This document shows positions 1 to 41,174 of a stretch of 41,174 nucleotides of DNA, piece after piece; position 1 is the first letter of the stretch, and every line of letters starts with the position of its first letter. Location of the stretch: assembly GCA_036001465.1 (NCBI GenBank), contig DASYUH010000002.1, positions 1 to 41,174 on the forward strand. Direction: 5' to 3'. A program made the position numbers and the translations under genes. The notes beneath the pieces are model-generated. The model made no database searches and had not been told where the DNA came from. It worked only from the letters and a program-made list of their open reading frames with translations. This DNA comes from Candidatus Polarisedimenticolia bacterium. GTDB lineage: Bacteria > Acidobacteriota > Polarisedimenticolia > Gp22-AA2.

Positions 1-66
1 TGGATCAGCGGACGGATCGCACTCGCGCGAAATGCGATCCGAATAACGACCGGTGAGAAATCCCGG

Positions 67-1011
67 CTATCCCGGGAATTTCCGCGGCGGCGCCGGGGCC
101 GGCGATCCGTGCGGCGCCTGCGGGGCCTGCGGGAAGAGCCCGGCGCCGCGATCGTCGAGCCCCAGGATGTTGAGGAGGTTCGATCCCGAAGGGACGACGA
201 ACTTGGTCTGCTGCGCCAGGACCGCGCGCAGGACGTCGAGGCGCTGGCGAGCTTCGGCGCGGTCCTTGAAGAAGGTCTCGGCCGCCACGGACGTCACCTC
301 GATCGCCTTGGCCTCGGCGTTGGCCTGCAGGATGCGCGCCTGGGCCTCGCCGTCGGCCTTCAGGATCGACGACTGCTTGCTCCCCTCCGCCTGGAGGATC
401 TGCGACTGCTTCACCCCCTCCGCCTCCAGGATCTGGGCGCGCTTGTCCCGCTCGGCCTTCATCTGGCGCGACATCGCCTCGGTGATGTCGGCCGGCGGGT
501 CGATCTTCTGGACCTCGACGCGCGTCAGCTTCACGCCCCAGGTGTTGGTGGCCTCGTCCAGCACGTTGCGCAGGTTCGTGTTGATCGTGTCGCGCGCCGT
601 CAGGGTCTCGTCCAGGCTCTTGTCGCCGATGAGGTTCCGCAGGTTCGTCTGCGCCAGCGTGGTGGCGGCGTAGGCGAAGTTCTGGACCTCGAAGGTCGCC
701 TTCACCGGGTCGCTGATGCGGTAATAGATGACGGCGTCCACGGTCACTCCGACGTTGTCCTTGGTGATCACCTTCTGCGGCTCGACGTTGATGACCCGCT
801 CGCGCATGTCCACCTTGATCAGGCTCTCGATCATCGGCACGAGGAAGGTCAGCCCTGAGTCGACCGTGGTCCTGTACTTGCCGAGGCGCATGACCAGGCC
901 CTTCTCGTATTGCGACACGATGCGCGCCGAGCGCGCCACCATGATGAGGGCGATGAACAGGACGATCGACAGTGCGAAGAACCCCAGCGTTCCGAAGGGC
1001 AGCTCGTTCAT
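67..1011 (-). CDS. SPFH/Band 7 (stomatin/QmcA-like) membrane protein
   Basis: This 314-residue protein has an N-terminal membrane helix (about residues 8-28), then an SPFH/Band 7 domain beginning around [15 protein letters not shown] long Ala/Glu/Gln-rich coiled coil follows (about 180-245, with repeated ILQAEG/ILKADG units), and the tail is Pro-rich. SPFH proteins of this type form large oligomeric cages on the inner membrane and are linked to membrane microdomains and protease control. The gene starts 4 nt after the stop of the upstream nfeD-like gene. NfeD-stomatin pairing is a well-known conserved arrangement in which the NfeD OB-fold domain works with the SPFH oligomer. The length is normal for the family and the gene looks intact. 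The exact physiological role cannot be read from sequence. Confidence 0.93.
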
Positions 1012-1015
1012 CTCC

Positions 1016-1450
1016 TCACCTCACCCTGAGTGTGACGCCGTCCACGCCTTCGACGGTGACCTCGGCCCCCGGCTCGAAGGGGCCGGCGGCGCCCGGCGCC
1101 GGCGCGGCGCGCCAGACCTCGTCCCGGACCCGGACCTGGCCGGCGATGTGCTCGGCGACGCGCTGGACCACGAGGGCACGCTGGCCGACCACCGCGTCGG
1201 CATTGCTCGCCACCGTCGCATGGCGCAGGCGGTCGCGGACCCAGCGCCGCCCGAGCGCGATGTACAGGAGACTCAAAGCGGCCGACACGATCAGCCCGAC
1301 GGCGGGGTTTCCGGCGAACAGGCCGATCACGCCGCCGGCGGCGATGGCGGACCCGATCAGCACCAGGTCGAAGCCGGCGAACCCGCCCATCGCCACCTCG
1401 ACCAGGACGCACAGCGCCCCGACGATGATCAGGAGCCAGTTGAGCAGCAT
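1016..1450 (-). CDS. NfeD-like membrane protein with OB-fold tail
   Basis: The reading frame is open up to 1561, but I place the start at the ATG at 1450. It has GGAGG seven bases upstream and yields a protein that begins with a hydrophobic segment ([20 protein letters not shown]). The 144-residue product has two or three membrane segments in its first 75 residues. A small beta-rich C-terminal domain follows ([12 protein letters not shown]... to GVTLRVR), matching the short NfeD form whose tail is an OB fold. It lies directly before the SPFH gene and is surely co-transcribed with it. It probably helps assemble or regulate the SPFH complex. A strong promoter lies just upstream at 1472-1500. 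Confidence 0.88.
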
Positions 1451-1471
1451 GACAGGGCCTCCCTGCGCGGG

Positions 1472-1500
1472 AGCATAGGGGAGGTGCGTGGCGCTGTCAA
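1472..1500 (-). promoter_or_regulatory. sigma70-like promoter of the nfeD-SPFH pair
   Basis: Read on the minus strand there is a perfect -35 TTGACA (1500-1495), a 17-nt spacer, and a -10 TATGCT (1477-1472, four of six consensus bases). Transcription would start near 1465, giving a short leader before the ATG at 1450 with its GGAGG. The site lies in the 147-bp gap after rdgB, so the pair has its own promoter even though it follows the rdgB cluster. Confidence 0.65.
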
Positions 1501-1597
1501 CGCACGGCCGGCACGATGCGTCCCCAGGCCGGGGCGCCGTGCCCTGCCCCCGCCTGCGCACTCCCGAGCTCGAGCCTTGGAGACGGAGTCTGGCGGT

Positions 1598-2257
1598 TCA
1601 TTCGCCCAGGAGAGCCAGTCCTTGGGGGGTTTTCAAGAAAGCCGCGACGGCGGCAAAGGCCAGGGCGCGATGGCTCACGCGGTCCTTGCGGGTGTCGTCG
1701 ATCTCGCCGAACGTGGCGCCGTAGGGGGGATAGAAAAAGATGGGGTCGTAGCCGAAGCCGCGCGTGCCGCGCATTTCGATCGCGATGCGGCCGGCGCAGC
1801 TGGCCCGGAACAGGCGGGTCGCACCCTCGGGCGGGCCGGCCGGCTGCCAGGGCCTGGCGGGCCGGGCGGCGAGGGCGGCGACGGCGACGTATCGGGCCCC
1901 GCGGCGCTCCTCGGGCACGCCGGCCATCTCCTGGAGGAGCATGCGGCACCGGCCCGGGTCATCGAGCCCCGGACCGCCGTAGCGGGCGCTGAGCACCCCG
2001 GGCCGGCCGCCGAGCGCCTCGACTTCCAGCCCGGAATCGTCCGCCAGCGCGGCGATGCCGGACTGCCTCGCGTAGTGCTCCGCCTTGCCTCGGGCGTTCT
2101 CCTCGTAGGTCGCCCCCGTTTCCTCGAACGGGGCGCTGATGCCGAGATCGGAGAGGGTCAGGGGCTCGACACCGGCCGCGGCGAGCAGGCGGCCCAGCTC
2201 GCGTGCCTTGCCGGGATTGAAGGTGGCGACGAGGAGGCGCGGGCCGTCGCCGCTCAT
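1598..2257 (-). CDS. rdgB: XTP/dITP diphosphatase (RdgB/HAM1 family)
   Basis: This 219-residue protein hydrolyses non-canonical purine nucleoside triphosphates (XTP, dITP, ITP) to monophosphates and so keeps them out of DNA and RNA. Family motifs are all visible: the N-terminal ATFNPGKARE, the acidic DDSGLEVEAL with GVLSARY after it, the GYDPIFF substrate loop, and RVSHRALAF near the C-terminus. An Ala/Pro-rich insertion around residues 130-150 makes it slightly longer than the usual ~200 residues. It is the last gene of the minus-strand cluster, 28 nt after rph. The rph-rdgB order is conserved in several phyla. The ATG at 2257 gives the usual N-terminus although its ribosome-binding site is weak. 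Confidence 0.96.
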   Translation of the reverse strand: MSGDGPRLLVATFNPGKARELGRLLAAAGVEPLTLSDLGISAPFEETGATYEENARGKAEHYARQSGIAALADDSGLEVEALGGRPGVLSARYGGPGLDDPGRCRMLLQEMAGVPEERRGARYVAVAALAARPARPWQPAGPPEGATRLFRASCAGRIAIEMRGTRGFGYDPIFFYPPYGATFGEIDDTRKDRVSHRALAFAAVAAFLKTPQGLALLGE

Positions 2258-2285
2258 GGGCGGCGGGCGGCGGGGGAGGCCGAAT

Positions 2286-3032
2286 TCACGGCCGGGGAAG
2301 GAGCGCCGGCAGGATGTCGCGCAACGCCTTCCGCTGGTGGTCGAAGAGCAGGTTGGTGCCGTGCGTGGCCAGCTCGAGCATCACCATCATCTCCTGGGGG
2401 GAGAAGGGGGTCTTCTCGCCGGTCCCCTGCAGCTCGACGTACCGGCCGCCGTCGGTCCGCACCACGTTCATGTCGACGTCGGCCTGGGAGTCCTCGGCGT
2501 ACGACAGGTCCAGGCAGGCCATGCCGCCGATCAGCCCCACGGAGGTCGCGGCGACCATGCCGCGCAAGGGGGATCCGGTGAGCTGATTCTTCGACTTCAT
2601 TTTCGCGAGCGCCAGGACCATGGCAACGAACGCGCCGGTGATCGACGCGGTGCGCGTCCCGCCGTCGGCCTGGATCACGTCGCAGTCGATCCAGATCGTC
2701 CGCGACCCGAGGGCGGCGAGGTTGGAGACGGCGCGCAGCGAGCGCCCGATGAGCCTCTGGATTTCCTGGGTCCGGCCGGAGGCCTTGCCGCGCGTCGCCT
2801 CGCGCTGCGTTCTCTGGTCGGTGGCGCGGGGGAGCATGCCGTACTCGGACGTGATCCAGCCCTGGCTGGTATCGCGCAGGAACGGCGGCACCCGGTCCTC
2901 GACGCTGGCGGTGCTGATGACGTGCGTGTTGCCGACCTTGATGAGGGCCGATCCCTCGGCGTAGATGTTGACGCCGGTCGTGATCTCGACCGCGCGCAGG
3001 TCGCGCTCGGTCCTGCCGTCGAGGCGGGGCAT
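2286..3032 (-). CDS. rph: Ribonuclease PH
   Basis: RNase PH is a phosphate-dependent 3'-5' exoribonuclease that trims the 3' ends of tRNA precursors and other structured RNAs. The 248-residue length is typical. Diagnostic stretches are the N-terminal DGRTERDLR, the core RSLRAV...IDCDVIQADGGTRTA, and the C-terminal DLSYAEDSQADVDMN with GRYVELQGTGE. The start at 3032 is preceded by AAGGAGA at good spacing. It sits between murI and rdgB on the same strand, 42 nt after murI, in what looks like one transcription unit. Nothing in the sequence suggests loss of activity. Confidence 0.97.
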   Translation of the reverse strand: MPRLDGRTERDLRAVEITTGVNIYAEGSALIKVGNTHVISTASVEDRVPPFLRDTSQGWITSEYGMLPRATDQRTQREATRGKASGRTQEIQRLIGRSLRAVSNLAALGSRTIWIDCDVIQADGGTRTASITGAFVAMVLALAKMKSKNQLTGSPLRGMVAATSVGLIGGMACLDLSYAEDSQADVDMNVVRTDGGRYVELQGTGEKTPFSPQEMMVMLELATHGTNLLFDHQRKALRDILPALLPRP

Positions 3033-3074
3033 CGGGTCTCCTTGGTCGGGGGCCCGCCCTTCCGGGCGGCGCCG

Positions 3075-3884
3075 TCATGCCGTGATGTCGATCTGCTCCA
3101 GGCGCGCCAGCGGCCCGCCGAGAAACCGCGATCCTACCTCGCGGAACCTCTCCGAGGAATCGGTCACGAAGAAATGGTCGTCGTCTCCGCCGGTCGCGCC
3201 GCCCGACAGGAGGCCGCGCTCCTCGAGCCGGGCCCGCACCACCAGCGCCGTGGCGCGGGCCGAGTCGACCAGCGCCACGTCCTGCCCCATCGTCGCGCCG
3301 ATCACGCGCTGGAGCAGCGGGTAGTGCGTGCACCCCAGGACCAGGGTGTCGATCCCCTCGCGCTTCAGATCGCCCAGGTACGCCTCCGCCGTGGCGCGCG
3401 CGACCTCGTTGTCCACCCAGCCCTCCTCGGCCAGGGGGACGAACAGGGGGCAGGCCCGCCCGATGACGCGCGCCTCCGGGAGGTGATGGGCGATGGCGCT
3501 CGCGTAGGCGCCGCTCCGGATGGTCGCGGCGGTGCCGATCACCCCGATCACCTGGCGGCGCGTGACGCGGCACGCCGCCTCGGCCCCCGGTCCGATGACC
3601 CCGACCACGGGAAGGGGGATGGCCTGGCGCAGGGCCGGCAGCGCCACCGCCGACATCGTGTTGCAGGCGATGACCAGCGCCTTGATGCCGCGCTTCTGGA
3701 GAAATTGCGCCCCCTCGAGCGCGTAGCGGACGACCGTGTCCTCGGACTTGGTGCCGTAGGGGACGCGCGCCGTGTCGCCCAGGTACACGAGGCGCTCGCC
3801 GGGGGGGAGCTCGTGCCGGAGCGCCTTGAAGACGGTCAGGCCCCCGATGCCCGAGTCGAAAACGCCGATCCCCGCGTCGACCAC
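3075..3884 (-). CDS. murI: Glutamate racemase
   Basis: MurI converts L-glutamate to D-glutamate for peptidoglycan stem peptides, in the cytoplasm. The 269-residue protein has the N-terminal GVFDSGIGGLTV with catalytic Asp10 and Ser11, the first catalytic cysteine in ACNTMSA (Cys74), and the second in GCTHYPLL (Cys185, followed by His187). The two cysteines are the cofactor-independent acid/base pair of the family. The start codon is GTG at 3884. The gene begins 14 nt after the GerMN gene stop, and it lies beside a peptidoglycan amidase, so the neighbourhood is consistent with cell-wall metabolism. Confidence 0.97.
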   Translation of the reverse strand: MVDAGIGVFDSGIGGLTVFKALRHELPPGERLVYLGDTARVPYGTKSEDTVVRYALEGAQFLQKRGIKALVIACNTMSAVALPALRQAIPLPVVGVIGPGAEAACRVTRRQVIGVIGTAATIRSGAYASAIAHHLPEARVIGRACPLFVPLAEEGWVDNEVARATAEAYLGDLKREGIDTLVLGCTHYPLLQRVIGATMGQDVALVDSARATALVVRARLEERGLLSGGATGGDDDHFFVTDSSERFREVGSRFLGGPLARLEQIDITA

Positions 3885-3898
3885 GAAGAGCCCCCGCG

Positions 3899-4642
3899 CT
3901 ACGGCGCGCTCTTGCGGTCCATGTCGACGATCGACAGGTCCTTGCGGTAGTCGCGCCGGAGATCGAGGTGGTTCTTCAGGGTCTCACGCTCCTCGCCGCC
4001 GATCAGGATGCGGACCCTCTTGATCTCCGGCAGGTTGTAGGTGAGCGAGTCGACCAGGGAGTAGATCGTGGCGATCTCCTCCCCCGTCCCGCCGGGATGG
4101 AGGTCCGCCACCTCGCTGCTCAGGTCGACGTAGGCGGTGCCGCCGCGATCGAGGTACAGCCCGCGCAGGCGCGTCTGCGGGGGGAGGGTCGGCAGCAGGC
4201 CGGCCTCCTGAGGCCCGTTGATCAGCTCGACGACGATCTGTTTTGCCAGGTCCGCGATCGACGAGGTCAGGAAGATCTTCCGGCGTTCGGCGCCGAGGAA
4301 CTCGCTGTCCGCCTCCTGGAAGAACAGCGAGACCTCCCGCCGATTCGGCTCGGAGATGAACGACGGGGCCTCGGCCGGCGCCGGGGGAGCGGCCTCTCCC
4401 TGCGCCGGGGCGGCGGTCTCCCCCTGCGCCGGGACAACGGCCTCTCCCTGCCCCGGCTCGCCCGCGGTGGCCGTGCCCCCCTCCGTCGGGGGGCCTCCCG
4501 CCGCGGCGGCCGACGCGGGCGCGGCCTGCTCGCCTGGGGGAAGGGCGCCGGCGCGATCCCAGGGCCGCAGCATCAGCGCCAGGACGAGCGCGAGGGCGCA
4601 CACGGAGGACACCGTGGCGAGGAGGATCGTCGTGCGCTTCAC
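3899..4642 (-). CDS. GerMN-domain envelope protein
   Basis: This 247-residue protein has a short basic N-terminus and one hydrophobic helix (about residues 6-25). A low-complexity Ala/Pro/Gly/Glu linker follows, with three copies of a PAQGE-like unit (about 60-90), then a GerMN domain (about 95-230, with ELINGP, TAYVDLSSE and IYSLVDSLTYNLP). GerMN is a small envelope domain named from Bacillus GerM, where it supports sporulation and germination. In non-sporulating bacteria it commonly neighbours amidases and murI, and its biochemical function remains unclear. Translation starts at a GTG that overlaps the amidase stop by four bases (GTGA), so the two genes are translationally coupled. Confidence 0.88.
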   Translation of the reverse strand: MKRTTILLATVSSVCALALVLALMLRPWDRAGALPPGEQAAPASAAAAGGPPTEGGTATAGEPGQGEAVVPAQGETAAPAQGEAAPPAPAEAPSFISEPNRREVSLFFQEADSEFLGAERRKIFLTSSIADLAKQIVVELINGPQEAGLLPTLPPQTRLRGLYLDRGGTAYVDLSSEVADLHPGGTGEEIATIYSLVDSLTYNLPEIKRVRILIGGEERETLKNHLDLRRDYRKDLSIVDMDRKSAP

Positions 4643-5922
4643 CGCGCGCGCGCCCGGACGTATTTCTCGTGGAAGCGCTGGATGCTCCCGAGAATGGCGT
4701 CCGACAGCCGGTCCTTGAACGCCGCGTCCCGCAGGCGCTTCTCCTCCTCGGGGTTGGTGATGAAGGCGACTTCGATCAGGACGGCCGGCATCGTCGCTCC
4801 CATCAGGACCCGGAAGGGGGCCTGCTTGATGCCGCGGTTGGCGATGTCGAGCGCGTCGTTCAGGTTGTCCTGCACGATCTCGGCCAGGACGCTCGATTCC
4901 TTCAGGAAGGCCGACTGCGCCAGGTCCCAGAGGATCATCTCGAGATTGCCGTCCTTCTGCACGCCCGCCTCGAGGCCGAGCGTGTTGTTCTCCAGCGCCG
5001 CGACGGCGCGCGAGTCGTCGTCGGTGGCCTGGTAGGACAGGAAATAGGTCTCGGCGCCGCGCGCGTTGCCCCGCCGCGAGGCGTTGGCGTGGATGCAGAC
5101 GAACAGGTCGGCCCGATTGTGGTTGGCGATCGCCGTGCGGTCGTCGAGCGCCATGGTCGTGTCGGAGTCACGGGTCAGGATCACCTCGGCGTCCATCCTG
5201 GACAGGATGCGCTCCTTCAGGCGGCGGGCGATGTCGAGCGTGACGTCCTTCTCGGCAAGGCCGGTCGGTCCGACGGCGCCCCGGTCCTCCCCTCCGTGCC
5301 CGGGGTCGATGACCACGACGAAGGCGGCCCGCGGACGCGCCTCGGCGGGCGGCGCCTCCGGGGCCTCGGTCGGCGGGACGTCCCGTGCCGCGGGGGGCGC
5401 GATCGGTGCCGTGGCCGGCGCTCCGGGTCGGCCCCCTCCCGCCGGCGGATGTGGCGCTCCCGGCACGCTTCCGGGGGACGGGACCGTGACCGCGATCGAC
5501 GGTCCCAGTTTCTTGCGCAGATCGACGACGATGCGGAACGGCTCCCCCATCTCGAACGTCGAGAAGTTCCCGAAGTCGTCTCCCGTGTAGAAGACCAGCT
5601 CGGACGACCGGAACCCCTCGATGAACTTCGCCTTCTCGAGGACGGCACCACCGTAGTCCTTCTTCTTGAACGGGGGCTCGACCGGCCCCTCGTTCAGCGT
5701 GATGAACACGCGGCGGGCGTCACGCCGGACTTCGTAGACAGGCTTCCGGCTGAACTCGAGGACCACGCGGACCCCGGCCTCGTTCTCGATCGTCTTGACG
5801 GTGAAGCGCAGCGGCTGGCCCTGCGCGAGACAGGGCGGCGCCCCCATCCCGGAGGCCAGGATCAGCGCGAGTACAATAGGAAGAACGGCCGCGGCGGCGC
5901 GGCCGGAACGGAAATACCTCAC
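4639..5922 (-). CDS. N-acetylmuramoyl-L-alanine amidase with AMIN domain
   Basis: This is a zinc peptidoglycan hydrolase that cuts the MurNAc-L-Ala bond in the periplasm during cell separation. I start it at the GTG at 5922, which gives a clean signal peptide (hydrophobic core about residues 11-25, then PPCLA). The open frame continues far upstream as a shadow antisense to asnB. An N-terminal AMIN targeting domain (about 36-140) is followed by a Pro/Ala-rich linker (145-198) and an Amidase_3 catalytic domain (200-420). The zinc and catalytic residues are His209 in DPGHGG, Glu224, His278 in IHANAS and Glu384 in LIEVAFITNPEEE. At 427 residues it resembles AmiA/B/C enzymes. It heads the cluster with GerMN, murI, rph and rdgB. 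The start codon lacks a clear ribosome-binding site. Confidence 0.93.
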   Translation of the reverse strand: MRYFRSGRAAAAVLPIVLALILASGMGAPPCLAQGQPLRFTVKTIENEAGVRVVLEFSRKPVYEVRRDARRVFITLNEGPVEPPFKKKDYGGAVLEKAKFIEGFRSSELVFYTGDDFGNFSTFEMGEPFRIVVDLRKKLGPSIAVTVPSPGSVPGAPHPPAGGGRPGAPATAPIAPPAARDVPPTEAPEAPPAEARPRAAFVVVIDPGHGGEDRGAVGPTGLAEKDVTLDIARRLKERILSRMDAEVILTRDSDTTMALDDRTAIANHNRADLFVCIHANASRRGNARGAETYFLSYQATDDDSRAVAALENNTLGLEAGVQKDGNLEMILWDLAQSAFLKESSVLAEIVQDNLNDALDIANRGIKQAPFRVLMGATMPAVLIEVAFITNPEEEKRLRDAAFKDRLSDAILGSIQRFHEKYVRARAR

Positions 5923-5997
5923 GCAGGCAGCGTAACATACGCATGAGGTCAACTCAAGGACGCGCGGACCGGGCCCGCGCGCGCCGCCGCGCGGCGG

Positions 5998-6627
5998 ATG
6001 GGGGCGATCGGCATGCGCTACCTGGCGCTGGGTGACTCCTACACCATCGGCGAAGGAGTCGGGGCCGACGAGCGCTGGCCGGAGCGGCTCGCGGCCCTCC
6101 TGCGTGCGCAGGGCGTGGCCGTCGACGCCCCGGAAATCGTGGCCCGGACCGGCTGGACCACCGGCGAGCTCATGGCCGGGATCGACCGGGCGGCCCCTTC
6201 CGGTCGCTTCGATCTCGTGTCGCTTCTGATCGGCGTCAACAACCAGTATCGCGAGCTGGACATCGCAGCATACCGCGGCGATTTTCGCGCCCTCCTGGAG
6301 CGCGCGGCGGCGTTCGCCGGCGGGGAGGCGCGGCGCGTCCTCGTCCTGTCGATCCCCGACTGGAGCGTCGCCCCGTTCGCCCAGGGACGGGACCGGGTGC
6401 GTATCGCCACGGAGATCGATCGCTTCAACGCGATCAACCGCCAGGAGACGGAGGCGCGGGGGGCCCGCTATGTCGACGTCACCAAGGCGTCGCGGGCCGT
6501 CCCGGGCCCGTGGACCGAGCCGCCGTTCGCGCCCGACGGTCTTCATCCTTCGGGGGGGATGCACGCGGAGTGGGCCCGGCTGGCGCTGCCGCACGCGCTG
6601 GCCGCGCTGGGCGGTGAGGGGAGGTAG
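5998..6627 (+). CDS. SGNH/GDSL-family hydrolase (esterase/lipase-like)
   Basis: The 209-residue protein shows the SGNH hydrolase blocks in order. Block I is ALGDSYTIGEG with the nucleophilic Ser, block III is IGVNNQY with the oxyanion Asn, and block V is DGLHPS with the catalytic Asp and His. It lacks a signal peptide, so it probably acts in the cytoplasm as an esterase or thioesterase. The substrate cannot be told. An alternative start at 6013 (giving MRYLALGDSY) is equally possible, since neither has a strong ribosome-binding site. It is transcribed away from the amidase cluster and converges with asnB. Confidence 0.9.
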   Translation: MGAIGMRYLALGDSYTIGEGVGADERWPERLAALLRAQGVAVDAPEIVARTGWTTGELMAGIDRAAPSGRFDLVSLLIGVNNQYRELDIAAYRGDFRALLERAAAFAGGEARRVLVLSIPDWSVAPFAQGRDRVRIATEIDRFNAINRQETEARGARYVDVTKASRAVPGPWTEPPFAPDGLHPSGGMHAEWARLALPHALAALGGEGR

Positions 6628-6632
6628 CCACG

Positions 6633-6664
6633 AGGAGCCGGCCCCATAATCCGGATCGGCTCCT
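6633..6664. terminator. hairpin between convergent genes
   Basis: AGGAGCCG at 6633-6640 pairs perfectly with CGGCTCCT at 6657-6664, with a 16-nt loop. It lies between the SGNH hydrolase stop and the asnB stop, which converge here. There is no T-tract on either side, so it may be a weak or factor-assisted bidirectional terminator. Confidence 0.35.
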
Positions 6665-8603
6665 ACAGCAGGTCGCCGCCGCCGAAGTGCCTGGAGTGCC
6701 AGAGCTGGAGCATCATCAGGTTCCAGAGGAGCCGGCCGTTGTCCCGCCGGCGCTCCGTGTGCTCCCGCCAGAGAGCGGTCACCGCCTCGGGGCGCAGCAG
6801 GCCGCCGGCCCGGACGCGCCCGGGGTCCAGGGCGCTGCGCATCAGGGGGGCGAGCCCCCGGTGCATGAAGCGGGCCAGCGGAATATTGAAGCCGCGCTTT
6901 CGCCGGCCGCTGATCTCGCTCGTGAGCCGGTCGGCCATCGCCTTCTTGAGGATGTACTTGGAGGTCAGCCGCCGCAGTTTCATCCGCGCCGGCAGGGAGG
7001 CGACGTACTCGACCAGGGCGTGGTGCAGGAACGGAGCGCGCACCTCGAGCGATGTCGCCATCGAGGCGCGGTCCACCTTGGTGAGCAGGTCGTCCTGCAG
7101 GAACATCAGGAAGTCGGTCGCCAGGAGCGCGTCGAGCGGATGGCCGATCGACAGGCCCCGGAGGACCGCACGCGCCTCCTGGAGCGGATCGTTCGGCGCG
7201 CCGGCCTGGGCCGCGAGGGCGTCGAGAGCCGCCGCGGAGAGCAGCTCCTTCTGCCTGTCGGGAGAGAACGCCCCGAACCAAACCTGGTGCCGGACCGCCT
7301 GCGGCAGCTCGGCGGCCCCCACGAATTTCTTGAGCAGGTATTCGGTGCCGACATTGTTGAACGCGGGGGGGATCGCGTCCGCGGCGCGCTTCAGGAGGCG
7401 CCGGAACACCCCCGGCAGGCGGACATACCAGCGCGCCAGCCGATCGCCGATGTAGGTCGGGTAGCCGGCGAAGAGCTCGTCCCCCCCTTCGCCGCCGAGC
7501 GCCACCTTGACATGCTGGCGCGCGAAGCGCGACAGCAGGTGCGTCGGGACGATCGAGGCGTCCGCCAGCGGCTCGTCGAGGACGCGCGCCATGGCCAGGA
7601 GCGCTTCGAGCATCTGCGTCTCGCCCACGATCAGCTCGTGGTGCTCGGTCCCGAAATGGGCCGCGGCCCTCCGCGCATAGGCCGCCTCGTTGAAGTCCGG
7701 ATCGTCGAAGCCGAGCGTGAAGGTCGGCACCGGCCGGCCCGTCAGATCCACCGCCAGGGCGGCGATCGACGACGAATCGACCCCCCCGCTGAAGAAGATG
7801 CCGACCGGCACGTCGGCGCGCAGCCGCAGCCGGACCGCCTCCTCGAGCAGGCGGCGCACCTCGCGCGCAGCCTCGTCTTCGGTCGGCACCGGCGCGCCCG
7901 CGCCCGGGAAGAAGCGCCGCAGGTCCCAGTACGGCTCGACGCGCAGCCGGCCCCGCTCGGCGATCAGCATGTGCCCGGCCGGCAGCTTGCGCACGCCGGT
8001 GAACGGGGTGTGCGGCGCCGGGAAGTAGCCGTACAGGAGATAGCGCGTCAGGGCCGGGAGATCCGGCTCCGGGCTCACCCGCGGGTGGGCGAGGAGGGCC
8101 TTGATCTCGGACGCGAACATCACTTCGCCGTCCTGCTCCAGGTAGTACAGGGGCTTCTCGCCGGCCCGGTCGCGCCCGAGCACCAGGCGGTTCTCCCGGG
8201 TGTCGAAGACCGCGAACGCGAACATGCCGTTCAGGTGATCGACGAAGGAAAGGCCGTGCTCTTCGTACAGGTGCGGGATGACCTCGGAGTCGCAGCGCGT
8301 CTCGAAGCGGTGGCCGCGCGCCATCAGGTCGCGGCGCAGCTCCGGGTCGTTGTAGATCTCGCCGTTGCAGATGACCTGGAAACGTCCCGACTCGTCGGCG
8401 TAGGCCCGCGCCCCGGCGCCCAGATCGAGGATGCTCAGCCGCCGGAAGCCGAAGGTGAGATGGGCGAGACGGTCCGCGCCGATCTCGACCACGCACGATC
8501 CGTCCGGGCCGCGGTGGGCCATGGTGTCGGCCATGGAGGCCACCAGGCCCGGGTCGTGCCGGCCGGGACCGCGAAGATCCGCAATGCCTACGATGCCGCA
8601 CAT
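6663..8603 (-). CDS. asnB: Asparagine synthase (glutamine-hydrolysing)
   Basis: This enzyme makes asparagine, or amidates a related carboxylate, from glutamine and ATP. The start at 8603 is fixed by chemistry: it puts the nucleophilic Cys at position 2 (MCGIVGIADL). GGAGG lies 12 nt upstream. Residues 1-210 form the class II glutaminase domain (CNGEIYN at 79-85, GRDRAGEKPLYY at 143-154). The synthetase domain follows, with the pyrophosphate loop SGGVDSS at 272-278 and GGEGGDELFAGYP further on. At 646 residues it matches the longer AsnB type often found near glycosyltransferases and exopolysaccharide genes, where some members amidate sugar acids or peptides. The upstream gene is a GT-C glycosyltransferase, so that alternative role is possible. 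Confidence 0.93.
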   Translation of the reverse strand: MCGIVGIADLRGPGRHDPGLVASMADTMAHRGPDGSCVVEIGADRLAHLTFGFRRLSILDLGAGARAYADESGRFQVICNGEIYNDPELRRDLMARGHRFETRCDSEVIPHLYEEHGLSFVDHLNGMFAFAVFDTRENRLVLGRDRAGEKPLYYLEQDGEVMFASEIKALLAHPRVSPEPDLPALTRYLLYGYFPAPHTPFTGVRKLPAGHMLIAERGRLRVEPYWDLRRFFPGAGAPVPTEDEAAREVRRLLEEAVRLRLRADVPVGIFFSGGVDSSSIAALAVDLTGRPVPTFTLGFDDPDFNEAAYARRAAAHFGTEHHELIVGETQMLEALLAMARVLDEPLADASIVPTHLLSRFARQHVKVALGGEGGDELFAGYPTYIGDRLARWYVRLPGVFRRLLKRAADAIPPAFNNVGTEYLLKKFVGAAELPQAVRHQVWFGAFSPDRQKELLSAAALDALAAQAGAPNDPLQEARAVLRGLSIGHPLDALLATDFLMFLQDDLLTKVDRASMATSLEVRAPFLHHALVEYVASLPARMKLRRLTSKYILKKAMADRLTSEISGRRKRGFNIPLARFMHRGLAPLMRSALDPGRVRAGGLLRPEAVTALWREHTERRRDNGRLLWNLMMLQLWHSRHFGGGDLL

Positions 8604-8676
8604 GGGGTCACCAATCCTCCGCGGTGGGACGGAAAGAATAGCATGCCGCGGGGTCGCCGCCCCGGAGAGACTGGGG

Positions 8677-10497
8677 TCAGCGGGCCCCGGACGAGGCGGC
8701 CCGCACGAACAGGCCGCCCCCCTGGTCCTCGTAGATCGGATCGGGCCGAAGCGCGGGGCCGGCATCCCGGCGCAGGAGCTCGAACATGCGCGGCGGGGAC
8801 AGGATGTAGACCTCGGGCGCCGGCGCCTCCAGGAGGGTGCGCATCCGGTCGAGGGGGATCATCCTGAACGACGGGTCACGGCGGTACTCGTCCAGGTGAC
8901 GCATGACCCACCAGCTGGAGAACGGGGTGCCGCTCGTGACCAGAAGGACCGGCCTCTTCAGGTAAAAGTTCAGCCCGGGACGGTATTGCTCGTAGCAGAT
9001 GACCAGATCGTCCGGCTTCAGGCGCTTCTCCAGGAAGCGGCTGACGGGACGCGAGGAACGCACCGTGTCCAGATACCCGCTCGCGGCCTGCGCCAGGGGC
9101 ACGACCGCCGCGATCGCCAGGACGGAGGCCGCGAAGAGCGCCGCCGGGCGCCGTTTCCTCAGGGCCATCAGAAGCGCGGCGGCCAGGGCAAGGCCGGCCG
9201 CGGTGAGCCAGAAGAGCAGGCGGTGCGACAGCAGCTCGTCGTACTTCCCGCGGGAGATCCCGTGCGCGATGCCGGCCGGCCCCGCGAGTACCGCAGCCAC
9301 CGCTCCGGCGGCGCACACGACGGCCGTCCAGAAGGCCCCCAAAGCCAGGCTGCGGCAGGCGTCCCCGGAGCCATCGGCCGGCGCGCCGCCCTGGGGTGGA
9401 GTGCGCGCCGGTGCGGTGGCCCGCGCCCACAGCCGTCCGATCAGGAGCGCGAGCGGCACCGCGCACGGCAGCATGTAGGACGGCCTCTTGGAGGCGATCA
9501 GGGAGAAGAACAGCACCAGGGTTCCGAGCCACGCTCCGGAGAAGCCGGTCACGAGACGCCCCCTGTCGGTCTCCGAGGCGAAGCCTGCCCAAGCCTCGCG
9601 CCAGGAACGGCCCCGGCGCACGGCGGCAACCCCCGCGTACAGAACCCATGGGAACAGGCCAGGCAGAATCACCTTGGCGTAGAAATAGAAGGGGCGCGAG
9701 GTCTCGAACCGGTTCGACGTCATCCTCTCGAGGTTCTCCCCGATGACGGCGTAGTGCAGGTACCCCGGGTTGCGCGACTCGACCAGGATCAGCCAGGGCA
9801 CGATGACGGCCGCATAGAGCAGCATGCCCTGGGCCCACCCGAGTCTCTTGAGCATCCCGGGCCGCCTGCGGAGGACAGCCCAGACCACGGCGATCAGAAC
9901 GGGGGCCACGAGAGCGACCGGTCCCTTGGTGATCGTCCCGATTCCGGCCGACAGGAAGAACAGGGCGCCGGGCAGGCGCCCGGCGCGTCCCTCCATCGCC
10001 TCGAAGGCCATGAGACAGCTCACCGTCATGCAGAAGGTCAGCATCATGTCGAAGATGACGATTCGCCCGAAGACGATGTACAGAGGGGAGAGCGCCAGCG
10101 CGAAGGCGGCGAACCAACCGGCCCTCTCGCCCAGGTGGCGCCGGGCGAACCGGAAGACCAGGGCGATCCCAGCCAGGGCGAAGAGGGCCGACGGAGCGCG
10201 CGCCGCCATCTCGCTGACCCCCAGGAGTCGATAGGACAACGCCACGGCCCAGAAGAAGGCAGGAGGCTTGTCGAGATATCGGGCGCCGTCCAGGTGGGGC
10301 GTGACCCAGTCACCGGTTTCGAGGATCTCGCGCGCCGCCTCGGCGTTCCGGCCTTCATCGGGATCCCCCAGGCCGGCCAACCCGAGACGAAACAAAAAGA
10401 TGGGCGCGCACAGGAGGAGAATGACGAGGGTCGCCGGCATCGCGGCGTGCCATCGGGTTGCGGGGGGATTCGACACCGAAAATTCGCTGGGGCCCAT
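8677..10497 (-). CDS. ArnT/PMT-like GT-C glycosyltransferase
   Basis: This 606-residue integral membrane protein has about a dozen hydrophobic segments and a soluble C-terminal tail. The first periplasmic loop carries the acidic GLGDPDEGRNAE (Asp47-Glu48) and YLDKPP (residues 74-79), typical of ArnT/PMT family enzymes. These transfer a sugar from a polyprenyl-phosphate donor to lipid A, proteins or other acceptors on the periplasmic side. Donor and acceptor are unknown here. The gene reads toward asnB with a 73-bp gap and diverges from the FG-GAP gene at 10643. A sigma70-like promoter overlapping a perfect palindrome lies only a few bases before the ATG at 10497. The message may be almost leaderless, or the true start may be the Met at residue 20 (10440). 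Confidence 0.88.
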   Translation of the reverse strand: MGPSEFSVSNPPATRWHAAMPATLVILLLCAPIFLFRLGLAGLGDPDEGRNAEAAREILETGDWVTPHLDGARYLDKPPAFFWAVALSYRLLGVSEMAARAPSALFALAGIALVFRFARRHLGERAGWFAAFALALSPLYIVFGRIVIFDMMLTFCMTVSCLMAFEAMEGRAGRLPGALFFLSAGIGTITKGPVALVAPVLIAVVWAVLRRRPGMLKRLGWAQGMLLYAAVIVPWLILVESRNPGYLHYAVIGENLERMTSNRFETSRPFYFYAKVILPGLFPWVLYAGVAAVRRGRSWREAWAGFASETDRGRLVTGFSGAWLGTLVLFFSLIASKRPSYMLPCAVPLALLIGRLWARATAPARTPPQGGAPADGSGDACRSLALGAFWTAVVCAAGAVAAVLAGPAGIAHGISRGKYDELLSHRLLFWLTAAGLALAAALLMALRKRRPAALFAASVLAIAAVVPLAQAASGYLDTVRSSRPVSRFLEKRLKPDDLVICYEQYRPGLNFYLKRPVLLVTSGTPFSSWWVMRHLDEYRRDPSFRMIPLDRMRTLLEAPAPEVYILSPPRMFELLRRDAGPALRPDPIYEDQGGGLFVRAASSGAR

Positions 10498-10506
10498 GTT
10501 GGCGGT

Positions 10507-10532
10507 CGAAGGATAGGCAGTTGACCTAATAA
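10507..10532 (+). repeat. upstream block shared by both FG-GAP genes, copy 1
   Basis: This 26-bp block begins CGAAGGATAGG and matches 14815-14840 at 22 of 26 positions. Both copies sit about 135-147 bp before the start of an FG-GAP gene. In copy 1 it overlaps the minus-strand -10 of the glycosyltransferase gene. In copy 2 it overlaps the last codons of the first FG-GAP gene. It is most simply explained by duplication of the gene together with its upstream region. Confidence 0.6.
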
Positions 10533-10539
10533 GGTCAAC
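10510..10539 (-). promoter_or_regulatory. promoter with overlapping palindrome for the GT-C gene
   Basis: On the minus strand the -35 is TTGACC (10538-10533), the spacer is 17 nt and the -10 is TATCCT (10515-10510). The -35 lies inside a perfect inverted repeat, GTTGACCT-AATA-AGGTCAAC (10520-10539), which looks like an operator for a dimeric repressor. The gap between the divergent genes is only 145 bp, so a bound factor could affect both. No candidate regulator is encoded in the window. Confidence 0.5.
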
Positions 10540-10577
10540 CCATAATCACGATCTGATCCACTGGAAAAATTTCGGCA

Positions 10578-10606
10578 TTGCCGGCTGGGACACTTCGGCG
10601 TATATG
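10578..10606 (+). promoter_or_regulatory. promoter of the first FG-GAP gene
   Basis: A -35 TTGCCG (10578-10583) and a -10 TATATG (10601-10606) are separated by 17 nt and lie 36 nt before the ATG at 10643. Each box matches four of six consensus bases. The paralogous gene downstream has the same architecture and a very similar -10 (see 14888-14916), which strengthens the call. Confidence 0.5.
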
Positions 10607-10642
10607 GGGCGCTACATCTTTCCTCTTTCGGCGGACAGGTGA

Positions 10643-13600
10643 ATGCTGCGTTTGTGTCTTGTAGGAACAGTCGCAATCCTGACTGCCGTCGTGCTCCCGA
10701 GCGGCCCGGTTTCGGTCGGTGGAAACCCGGAATCGATTCCCGCGAATGCCTGGTCCGACGAGGCATGGGCATCCATCTCCCAGGCTGAATACGACTTCAA
10801 GGCCCGACCCGACGGAGCCTGGACCGCCCCGAACCGCGCCCAGGGGCTCCGCCTGACGACGCGCGGTTCGGTCGCCCGGGTCACGCCCCGGACGGAGGGG
10901 GACGCGCCATGGGTCCTGAGTCTTGGGCTCAGAGGCGTGGGTCGCGAGGGGAGGATGACCGGGGTCCCGCCCGGTGCCGTACGGGCCGCCGGGAACCGGA
11001 TCGAGCATCGCCGTGACAGTCTGGGACTGACCGAATGGTACGTCAATCTGAGGACCGGCATCGAGCAGGGCTTCACCCTCGATCGCCGTCCGGCGGCGGC
11101 GGACACGGCCTCGCCTCTCGTCCTCGACCTCTTCTACGAAGGCGGCCTCGAGGCACGACAGGAGGAAGCCGGAGGCGCGGTCCTGTTCTCCCTGCCCTCA
11201 CCTGGGGCTGTCCATCGCACGGATATCCTGCGCTACGCGGACCTGGCGGTCGCCGACGCGGACGGCAAGCCGGTCGTGGCCGCGCTCGATCTGGCTCCCG
11301 GCTCCCTGCGGATCACGATTCAGGACGAAGGGCATCCGTATCCGCTGATCGTCGATCCGACCATCGTCGTGCCCGCCTGGACCGGGCGCGGGGATCAATT
11401 TGAAGAGCTGTTTGGAGCCTCGGTGGCGGGGGCCGGAGACGTCAATGGCGACGGCTACGACGATCTGATCGTCGGCGCGCCCCGCTTCGACGGCGGTTTC
11501 TTCGACGAGGGGCGCGCCTTCCTCTTCCTCGGGTCGCCGACCGGACCCTCGGCCGTCCCCGCCTGGACCATGAGCGGCGATCAGACAGGCTGCAGGTACG
11601 GAGGCGCCGTCGCCTCGGCGGGGGACGTCAACAACGACGGCTACGCCGACGTCATCGTCGGCGCCCCCAACTACGACTTCGTCCAGGTCGACGAGGGGCG
11701 CGCCTTCGTCTACCTCGGCTCGGCCGGCGGGCTGGGCACCGTGCCGGTCTGGATGGCCGAGCCGGATCAGAACCTGGCCGCGTTCGGGGCCGCCGTCGCC
11801 TCCGCGGGGGACTTGAACGGCGACGGCTACGACGACGTGATCGTCGGGGCGCCGCTCTTCGACTCTCCCTTCAACACGGACGAGGGGGCCGCCTTCGTCT
11901 ACCTCGGATCGGCCTCCGGGCCTTCTCCTTCCCCGGCCTGGGTCGAGGGGAGCGGCCTGTTCAATTCGGCCTTCGGGACCTCGGTCGCCTCCGCCGGCGA
12001 TGTGAACCGCGACGGCTTCGACGACGTGATCGTCGGTGCCCCGCTCTTCGACAACGCCGGCTTCTCCGATCAGGGGCGGGCCTACGTCTATCAGGGATCG
12101 GCCACGGGGCTGTCGCCGAACCCGGCATGGACCGCCGATGGCAGCAAGACCCTCGCGCGCTTCGGCTCTTCCGTGGCCTCCGCGGGCGACGTCAACTATG
12201 ACGGCTACGACGATGTGATCATCGGGGCCCCGATCTATGACTCGGGCCGGGCCTTCATCTATCACGGGTCGGCGACGGGCCTGAGCCTGACGCCCAACTG
12301 GAACAACAAGATCAACCTGTCGCCGGCCGAGTACGGCGCTTCGGTGGCGGGCGTGGGGGACCTCGACGGCGACGGCTTCGACGACGTCGTGGTCGGCGCC
12401 CCCAAGGTCGACGACCACACGACCACCTCGGTCGGTCTCATCAGGGCCTTCTACGGCGGCGCCATGGGGGCGGGCAACACCGCCGCCTTCAGCGCGCAGG
12501 AGACCCAGGCGGGGGCGCTGCTCGGCGGCGCCGTGGCGAGGGCGGGGGACGTGAACGGCGACGGCCTCGGCGACATCATTGCCGGCGCCACCGGCCTCGA
12601 CAACCCCGACCTGCAAGTATCCCTGGCGGGGGCCGCCCACCTGTACCTGGGCTTCCGGACGACCCCCTGCGTGCCGGCTCCCGAGCTCTGCAACCGCAGG
12701 GACGACGACTGCGACGGCGTCGTCGACGACAACCTGGGCACGACGACCTGCGGCACCGGCACCTGCTCGCGCACCGTCGACAATTGCGTCGACGGTTTCC
12801 CGCAGACCTGCACCCCCGGCGCCCCGGGCACCGAGACCTGCAACGGCCTCGACGACGACTGCGACGGGACGACCGACGAAGGCTTCGACGTCGATGGCGA
12901 CGGCTTCACCACGTGCGCGGGCGACTGCAACGACGGGGTGGCGTCGATCCATCCGGGCGCTCCCGAGGTCTGCAACGGCCTGGATGACAACTGCAACCAG
13001 GTCATTGATGAAGGAGGTCCCGACAGCGACGGGGACGGGATCCCGGACTGCCTCGATCCCGACGATGACAACGACCGGGTGCCCGACGGCACCGACTGCG
13101 CCCCGCTCGTCAACAGCGTCAGCGCCGTGCCGGGGGAGGTCGGGCAGACCGTGCGGGCCGTGCCCGGTCCACCTCAAGGCAGCTACACCTGGACGCCGAT
13201 CGTCCAGGCCAACGTCCACAACGTCTACCGCAGCGTCTGGGACCGCCGCAGTGGAAACTGGAACGACACGCTGGGCTGCCTGTATTCCGAGGCCATCGGA
13301 AACCGCTTCAGCGAAACCGCCAACCCTCCAGCCGGGTCGGCCTTCTACTACGTCATCACGGGCGTCAATCGCTGCGGCGAAGGCCCCGCCGGCTTCTCCA
13401 GCACCGGCCAGCCGCGCCTGATCCCCATACAGTGCGTGCACCTCGGGCTCGACACCGATGGCGACACGATCCAGGATTGGGATGACGACTGTCCGCTCGT
13501 GTCCAACGCGAGCCAGGCCGACGCCGATCTCGACGGCCGCGGCGACGCCTGCGACAACTGCGCCGCCACCGCGAACGCCGGCCAGGTGGACGCCGACACC

Positions 13601-14824
13601 AACGGGATCGGAGACGTCTGCCAGGACCTGGACCATGACGGCTACCTCGCCACCGTGGACTGCAACGACAACGATCCGATGGTTCACCCGGATGCCACCG
13701 AGACCTGCAACGCGCGCGACGACAACTGCGACGGCGCGACCGACGAGAACCTCGGGACGACGACCTGCGGCGTCGGGGTCTGCACGCGGACGGTGAACAA
13801 CTGCGTGGGCGGCGTGAGCCAGACCTGCACGCCCGGCACGCCGACCGCCGAGGTCTGCAACAACCTCGACGACGACTGCGACGGTTCGGTCGACGAGGGC
13901 ACCACGACCTGCGGCGTCGGGGCCTGCACGCGCACGGTCAACAGGTGCGCCGGCGGAGTCCCGCAGACCTGCACGCCCGGGACGCCGACGGCGGAGACGT
14001 GCAACGGCATCGACGACGACTGCGACGGGGCGACCGACGAGAACCTCGGCACGACGACGTGCGGCGTCGGGGCGTGCACGCGGACGGTGAACAACTGCGT
14101 GGGCGGCGTCATCCAGACCTGCACGCCCGGCGCGCCGACAGCGGAGACCTGCAACGGCATCGACGACGACTGCGACGGGGCGACGGATGAGAACCTCGGC
14201 ACGACGACGTGCGGCGTCGGGGCGTGCACGCGGACGGTGAACAACTGCGTGGGCGGCGTGAGCCAGACCTGCGCGCCCGGCGCGCCGACGGCGGAGACCT
14301 GCAACGGCATCGACGACGACTGCGACGGGGCGACCGACGAGAACCTCGGCACGACGACGTGCGGCGTCGGGGCGTGCACGCGGACGGTGAACAACTGCGT
14401 GGGCGGCGTGAGCCAGACCTGCACGCCCGGGACACCCGCAGCAGACGATGAAACGTGCAATGGCATCGACGAGGACTGCGACGGTTCGGTGGATGAAGAC
14501 TACGCTTCCGTGGAAACGACCTGCGGCGTGGGGGCCTGCGCCGCGACCGGGTTGACTTCCTGCGTGAACGGGTCGGTGGAGGACAGTTGCGTGCCAGGGA
14601 CGCCTACGGAAGAGATCTGCTCCGATGCGATCGACAACGATTGTGATGGCGAAATTGATGAAGGCTGCCCGATTTCGGTGGGCGGTGATGTCACGCGAGC
14701 GGGTTTCAGCCCTCAACGCTCCGAGCCGACCCCCTCCTTTCGCAGCAAGGATCCTGCTCGACCGGCCGATGGACGATCCACGACCCGAAATCCTTCCTGG
14801 ATGATGTTGTCCGCCGAAGGATAG
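10643..14824 (+). CDS. Secreted FG-GAP propeller protein with MopE/TSP3 repeat tail
   Basis: The 1393-residue protein begins with a signal peptide (MLRLCLVGTVAILTAVVL) and an N-terminal domain of about 210 residues ending in YPLIVDPTIVVP. Seven FG-GAP repeats follow (about 240-670), each with a calcium-loop motif such as DVNGDGYDDLIVGAP; seven blades form an integrin-alpha-like propeller. The tail has ten MopE-type CNxxDDDCDG motifs. They are interrupted by a TSP3-like stretch (DADLDGRGDACDNC) and an FnIII-like module (about 825-930) ending SAFYYVITGVNRCGEGP. The protein is rich in Asp and Cys, so calcium binding and disulphide-stabilised extracellular structure are likely. MopE itself binds copper, but the copper ligands cannot be verified here. 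No sorting signal or anchor is visible at the C-terminus. A shorter paralog follows directly. Confidence 0.9.
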   Translation: MLRLCLVGTVAILTAVVLPSGPVSVGGNPESIPANAWSDEAWASISQAEYDFKARPDGAWTAPNRAQGLRLTTRGSVARVTPRTEGDAPWVLSLGLRGVGREGRMTGVPPGAVRAAGNRIEHRRDSLGLTEWYVNLRTGIEQGFTLDRRPAAADTASPLVLDLFYEGGLEARQEEAGGAVLFSLPSPGAVHRTDILRYADLAVADADGKPVVAALDLAPGSLRITIQDEGHPYPLIVDPTIVVPAWTGRGDQFEELFGASVAGAGDVNGDGYDDLIVGAPRFDGGFFDEGRAFLFLGSPTGPSAVPAWTMSGDQTGCRYGGAVASAGDVNNDGYADVIVGAPNYDFVQVDEGRAFVYLGSAGGLGTVPVWMAEPDQNLAAFGAAVASAGDLNGDGYDDVIVGAPLFDSPFNTDEGAAFVYLGSASGPSPSPAWVEGSGLFNSAFGTSVASAGDVNRDGFDDVIVGAPLFDNAGFSDQGRAYVYQGSATGLSPNPAWTADGSKTLARFGSSVASAGDVNYDGYDDVIIGAPIYDSGRAFIYHGSATGLSLTPNWNNKINLSPAEYGASVAGVGDLDGDGFDDVVVGAPKVDDHTTTSVGLIRAFYGGAMGAGNTAAFSAQETQAGALLGGAVARAGDVNGDGLGDIIAGATGLDNPDLQVSLAGAAHLYLGFRTTPCVPAPELCNRRDDDCDGVVDDNLGTTTCGTGTCSRTVDNCVDGFPQTCTPGAPGTETCNGLDDDCDGTTDEGFDVDGDGFTTCAGDCNDGVASIHPGAPEVCNGLDDNCNQVIDEGGPDSDGDGIPDCLDPDDDNDRVPDGTDCAPLVNSVSAVPGEVGQTVRAVPGPPQGSYTWTPIVQANVHNVYRSVWDRRSGNWNDTLGCLYSEAIGNRFSETANPPAGSAFYYVITGVNRCGEGPAGFSSTGQPRLIPIQCVHLGLDTDGDTIQDWDDDCPLVSNASQADADLDGRGDACDNCAATANAGQVDADTNGIGDVCQDLDHDGYLATVDCNDNDPMVHPDATETCNARDDNCDGATDENLGTTTCGVGVCTRTVNNCVGGVSQTCTPGTPTAEVCNNLDDDCDGSVDEGTTTCGVGACTRTVNRCAGGVPQTCTPGTPTAETCNGIDDDCDGATDENLGTTTCGVGACTRTVNNCVGGVIQTCTPGAPTAETCNGIDDDCDGATDENLGTTTCGVGACTRTVNNCVGGVSQTCAPGAPTAETCNGIDDDCDGATDENLGTTTCGVGACTRTVNNCVGGVSQTCTPGTPAADDETCNGIDEDCDGSVDEDYASVETTCGVGACAATGLTSCVNGSVEDSCVPGTPTEEICSDAIDNDCDGEIDEGCPISVGGDVTRAGFSPQRSEPTPSFRSKDPARPADGRSTTRNPSWMMLSAEG
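13994..14443 (+). repeat. three tandem 150-bp MopE-type repeat units
   Basis: Units at 13994-14143, 14144-14293 and 14294-14443 are nearly identical in DNA, each coding 50 residues from ETCNGIDDDCDG to a PGxPxA end. More diverged versions flank them (from about 12690 and from 13700). The near identity at silent sites points to recent expansion by unequal recombination or slippage. The copy number may vary between strains and could be miscounted in an assembly. Confidence 0.88.
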
Positions 14825-14840
14825 GTAGTCGGCCTAATCA
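14815..14840 (+). repeat. upstream block shared by both FG-GAP genes, copy 2
   Basis: This is the second copy of the 26-bp block at 10507-10532 (22 of 26 identical). It includes the stop codon of the first FG-GAP gene. Unlike copy 1 it lacks the palindrome, so the palindrome is probably specific to the glycosyltransferase promoter. Confidence 0.6.
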
Positions 14841-14887
14841 CGGAATCCTGCGGTCTGAGTCGCGAAGAATCCGATTTTATCGGGGGG

Positions 14888-14916
14888 TTGTGCGCGGCGG
14901 GTTTTTGACGTATATA
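14888..14916 (+). promoter_or_regulatory. promoter of the second FG-GAP gene
   Basis: A -35 TTGTGC (14888-14893), 17-nt spacer and -10 TATATA (14911-14916) lie 45 nt before the ATG at 14962, with AGGAGG just before that start. The layout repeats that of the first paralog, including CGTATAT/GCGTATAT around the -10. This implies that each copy has its own promoter and is not read only from the upstream gene. Confidence 0.5.
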
Positions 14917-14961
14917 GCGGCCTGAAACCCTGGATGATCCCCTGCCGAGGAGGACAGACTG

Positions 14962-17019
14962 ATGCTGCGTACATGCCTTGTGTGCACGGCCATGGGAGTC
15001 GGCGCACTGATGCTGGCGAGCCCGGCGATACCCAACGCAGGGCAAGGAGTGGCCTGCTCCTCCATGGACTGGACGCGCGAAGCAGCGCATGCGATCGCCA
15101 CAGCCGAATACGAGTTCTCTGCCGTGGATGGTGGCGGCTGGTCGGCTCCCAACCGGAGCCAGGGGCTCCGGCTGAAGGCAGACAGCTCGGGGATGCAGGT
15201 TTCTCCACGCCTGGCGGGGAGCACGCCGTGGTCACTCGGCTTCGAGCTGCAGGCCGTCGGACGCGAGGGTGCGATGACCCCGATCCTCCCCGGCACGGTG
15301 ACGGCCGCAGGCAACCGGACTGAAATTCGGCGCGAAGCACTCGGCCTGAGCGAGTGGTACGTCAATTTACGCAGCGGAATCGAGCAGGGATTCACGATCG
15401 ACCGGCGCCCATTGACGGGCGGGGGTGACTCTGCGTTGCTTCTGGACGTGGCCTTCGACGGCGGGCTCGAAGCGCGTCGGGACGAAACCGACGGCGCCGT
15501 CCTGTTCTCGGACGGTCCGTCCGGCGCCGTCCTGCGCTATGAGAACCTGGCGGTGGCCGACGCGGATGGGCACCCCGTAGTGGCCGAGCTGGCGCTCCTT
15601 CCGGGAATTCTGAGGATCGCCGTCCGGGACGCAGGGCATCCGTATCCGCTGGTGATCGATCCCACCATCATCGTCCCGGGCTGGACCGGGCTGGGTGACC
15701 AGTTCGAGGAGTTCTTCGGTGCCTCGGTCGCGGGCGCTGGCGATGTCAACGGAGATGGGTTCGACGACGTGATCGTCGGAGCCTACCGGTTCGACGGCGG
15801 CTTTTTCGACGAGGGAAGGGTCTTCGTCTTCACCGGCTCACCGACGGGGCCCTCACCCATTCCGGCATGGACCGCCGAAGGGCACCAGACAGGGGCGTGG
15901 TTCGGCTTTTCGGTCGCGACGGCGGGGGACGTGAACGGGGACGGCTACGCCGACGTCATCATCGGCGCCCGGTTGTTCGACAATCTCCAGGTGGACGAGG
16001 GGCGCGCGTATGTCTATCTCGGCTCCTCCGTGGGACTGGGGTCGGTGCCGGCATGGACCGGGGAGCCCGATCAGAACAGGGCGGCCTTCGGCTCCTCGGT
16101 TGCTTCGGCAGGGGACGTGAATGGCGACGGCTACGACGACGTCGTCGTCGGGGCGCCCGACTTTGACACGGCCTTCAACACCGACGAGGGTCGCGCCTTC
16201 CTGTACCTCGGTTCGGCCGCCGGTCCGTCCCTCTCTCCAAACTGGAGCGCGGGGAGCGGGCGATTCTCTTCCGCCTACGGGTTCTCCGTGGCTTCGGCCG
16301 GCGACGTCAACGGGGACGGGTATGGCGATGTCATCGTCGGAGCACCCCTCTTCGACAACGCTGGTTTCCCGGATGAAGGGCGCGTCTTCGTCTATGCCGG
16401 CTCGGCGGCCGGGCCCTCCCTCGAGCCGGTGTGGATCGCCGACGGCAACAAGGTGCTGGCCCAGTTTGGATATTCCGTGGCCGGGGCGGGGGATCTCAGC
16501 GGCGACGGCATCGGCGACGTGATCATCGGAGCGCCCTTCGATGGTTCCGGTCGGGTTCTCATTTTCTATGGGTCCACGACCGGGCTGAACCTGGTGTCCG
16601 GCTTCAACGCCAAGATCAACAAGAGCCCGGCCGAGTTCGGCGCCTCCGTGGCCGGCGTCGGCGACATCAACGGAGACGGCATCGGGGACGTCGCCATTGG
16701 CGCACCGCGTGTGGGCGACCAGACCACCCCAGCCGCCGGGATTGTCAGGGTTTACTATGGAAGCCGCATGGGCGTGGGGAATCCACCCGCCTTCGGCGTG
16801 ACGGAAACCCAGCCGAACGCGCTTCTCGGGGGATCGGTTTCAAGCGCCGGGGATGTCAACGGCGACGGTCTGGCCGACATCATTGCGGGTGCCAGCGGCC
16901 TGGACAATGTCCCGTTGCAGGCGGCGAGCTCGGGCGGGGCGCGCGTCTACATGGGATTTCGGACTCGGCAGACGGCGCTCTCCAACGGCGCCCTCCATGG
17001 CATTCGATTCACCGATTGA
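14962..17019 (+). CDS. Secreted FG-GAP propeller protein, short paralog
   Basis: The 685-residue protein has a signal peptide (MLRTCLVCTAMGVGALML), the same N-terminal domain as the preceding gene (SEWYVNLRSGIEQGFTIDRR; YPLVIDPTIIVP), and seven FG-GAP repeats with DxNGDG loops. It can be aligned with its neighbour almost residue for residue up to YxGFRT. There the neighbour continues into about 720 residues of MopE/TSP3 repeats, but this copy ends after 17 unrelated residues. The stop codon lies two bases before the left inverted repeat of an insertion sequence. Either the short form is original, or the tail was lost in a rearrangement involving the element. AGGAGG precedes the ATG. It is probably an extracellular calcium-binding propeller; the ligand is unknown. 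Confidence 0.9.
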   Translation: MLRTCLVCTAMGVGALMLASPAIPNAGQGVACSSMDWTREAAHAIATAEYEFSAVDGGGWSAPNRSQGLRLKADSSGMQVSPRLAGSTPWSLGFELQAVGREGAMTPILPGTVTAAGNRTEIRREALGLSEWYVNLRSGIEQGFTIDRRPLTGGGDSALLLDVAFDGGLEARRDETDGAVLFSDGPSGAVLRYENLAVADADGHPVVAELALLPGILRIAVRDAGHPYPLVIDPTIIVPGWTGLGDQFEEFFGASVAGAGDVNGDGFDDVIVGAYRFDGGFFDEGRVFVFTGSPTGPSPIPAWTAEGHQTGAWFGFSVATAGDVNGDGYADVIIGARLFDNLQVDEGRAYVYLGSSVGLGSVPAWTGEPDQNRAAFGSSVASAGDVNGDGYDDVVVGAPDFDTAFNTDEGRAFLYLGSAAGPSLSPNWSAGSGRFSSAYGFSVASAGDVNGDGYGDVIVGAPLFDNAGFPDEGRVFVYAGSAAGPSLEPVWIADGNKVLAQFGYSVAGAGDLSGDGIGDVIIGAPFDGSGRVLIFYGSTTGLNLVSGFNAKINKSPAEFGASVAGVGDINGDGIGDVAIGAPRVGDQTTPAAGIVRVYYGSRMGVGNPPAFGVTETQPNALLGGSVSSAGDVNGDGLADIIAGASGLDNVPLQAASSGGARVYMGFRTRQTALSNGALHGIRFTD

Positions 17020-17021
17020 CT

Positions 17022-17044
17022 TCATGGTGGTGCGGAGGTTGTTG
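17022..17044 (+). repeat. left terminal inverted repeat of the IS
   Basis: It begins TCATGGTGGTGCG and ends TTGTTG, with two mismatches to the right end (positions 14 and 17 of the repeat). It starts two bases after the stop codon of the short FG-GAP paralog. Confidence 0.82.
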
Positions 17045-17180
17045 CGACCGGGGCCGGACGGGATGTGCGGACGATGGCCGCAGGCGGTCGTCAGGGTCTT
17101 GGGCCGCGCCACGTAACCCTTTCAGATAGAAGAGTTGCGAATCTTCCCTGACGGGCACGCCGTTTGATGCTCCGGGGGGA

Positions 17181-18338
17181 GTGCACTGGCCTGGGACACC
17201 CGTCGAGCGTCTGCAACACTTCCGGCCGTCCTTCTGCCCTTGGCCCGAATGCTGCGACCATCGCCGGACCACACCGGACTACCATTTCCTGCGTCACGGC
17301 ACGTTCACGACGGAACGACGGACGGTGCCGCGATTTCGCTGCCGGGCCTGCCGTCGCACATTTTCGAAGCAGAGTTTCGGACTGTCGTATTACCTCAAGC
17401 GTCCCGAGCTGGTCATTCCCGTGGCCGCGGGGCTGCAGGCGGGCTCGGCGCACCGGCAGCTGGCGAGGAACCTGGGCTGCGCGCCGTCCACCGTCACCCG
17501 CCTGAGCGCCCGGCTTGGCAGGCATGCGATCCTGCTCATGGCGAGGGCTCTTGCGCACTTGCGGGGCGGGCTGACCGAGCCGGTCGTCCTCGACCACTTC
17601 GAGACTTTTGAGTTCACTCAGGACCTGCCGTTTGGCATCGCGACGCCGGTGGGGCGCGACTCGTGGTTCGTCTATGGACTGGACCCGGCGCCGCATGCGC
17701 GCGCCGGCCGGCGCTCGGCCGAGCAAGAGGCGCGCCGGGCGCGGCGGCCCTCACGGCTCCGGCGCGGCGGCTACGAGGAGTCGAGCACGCGCACCGTGCG
17801 CCTGCTCCTGGCGCTCTGCCCACGGAACCGGAGACTCCAGCTCGCGGGCGACGGCCACCCCGCCTACGACCGCGCGGTGCAGCGCATGGGCCATGAGGGA
17901 CGCGTGCGGCTGCAGCGCTTCCCCAACCCGCGCCGCGGCCCCAAGGGGTCGCCGCGCTCCCCTCAGGCGCGAGCCCGCGATCGGGCGATGTTCCCGGTTG
18001 ATGCCCTGCACGGGCTCATCCGCCACACCGCCGCCCATCATCGCCGCGAGACCATCGCCTTCGGCAGGCGCCTCAACGCCGTGATGGAACGCCTCTTCCT
18101 GACCGTGGTCTGGAGAAACTTCGTCAAGGGACGATCCGAGAGACGCCCCGACCCTGTCACGCCGGCCATGCGCCTCGGGCTCGCGGACGAACCGTGGATT
18201 TGGAGTCGCGCCCTGGCGCGCCGACTCTTCCCGGCCCGCGAAATGCTCCCGCAGGTCTGGCGCGACCTCTACAGAAGAGACTGGACCACCTCGGTCCTTC
18301 CCTCCAACGTCCGCCACCGCCTCTCCCACGCCTACTGA
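17181..18338 (+). CDS. IS1/IS1595-like transposase
   Basis: The 385-residue protein starts at a GTG directly after GGGGGGA. It has an N-terminal zinc-finger-like region with Cys19, Cys24/25, Cys54 and Cys57 (RFRCRACRRTFS). A helix-turn-helix follows at about 88-112 (HRQLARNLGCAPSTVTRL), then a probable DDE nuclease domain. Candidate catalytic residues are Asp138 (VVLDHFETF), Asp224 (AGDGHPAYD) and Glu290 or Glu303 in the helix before FLTVVWRNFVKG. This order (zinc ribbon, HTH, DDE with a short DG-x-Y motif) resembles IS1 and IS1595 transposases. The precise family is uncertain, and such proteins are often annotated only as hypothetical. The reading frame is intact and inverted repeats flank it, so the element may still be active. 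Confidence 0.8.
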   Translation: MHWPGTPVERLQHFRPSFCPWPECCDHRRTTPDYHFLRHGTFTTERRTVPRFRCRACRRTFSKQSFGLSYYLKRPELVIPVAAGLQAGSAHRQLARNLGCAPSTVTRLSARLGRHAILLMARALAHLRGGLTEPVVLDHFETFEFTQDLPFGIATPVGRDSWFVYGLDPAPHARAGRRSAEQEARRARRPSRLRRGGYEESSTRTVRLLLALCPRNRRLQLAGDGHPAYDRAVQRMGHEGRVRLQRFPNPRRGPKGSPRSPQARARDRAMFPVDALHGLIRHTAAHHRRETIAFGRRLNAVMERLFLTVVWRNFVKGRSERRPDPVTPAMRLGLADEPWIWSRALARRLFPAREMLPQVWRDLYRRDWTTSVLPSNVRHRLSHAY

Positions 18339-18421
18339 CGCTCAGAGTTCGCGTGGGCCGGCACCCTCCCGCACAAGATCCCGGACCGACGCTCGCGTGC
18401 CGTTCCCGCTACCTCTTGAAT

Positions 18422-18444
18422 CAACAAGCTGCGCACCACCATGA
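18422..18444 (-). repeat. right terminal inverted repeat of the IS
   Basis: This is the reverse complement of the left end with two mismatches. It ends 69 bp before the start of the amidohydrolase gene and directly abuts an extended -10 promoter motif. Confidence 0.82.
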
Positions 18445-18445
18445 G

Positions 18446-18454
18446 TGGTATGAT
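18446..18454 (+). promoter_or_regulatory. extended -10 promoter next to the IS end
   Basis: TGG-TATGAT is an extended -10 (TGn plus five of six -10 bases) lying one base outside the right end of the insertion sequence and 59 nt before the ATG at 18514. No good -35 is present, which extended -10 promoters tolerate. Any -35 contact would fall inside the inverted repeat, so the element may have contributed to this promoter. Confidence 0.4.
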
Positions 18455-18513
18455 CCGCGACTTCGATCCCCTGCTGAACGACTGGACCTGACCTCAATGC
18501 GAGGCATCCAACC

Positions 18514-21500
18514 ATGATCCGCTTGCGTCGCGCAACAACATGGACGTCTCTCCTGATCCTGCTGGCGCTCTGCCCCATGCTGGCCGGGCCCTCCCGCGGC
18601 GAAACGTCGGCGGAGGCGGAGCCGTCGTCCGGCGCGAAGCCGGACGCCAAGAAGCCGCCGAAGCTGGACGTCAACGCGGTCCCCGAGAACGCCCGCAAGG
18701 TGGAGTTCACGACCGACGAGGGGACCTGGATGAACGTGGACGTCGCGCCCGACGGCCGGACGATCCTGTTCGATCTCCTGGGCGACCTCTATCGCGTGGG
18801 GATTGGCGGGGGGAGGGCGGAGCGGATCACCTCCGGCCCGGCGTTCGACTACGCGGCGCGCTACGCCCCGGACGGCAGGATGATCGTGTTCTGCAGCGAC
18901 CGGGGCGGCACCATGAACCTGTGGCTGGCGAACGCCGACGGGTCGTCTCCGAGGGCGCTGACGGAGGAGAAGGACTCGGTGTTCTCGTCCCCTTCATGGA
19001 CCCCGGACGGGAGCTACGTCCTGGCGCGCCGCGAGGAGACCACGAAGGCGGGCATTCCGCCGGTCGAAATCTGGATGTACCACAAGGACGGCGGCAGCGG
19101 AGTCAAGGTGATCGCGAAGGACAAGATCGACACCTCGGCGGGGCCGGTGGCCAGTCCCGACGGTCGCTTCATCTACCTGACGGGACGGAAGGCGGACTAC
19201 TCGTACACGCCGAACATGACGAACGGTCTGTGGAACGTGTTTCGTCTGGACCGCACTACCGGCGAGCTGATCAGCCTGACGACGGCCCCCGACGGCGGGC
19301 TGAGGCCGACCCTGTCGCCCGACGGAAGGCACCTGGCGTACGCGAGGAGGCTGGACGCGCGGACCCAGCTCTACCTGCGGGACCTGGCGACCGGCGCGGA
19401 GAGGGTCCTGGCGCGGCAGCTGCCGCGCGACGACCAGGAGGCCTTCGCCCAGATGGACGTCCTGCCGGCGTCGGCCTTCACGCCAGACGGAAAATCGTTC
19501 GTCTACTGGAACGGCGGCAAGATCCACCGGCTCGACGTCGCCACCGGGAGCGACAGCGTCGTCCCGTTCACGGCCGACGTGTCCCTCGATCTGCGCCCGC
19601 TCTGGCGGGTCGACACGCCCGTGGGAGGATCCGACCTGGCCGTCAAGCTGTTGCGCTGGCCGACGCTGTCGCCGGACGGCCGGCTGCTGGCGTTCGACGC
19701 CCTCGGCAAGATCTGGATGTGCGACATCGGGAACGACGGCAAGGCCTCGAAGCCCCGCCGCCTGACGAAGGACTCCGTGCGGGAGTATGCCCCGGAATTC
19801 TCGCCCGACGGCAGGTTCATCGCCTACGTCACCTGGTCGGACGCCGGCCTGGGCCATGTCTGGAAGATTCGATCCGCCGGTGGCGCCCCGCAGCGCCTCA
19901 CCCGGAGCGCCGGGCACTACGTCAATCCCAGCTGGTCTCCGAAGGGGGACCGGATCGCCGTGGTCGCGGGCAGCGGCGCCGAGCTCCGGGCGCAGCAGCC
20001 CGAGTTCGATCCGTACTACGAGATCCGCTGGCTCCCCTCCGAGGCTCCGGCAGGCGGCGCCGAGCCTGCCGTGGTGACCACCGTCTCTCCGATGGACACG
20101 GTCCGCTTCCATCCGGTCCCGGCGTTCGGCCCGGACGGCACGCGGATCTTCTACGCGGAGCAGGTGCCGCCTTCGGAGCCGGGCGGCGACGCCAAGGTGG
20201 ACCTGGTCTCGGTCCGGCTCGACGGCACCGACAAGAAGCAGCACCTGCGGTTCGTCCAGGCCGAGGACGCCGTGCCGTCCCCGGACGGCGCCTGGGTCGC
20301 CTACGTCAGCCGGGACGACGTGTACGTGGCGGCCATGCCCCGCGCCGGGAAGGACCCGGTGGAGATCGGCGGCGAGAAGTCCGCGGTCCCCGTCTACCGC
20401 CTGAGCACGGAAGGGGGTGGCTACGTCGGCTGGGCCGACTCGGGAGCCACGGTGGTCTGGGGCATGGGAAACACGATCTACCGCCAGCGCCTCGATCGAT
20501 TGCGCGAAGCGACCCTGAAGAAGGCGCTGGCCGACAAGGCCAAGGAGAAGGCCGCGGAGGACGCCGGGAAGAAGCCGGACGCGGAGAAGGGGGACGGGGA
20601 CAAGGCGATGGGGGAGAAGGAGGCCGGGTCCGACCTCCCGAAGCCGGAGGCGATTCCGGTCTCGCTGGTCGTGCCGAAGCCGCGGCCCAGGGGGTCGGTC
20701 GTCCTGAAGAACGCGCGCGCCGTCACCATGAAGGGGGACGAGGTGATCCAGCGGGCGGACATCGTGGTCCAGGGGAACCGCATCGCGGCGATCGGTCCTG
20801 CCGGCTCGATTGCGGTGCCGGCCGGCGCCGCCGTCATCGACCTGGGAGGCAAGACCGTCATACCGGGCCTGGTCGACGTCCACGCCCACCTGCACTACTC
20901 CTCGTTCGAGATCTTTCCCGACAAGAAGTGGGAATACGTCACGAACCTGGCCTACGGAGTCACGACGACCCACGACCCTTCGGCGCACAGCCTGGACGTG
21001 TTTGCGCAGGCGGAGCTGGTCGAGGCCGGCGAGATGATCGGCCCCCGCATCTACAGCACCGGCGACGTGCTGTACGGCGGGGTGACCGCCTCGGTCTACG
21101 CCAAGGTCGACAGCCTGGAGGACGCGTTGCACACCGTCCGCCGGATGAAGACGTACGGGGCGCACTGGCTGAAGGTCTACCAGCAGCCGCGCCGCGAGCA
21201 GCGCATCTGGTTCATCGAGGCGGCGCGCCAGGAGGGGATCGGCGCGACCATGGAGGGGGCCGGCGAGCTGCACACGGACCTGACCAACATCCTCGACGGC
21301 TACACCGGCCTGGAACATTCACTGCCGGTCCATCTCTACAAGGACGTGGTCACGCTGGTGGCGCGATCCGGAACGAACTATACGCCCACGCTGCTCGTAT
21401 CCTATGGGGGACCGACCGCGGAGGCCTACTGGTACCAGCACGCCAACCCGCACGACGACGAGAGGCTGCGCCGCTTCACCCCGCATGAGATGCTCGACGG

Positions 21501-21930
21501 GCTCGGAAGGCGCCGCATCTGGTACCCGGAAGAGGACTTCCATTTTCCGACGGTGGCCAGCGGGGCGGCGCGCATCGCGCGCGCCGGCGGCCGGGTCGCA
21601 CTCGGCGCGCATGGCCAGCTCCAGGGTCTCGGCGCCCACTGGGAGATGTGGGGCTTCACGATCGGCAACGCCATGACGCCGATGGAGGCACTGCGCACCG
21701 CCACGTGGAGCGGCGCCGAGGCGCTCGGGTTCGGCAAGGACCTCGGCTCCCTCGAGGCCGGCAAGCTCGCCGACCTCGTGGTGATCGACGGCGACCCGCT
21801 GGCCGACATCCGCCAGTCCCAGAAGGTCCCGTTCACCATGAAGGACGGCGTCCTCTACGACGCCTCCACCATGGATGAGGTCTGGCCGGAGAAGAAGCCG
21901 CTCGGCCCTTTCTTCTGGCAGAGGCCCTAG
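18514..21930 (+). CDS. Exported TolB-propeller amidohydrolase
   Basis: The 1138-residue protein has a signal peptide (hydrophobic core about residues 11-24) and a charged linker. Its first ~660 residues form a WD40-like/TolB beta-propeller with repeated xxxPDGRxIxF motifs. A Lys/Glu-rich spacer (about 665-715) follows. An amidohydrolase domain (about 725-1130) has the metal motif VDVHAHLH and the C-terminal GxLEAGKLADLVVIDGDPL signature. Such fusions occur in many bacteria and are annotated as periplasmic amidohydrolases or imidazolonepropionase-like enzymes. Peptides or cyclic amides are possible substrates, but none is established. It begins a run of three closely spaced genes on this strand. 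GAGG lies nine bases before the ATG. Confidence 0.92.
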   Translation: MIRLRRATTWTSLLILLALCPMLAGPSRGETSAEAEPSSGAKPDAKKPPKLDVNAVPENARKVEFTTDEGTWMNVDVAPDGRTILFDLLGDLYRVGIGGGRAERITSGPAFDYAARYAPDGRMIVFCSDRGGTMNLWLANADGSSPRALTEEKDSVFSSPSWTPDGSYVLARREETTKAGIPPVEIWMYHKDGGSGVKVIAKDKIDTSAGPVASPDGRFIYLTGRKADYSYTPNMTNGLWNVFRLDRTTGELISLTTAPDGGLRPTLSPDGRHLAYARRLDARTQLYLRDLATGAERVLARQLPRDDQEAFAQMDVLPASAFTPDGKSFVYWNGGKIHRLDVATGSDSVVPFTADVSLDLRPLWRVDTPVGGSDLAVKLLRWPTLSPDGRLLAFDALGKIWMCDIGNDGKASKPRRLTKDSVREYAPEFSPDGRFIAYVTWSDAGLGHVWKIRSAGGAPQRLTRSAGHYVNPSWSPKGDRIAVVAGSGAELRAQQPEFDPYYEIRWLPSEAPAGGAEPAVVTTVSPMDTVRFHPVPAFGPDGTRIFYAEQVPPSEPGGDAKVDLVSVRLDGTDKKQHLRFVQAEDAVPSPDGAWVAYVSRDDVYVAAMPRAGKDPVEIGGEKSAVPVYRLSTEGGGYVGWADSGATVVWGMGNTIYRQRLDRLREATLKKALADKAKEKAAEDAGKKPDAEKGDGDKAMGEKEAGSDLPKPEAIPVSLVVPKPRPRGSVVLKNARAVTMKGDEVIQRADIVVQGNRIAAIGPAGSIAVPAGAAVIDLGGKTVIPGLVDVHAHLHYSSFEIFPDKKWEYVTNLAYGVTTTHDPSAHSLDVFAQAELVEAGEMIGPRIYSTGDVLYGGVTASVYAKVDSLEDALHTVRRMKTYGAHWLKVYQQPRREQRIWFIEAARQEGIGATMEGAGELHTDLTNILDGYTGLEHSLPVHLYKDVVTLVARSGTNYTPTLLVSYGGPTAEAYWYQHANPHDDERLRRFTPHEMLDGLGRRRIWYPEEDFHFPTVASGAARIARAGGRVALGAHGQLQGLGAHWEMWGFTIGNAMTPMEALRTATWSGAEALGFGKDLGSLEAGKLADLVVIDGDPLADIRQSQKVPFTMKDGVLYDASTMDEVWPEKKPLGPFFWQRP

Positions 21931-21937
21931 GAGCACA

Positions 21938-24058
21938 TTGATCCTTCGTCGCTTGGGGCTTCTGGCCGCTTGTGTCGTCCTTCTCCTGCACGCGGCTCAC
22001 TTCCTCAATCTGGCGGACGACGCGTACATTTCCTTCCGGTACGCCGAGAACCTGGCCTCAGGGCGCGGGATGGTATTCAATCCCGGCGAGCGGGTCGAGG
22101 GGTACACCGATTTTCTCTGGGTCGTCATCCTGGCTGTCTGCAGGCTGGGAGATGCGCCCGTTCCCATGGCATCCCAGGCCCTCGGGATCGGATTCACCGT
22201 CCTCTCGCTTTTCCTGGCGGCAGCGCTGGCGCGACGGTTTTCGGCATGGCAGCCGGGGAATGCCCCAGCCGCGGCTGGTGCCGGCGCGAGCACACCCTGG
22301 GTGACCGGACAAACGCGCGGAGGAGGATTCATCGCGGCGCTGCTGCTCGCCGCGAATCCTGCCGTGGCCCGCTGGGCGGTCGGCGGCCTCGAGGCGCCGT
22401 TGTTCTCCTTCCTGGCGCTCCTGTCGGTCTGGTGCTACCTGCGCGACGAGTCGACGGACTCGGTACCCTGGCGCTGGCCTGCCACCTGCTTTCTCGCCTC
22501 ACTGGCGCGGCCGGATGGCGTCCTGCTCCTTCTGGTCGCGCTTCTATTCGGCCTGCGCCGATCGATGTCCCAGGCACTCGGGGTGCGGCGGTCACTCCAA
22601 GCGCTCGCAATATTCCTGGCGCTCGGCGGTCCATACTTCCTGTGGCGCCTCTGGTATTTCGGGTCGCTGCTTCCAAACACGTTCTATGCCAAGGTGGTCT
22701 ACGACGCCAGCGTCCTCCAGCACGGGATCTACTATCTGATCTACTTCCTCTTCGCCTCGGGCGGAGTGGTGATCATCATCGGCGCGCTCCTTGCGCTGGG
22801 GCGCGCTCATCCCGGCGTGAAGCTCGCCGCCTTGCAGGCCGCCACCTACACGGGTTTCGTCTTCCTCGTCGGTGGCGACGGGGAGCCCTACAGCCGCTTC
22901 CTGGCGCCGGTCGCTGTGCTTCTCGCTCCGGCTGCGGAAGCCGGCTACCGGCGTCTCGACGCGCTCCTGACGTTTCGCGGCCCTATCCGGACCGTTGCGA
23001 GTTCCGCCGCCGTGGCGCTCCTGTGTCTCACGGGCGCATCCGGCTCGTTTTTCGGAAAGCACCACGAAGAGTACCTGATAGGTGTCGAAGGGCAGGCGCG
23101 GCGCATCGCGATCGGCGAGTGGCTGAATCGGAATGCCCCGCCTGACTCTGTCATCGCCCTCAATCCGGTGGGCGTGATTCCGTATCTCTCGGGGCTCAGG
23201 ACGATCGATATGCTCGGACTGACCGACGCCCACATCGGAAGAAACGGACGATCGATCGTCAATCGCATGCTGTTCGCGCATAACCGCTACGACCCGGAGT
23301 ACGTCCTGTCCAGGCGCCCCGATTACCTCATCCCGGGACAGGCCTCGACGTTCGAGGTCATGAAGGACCGGCTGGACCTGCGGAAGCCCGGTCCCTCGAC
23401 CTTCGATATCGTCGCCCCAGCCTTCGACCGCTATTTCACGTCATTCCCCGGTGACGCCGTGCTGTGGAACCTCCCGGAGTTCCGACGATACTATCTTCCG
23501 ACGATTGTCGAGACGGAAGGGCGCTTCTTCTACATGTTCGTGCGGGATCGCCGCGTGGAGGAGATCGAAGCCCGTCTCCGGAAAACGGGTGGCAGCGACG
23601 CCGAGCGCGCCGAACTGGCGGCCCTGTTGGCGGCCAAGGAGGAGAAGCGCGTCTCCGCCCCGCCGCCACACGGCGACGCACGGGAGGCCGTCATGCAGTT
23701 GCTGCAGCAGGCCGAATTGGAACGGTCACGCGGAGATCTGTCTGCGGCCGCCGAGCAGCTGCTGGCCGCGCATGCGCTCGAGCCGGGCGATCCGATCGTC
23801 CTCTACAACCTCGGCGCACTGTACGAACAGATGTCGCAGCCGGACGAGGCTCTCGATGCCTACCTGAAGGCACTTGAAGCGCGACCGAATTTCGCCGACG
23901 CGTGCAACAATGCGGGGACGATTTACGCCCGCAAGGGCGACTTTGCCGCGGCGCGCCGCTACTGGGAGAGGGCCATCTCGATCGATCCGTCCCACCCGGC
24001 GCGCGACAATCTCAGGCGGCTGAACGAGCAGGATGCGCGCGGCACTCCGCGCCACTGA
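21938..24058 (+). CDS. GT-C-type membrane glycosyltransferase with C-terminal TPRs
   Basis: I place the start at the TTG at 21938, five bases after GGAG and seven after the preceding stop. The frame is open further upstream but would overlap the amidohydrolase gene. The 706-residue product has about ten membrane segments. The first outer loop contains LADDAYISFRYAENL (Asp27-Asp28) and FNPGERVEGYTDFLW, a pattern seen in AftB-like and other GT-C transferases that use polyprenyl-phosphate sugars. A soluble periplasmic part follows (about 370-580), then three TPR repeats (about 590-700; for example IVLYNLGALYEQMSQPDEAL). Fusion to TPRs suggests a protein partner or substrate. Donor and acceptor are unknown. 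Confidence 0.8.
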   Translation: MILRRLGLLAACVVLLLHAAHFLNLADDAYISFRYAENLASGRGMVFNPGERVEGYTDFLWVVILAVCRLGDAPVPMASQALGIGFTVLSLFLAAALARRFSAWQPGNAPAAAGAGASTPWVTGQTRGGGFIAALLLAANPAVARWAVGGLEAPLFSFLALLSVWCYLRDESTDSVPWRWPATCFLASLARPDGVLLLLVALLFGLRRSMSQALGVRRSLQALAIFLALGGPYFLWRLWYFGSLLPNTFYAKVVYDASVLQHGIYYLIYFLFASGGVVIIIGALLALGRAHPGVKLAALQAATYTGFVFLVGGDGEPYSRFLAPVAVLLAPAAEAGYRRLDALLTFRGPIRTVASSAAVALLCLTGASGSFFGKHHEEYLIGVEGQARRIAIGEWLNRNAPPDSVIALNPVGVIPYLSGLRTIDMLGLTDAHIGRNGRSIVNRMLFAHNRYDPEYVLSRRPDYLIPGQASTFEVMKDRLDLRKPGPSTFDIVAPAFDRYFTSFPGDAVLWNLPEFRRYYLPTIVETEGRFFYMFVRDRRVEEIEARLRKTGGSDAERAELAALLAAKEEKRVSAPPPHGDAREAVMQLLQQAELERSRGDLSAAAEQLLAAHALEPGDPIVLYNLGALYEQMSQPDEALDAYLKALEARPNFADACNNAGTIYARKGDFAAARRYWERAISIDPSHPARDNLRRLNEQDARGTPRH

Positions 24059-24074
24059 CCGGCGATTCGAGAAC

Positions 24075-25289
24075 ATGGCTAAAAGGGGCAAAGAGAGGAA
24101 ACCCCGGGAGTCCAGGTCGGAAACCAGGAGTCCCCGCCTGAGACAGCTGTTGTTCAAGGACCTGCGCCCGGCCGATCTGCCGCGCAATTTCCGCCAGGAC
24201 CTCAAGCAGCTCTATCGTTTCTATCTCGACGAGGAGCGGCGCGCCCAGCTCGCGGCCATGGGGCGGATCCGCCGCTCCTTCAAGATCGTCGCGTGGCTGC
24301 TCAAGAGCCTCCTCGCGAAACTGTCCCCGGGGCGGCGGCTGGCGCTGTTCGCGTCCCTCGTCATGTGCTTCATCGGCAAGTGGCGCTTCGGCCTCCGGGG
24401 CGAAATCTTCAGCACCGACCTCCGCCTGTGGGGCTTCCTGATCCTTCTCCTGGTGTTCATGCTGGAGATGATGGACAAGGTCCTGGCGAAGGATGAGATC
24501 GAGGTGGCGCGGCAGGTCCAGCTGGCGCTCCTGCCGTCACGGCACCCGCAGCCGGAAGGGCTGTCGCTCTGGTCGTTCATGCGTCCGGCCAATGACGTGG
24601 GCGCCGATCTGGTGGACTACATCGATCTGCCGGGTGGCCGGCTCGGGGTCGTCCTGGGGGACGTCGCCGGGAAGGGCCTCGGCGCCGCCCTCCTGACGGC
24701 CAAGCTGCAGGCGACGCTGCGGGCGCTCGTCCCCACCTGTCCTTCGCTCAGCGATCTGGGCGCGCAGCTCAACGCCATCATTTTTCGCGACGGCATCGAC
24801 AATCGCTTCGTCACGCTGTTCTACTTCGAGATCGATCCCGCGAGCGGCCGGATGCGCTATCTCAACGCCGGACACAATCCACCGTTCGTCCTGCGGGCGT
24901 CGGGCATCGAGTCGCTTCCGGCATCGGCCATACCGCTGGGAATGATGGAGGGGACCGCGTACGCCGAGAGCGAGCTCATGCTCCGGGACGGCGACGCGCT
25001 GGTCATCTACTCCGACGGGTTGACCGAGGCAAGGAATGTCGGGGACGAGGAATTCGGCGCCGATCGCCTGCGCGCCCTCATGCCGCGCCTGCGCGGGCAC
25101 TCCGCCGAGAGGGGCGTGCGTGTCATCATCGACGAGGTGAACTCCTTCCTCGCGGGCGAGCGCCCGCACGACGACATGTCGCTCGTCGTCCTGTCGCGCC
25201 CTGGCGAGGTCGCGACCACGGAGTCCGCCGCCGGGCGGCCCGGCCCCGTTCCTCCGCCGAGAATCATTCCGCCGCCACCGCCGGGCTGA
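24075..25289 (+). CDS. Membrane-anchored PP2C/SpoIIE (RsbU-type) phosphatase
   Basis: The 404-residue protein has a basic N-terminus, two membrane segments (about residues 88-106 and 118-134) and the linker EIEVARQVQLALLP typical of RsbU proteins. A SpoIIE serine phosphatase domain follows, with metal residues Asp196 (GDVAGKG), Asp314 (YSDGLTEA) and Asp366-Asp367 (HDDMSLVVL), plus NAGHNPP. Enzymes of this type dephosphorylate anti-sigma antagonists and control partner-switching pathways. No anti-sigma factor or antagonist gene is nearby. No sensor domain is seen beyond the helices. I chose the ATG at 24075, 16 nt after the upstream stop; an in-frame start at 24033 would overlap that gene by 26 bases. 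The C-terminus is a Pro-rich tail. Confidence 0.9.
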   Translation: MAKRGKERKPRESRSETRSPRLRQLLFKDLRPADLPRNFRQDLKQLYRFYLDEERRAQLAAMGRIRRSFKIVAWLLKSLLAKLSPGRRLALFASLVMCFIGKWRFGLRGEIFSTDLRLWGFLILLLVFMLEMMDKVLAKDEIEVARQVQLALLPSRHPQPEGLSLWSFMRPANDVGADLVDYIDLPGGRLGVVLGDVAGKGLGAALLTAKLQATLRALVPTCPSLSDLGAQLNAIIFRDGIDNRFVTLFYFEIDPASGRMRYLNAGHNPPFVLRASGIESLPASAIPLGMMEGTAYAESELMLRDGDALVIYSDGLTEARNVGDEEFGADRLRALMPRLRGHSAERGVRVIIDEVNSFLAGERPHDDMSLVVLSRPGEVATTESAAGRPGPVPPPRIIPPPPPG

Positions 25290-25337
25290 TCGGTCCGGCC
25301 GCGAGGCGAATGGGAGCGCGAGACCCCGCGGTCCGCC

Positions 25338-27473
25338 TTAGCGCGGATTGCCGCCGAGGAGCCAGCGCGCGCTCGCCTCCAGGCGGCGCGCGGGCATCAG
25401 GTAATACTGCGCGTCACCCAGCTCGCTCTCCGCGACGGGCGGTCTCTGATCGTTGAGGTTCGTGCCGTCGAGGCGGAGCTCGACGTTCCCGAAGAGATAA
25501 CCGATTCCGGCCGACCAGGTGACGTAGTCAGGGGCGAGGGCGGTGTTTCGCTTGTTGAGGAAGCGGCTGCCGACCCAGTTGGAGCGCACGCTGCCGCGCC
25601 AGCCCTCCGCGCGGCCGACAATGAATTCCGTCGCGGCCATGTACCGGGCCGACATCTCGAGCCGCTTGCCGGCGAGCTGCGTCGGCACCCCGCCGAACTC
25701 GGTGACGAAGTCGCGGAACCGCGCGTCGTGCAGGCTGGAAACGAGACGCCATTCGAGGACGGGATGGGGGCGCACCACGGTCGTCAGCTCGATCCCGCGG
25801 AATCGCTCCGTCCCCCCGTTCACCAGCGCCGGCACCCCGCCCACGACCTGGGAGAGCACGAGGTTTTCGAAGTTCATCTGAAACGCGCTCAGCTCGATCG
25901 CGAGCCGGCCGCCCAGGAGGCCGCTGCGCATCCCCCCCTCGAAGCTGACGGCCGTCTCCGGGGCCAGGATCTCCGGGTCGGCGTCCAGGCCGAAGTCGAT
26001 GACGGCCGGTTTGTAGGTGTTGCGGTAGTTCGTGTAGAGGTGAAGGGCATTCGGGCCGCTGCGCCATGCGGTCCAGGTCAGGCCGGCGAACCCTCCCCCG
26101 CGCAGCACGTTCCGCCGATCCTCGCTTTTCACGCGGGTGGACGACAGGAGATCGAGGCTGTCGGTGGTCCGGGACTCGGCCGTGCGGTTCAGGCGGGCCC
26201 CCACCTCGAAGCGCCAGCGCTCGGCGGGGGTCCAGACGACCTCGCCGTACAGGCCGGAGAACTCCCGGCGGTCACGAATCTTGACGGCGGCCTCGTTGCT
26301 CAGGCTGCTCCCCGACGGCGGGGCGTTGCCGTCCAGATCGACGAAGTAGTCGAAGTCTCCTCCGTCGGCCCGCCCGCTCCCGTGCAGGTGATCGAAGCCC
26401 GCGATGACCTCGAGCTTCGGGTCGGGATGGAGCGCCAGGTGGCTGTCGAGGTAGACGTCGAGCGTCGGAATCGACTCGCGGAAGCCGTGCGCGTTCGGAG
26501 ACGCAAGGCTGACGTCCGTCAGGAAGCCGCGCAGCACGTCCTGTCGCGATCGACTGATCGTCAGGGAGTTCGACCAGGATCCGGAATCGAGCTTCCTCTC
26601 GTAGCCGCCGTTGAGCGTGTGCCGGTTCTCGTCGATGTGCGCCCCCGTCATGTTGTGGTTCGCGTCCACCGGCACGAGGGTCGTCAGGCTCGTCCCGACG
26701 CGCGGATGGGGGCTCGCCGGATCCTGTCTCAGGAACAGGCTGTCGACGCCGAAGCGCAGGACACCGTGCTCCATCTGTCGGCTGTTCTGCCAGCGGACGT
26801 GGCCCCGCTCGAAGTCCGTCCGGTCGTCGCTAAATCCCTGGTGCGAGGCGTCCGCTGCGATGGACGACTTGACATCGCCCCAGGACGGCAGGGGAGACGA
26901 CCAGGCGATCGAGCCGCTGTCGTACGAGCCGCCCGCCGTTCTCAGCATGGTCCCGCCGGATCCCGGCTCGCCGTGAACGACGTTGATCACGCCGACGAAC
27001 GAGGTCGCGCCGTAGGACACGGGAGCGGCGCCGCGCAGGATTTCGATCCGCTCCACGTCGGTGAGGTCCAGCGTGACCAGGGACGGGTTGAAGGCGCCGC
27101 CCCACGGGGCCCCGTCGACCGCCAGCAGGAACGCATCGAATTCCCTGAGACCCCAGAATTCCGGGACCGAGCCGGCGGGTCCCCCGTCGCCGCCCGGCGC
27201 GATATCGATGCCCGCGGCGACGAGGAGGGCGCTTCGCAGGTCGAAGGCGCCGCGACGCAGGAGTTCGTCGCGCGTGATGACGGTGACCGAAGCCGGCGTG
27301 GTCTCCACGGGCTCCGGCGCGTGGGTGGTGATGACCTGCACGTGCTCGACCAGGGGGGTAGCCGGCGCCACCACGGGCTGATCGGCGGCCAGTGCGCCGG
27401 CCTCACACATGACCCCTGCGATCATGACGAGTACTGGAACCGCTCGAAGCCTGCAACGGGTTTGGTTGATCAT
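25338..27473 (-). CDS. TonB-dependent outer-membrane receptor
   Basis: The 711-residue protein has a signal peptide (about residues 1-30) and a TonB-box-like segment (VEHVQVITTHAP). A plug domain follows (about 55-165; TPASVTVITRDELLRRGAFDLRSAL, then VERIEILRGAAPVSYGATSFVGVINVV). The rest is a beta-barrel of alternating aromatic strands running to the C-terminus, which ends near ASARWLLGG. It imports a scarce ligand, such as a siderophore, cobalamin or glycan, across the outer membrane with energy from TonB-ExbBD. The ligand cannot be inferred, and no ExbB, ExbD or TonB gene is in the window. GGGGTGA precedes the ATG. It diverges from the OsmC gene. Confidence 0.94.
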   Translation of the reverse strand: MINQTRCRLRAVPVLVMIAGVMCEAGALAADQPVVAPATPLVEHVQVITTHAPEPVETTPASVTVITRDELLRRGAFDLRSALLVAAGIDIAPGGDGGPAGSVPEFWGLREFDAFLLAVDGAPWGGAFNPSLVTLDLTDVERIEILRGAAPVSYGATSFVGVINVVHGEPGSGGTMLRTAGGSYDSGSIAWSSPLPSWGDVKSSIAADASHQGFSDDRTDFERGHVRWQNSRQMEHGVLRFGVDSLFLRQDPASPHPRVGTSLTTLVPVDANHNMTGAHIDENRHTLNGGYERKLDSGSWSNSLTISRSRQDVLRGFLTDVSLASPNAHGFRESIPTLDVYLDSHLALHPDPKLEVIAGFDHLHGSGRADGGDFDYFVDLDGNAPPSGSSLSNEAAVKIRDRREFSGLYGEVVWTPAERWRFEVGARLNRTAESRTTDSLDLLSSTRVKSEDRRNVLRGGGFAGLTWTAWRSGPNALHLYTNYRNTYKPAVIDFGLDADPEILAPETAVSFEGGMRSGLLGGRLAIELSAFQMNFENLVLSQVVGGVPALVNGGTERFRGIELTTVVRPHPVLEWRLVSSLHDARFRDFVTEFGGVPTQLAGKRLEMSARYMAATEFIVGRAEGWRGSVRSNWVGSRFLNKRNTALAPDYVTWSAGIGYLFGNVELRLDGTNLNDQRPPVAESELGDAQYYLMPARRLEASARWLLGGNPR

Positions 27474-27634
27474 GAAATCACCCCCGCTCCCGGGCGCGGC
27501 GCGCCACCAGAATGGTTGACAGTCCGTGGGTTTCGGGTCGGCGGAAATCGTATCATGCCTCGGTGCCGGGGTGCGCCCGGTGATTTCTCGGGATTCGTTG
27601 ATTCACGATATGATACAGGCTTCCAGGAGGACAC

Positions 27635-28075
27635 ATGGCCACGTTCGAGAGAAGCGCGCACGTCGACTGGGAAGGGACGGTCAAGGAAGGCCGCGGAGAG
27701 GTCAAGGCCGGCACCGGCGCCTTCAGCCTGCCGGTGACCTTTCCGGCGCGGGTCGAGGCGCCGGGGGGGAAGACGAGCCCTGAAGAGCTGATCGCCGCGG
27801 CGCACGCCGCCTGCTACGCCATGGCGCTGTCCGGGACGCTGGGGCGCAAGAGCGGGCGGGCCAAGACGCTGCACGTCACGGCCACGATCTCGGCCGAGTT
27901 CGGAGAGGGCGGGCTGAAGATCCAGTCCTCGAGGCTCCAGGCGGTCGCCGAGGGCCTGGAGGGCCTCACCGCGGCGCAGTTTGCGGACGTCGCGAAGGAG
28001 GCCGAGGGACGGTGCCCCGTGTCCAACGCCCTGCGCGGCAGCCTGAAGATCGAGCTGGAAGCGCGCACCAAGTAG
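27635..28075 (+). CDS. OsmC-family peroxiredoxin
   Basis: This 146-residue protein belongs to the OsmC/Ohr family, which reduces organic hydroperoxides in the cytoplasm with a pair of reactive cysteines. Both are present: Cys60 in the helix AHAACYAMALS and Cys127 in EGRCPVSNAL. Arg and Glu residues that position the peroxide also fit (GKTSPEELIAAAHAAC). The overall layout is closer to OsmC than to Ohr. AGGAGGACAC directly precedes the ATG, so translation should be strong. A TATGAT box lies about 25 bases upstream but without a convincing -35. Confidence 0.95.
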   Translation: MATFERSAHVDWEGTVKEGRGEVKAGTGAFSLPVTFPARVEAPGGKTSPEELIAAAHAACYAMALSGTLGRKSGRAKTLHVTATISAEFGEGGLKIQSSRLQAVAEGLEGLTAAQFADVAKEAEGRCPVSNALRGSLKIELEARTK

Positions 28076-28102
28076 TCCGTCAGCCGTCGGAAAGGCGATG
28101 CC

Positions 28103-28795
28103 ATGCGCCCCCGGGCATTGGCCGCAGTCGTCGTCCCGCTGCTCCTCGGGACCCTGGCGTTCTCCGCGGCCGGGGACGAGGTGGGAACCGTCCTGCGCGT
28201 CGTGGACGGCGACACGCTTCAGGTGAGGATCGGCGGGAAGGCGGAAAAAGTCCGGCTCATCGGCGTGGACACTCCCGAGAGCGTCGATCCGCGCCGGCCG
28301 GTGCAGCATTTCGGCAAGGAGGCTGCCGAGTTCACGCGTCGCCTGGCGTCGGGCAGCCGGGTCACCCTGCGAGCGGAGGACGGGGCGCCCGGGCGCGACA
28401 AGTACGACCGTCTCCTGCGATACGTGTTCCTTCCCGATGGCAGGCTGCTGAATGCGGAAATCATCCGGCTGGGGTACGGGCATGCCTACACCCGGTATCC
28501 CTTCTCCCGCATGAAGGAGTTCAGGGCGTACGAGAGGCAGGCGCGGGAAAACGGACTGGGGCTCTGGGCAGGCGGCGCCCGGGGGGAGCGGCCCGCCGTC
28601 TCGCAGCCGCCGTCTTCAGTGCGAAGGGAGATCTATGTCGGCTCGCTGCGCGGGAGGGTCTATCACCGCCCGGGATGCGTGCGGGCCGGAAGGATCGATC
28701 CCGACAACCGGATCGCGTTTGCGGACTCCCGGGAAGCGAGCGCAGCCGGGTATGAACCGTGCAAGCTGTGCCTGCGACGGTCACCCCGGAACTGA
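28103..28795 (+). CDS. Secreted staphylococcal-nuclease-like (SNase) endonuclease
   Basis: The 230-residue protein has a signal peptide (about residues 1-24), followed by an SNase (TNase) domain at 26-155. The catalytic and calcium residues of the family are visible: VVDGDTL (Asp35, Asp37), VRLIGVDTPES (Arg51, Asp56, Glu59) and DKYDRLLRYVF (Arg103). A C-terminal module (about 175-225) has HRPGC and GYEPCKLC, the pattern of a small Ada-like metal-binding or comEA-type tail found on some secreted nucleases. It is likely an extracytoplasmic calcium-dependent nuclease that degrades DNA or RNA. It lies 27 nt after the OsmC gene on the same strand, so they may be co-transcribed. Confidence 0.93.
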   Translation: MRPRALAAVVVPLLLGTLAFSAAGDEVGTVLRVVDGDTLQVRIGGKAEKVRLIGVDTPESVDPRRPVQHFGKEAAEFTRRLASGSRVTLRAEDGAPGRDKYDRLLRYVFLPDGRLLNAEIIRLGYGHAYTRYPFSRMKEFRAYERQARENGLGLWAGGARGERPAVSQPPSSVRREIYVGSLRGRVYHRPGCVRAGRIDPDNRIAFADSREASAAGYEPCKLCLRRSPRN

Positions 28796-28826
28796 GCCCC
28801 CGTGATCCGGAGCCTGCCCTGGAATT

Positions 28827-29927
28827 CTAGGCGCCCGGCTCGATGGTCAGGTCGCCGCTGCCGGTGTCGACTTCGATCTTGATGCGGGCGTCGCCTCGAC
28901 GATAGCCGATCACTTCCTTGTGCCGCACGATCGCCTGGGCGTCCTTGAAGCCCATGTTGATGTCGCCGCTGCCCTGGTCGGCCAGCGCCTCGAACGAGGC
29001 ACCCGCGGCGAGTCGCAGCGTGACGTCGCCCGATCCGGTGTCGGCCTTGACGCGAGTGAGCCGTGCGCCCCGGCTCTCCAGGCGGACGTCCCCCGATCCC
29101 GTGTCGGCCTCGAACGCCTCGATGTCGCCGTCGAGGACGTGCACGTCCCCCGAGCCGGTGTCGACGTCGACGAGCCTCGCGTCCACCGATCGGATGGTGA
29201 CGTCGCCGGAGCCGACGTCGCAGCCGACCTTCTCGCCCTTGAAGCCGGTCACGTCGCAATTGCCGCTGCCGGTGTCGCAGACGAACGCACCCTCCAGGTC
29301 GCTCGCCTTCACGTCACCCGACCCGGTGTCCGCCTTGATCTCCCCTCTCACCCTGGCCAGGGACACGTCGCCGCTCGCGGTGTCGAACACGATCCTCCCC
29401 TCGACGTCGTGGCCTTCGAGAGGGCCGACGTGATTGCGAAACGTCGCGTCGGCAAGACGATGGCGGGGCACCTGCACCTCGACGTCGGCATAGAGCAGCA
29501 CGCCCTGGCTGTCGCTGATCTTCACCCGGTGGCCGTCGTACTCGGTCCTCGTGCTGGATCCTCCGAAGAAGCCTTCCAGGATTCCCCTGCCGCCGGTCCC
29601 GCGGCCGGGGTATCGAATGGTGCTCTCGCGGTCGAGCGGATAGCGGACGCGCAGGGTCGGCACTCCCTTCTCGCTGATCACCCGCTCGAACTTCATGGCG
29701 GTCGCGAGGTTGTCGTTCTCGGCATGGATGGTCGCGATCGCGACGAGGACCGGGCCGGTTCCGGGCGCGACGCGCATGGTGCCGGCGAGGTTCTCCACGG
29801 CGAACAGATTGGCGTCGCCGGCCGGCAGCTCGAGGCGGATGGTCCTCGTGGTCTCGGCCGAAACCTGCGGCGTCGGGAGGGCCAGAGCAAGGACGGACAG
29901 GGCCAGCAGTGCGGAAGACAGTCTCAT
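28827..29927 (-). CDS. Exported DUF4097-type repeat protein
   Basis: I start at the ATG at 29927, which is preceded by GGAGGTCAC, and not at an in-frame ATG eight codons upstream. The 366-residue protein has a signal peptide (about 1-24) and a beta-rich N-terminal half. Nine copies of a D-x-GSGD-like motif (DTGSGDV, DVGSGDV, DQGSGDI and similar) follow, spaced about 20 residues apart through residues 185-364. This is the DUF4097/DUF4098 pattern, which forms a right-handed beta-helix or solenoid in related proteins. Members are widespread in bacteria, often in envelope or stress contexts, and no enzymatic activity is known. The C-terminus (LTIEPGA) shows no anchor. Confidence 0.9.
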   Translation of the reverse strand: MRLSSALLALSVLALALPTPQVSAETTRTIRLELPAGDANLFAVENLAGTMRVAPGTGPVLVAIATIHAENDNLATAMKFERVISEKGVPTLRVRYPLDRESTIRYPGRGTGGRGILEGFFGGSSTRTEYDGHRVKISDSQGVLLYADVEVQVPRHRLADATFRNHVGPLEGHDVEGRIVFDTASGDVSLARVRGEIKADTGSGDVKASDLEGAFVCDTGSGNCDVTGFKGEKVGCDVGSGDVTIRSVDARLVDVDTGSGDVHVLDGDIEAFEADTGSGDVRLESRGARLTRVKADTGSGDVTLRLAAGASFEALADQGSGDINMGFKDAQAIVRHKEVIGYRRGDARIKIEVDTGSGDLTIEPGA

Positions 29928-29990
29928 CGTGACCTCCTTCGTTGCATCCAACGCAATACCCGTGCACCAGGTTCCATGAACGTCAGGCTC

Positions 29991-31259
29991 CTACAACGCC
30001 TCCCCCGTCGGCGGGAGGACGAGCGGCGCCGCCTCGACGGGTGCGGTCCCGACCCGGGACCCGACCCGGCCGAGCATGGCCATGGATACGCAGCCGAACG
30101 CGAACGCGGCGCCCCAGAGAACGCGCGCCCCGAAGCGCTCGAGGATCGCCACTCCGAGCCCCGGACCGATGGTGAAGGCCGCGCTGAACGACATGGTGTA
30201 CAGGCCCATGTAGGAGCCGCGCCGTTCCGGCGGGGCGATGTCGGCCACGTAGGCGCTGCTTCCCGGAAGCAGCATCATCTCTCCAAACGTCCAGATCACG
30301 ACCGTGAGAGCGACCCCCAGCGGGCCCGAGCACAACGCCATGGCGCCGAAGCCGGCGCCGACCAGGAAGGCCCCGAGGGCCAGGGTCCGACGGTGGGTCC
30401 AGTGCGCCGTCCGGAGATTGAGCGGGACCTCGAGCAGGATGATCAGGGCCGTGTTGAGCGTGAACAGCAGGCCGTAGGACGACTCCTTCATGGACAGGTG
30501 GCCGACGAGAAAGAGCGGCATCGAGGCCTCGTGCTGGAAGAAGACGACCAGGATCGGCAGAAGCGCGACCAGGAAGTAGAGCAGGTGCCGGTCCGTCCAG
30601 GCTCTCGGACCGCCGAGGTCGGACCCTGAGGACGGTCCGCGCGAACGGTCGCGGCCCCCTCCCGACCCGGCCGGAGCCGGGTTCCCGGCAGCGAGGTAGC
30701 GTGCGGACAGGACCAGCACGACTCCCGCCGCGAGAGACGACGCCCCGTCCACGTAGAACAGGACCGGGAAAGACACGGAGGCCAGGAAACCGCCGGCGGC
30801 GGGGCCGACGCTCATCCCCAGATTGACGGCCAGACGGGCCAGGGCGAAGGCCGCCTTGCGCCGCTCCGGTTCGACGAACGACGAGAACAGCGTGAGATTG
30901 GCGGGCCGGAACGACTCATTGGTCAACGCCCAGAGGACGGTGATGGCGAGAATCGCCCCGAGAGTGCGCGCGAAGGGGAGTGCCATGACCGTCGCGCCCG
31001 ACAGGAGGAGGGCAGCCTGCGCCACGCGCACGGCTCCCACGCGGTCGCAGAGACGGCCGGACAGGGGGCCCGCCAGAAGCGCCGCGAGGCCGTAGACCGT
31101 GAGCACGAGGCCGGCCTCGGCGCCCGAGAACCCCCGGCTGCGTGTCAGATAGAGCGCCATGAACGGGAGCGCCATCGTCCCCAGCCGGTTGACCAGCGTC
31201 GTCGCCGAGAGGATCCAGACCGTCCGCGGCAGGCCGCGGAGACCCCGCCACGGGTTCAT
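29991..31259 (-). CDS. MFS transporter (12-TM, drug/metabolite efflux type)
   Basis: The 422-residue protein has about twelve hydrophobic segments with the major facilitator signature between helices 2 and 3 (GPLSGRLCDRVGAVRV). A polar central loop of about 40 residues (RYLAAGNPAPAGSGGG... to TDRHLL) splits the two halves. It most resembles proton-driven efflux carriers of small molecules; the substrate is not predictable. It starts 9 nt after the epimerase gene stop on the same strand, so the two are co-transcribed. No ribosome-binding site of note precedes the ATG, which suggests translational coupling. Confidence 0.88.
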   Translation of the reverse strand: MNPWRGLRGLPRTVWILSATTLVNRLGTMALPFMALYLTRSRGFSGAEAGLVLTVYGLAALLAGPLSGRLCDRVGAVRVAQAALLLSGATVMALPFARTLGAILAITVLWALTNESFRPANLTLFSSFVEPERRKAAFALARLAVNLGMSVGPAAGGFLASVSFPVLFYVDGASSLAAGVVLVLSARYLAAGNPAPAGSGGGRDRSRGPSSGSDLGGPRAWTDRHLLYFLVALLPILVVFFQHEASMPLFLVGHLSMKESSYGLLFTLNTALIILLEVPLNLRTAHWTHRRTLALGAFLVGAGFGAMALCSGPLGVALTVVIWTFGEMMLLPGSSAYVADIAPPERRGSYMGLYTMSFSAAFTIGPGLGVAILERFGARVLWGAAFAFGCVSMAMLGRVGSRVGTAPVEAAPLVLPPTGEAL

Positions 31260-31268
31260 GCGCGGTGC

Positions 31269-32174
31269 TTACGCCGGTCGACCGAGAAGGAATCGCAGCG
31301 CCGGTTCAAGGTCCGGATGCCGGAAGCGGTACCCGGAGGCAAGAAGGCGGGCCGGCTCGACCCTCTGGCTCGCAAGGAGGAGGGCGTCGGCCACCTCGCC
31401 GAAGGCAAGCCGGGCGGCGAAGGCGGGCATCGGGAGGAGGGTCGGCCGTCCGAGGACCCGCCCGAGGGTCCCCGTGAACTCGGCGTTGGTGCTGGGGTGC
31501 GGCGCCACCGTATTCACCGGGCCCTTCAGCGTGACGGTCAGGAGGGCATGCTCGATCGCCCCCAGGACGTCGTCCAGGGTGATCCAGCTCATGTACTGGC
31601 GTCCATCCCCGAGTCGGCCGCCCACCCCCAGCCTGAAGGGGGGAAGCATGGTTCGGAGCGCCCCTCCCCTGGGGCTCAGGATGACTCCGAAGCGGTGCTG
31701 CACGACGCGGACTCCCTTGCGTGCGGCCGGCTCGGTGGCCTCCTCCCAGGCACGACAGACCTCGGCCAGAAAGTCCCGACCGGGAGGGGAGTCTTCACGC
31801 AGGACCTCGTCCCCCCGATCGCCGTAGTAGCCGACCGCCGAGGCACAGATGAAGACCCGCGGCGGGTTCGACAGGCGGGCGATGGTATCCGCCAGGAGCC
31901 GCGTGCCGCCGACGCGGCTGTCGCGGATGCGCGCCTTCCTGGCTGCGTTCCAGCGTCCCGGTACGAGGCCTTCCCCCGCCAGATGAACGACCGCGTCCAT
32001 GCCTTCCAGGTCAGCCGCGTCGAGCGCCCCGCGCGCGGGGTCCCACAGGATGGCTGCCGCCCCTGCCGCGGGTCGCGTGCGGACCAGACGGACGACCTGG
32101 TGCCCCCCCGTGCCGAGGGAAGGGACGAGCGCCGACCCGACCAGCCCGGACGAGCCGCTGACCAGGATTCTCAT
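31269..32174 (-). CDS. TIGR01777-family NAD(P)-dependent epimerase/dehydratase (YfcH-like)
   Basis: The chosen start at 32174 gives MRILVSGSSGLVGSAL, the Rossmann nucleotide-binding loop at the very N-terminus, and a 301-residue protein close to the family's usual length. An in-frame ATG ten codons upstream is less likely. Other family features are DAVVHLAGEGL, the SAVGYYGDRGDEVL motif with the Ser/Tyr region, YMSWITLDDV, and a C-terminal DUF1731-like segment (LLASGYRFRHPDLEPAL). This extended-SDR family is related to E. coli YfcH and the plant SulA-like protein, and its reaction remains undetermined. It is transcribed with the downstream MFS gene. Confidence 0.93.
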   Translation of the reverse strand: MRILVSGSSGLVGSALVPSLGTGGHQVVRLVRTRPAAGAAAILWDPARGALDAADLEGMDAVVHLAGEGLVPGRWNAARKARIRDSRVGGTRLLADTIARLSNPPRVFICASAVGYYGDRGDEVLREDSPPGRDFLAEVCRAWEEATEPAARKGVRVVQHRFGVILSPRGGALRTMLPPFRLGVGGRLGDGRQYMSWITLDDVLGAIEHALLTVTLKGPVNTVAPHPSTNAEFTGTLGRVLGRPTLLPMPAFAARLAFGEVADALLLASQRVEPARLLASGYRFRHPDLEPALRFLLGRPA

Positions 32175-32311
32175 GGCCGGAAACCCTACCACAGGTTCGT
32201 CCAATCCTCGGTCCGGCCCGTGGGAGCCGTCCCACGACTCGGTCCAGCGCCAGGTTGCCCGATCTGGCCCCGCGCCCTAAATTGCCTGGGAGCCCTTGCA
32301 TCGAGGTGAGC

Positions 32312-33793
32312 TTGGCAGCGACGACGTCCTTTGGTGGGCCCCCCGGAGCCCGCCGGCTCGCCCTGGAGGGGGCTTTCCAGTCGCTGGCCCAGGGGCTTGG
32401 CGAAGCCTACCTGGGGGCCTACGCCCTCCTCCTCGGGGCGGGCGGACTGGCACTCGGTCTCGTAGCGACGCTGCCCACCGCCGCCACGGCGGCGGCGCAG
32501 GTCCTGGCGCGGAGGGCCCTGACCCGGGCGGGTGGGGCCCGGCGTCTCCTGGCGCGTTCCTGGTCGGCACAGGCGATCGGCTACCTGGCCCTCGGCCTCT
32601 GCCTGCTGGCCTCCTACCCCTGGTCGGTCGTGGCGCTCGTCACGGTGGCCCTGTTCGCCTGGGGCTGTGGGGGGATTGCCGTGCCGGCCTGGACGTCCCT
32701 CGTCTCAAACCTGGTGCCGCCCTCCCGACACGGATGGTTCTTCGGGCTGAGGGGCGCGGCGCAGGCGTGCGGCGTGCTCACGGCCATTCTCAGCGGCGGG
32801 GCGCTCCTGTCGATTCTGACCGCCCGGGGACACGAGGCGCTCGGATTCGTCCTGATATTCGCGTACGCCGCGCTGGGACGCGTCTTCGGCTCGGCTCTGC
32901 TGGCGCGCCTGCCCGAACCGGCGCGGGCGGAGCCGGGACGTCCGCGTCCGGTCGAGCTCAAACCGATCCGCTCCTCACGCAAGTTCCGCCGCCTGTCGAT
33001 CTACCTCTGGAGCCTGCACCTCGCGACCCACGTGTCCAGCCCGTTCTTCGTGCCCTACATGCTGCGGGAGCTCCGATTCAGCTACCTGCTGGTGGGGGCG
33101 CTGATCGCCACACCCGCGATCGTCAAGGTCGCCACGCTCGGGATCTGGGGAAGGCTGGCCGACCGCCTGGGCCCGGGTCCCGTCCTGAGGACGACCGGTT
33201 GGCTGGTCGCACCTGTTCCGGCGCTGTGGCTGGTGTCGAGGAGCCCCTGGTGGATTCTCGCGGCGCAGGTCTATTCCGGCCTGGTCTGGGGTGCCTTCGA
33301 GCTCGCCCAGGCCTCGTCGATCCTGCAGACGACACGCGCCAGGGAGCGGCAGGTTGCCTGGTTCAACGCCGTGGACGGAGGGGTGCTCATCGCCGGTTCC
33401 CTCATCGGCGGCACGGTCGTGAACCTGGTGAGCGGACGGGGAGGACAGGGGTACCTGACGGCAATGGGCCTGTCGACCCTCCTGAGGCTGCTTCCCGCCG
33501 TCGGAATCCTGTGGCGCCTGCGCGGCATCGGGAGGCCCGCCTGGTCGCATCTCATGATGCCCCTGCGCGTATGGACAGTCAGGCCCACGCGCGGCCTGAC
33601 ACTGCGCGTGTGGGAGGGATTTCGGCTGACCGGCTTCCGCCCGGCGCGTAGTTGGCCCGGGCGTGCCGTGCCCGGCGCCGCGCGGCGCGGCCGGCCGACG
33701 AGTGGGATCATCGAAGGCTCCGCGGCGGTCGAGCCGGAGACGGGACGGCCGGTCCCCTCCGTCCTGGAATCCCCCCCGCGGGCCGCGGGCTAG
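32312..33793 (+). CDS. MFS-type membrane transporter
   Basis: The protein has about twelve membrane segments. The first half contains a Ser/Pro-rich loop pattern (VPAWTSLVSNLVPPSRHGWFFG) common in one bacterial MFS subgroup, and the second half begins around KFRRLSIYLWSLHLATHV. GRLADRLGPGPVL is the conserved loop in the second half. The C-terminal 80 residues are hydrophilic, with no clear domain. I place the start at the TTG at 32312, after GAGGTGA at good spacing, giving 493 residues. A GTG at 32306 or a TTG at 32255 are also in frame. The substrate is unknown, and it is unrelated in detail to the minus-strand MFS nearby. Confidence 0.85.
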   Translation: MAATTSFGGPPGARRLALEGAFQSLAQGLGEAYLGAYALLLGAGGLALGLVATLPTAATAAAQVLARRALTRAGGARRLLARSWSAQAIGYLALGLCLLASYPWSVVALVTVALFAWGCGGIAVPAWTSLVSNLVPPSRHGWFFGLRGAAQACGVLTAILSGGALLSILTARGHEALGFVLIFAYAALGRVFGSALLARLPEPARAEPGRPRPVELKPIRSSRKFRRLSIYLWSLHLATHVSSPFFVPYMLRELRFSYLLVGALIATPAIVKVATLGIWGRLADRLGPGPVLRTTGWLVAPVPALWLVSRSPWWILAAQVYSGLVWGAFELAQASSILQTTRARERQVAWFNAVDGGVLIAGSLIGGTVVNLVSGRGGQGYLTAMGLSTLLRLLPAVGILWRLRGIGRPAWSHLMMPLRVWTVRPTRGLTLRVWEGFRLTGFRPARSWPGRAVPGAARRGRPTSGIIEGSAAVEPETGRPVPSVLESPPRAAG

Positions 33794-33871
33794 GACCCTG
33801 TCCGAGCATGGGGCCGGGCCGCGCGCAGTCGCCTGTGTAGAATAGCCGCCACACGGACGAGGAGGGACAAG

Positions 33872-34396
33872 ATGAACAGTTCCCGCGCGAGCTCGACCAG
33901 CGCTTCGATCCGGGTCGCAATGGCCGCCCTGGCGGCGCTCGCGACCTGTTTCGCCCCCGACGCGGTTTTGGGGAGCGGCCCGGCGACCACCCCGGCCGCT
34001 CCGGCAGCCCGGCCTGCCCGGGAATCACGCGCCGCGCTCGACAAGGCCGTCGCCGACTATGTGGGGCTCTACACCCGGACGACTCTCGATCGCTGGAAGG
34101 TCCTGTTCCACCCGTCTCTTGTGGTGGCCTACCCGGGAGAGAATGGAACGGTCAAGGCCCGCGGTCTCGACGAGTTCTTCAAGGCGCAGAAGGACTACTT
34201 CGAGACGGGGCGCGCGATCGGGGAGAGGCTGGAGAACGTCCGGATCGACGCGGGCCGGAGAATCGCCCGGGTGAGCGCCGATTTCGTCTTCGTGGACGAG
34301 GGCCAGGAAAGCCGCGGCAAGCTCGGCCTGCACCTCGTCGAAACCCCGGACGGGTGGAAGATCACGTCGGTCCTCTTCGCGTACGACGAATCCTGA
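33872..34396 (+). CDS. Exported NTF2-like (SnoaL/DUF4440-type) protein
   Basis: The 174-residue protein has a signal peptide with an Ala-rich core (about residues 15-34), an Ala/Pro linker, and a domain of about 115 residues. Its features (LDKAVADYVGLYTRTTLDRW, GLDEFFKAQKDYFETGR, ISADFVFVDE-like strands, then WKITSVLFAYD) match the cone-shaped NTF2-like fold. Such domains bind small hydrophobic molecules or act as simple enzymes; no catalytic residues stand out here. GAGGAGGGAC lies before the ATG, and TAGAAT at 33838-33843 is a possible -10. The stop codon TGA runs into the A-tract that forms the T-tract of a minus-strand terminator. Confidence 0.8.
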   Translation: MNSSRASSTSASIRVAMAALAALATCFAPDAVLGSGPATTPAAPAARPARESRAALDKAVADYVGLYTRTTLDRWKVLFHPSLVVAYPGENGTVKARGLDEFFKAQKDYFETGRAIGERLENVRIDAGRRIARVSADFVFVDEGQESRGKLGLHLVETPDGWKITSVLFAYDES

Positions 34397-34438
34397 AAAA
34401 AAACCGGCGCGGCGACCCTTCAGGCGCCGCCGCGCCGG
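34396..34438 (-). terminator. Rho-independent terminator of the TSP3 gene
   Basis: On the minus strand a perfect 11-bp GC-rich stem (34438-34428 with 34414-34404, 13-nt loop) is followed by eight T residues (34403-34396). It lies 53 bp after the stop of the TSP3 protein gene and ends exactly on the stop codon of the convergent NTF2-like gene. Confidence 0.88.
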
Positions 34439-34490
34439 CCATCCCTAGAACCTTCCCGTCATCGCGCCGCTCTAGAGCGCGATTCGTGCC

Positions 34491-36284
34491 TCAGGGCGTG
34501 CAGTCCCTGATGGCCGGGCCGTAGACCTGCACGGTCCCGTCCAGGCGCAGCATCTCGACGAAGATGTCGTGCCCGCTCTTGTGCTTCGGAATGATGAACT
34601 CGTACAGATCGCCACCGCCTGTGATGCACTGCGTGCAGGGGATGAGGGCCGGGTTCTGCTGCACGCGGCCCTTCGCGTCGATCTTCACGACATTGAAGCC
34701 GGCGACGTTCGTCTCGAATTCCGTCCTCCAGAAGACCGTGCCCGAACCCTTGCCATCCGGGCTCGTGAAGGAGATGCACACGGTCTTGACCTTCTCGGTG
34801 CAGTCGAGGACGAAGGGGAACAGCGGGCAGGGATCGCACGCATCCCCGGAGCCGTCCCGGTCGAAATCGGCCTGATTGGGATTCGAGTCCTGCGGGCAGT
34901 TGTCGCAGACATCGCCATCTCCGTCCCCGTCGGCGTCCGCCTGGCCGGAGTTTGCGACGCTCGGGCAGTTGTCGCAAGCATCTCCTTTCGCATCCCCATC
35001 CGCGTTGGCCTGGTTTGTATTGGCAGCGGTCGGGCAGTTGTCGCAGGCGTCACCCACGCCGTCCACGTCGCCGTCCGCCTGGTTCGGATTGGCGACCGTG
35101 CGGCAGTTGTCGCAGACATCGCCATCTCCGTCCGCGTCCGCGTCGGCCTGGGTGGGATTGGCGGTCGCAGGGCAGTTGTCGCAGACGTCTCCGCGCCCGT
35201 CCGAGTCGACGTCGCTCTGATCGCGGTTCGGAGTGAAGACGCAATTGTCGCAGGCGTCGCCCACGCCATCGCCGTCGGTGTCCTGCTGGTTGGGATTCGC
35301 GATGCACCGGCAGTTGTCGGTCGGATCCGGGCGGCCGTCCAGGTCGCAATCCGCGTTGGTCAGGACCAGGGGGTTGGAGACCGCCGCCCCCTGCCGCCCG
35401 CCCACGATGAGTCCCACGGTCACGTACGTGCAGTTCACGCCCGACTGGTCGAACGGGACCGTGAGCGGGGCCGACGTTCCGGGCGTCGACGTGGTTGTCA
35501 GAAGTCCGGGCGATGCCAGCGGGGCGGTCCAGTTTGCGAGACGGCCGCTGGTCGGCGGCGCGGCGCATGGGCCCGTCCTGGCGTAAATGGCATAGCCGTC
35601 CACGACCGGCCGGCTGGCGCCGGGGAAGTCGGTGCACGTCCCGGCCAGGTTCAGGGCGCAATCGTCATGCGTGACGGCCGCGTCCCAGGCCAGGGACACC
35701 GTGGCCTGACCGCCCGCGATCGGCGTGAGCAAGGTGGCCCGCGGCGTCGGCACGCGCGAGGAGCCAATGCTGACAAGTTTTTCCCCGCTCGAGTCGAGAG
35801 GGTTGGCGAAGTCCAAAATGAAGCCCTGGAAGCCGAAACTGAATCCCACCGAGGAGAGAAGATACACGCCGCTGTAGGAGGAGCTCCCCTCATTCTGAAT
35901 CGAAGTCAGGAATGCGACGTTCGGCGAGTCGCCGTCCACGCTCACGGTCGGGCAGCCGCCCGCTCCTTCGTCCGCCCAGTCTCCCAGGACCGTGACGATG
36001 CCGTCCGATCCGGTGCCGGCACTGGACTGGCATGGCCGGCCGGCGGTCGACTGGCTGGATGATCGACAGATCCAGTCCGCCGTGCCGTTGTCGATCGAGG
36101 TGCCCCTCACGAAGATGCGCCCGGCGAGTTCACTCTCGGGAAGCCCTGTCCAGACGGTGTCCAGAAAATGTCCAACCGGCACGCTGCCCCCGCACTGCTG
36201 GGCATGCGCAGCCGGTGCCAGCAGCAGGAAGGAACACACCATCAAAAGAGCAGTCAACGGCTTTGCGATTCGTCTGGGACACAT
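34491..36284 (-). CDS. Secreted thrombospondin type 3 repeat protein
   Basis: The 597-residue protein begins with a signal peptide (hydrophobic core about residues 9-27, AHAQQC). A Cys-containing N-terminal domain (about 30-190) and an FnIII-like stretch (about 195-310) follow. Eight tandem TSP3 repeats (about 312-495) come next, each like DGDGVGDACDNCxxxxNxxQ, with Asp side chains that bind calcium. The C-terminal domain has WRTEFETNVAGFNVVK and ends at a final Cys. TSP3 arrays form calcium-loaded extended wires or lids on extracellular proteins. The partner is unknown. The start at 36284 has GAGGAGG ten bases upstream. It has its own promoter (36351-36378), a hairpin in the leader and a strong terminator, so it is a single-gene unit. 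Confidence 0.91.
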   Translation of the reverse strand: MCPRRIAKPLTALLMVCSFLLLAPAAHAQQCGGSVPVGHFLDTVWTGLPESELAGRIFVRGTSIDNGTADWICRSSSQSTAGRPCQSSAGTGSDGIVTVLGDWADEGAGGCPTVSVDGDSPNVAFLTSIQNEGSSSYSGVYLLSSVGFSFGFQGFILDFANPLDSSGEKLVSIGSSRVPTPRATLLTPIAGGQATVSLAWDAAVTHDDCALNLAGTCTDFPGASRPVVDGYAIYARTGPCAAPPTSGRLANWTAPLASPGLLTTTSTPGTSAPLTVPFDQSGVNCTYVTVGLIVGGRQGAAVSNPLVLTNADCDLDGRPDPTDNCRCIANPNQQDTDGDGVGDACDNCVFTPNRDQSDVDSDGRGDVCDNCPATANPTQADADADGDGDVCDNCRTVANPNQADGDVDGVGDACDNCPTAANTNQANADGDAKGDACDNCPSVANSGQADADGDGDGDVCDNCPQDSNPNQADFDRDGSGDACDPCPLFPFVLDCTEKVKTVCISFTSPDGKGSGTVFWRTEFETNVAGFNVVKIDAKGRVQQNPALIPCTQCITGGGDLYEFIIPKHKSGHDIFVEMLRLDGTVQVYGPAIRDCTP

Positions 36285-36309
36285 ATGTATCGAGCCTCCT
36301 CGGTAAGCA

Positions 36310-36335
36310 GTTCAGGAGAAGACACTCTCCTGAAC
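36310..36335 (-). promoter_or_regulatory. perfect hairpin in the leader of the TSP3 gene
   Basis: GTTCAGGAGA at 36310-36319 and TCTCCTGAAC at 36326-36335 form a perfect 10-bp inverted repeat with a 6-nt loop. With the predicted transcription start near 36344, the hairpin lies about 9-35 nt into the message and 25 nt before the ATG. It could be an operator or an RNA hairpin that protects the message. No T-tract follows, so it is not a standard terminator. Confidence 0.6.
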
Positions 36336-36350
36336 GGCGAATGTGGCCGA

Positions 36351-36378
36351 AATGTACGCCAAGCTTGACGTCTGTCAA
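36351..36378 (-). promoter_or_regulatory. sigma70-like promoter of the TSP3 gene
   Basis: Read on the minus strand there is a perfect -35 TTGACA (36378-36373), a 16-nt spacer and a -10 TACATT (36356-36351, four of six). It precedes the gene at 36284 by 67 nt and the leader hairpin by about 16 nt. Confidence 0.6.
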
Positions 36379-36390
36379 CCAAACAATATG

Positions 36391-36534
36391 TCAGACCGAT
36401 AATGAGTGGACCTGCCCGGGGACCTGCAGGGTCCGGATGATGACCAGGGTCTGATCGTCCTCCCTGTCCTGCCCCGCTGACCACCGGTCGATTTCCTGGA
36501 AAAGGCGCTTCTGATGGCCTCGGCGGAGGAATTC
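36391..36534 (-). pseudogene. C-terminal remnant of a SpoIIE/PP2C phosphatase
   Basis: On the minus strand this stretch codes for about 47 residues that resemble the extreme C-terminus of RsbU-type phosphatases: a helix (LFQEIDRWSAG) followed by QDREDDQTLVIIR, the metal-binding DD plus final strand of the family. Nothing upstream in any frame restores the rest of the domain; the FmdB-like gene occupies that DNA. The intact phosphatase at 24075 has a different ending (HDDMSLVVL), so this is not a recent copy of it. I judge it a decayed fragment left by deletion. A chance match or a short genuine peptide remains possible. Confidence 0.5.
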
Positions 36535-36630
36535 CTGTTCCGCAATGCGAAATCGTGGCGCCGCGCCTCGCCGTATTTGCATGCGCTTGGGAAACGGGGG
36601 GGCCGGCCCGGGGACGTGTGGGACCATGAC

Positions 36631-36873
36631 TCAGCCGGTCGCGCAGGAGCCGGGACCTCGAGGGTCGCCGCAGCTTCCGCACGGTCCCTCGGCCTCGCTC
36701 GGGGGGCCGGACGCGCGCGTCGTCCGTCCGCCTCCGGCCCCGACAGCGAAGGTGGATACGAGTTTCTCCAGGTTGTGCCCTCCGCACTTGGGACAGGCCG
36801 GCCGGGCCGATCCGAGGACCAGGGCCTCGAACCGCTTCAAGCATTCGAGGCAGGCATACTCGTACAACGGCAT
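36631..36873 (-). CDS. FmdB-type zinc-ribbon protein
   Basis: The 80-residue protein begins MPLYEYACLECLKRFE, the hallmark start of the FmdB family, with a zinc ribbon from Cys8, Cys11, Cys27 and Cys30 (CPKCGG). A Gly/Ser-rich tail carries three further cysteines (65, 68, 77). The start at 36873 has GAGGG seven bases upstream; the open frame extends beyond it only as a shadow of the neighbouring gene. FmdB-like proteins are small, named after a proposed regulator of formamidase or amidase genes, but most have no proven role. It follows the amine oxidase gene by 10 nt and is probably co-transcribed. Confidence 0.88.
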   Translation of the reverse strand: MPLYEYACLECLKRFEALVLGSARPACPKCGGHNLEKLVSTFAVGAGGGRTTRASGPPSEAEGPCGSCGDPRGPGSCATG

Positions 36874-36883
36874 GGGTCTTCCC

Positions 36884-38374
36884 TCACATCGTATGGGCGG
36901 GAGGATACAGGGCGCGTCCGGAAAAGAAAAGCGCGGACCGCGATGCAGCGGGTGCACTGGGAGGCCGAAGAGCCGCGATGGTGTCGTCACGGCCCATCGC
37001 CGAAAGAATCTCACGGGCGACCCGCCGTCCGCTGGCGTAGGCGCCATGGACCGTCTGGTAGTGCGGTGCGGCGGCGGTCGCTTCGCCGGCGAAATGCAGC
37101 AGGTCGCCCACGGGGGTCGCCAGCACCGCGCGCTGGGTCGTGCCCCCGGGTCGCGTGAACGAGTACGAGCCGCGCGAATACGGGTCGGCAATCCAGTCTC
37201 GCAGGGATGAGAAGCGCAGGCGCCGTTTCACGCCGGCCAAAGGGAAAGCCTCCTCCACCCAGGCCAGGGCCCGCTCGCGGCCGGCCGCCTCTCCCAGATC
37301 GCTGAGCTCCTGGGCCGCCGTCCCGGTGATCCAGCCCAGGAGCACCGGCTCGCCGGCTCCCGGCGGATGCGGATCCCAGAAGGAGACACGGCCGCCGCGC
37401 GTGTCCCAGCCCGGCAGCCCCGGAACGGTCTCACGCCAGAACCAGGTGTCGAACAGGAAGTGGACGACCACGACTCGCCCCATGTGAAGCGCCTGGACGG
37501 CTCGCTCCTTCCAGGGGGGCAGGTGGGGCTTGAATTCGGGGCTGCCGGCTTGCAGTATACCGATGGGCAGCGTGATGGCTGCCCGCGCCGCACGGGCCTC
37601 CTCGAGCCTGCCGTCGCGATGGTACGAGACCAGGACGCCATAGCGACCCCATTCGATCTGCTGCACGACGGAGGACAGCCGCACCCGATCGCCAAGCCCC
37701 TCGGCCATCTTGAGGGGCAGGGTGTCGTAGCCGCCGACGACCTGGTAGTTCCTGTCGAAGTAACTCTCCCAGGCCGCCTCGTCCTCCATGGCGGCGCGCA
37801 GGCTGACTTCGTCGGGCTCGGCCGACCACGACAGCGCGTGCTCCAGGACCGCCTCCCGATCGGCGGTTGTGAAGTGCTTCGCCACGAGGAACTCCTGGAA
37901 CGATTCATCGTCCCCGTGATACTCGCGATAGGCAGCCTTCAGGCGCGCCTCGGCCCCTTCGCGGAGCCCGGCATCGGGAGGGTGGAAGCCGGCAGCCGTG
38001 GACCAGGGCCAGGTGTCCCACTCGGTAAAGGGGCGCGTCTGGACCCCGAACTCGCGAATGAGCTCCCAGGTCGCCGCCCTCGACCCGTGGATCATCTGGG
38101 CCCCCACCTCCAGGCCGTGCGGCGCCGGCTCGTGAAGCGTGTGGATTCGACCGCCGACGCGATCGCGCGCCTCCAGAACGAGGACGTCCATGCCGGCCCG
38201 CGCCATGTCCCGCGCCGCGGCGACCCCGGAGATGCCGGCGCCGATCACGACGACGTCGTGGGCGCGCCGGATCGGGAAGCCGCATCCATGCAGGGCCGCG
38301 GCGGCGCCCGCGAGCGCCGCGGACTTCACGAACGATCGGCGGGTGAGATCAATCATGGGACCGGATCGCTCCAT
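36884..38374 (-). CDS. Tat-exported flavin monoamine oxidase
   Basis: The 496-residue protein has a twin-arginine signal (TRRSFVKSAALAGAAAAL, Arg12-Arg13) followed by Cys31, which could be lipidated although the lipobox is poor. The FAD-binding Rossmann motif GAGISG and LEARDRVGGR lie near residues 44-75. The C-terminal FAEGEATAA-like segment (LHFAGEATAAA) and the YASGRR end are typical of amine oxidases of the MAO/polyamine oxidase family. The substrate is probably an amine or amino acid; hydrogen peroxide and an aldehyde would be products. An in-frame ATG at 38356 would shorten it by six residues. The FmdB-like zinc ribbon follows. Confidence 0.92.
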   Translation of the reverse strand: MERSGPMIDLTRRSFVKSAALAGAAAALHGCGFPIRRAHDVVVIGAGISGVAAARDMARAGMDVLVLEARDRVGGRIHTLHEPAPHGLEVGAQMIHGSRAATWELIREFGVQTRPFTEWDTWPWSTAAGFHPPDAGLREGAEARLKAAYREYHGDDESFQEFLVAKHFTTADREAVLEHALSWSAEPDEVSLRAAMEDEAAWESYFDRNYQVVGGYDTLPLKMAEGLGDRVRLSSVVQQIEWGRYGVLVSYHRDGRLEEARAARAAITLPIGILQAGSPEFKPHLPPWKERAVQALHMGRVVVVHFLFDTWFWRETVPGLPGWDTRGGRVSFWDPHPPGAGEPVLLGWITGTAAQELSDLGEAAGRERALAWVEEAFPLAGVKRRLRFSSLRDWIADPYSRGSYSFTRPGGTTQRAVLATPVGDLLHFAGEATAAAPHYQTVHGAYASGRRVAREILSAMGRDDTIAALRPPSAPAASRSALFFSGRALYPPAHTM

Positions 38375-38447
38375 GAGCGGCCGATTCTAGCCGAATTTGG
38401 ACCGATCCCCGGCGATCAGCGACCGGGTATCACCACGGCGGGGATCA

Positions 38448-40121
38448 TCAGGGACACGGAAACGGATTGGGCAACGGCTGGCCGTTCGAGGAGGCTCCCA
38501 GCGGTCCCTCTCCGCAGCCGTTCCTGCCGCTGACGAGGTAGTAGAACGAGCTGCCGCGCGGCGGGCTGCTCGCGTCGGTCGCGCCCGGGCCCGGAAGGGC
38601 GGGGGACAGGCAGGCATGATCGTATGCCCATGGGCTGCCGTCGATCGAGCCGCGGTAGAGGGCGTAGGTGACGGAGAACAAATCCGCGGACCACGACAGC
38701 GTCTGCGAATCGGTGAACTGAAGCCCGGTGGCGACCTCCGGCGGGGCGCAGGTCGCGCAGGCGTCGCCCCGCCCGTCTCCGTCCGAATCGGCCTGGTCGG
38801 GATTGAATGCCGAAGGGCAGTTGTCGCAGAGATCCCCCGCGCCATCTCGATCCGAGTCGGCCTGGTTCGGGTTCGCGGCGCCGGGACAATTGTCGTGCGG
38901 CATCACCAGTCCGTCCGCGTCGGGATCGGGATCGAGAAAGAGGACGTAGTAGGAATCCTGAGACAGGCAGCCCGAGCCCGTGCAGGGGCCCCGCACAGAA
39001 ATCGAGTAGTCGCCGGCCCCCTGGGCGCTGACGAGGGAGGGGTCGGGCGTCGACGCGTCCTGCGCCAGGACGGTCACGGAATTCTGCAAGGCCAGCGTTC
39101 CCTGCAGCAGCGAGGCCAGTCCGGTACGCGCGTCGACGTCCGCGTGCACCTGGGCCGTCGAAGGCAGCTGGAAACGGTAGTGATCGACGTCCGCCGCGGG
39201 GCTGACGATGCCGCTGATGGCGCGCGGCACGGTCACGGGCTGGCCGGTTGCGAAGCCGCCGTCGTCCGCGGCCGGTCCAAGTCCCAGCGTCAACTGGTAG
39301 AAGGTGTTCGTCGTGCCGACGAAGACGCGAAGCTCCCGGATGCGCAGGAAATACGTGCCGCTCACCGGAAGGATTGCCTGGAGGAATGGATCCGTCGGAT
39401 CGGCGGCGGTGTAGGCGTCCTCGACCAGGACGTTCCGCGCCGGGTCGTACAGCGTGGCGACGATGTTCGCGGCGGGCTGGTCGGGATTGAACACCGCGGA
39501 GTCGATGCCGACCGTGACCACCTGTCCGGCGGCCGCATCGAATCGGTAGAAGTCCACGTCACCCGCCGGATAAATGAGCGCATCGATCGCGGTCAGGACC
39601 GGCGGCCGGACCGGGCTCGCCGTCCCGAACTCGTTGTTGGAGTCGATTTCGATCGACAGGACGTAAAGAAACCCGGGACCTCCGGCTCCCGCTGCGTCGC
39701 GCAGTGAGATGAAATACTTGCCGGGTTCCGTGACCTGCGCGACGGCCGTCGGGTCGTCGAACTCCCCGATGGACTGATCCTGGGCGAGGACCGTGCTGCC
39801 ATCCCGATCGAGAATCGCGAGGATGGCGCTCAGGCTCGAGCCGGGCTGGCTGCCGGCGCGGAATCCGCGTGCCAGGATGTCGGCCTTGATCGTCTGTCCC
39901 GCCAGGAGAGCCACCGCGAAGACCTCGACGTCACCCGGCGCCTGCACGATACCGCCGACGCTGACCGGAGGGGCGAGGGGCTGCGCCGAGGCCGGGGCGT
40001 CGTTCGGCTCGACTTCCTGCCTGAGGTCGGCTCGAAGGGGGAGGATCGCCGCGCCGGCCGCCAGTCCGACCATCGCGAGCCGTGGGATGAGCTTCGACGA
40101 CGGTCGGGACTGACTCATCAT
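38448..40121 (-). CDS. Secreted PPC-domain and TSP3 repeat protein
   Basis: The 557-residue protein has a signal peptide (about residues 11-30). Three bacterial pre-peptidase C-terminal (PPC) domains follow (about 36-150, 155-275 and 285-395), each with a GDVExxxV/DVDFYRF-like strand and a GxYxxxxR ending. Two TSP3 calcium repeats (about 400-450; [14 protein letters not shown] and [14 protein letters not shown]) come next. The C-terminal FnIII-like module (about 455-557) has [17 protein letters not shown]. That last module closely resembles one inside the FG-GAP protein at 10643. There is no catalytic domain, so it is probably structural or adhesive and not a protease. The gene precedes the amine oxidase gene by 73 nt on the same strand. 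Confidence 0.9.
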
Positions 40122-40161
40122 TAGGATTCCGATCGGATGCGACGTGCCGAGTCAGACATGA

Positions 40162-40217
40162 AGCGGCGCCCGCGCTTGCGGGCGCCGCTCGATCACATGT
40201 CCCCGCTGGTCGCGGGG
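40162..40217 (-). terminator. two tandem GC-rich hairpins downstream of the partial repeat gene
   Basis: A perfect 12-bp stem with a GCTT loop lies at 40162-40189 (AGCGGCGCCCGC paired with its complement). A smaller 6-bp stem (CCCCGC/GCGGGG) lies at 40201-40217. Both follow the stop of the minus-strand gene ending at 40241. No T-tract is present, so termination would be atypical; an RNA-stability role is equally possible. Confidence 0.45.
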
Positions 40218-40240
40218 CCTGATGGATTCTCGAGGCTACC

Positions 40241-41174
40241 CTACCGGTTGCCCCTGTTCAGAATCCTGGCGCTCGTGCAGCACTGGAACACCTGCCCCCC
40301 CACCATTCCGGAGATGCAGATATCCGCGCTGGCGCCGTTGGAAATGTCCGACAACGCCGCGAGCAGGTCCTGCCGGTTCCCGTCCAGGCTCTGGCAGTTC
40401 CCGTCGCTGGGCCTGTCGAACTTCAGATTGACGGCGCCTCCGGACACATTGCGCGCCGCCAGGTCTTCGAAGAGTCCCGTCTCGAACTGCGTGCCGCCAC
40501 CAGAATCCGGGCACGACAGAGAAGCCGGATCGGGGAAGACCGTGTTCCCCGCCCGGGACACGTGCGTGATCCCGATCGAGCTCGGCGGGATTGGAGCCGG
40601 AGCCGCCGGGTTGCACGTGTTGATCAGCGAGAGATCCATCGAGAACGAGTTCCCCTGCGCGTTGACGTTCAGCGTGGTTGGACTGATGCTGCACACCGGC
40701 TGGAAGGTGCCGCGGGGAACATGAACGCAACCCGACGCCGGGTCGCAGGAGTCGGCGGTGCAGCTGTCGCCGTCGTCGCAGCTGAGGGGCGGGCCGCCTG
40801 CGCACTGGCCGTGACTACAGGCATCACCGGTCGTGCAAGCGTTGCCGTCGTTGCACGGCGTGGTATTGGGGTTGTTGACGCACCCCTTCCCGGGATCACA
40901 CGAGTCATCTGTACAGCCGTTTCCGTCGTCGCACGAGATCGCCGTGCCGATGCACCTGCCGTCGGTGTTGCAGGTGTCCTCGGTGGTGCAGGCGTTGCCG
41001 TCGTCGCAGGTGGCGTTCGGCGTCGGCGTGTACACGCACTGACCGTCGACGCAGGCGTCCCGGGTGCAGGCGTTGTCGTCGTCACAGGTCACCGGCTTGC
41101 CGGCGCACTTGCCGTCGGCGTTGCAGGTGTCCTCCGTGGTGCAGGCATCGCCGTCGTCGCAGGCGTCACCCGGC
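40241..41174 (-). CDS. Secreted cysteine-rich CDDGxxC repeat protein (partial)
   Basis: The frame is open to the right edge of the window, so the N-terminus and any signal peptide are missing; at least 310 residues are present. The first ~155 residues contain at least six CDDGNACTxxxxC-type repeats, spaced about 21-26 residues apart with regular cysteines. This pattern is close to the Dictyostelium-type extracellular repeat and to the repeat arrays of some myxobacterial secreted proteins. The last ~155 residues form a different domain (VCSISPTTLNVNAQGNS... to the C-terminus) with paired cysteines. Disulphides and acidic residues suggest a rigid extracellular rod. The stop is at 40241-40243, and the next minus-strand gene starts at 40121. 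Confidence 0.85.
   Translation of the reverse strand, partial: PGDACDDGDACTTEDTCNADGKCAGKPVTCDDDNACTRDACVDGQCVYTPTPNATCDDGNACTTEDTCNTDGRCIGTAISCDDGNGCTDDSCDPGKGCVNNPNTTPCNDGNACTTGDACSHGQCAGGPPLSCDDGDSCTADSCDPASGCVHVPRGTFQPVCSISPTTLNVNAQGNSFSMDLSLINTCNPAAPAPIPPSSIGITHVSRAGNTVFPDPASLSCPDSGGGTQFETGLFEDLAARNVSGGAVNLKFDRPSDGNCQSLDGNRQDLLAALSDISNGASADICISGMVGGQVFQCCTSARILNRGNR

Follow-up and report, generated by a model that had tools for sequence, protein, structure and literature searches.

IS1 of E. coli (IS1A, with InsA and InsAB') is distinguished by an N-terminal zinc finger followed by a helix-turn-helix (HTH), an Asp-Asp-Glu triad and a programmed frameshift in the gene pair insA/insB'. IS1 has a protein of 232 aa and makes an 8- or 9-bp target duplication (PMC12428005). 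Single-ORF IS1-type proteins of about 290-370 aa occur in Deinococcus, Acaryochloris, Meiothermus and Gloeothece plasmids, and several of them are annotated 'IS1 family transposase'. The transposases of IS1595 and ISL3 likewise carry an N-terminal zinc domain and an HTH; according to PMC8101967, IS1595 elements usually make 8-bp duplications.

Here we describe an insertion sequence (IS) from a stretch of 41,174 nucleotides, called the window throughout, which is contig C2 of a 4.58-Mb genome in 114 contigs. The element shares with E. coli IS1 the zinc finger, the HTH and the DDE order, and with the single-ORF IS1-type proteins the zinc ribbon, the HTH, a core of two aspartates and a third residue, a TPAMxxGL tail and the single reading frame. 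However, its transposase has 385 aa, is encoded without a frameshift, and has Asp as third residue, where the single-ORF IS1-type proteins have Glu (8/8). The spacing differs as well: in the IS1-type protein L141, the first two aspartates are separated by 61 residues and the second Asp and the Glu by 86, compared to 86 and 50 (Asp224 to Asp274) in the window. The element's group makes 9-bp duplications, in contrast to the 8 bp of IS1595, and no full-length match to the NCBIfam IS1595 model was obtained.

A preliminary description, made from the letters alone, had proposed a complete IS of about 1.4 kb with 21/23 inverted repeats at 17022-18444. This stretch was confirmed as a complete single-gene insertion sequence. 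The 23-nt arms (17022-17044 and 18422-18444) were recovered with 91% complementarity (21/23) and 1377 nt between them, and they enclose one intact ORF. The limits had to be shifted by one base on each side, to 17023-18443, because the relatives that carry duplications end in 5'-CAnnGTG. The corrected element starts with 5'-CATGGTGG, and its parts are as follows.

17023..18443, + strand: insertion sequence, 1421 bp, ends 5'-CATGGTGGTGC; limits taken from the 9-bp duplications of relatives
17023..17046, + strand: left terminal inverted repeat, 24 nt, 20/24 alike
18420..18443, - strand: right terminal inverted repeat, paired with the left one
17181..18338, + strand: transposase, 385 aa, GTG start, the only long ORF that fits inside the arms

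The GTG start is supported by the relatives, whose proteins share the initial M-x-W-P motif. A search for a sigma-70-type promoter in 16990-18560 found none.

The earlier suggestion to look for the 23-bp ends in the rest of the genome proved productive. A degenerate 23-nt pattern with up to 3 mismatches gave 9 matches in the genome versus 0 for the reversed control, indicating that the ends of the window element are no chance match and that other elements have the same ends. The transposase itself gave 12 matches in this genome, mostly fragments that lie at contig ends; the closest full-length match besides the element itself had 50% identity. Taken together, the end family is therefore multi-copy, and the subtype in the window is single-copy. 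A MITE-like miniature element of 133 bp (L020:1390-1522, contig C53), bounded on both sides by ends of this group, was also found in the same genome; the inner 18 nt of its ends are 16/18 alike, and it has neither a transposase nor a 9-bp duplication.

The size of the target duplication was read from a core set (A1) of 24 elements, namely that in the window and 23 relatives at 44-72% identity; nine outer members were left out of this count. Paired ends with the motif CnnnGTG were present in 22 of the 24, while L037 and L070 lacked paired ends with enough flank. An exact 9-bp identity of the flanks was found in 4/22 (L030, cacgcgctc; L034, gaatcagtc; L063, cattccgtc; L068, aaaaaaagg), a match of 8/9 in two (L038, L065) and of 7/9 in one (L035). 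When left and right flanks were mismatched (462 pairs), none reached 8/9 or better, and when lengths of 4 to 13 were compared in the true pairs, exact duplications appeared at 9 bp alone. Four exact and two 8/9 matches, against 0/462, indicate that this type of element makes 9-bp duplications and ends at 17023 and 18443. Thus, as had been anticipated, other copies fixed both the termini (CAnnGTG) and the duplication size, and the length agrees with the 8- or 9-bp duplication of the IS1 family.

The window copy itself is flanked by GATTGACTT and AGTGGTATG, which are identical at 3/9 positions, so it has no duplication. The preliminary description was correct on this absence, but not in calling it unusual, since 15 of the 22 paired-end core elements, the window copy included, match at 5/9 or less. 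The other 14, all with good paired ends, are L002, L027-L029, L032, L033, L036, L041, L064, L066, L069 and L071-L073.

The domains and residues of the transposase were assessed in a 33-row alignment (A2) of the 24 core and nine outer relatives.

17235..17351, + strand: zinc ribbon, C19-x4-C24 ... C54-x2-C57, conserved in 33/33, 33/33, 33/33 and 32/33 rows of A2
17424..17507, + strand: HTH, residues 82-109; Pfam HTH_38 at E 0.0017, below its cut-off; helices 75-86, 91-98 and 102-127 in the model
17571..18185, + strand: predicted RNase H-like catalytic core, residues 131-335, the range aligned with integrase cores
17592..17594, + strand: Asp138, first catalytic residue, 33/33, where the first core strand begins
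17850..17852, + strand: Asp224, second catalytic residue, 33/33, directly after strand 219-223 (DSSP)
18000..18002, + strand: Asp274, proposed as the third catalytic residue, within helix 261-283; Asp in 24/24 core, Asn in 9/9 outer members
18048..18050, + strand: Glu290, an earlier candidate for the third residue, rejected; Arg in 6/33

Both the zinc ribbon and, despite its score below the cut-off, the HTH of the preliminary description are supported. In a model computed with AlphaFold2 on A2 (pLDDT 89.8, pTM 0.90), the core has an RNase H-like fold and two aspartates lie on its first and fourth strands, as in DDE/RNase H-like transposases, which bears out the suggested DDE-like core. The structure that VIA-align placed first is the ISCth4 transposase (6xg8, 6xgx; Z 12.1, rmsd 5.0-7.3 over 224-251 residues), yet this closest solved structure shares only 11-12% identity. 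Retroviral integrases make up most of what follows (Z 9-11.4), the majority aligned over about 145 residues with an rmsd of about 3.3, and residues 57..203 of HIV-1 integrase align onto 131..335 of the model. A Foldseek search of the model against the PDB gave no hit at E<=0.001. Sequence searches of the PDB with the single protein and with the profile found nothing significant, and the plasmid and phage collections, queried with the window protein, contained no match at E<=0.01.

The transposase had been described as poorly classified, and this holds: no Pfam or NCBIfam model passes its cut-off. Searches of Pfam, NCBIfam and PHROGs with the window protein gave partial matches below threshold only, the nearest being HTH_38, ISL3 and the IS1/IS1595 zinc domain. 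The window protein scored E 0.11 and 12.4 bits with the NCBIfam IS1 model, below the cut-off of 100 bits. Among eight members scanned singly the best IS1 score was 47.1 bits, and the strongest were outer relatives; single-ORF IS1-type controls also stayed below this cut-off (67.1 and 63.1 bits).

The relation to IS1 became apparent at the level of profiles. E. coli InsB alone reached only 6.4% against the family profile, which is not significant, so a wider IS1-type set was needed. It was found when a plasmid-borne Deinococcus IS1 transposase surfaced via an outer relative and led to further single-ORF IS1-type proteins, which come from Acaryochloris, Meiothermus, Deinococcus, Gloeothece, Thiodictyon and Hoeflea. 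With nine such proteins (A5, including L145 from the window's own genome), hhalign aligned the family profile end to end over residues 14-357 (99.87%, E 8.4e-32). With five of them (A4), E was 6e-19 for A2 and 2.8e-15 for A1. In a single BLASTP comparison, the window protein matched an Acaryochloris relative at E 5e-8. In addition, a 24-residue motif of InsB parallels INHTNARLRHFLARLRRRSWCVSK of the outer relatives. L145 (L145:1447-2409, contig C40) is a different, IS1-type transposase of 320 aa in which the canonical Glu (IERAN) and a TPGMGSGITDHVWT tail are both present.

A divergent member of ISL3, IS1595 or IS256 would be another way to classify the element. ISL3 (NF033550) is the best NCBIfam match of the window protein below threshold (E 0.0041, 16.3 bits, cut-off 180), and this model reaches 24/33 members of A2 (best 4.3e-7); the top structure, ISCth4, is that of an IS256-family element. 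However, among the NCBIfam models compared, the ISL3 match of the window protein is confined to residues 46-117, and the IS1 model is stronger across members (27/33 at E<=1, best 1.5e-13). The IS1595 model gave no match to the window protein at E<=10, and genome-wide it matched only another locus, below cut-off. The IS1-type proteins, in contrast, match from one end to the other, with the TPAM..GL..W tail included, and a place in ISL3, IS1595 or IS256 is improbable. We therefore regard the element as IS1-related, a remote cousin of E. coli IS1. Three points keep it from being filed as an IS1 member, namely the missing Glu, the absence of a frameshifted gene pair and a model score below the cut-off; single-ORF proteins annotated as IS1 exist as well. 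In kind it is an ordinary DDE insertion sequence, and its lineage is one that the family models used do not name.

The departure from the IS1-family triad lies in the third residue. The preliminary description had named Asp138 and Asp224 together with Glu290 or Glu303. The two aspartates hold, being invariant throughout A2, and neither glutamate does. Glu303 is Glu in only 11/24 core relatives. In favour of Glu290, it is invariant in the 24 core members and sits just after the helix of Asp274. Across A2, however, it is Glu in 27/33 and Arg in 6/33, and both two-sequence and profile alignments (BLASTP, hhalign, MAFFT) place D274 (FPVDALH), not E290, on the Glu of the IS1-type proteins (VERFN), which makes Glu290 a rather unlikely third residue. 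The IS1-type Glu in this column, which in view of its invariance (9/9; 8/8 in the tree set) we take to be the catalytic one, leads us to propose that Asp274 acts as the third catalytic residue at the column of the IS1 Glu.

A tree was calculated from 27 rows, comprising 19/33 of A2 and eight IS1-type proteins (L142, a near copy of L141, was omitted), with the third-residue column removed. The eight Glu proteins stand apart from the other 19 (100/98), the Asn proteins form early branches, and the Asp proteins are nested (91/95). On this tree the third residue changed twice, which is the minimum; the root and the branch to Asp, which is not starred, are the weak points. The Asn-bearing elements look mobile, judging from an Asn-type element with a 9/9 duplication (L005, its boundary less certain than in the core) and another with a 25/25 inverted repeat (L044). 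R281 and H282 are invariant in 33/33 rows of A2, and the IS1-type protein L141 has Arg at the position of H282. It is conceivable, and we suggest it only tentatively, that in this lineage of Acidobacteriota the IS1-type Glu changed to Asn and was later re-acidified to Asp while the enzymes stayed mobile throughout; the Asn enzymes would then use two acidic residues and another ligand, for which His282 is a candidate. The unusual natural series of Glu, Asn and Asp, all on a single tree, offers a ready-made test of how far a DDE transposase depends on the acid at the third position.

The surroundings of the element were compared with congeneric genomes; all genomes used are draft assemblies, many of them titled as MAGs.

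14962..17019, + strand: left neighbour, an FG-GAP repeat protein that can be aligned up to its final residue in two congeners (G004, G001)
18444..18513, no strand: rest of the interval right of the element, without the VTT-domain gene that two congeners have here
18514..21930, + strand: right neighbour, PD40 propeller/amidohydrolase protein; the same gene follows in G004 and G001

The left neighbour is not truncated, as its C-terminus aligns to the last residue in both congeners. It is the second of two tandem paralogous FG-GAP repeat proteins (10643-14824 and 14962-17019), and the genome encodes further homologues at other loci. In the first protein of the pair, Cys-rich units are repeated over a long C-terminal part.

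The interval between the FG-GAP and amidohydrolase genes measures about 0.63 and 0.69 kb in G004 and G001, compared to 73 bp in the window when the element is excluded. In both congeners an ORF of about 200 aa lies there in antisense orientation; its product has a VTT domain (Pfam VTT_dom, above the cut-off) and is a membrane protein of the DedA type. The element sits exactly at the position of this gene: homology to the congeners ends at its left end and resumes within about 10 bases of its right end. The window's genome, searched for the VTT gene, has no close copy (best 31% and 28%), while a third genome of the family carries an orthologue (56%). The locus is a clear, well-bracketed example of a gene lost at an IS that has no target duplication.

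IS events of this kind have been recorded in the long-term experiment with E. coli. There, 14/83 IS events were linked to deletions, all of them IS150 and all (14/14) without duplication, and 69/69 non-deletion events had one (PMC11708052). An IS-linked deletion of the VTT gene is the best and simplest reading of the missing duplication in the window, and we consider it likely. The zinc ribbon and HTH of the single transposase would bind the CAnnGTG-ended inverted repeats, as their domain types suggest. Asp138, Asp224 and Asp274 in the RNase H-like core would then cut the ends and join them to staggered target cuts, which the duplications of the relatives place 9 bp apart. Loss of the neighbouring VTT-domain gene would be the work of the element or its copy. 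The simplest routes are an intramolecular adjacent deletion and recombination between two copies on either side of the gene, and either would leave a single element without a target duplication. All in all, it is quite probable that the element is an autonomous DDE-type IS of a lineage-restricted IS1-related group, acting in this manner, with removal of the VTT gene at this locus.

The absence of a duplication need not reflect a deletion, since it is shared by 15/22 elements. The VTT gene may have been lost earlier in an unrelated event, with the IS inserting later into a short intergenic space and its 9-bp duplication decaying. Such an order of events is possible because the congener G003 also lacks the gene, and the frequent lack of recognisable duplications, in the window copy among others, fits it. 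However, the arrangement in G003 is a different one, since the left neighbour is absent there, the upstream region differs and no IS end is present; the window element occupies the exact site of the VTT gene in G004 and G001, and its ends are still 20/24 alike and its ORF intact, yet the flanks agree at only 3/9. We therefore hold an earlier loss to be unlikely.

A somewhat better case, still a minority one, can be made for two element copies that flanked the VTT gene and recombined, so that one copy remained with outer flanks from different insertions. The genome is rich in related copies (the 12 protein matches), and such recombination is a recognised cause of missing duplications (PMC11708052). 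It would, however, need two insertions within about 0.6 kb, and no close second full-length copy survives beside the 50% match. A chimeric assembly, in which a repeated element joined unrelated flanks, might be suspected in a draft genome where many related copies stop at contig ends, but in G004 and G001 the two neighbours are these same genes, arranged and oriented alike, and the subtype in the window has no close second copy in its genome, so that we give this explanation hardly any credence. An IS-linked deletion remains our preferred reading of the locus.

The family is nearly confined to one class of Acidobacteriota, Polarisedimenticolia. At E<=1e-10 the A1 profile matched 28/41 genomes of this class and 1/355 other genomes of the phylum (29/396 overall); the sole match outside the class (G277) covers positions 19-160 of the profile only. 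With the A2 profile at E<=0.001, 31/41 genomes of the class were matched. A scan of contigs from 84,980 species found 7 relatives, titled Acidobacteria, Candidatus Polarisedimenticola svalbardensis or 'bacterium'. In the open-licence literature searched we found no account of insertion sequences of Polarisedimenticolia. Ends, duplication length and catalytic residues are now given for an IS group that is present in most searched genomes of one Acidobacteriota class and that the family models used do not name.

An outer IS group was also observed in the same family of bacteria (L074-L077, L047, L005). Its proteins have 30-31% identity to the window protein and Asn as third residue, and most of the elements have the ends GAAAATGCCCGAC. 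Among five GAAAATGCC-ended outer elements, a duplication was seen in L005 only.
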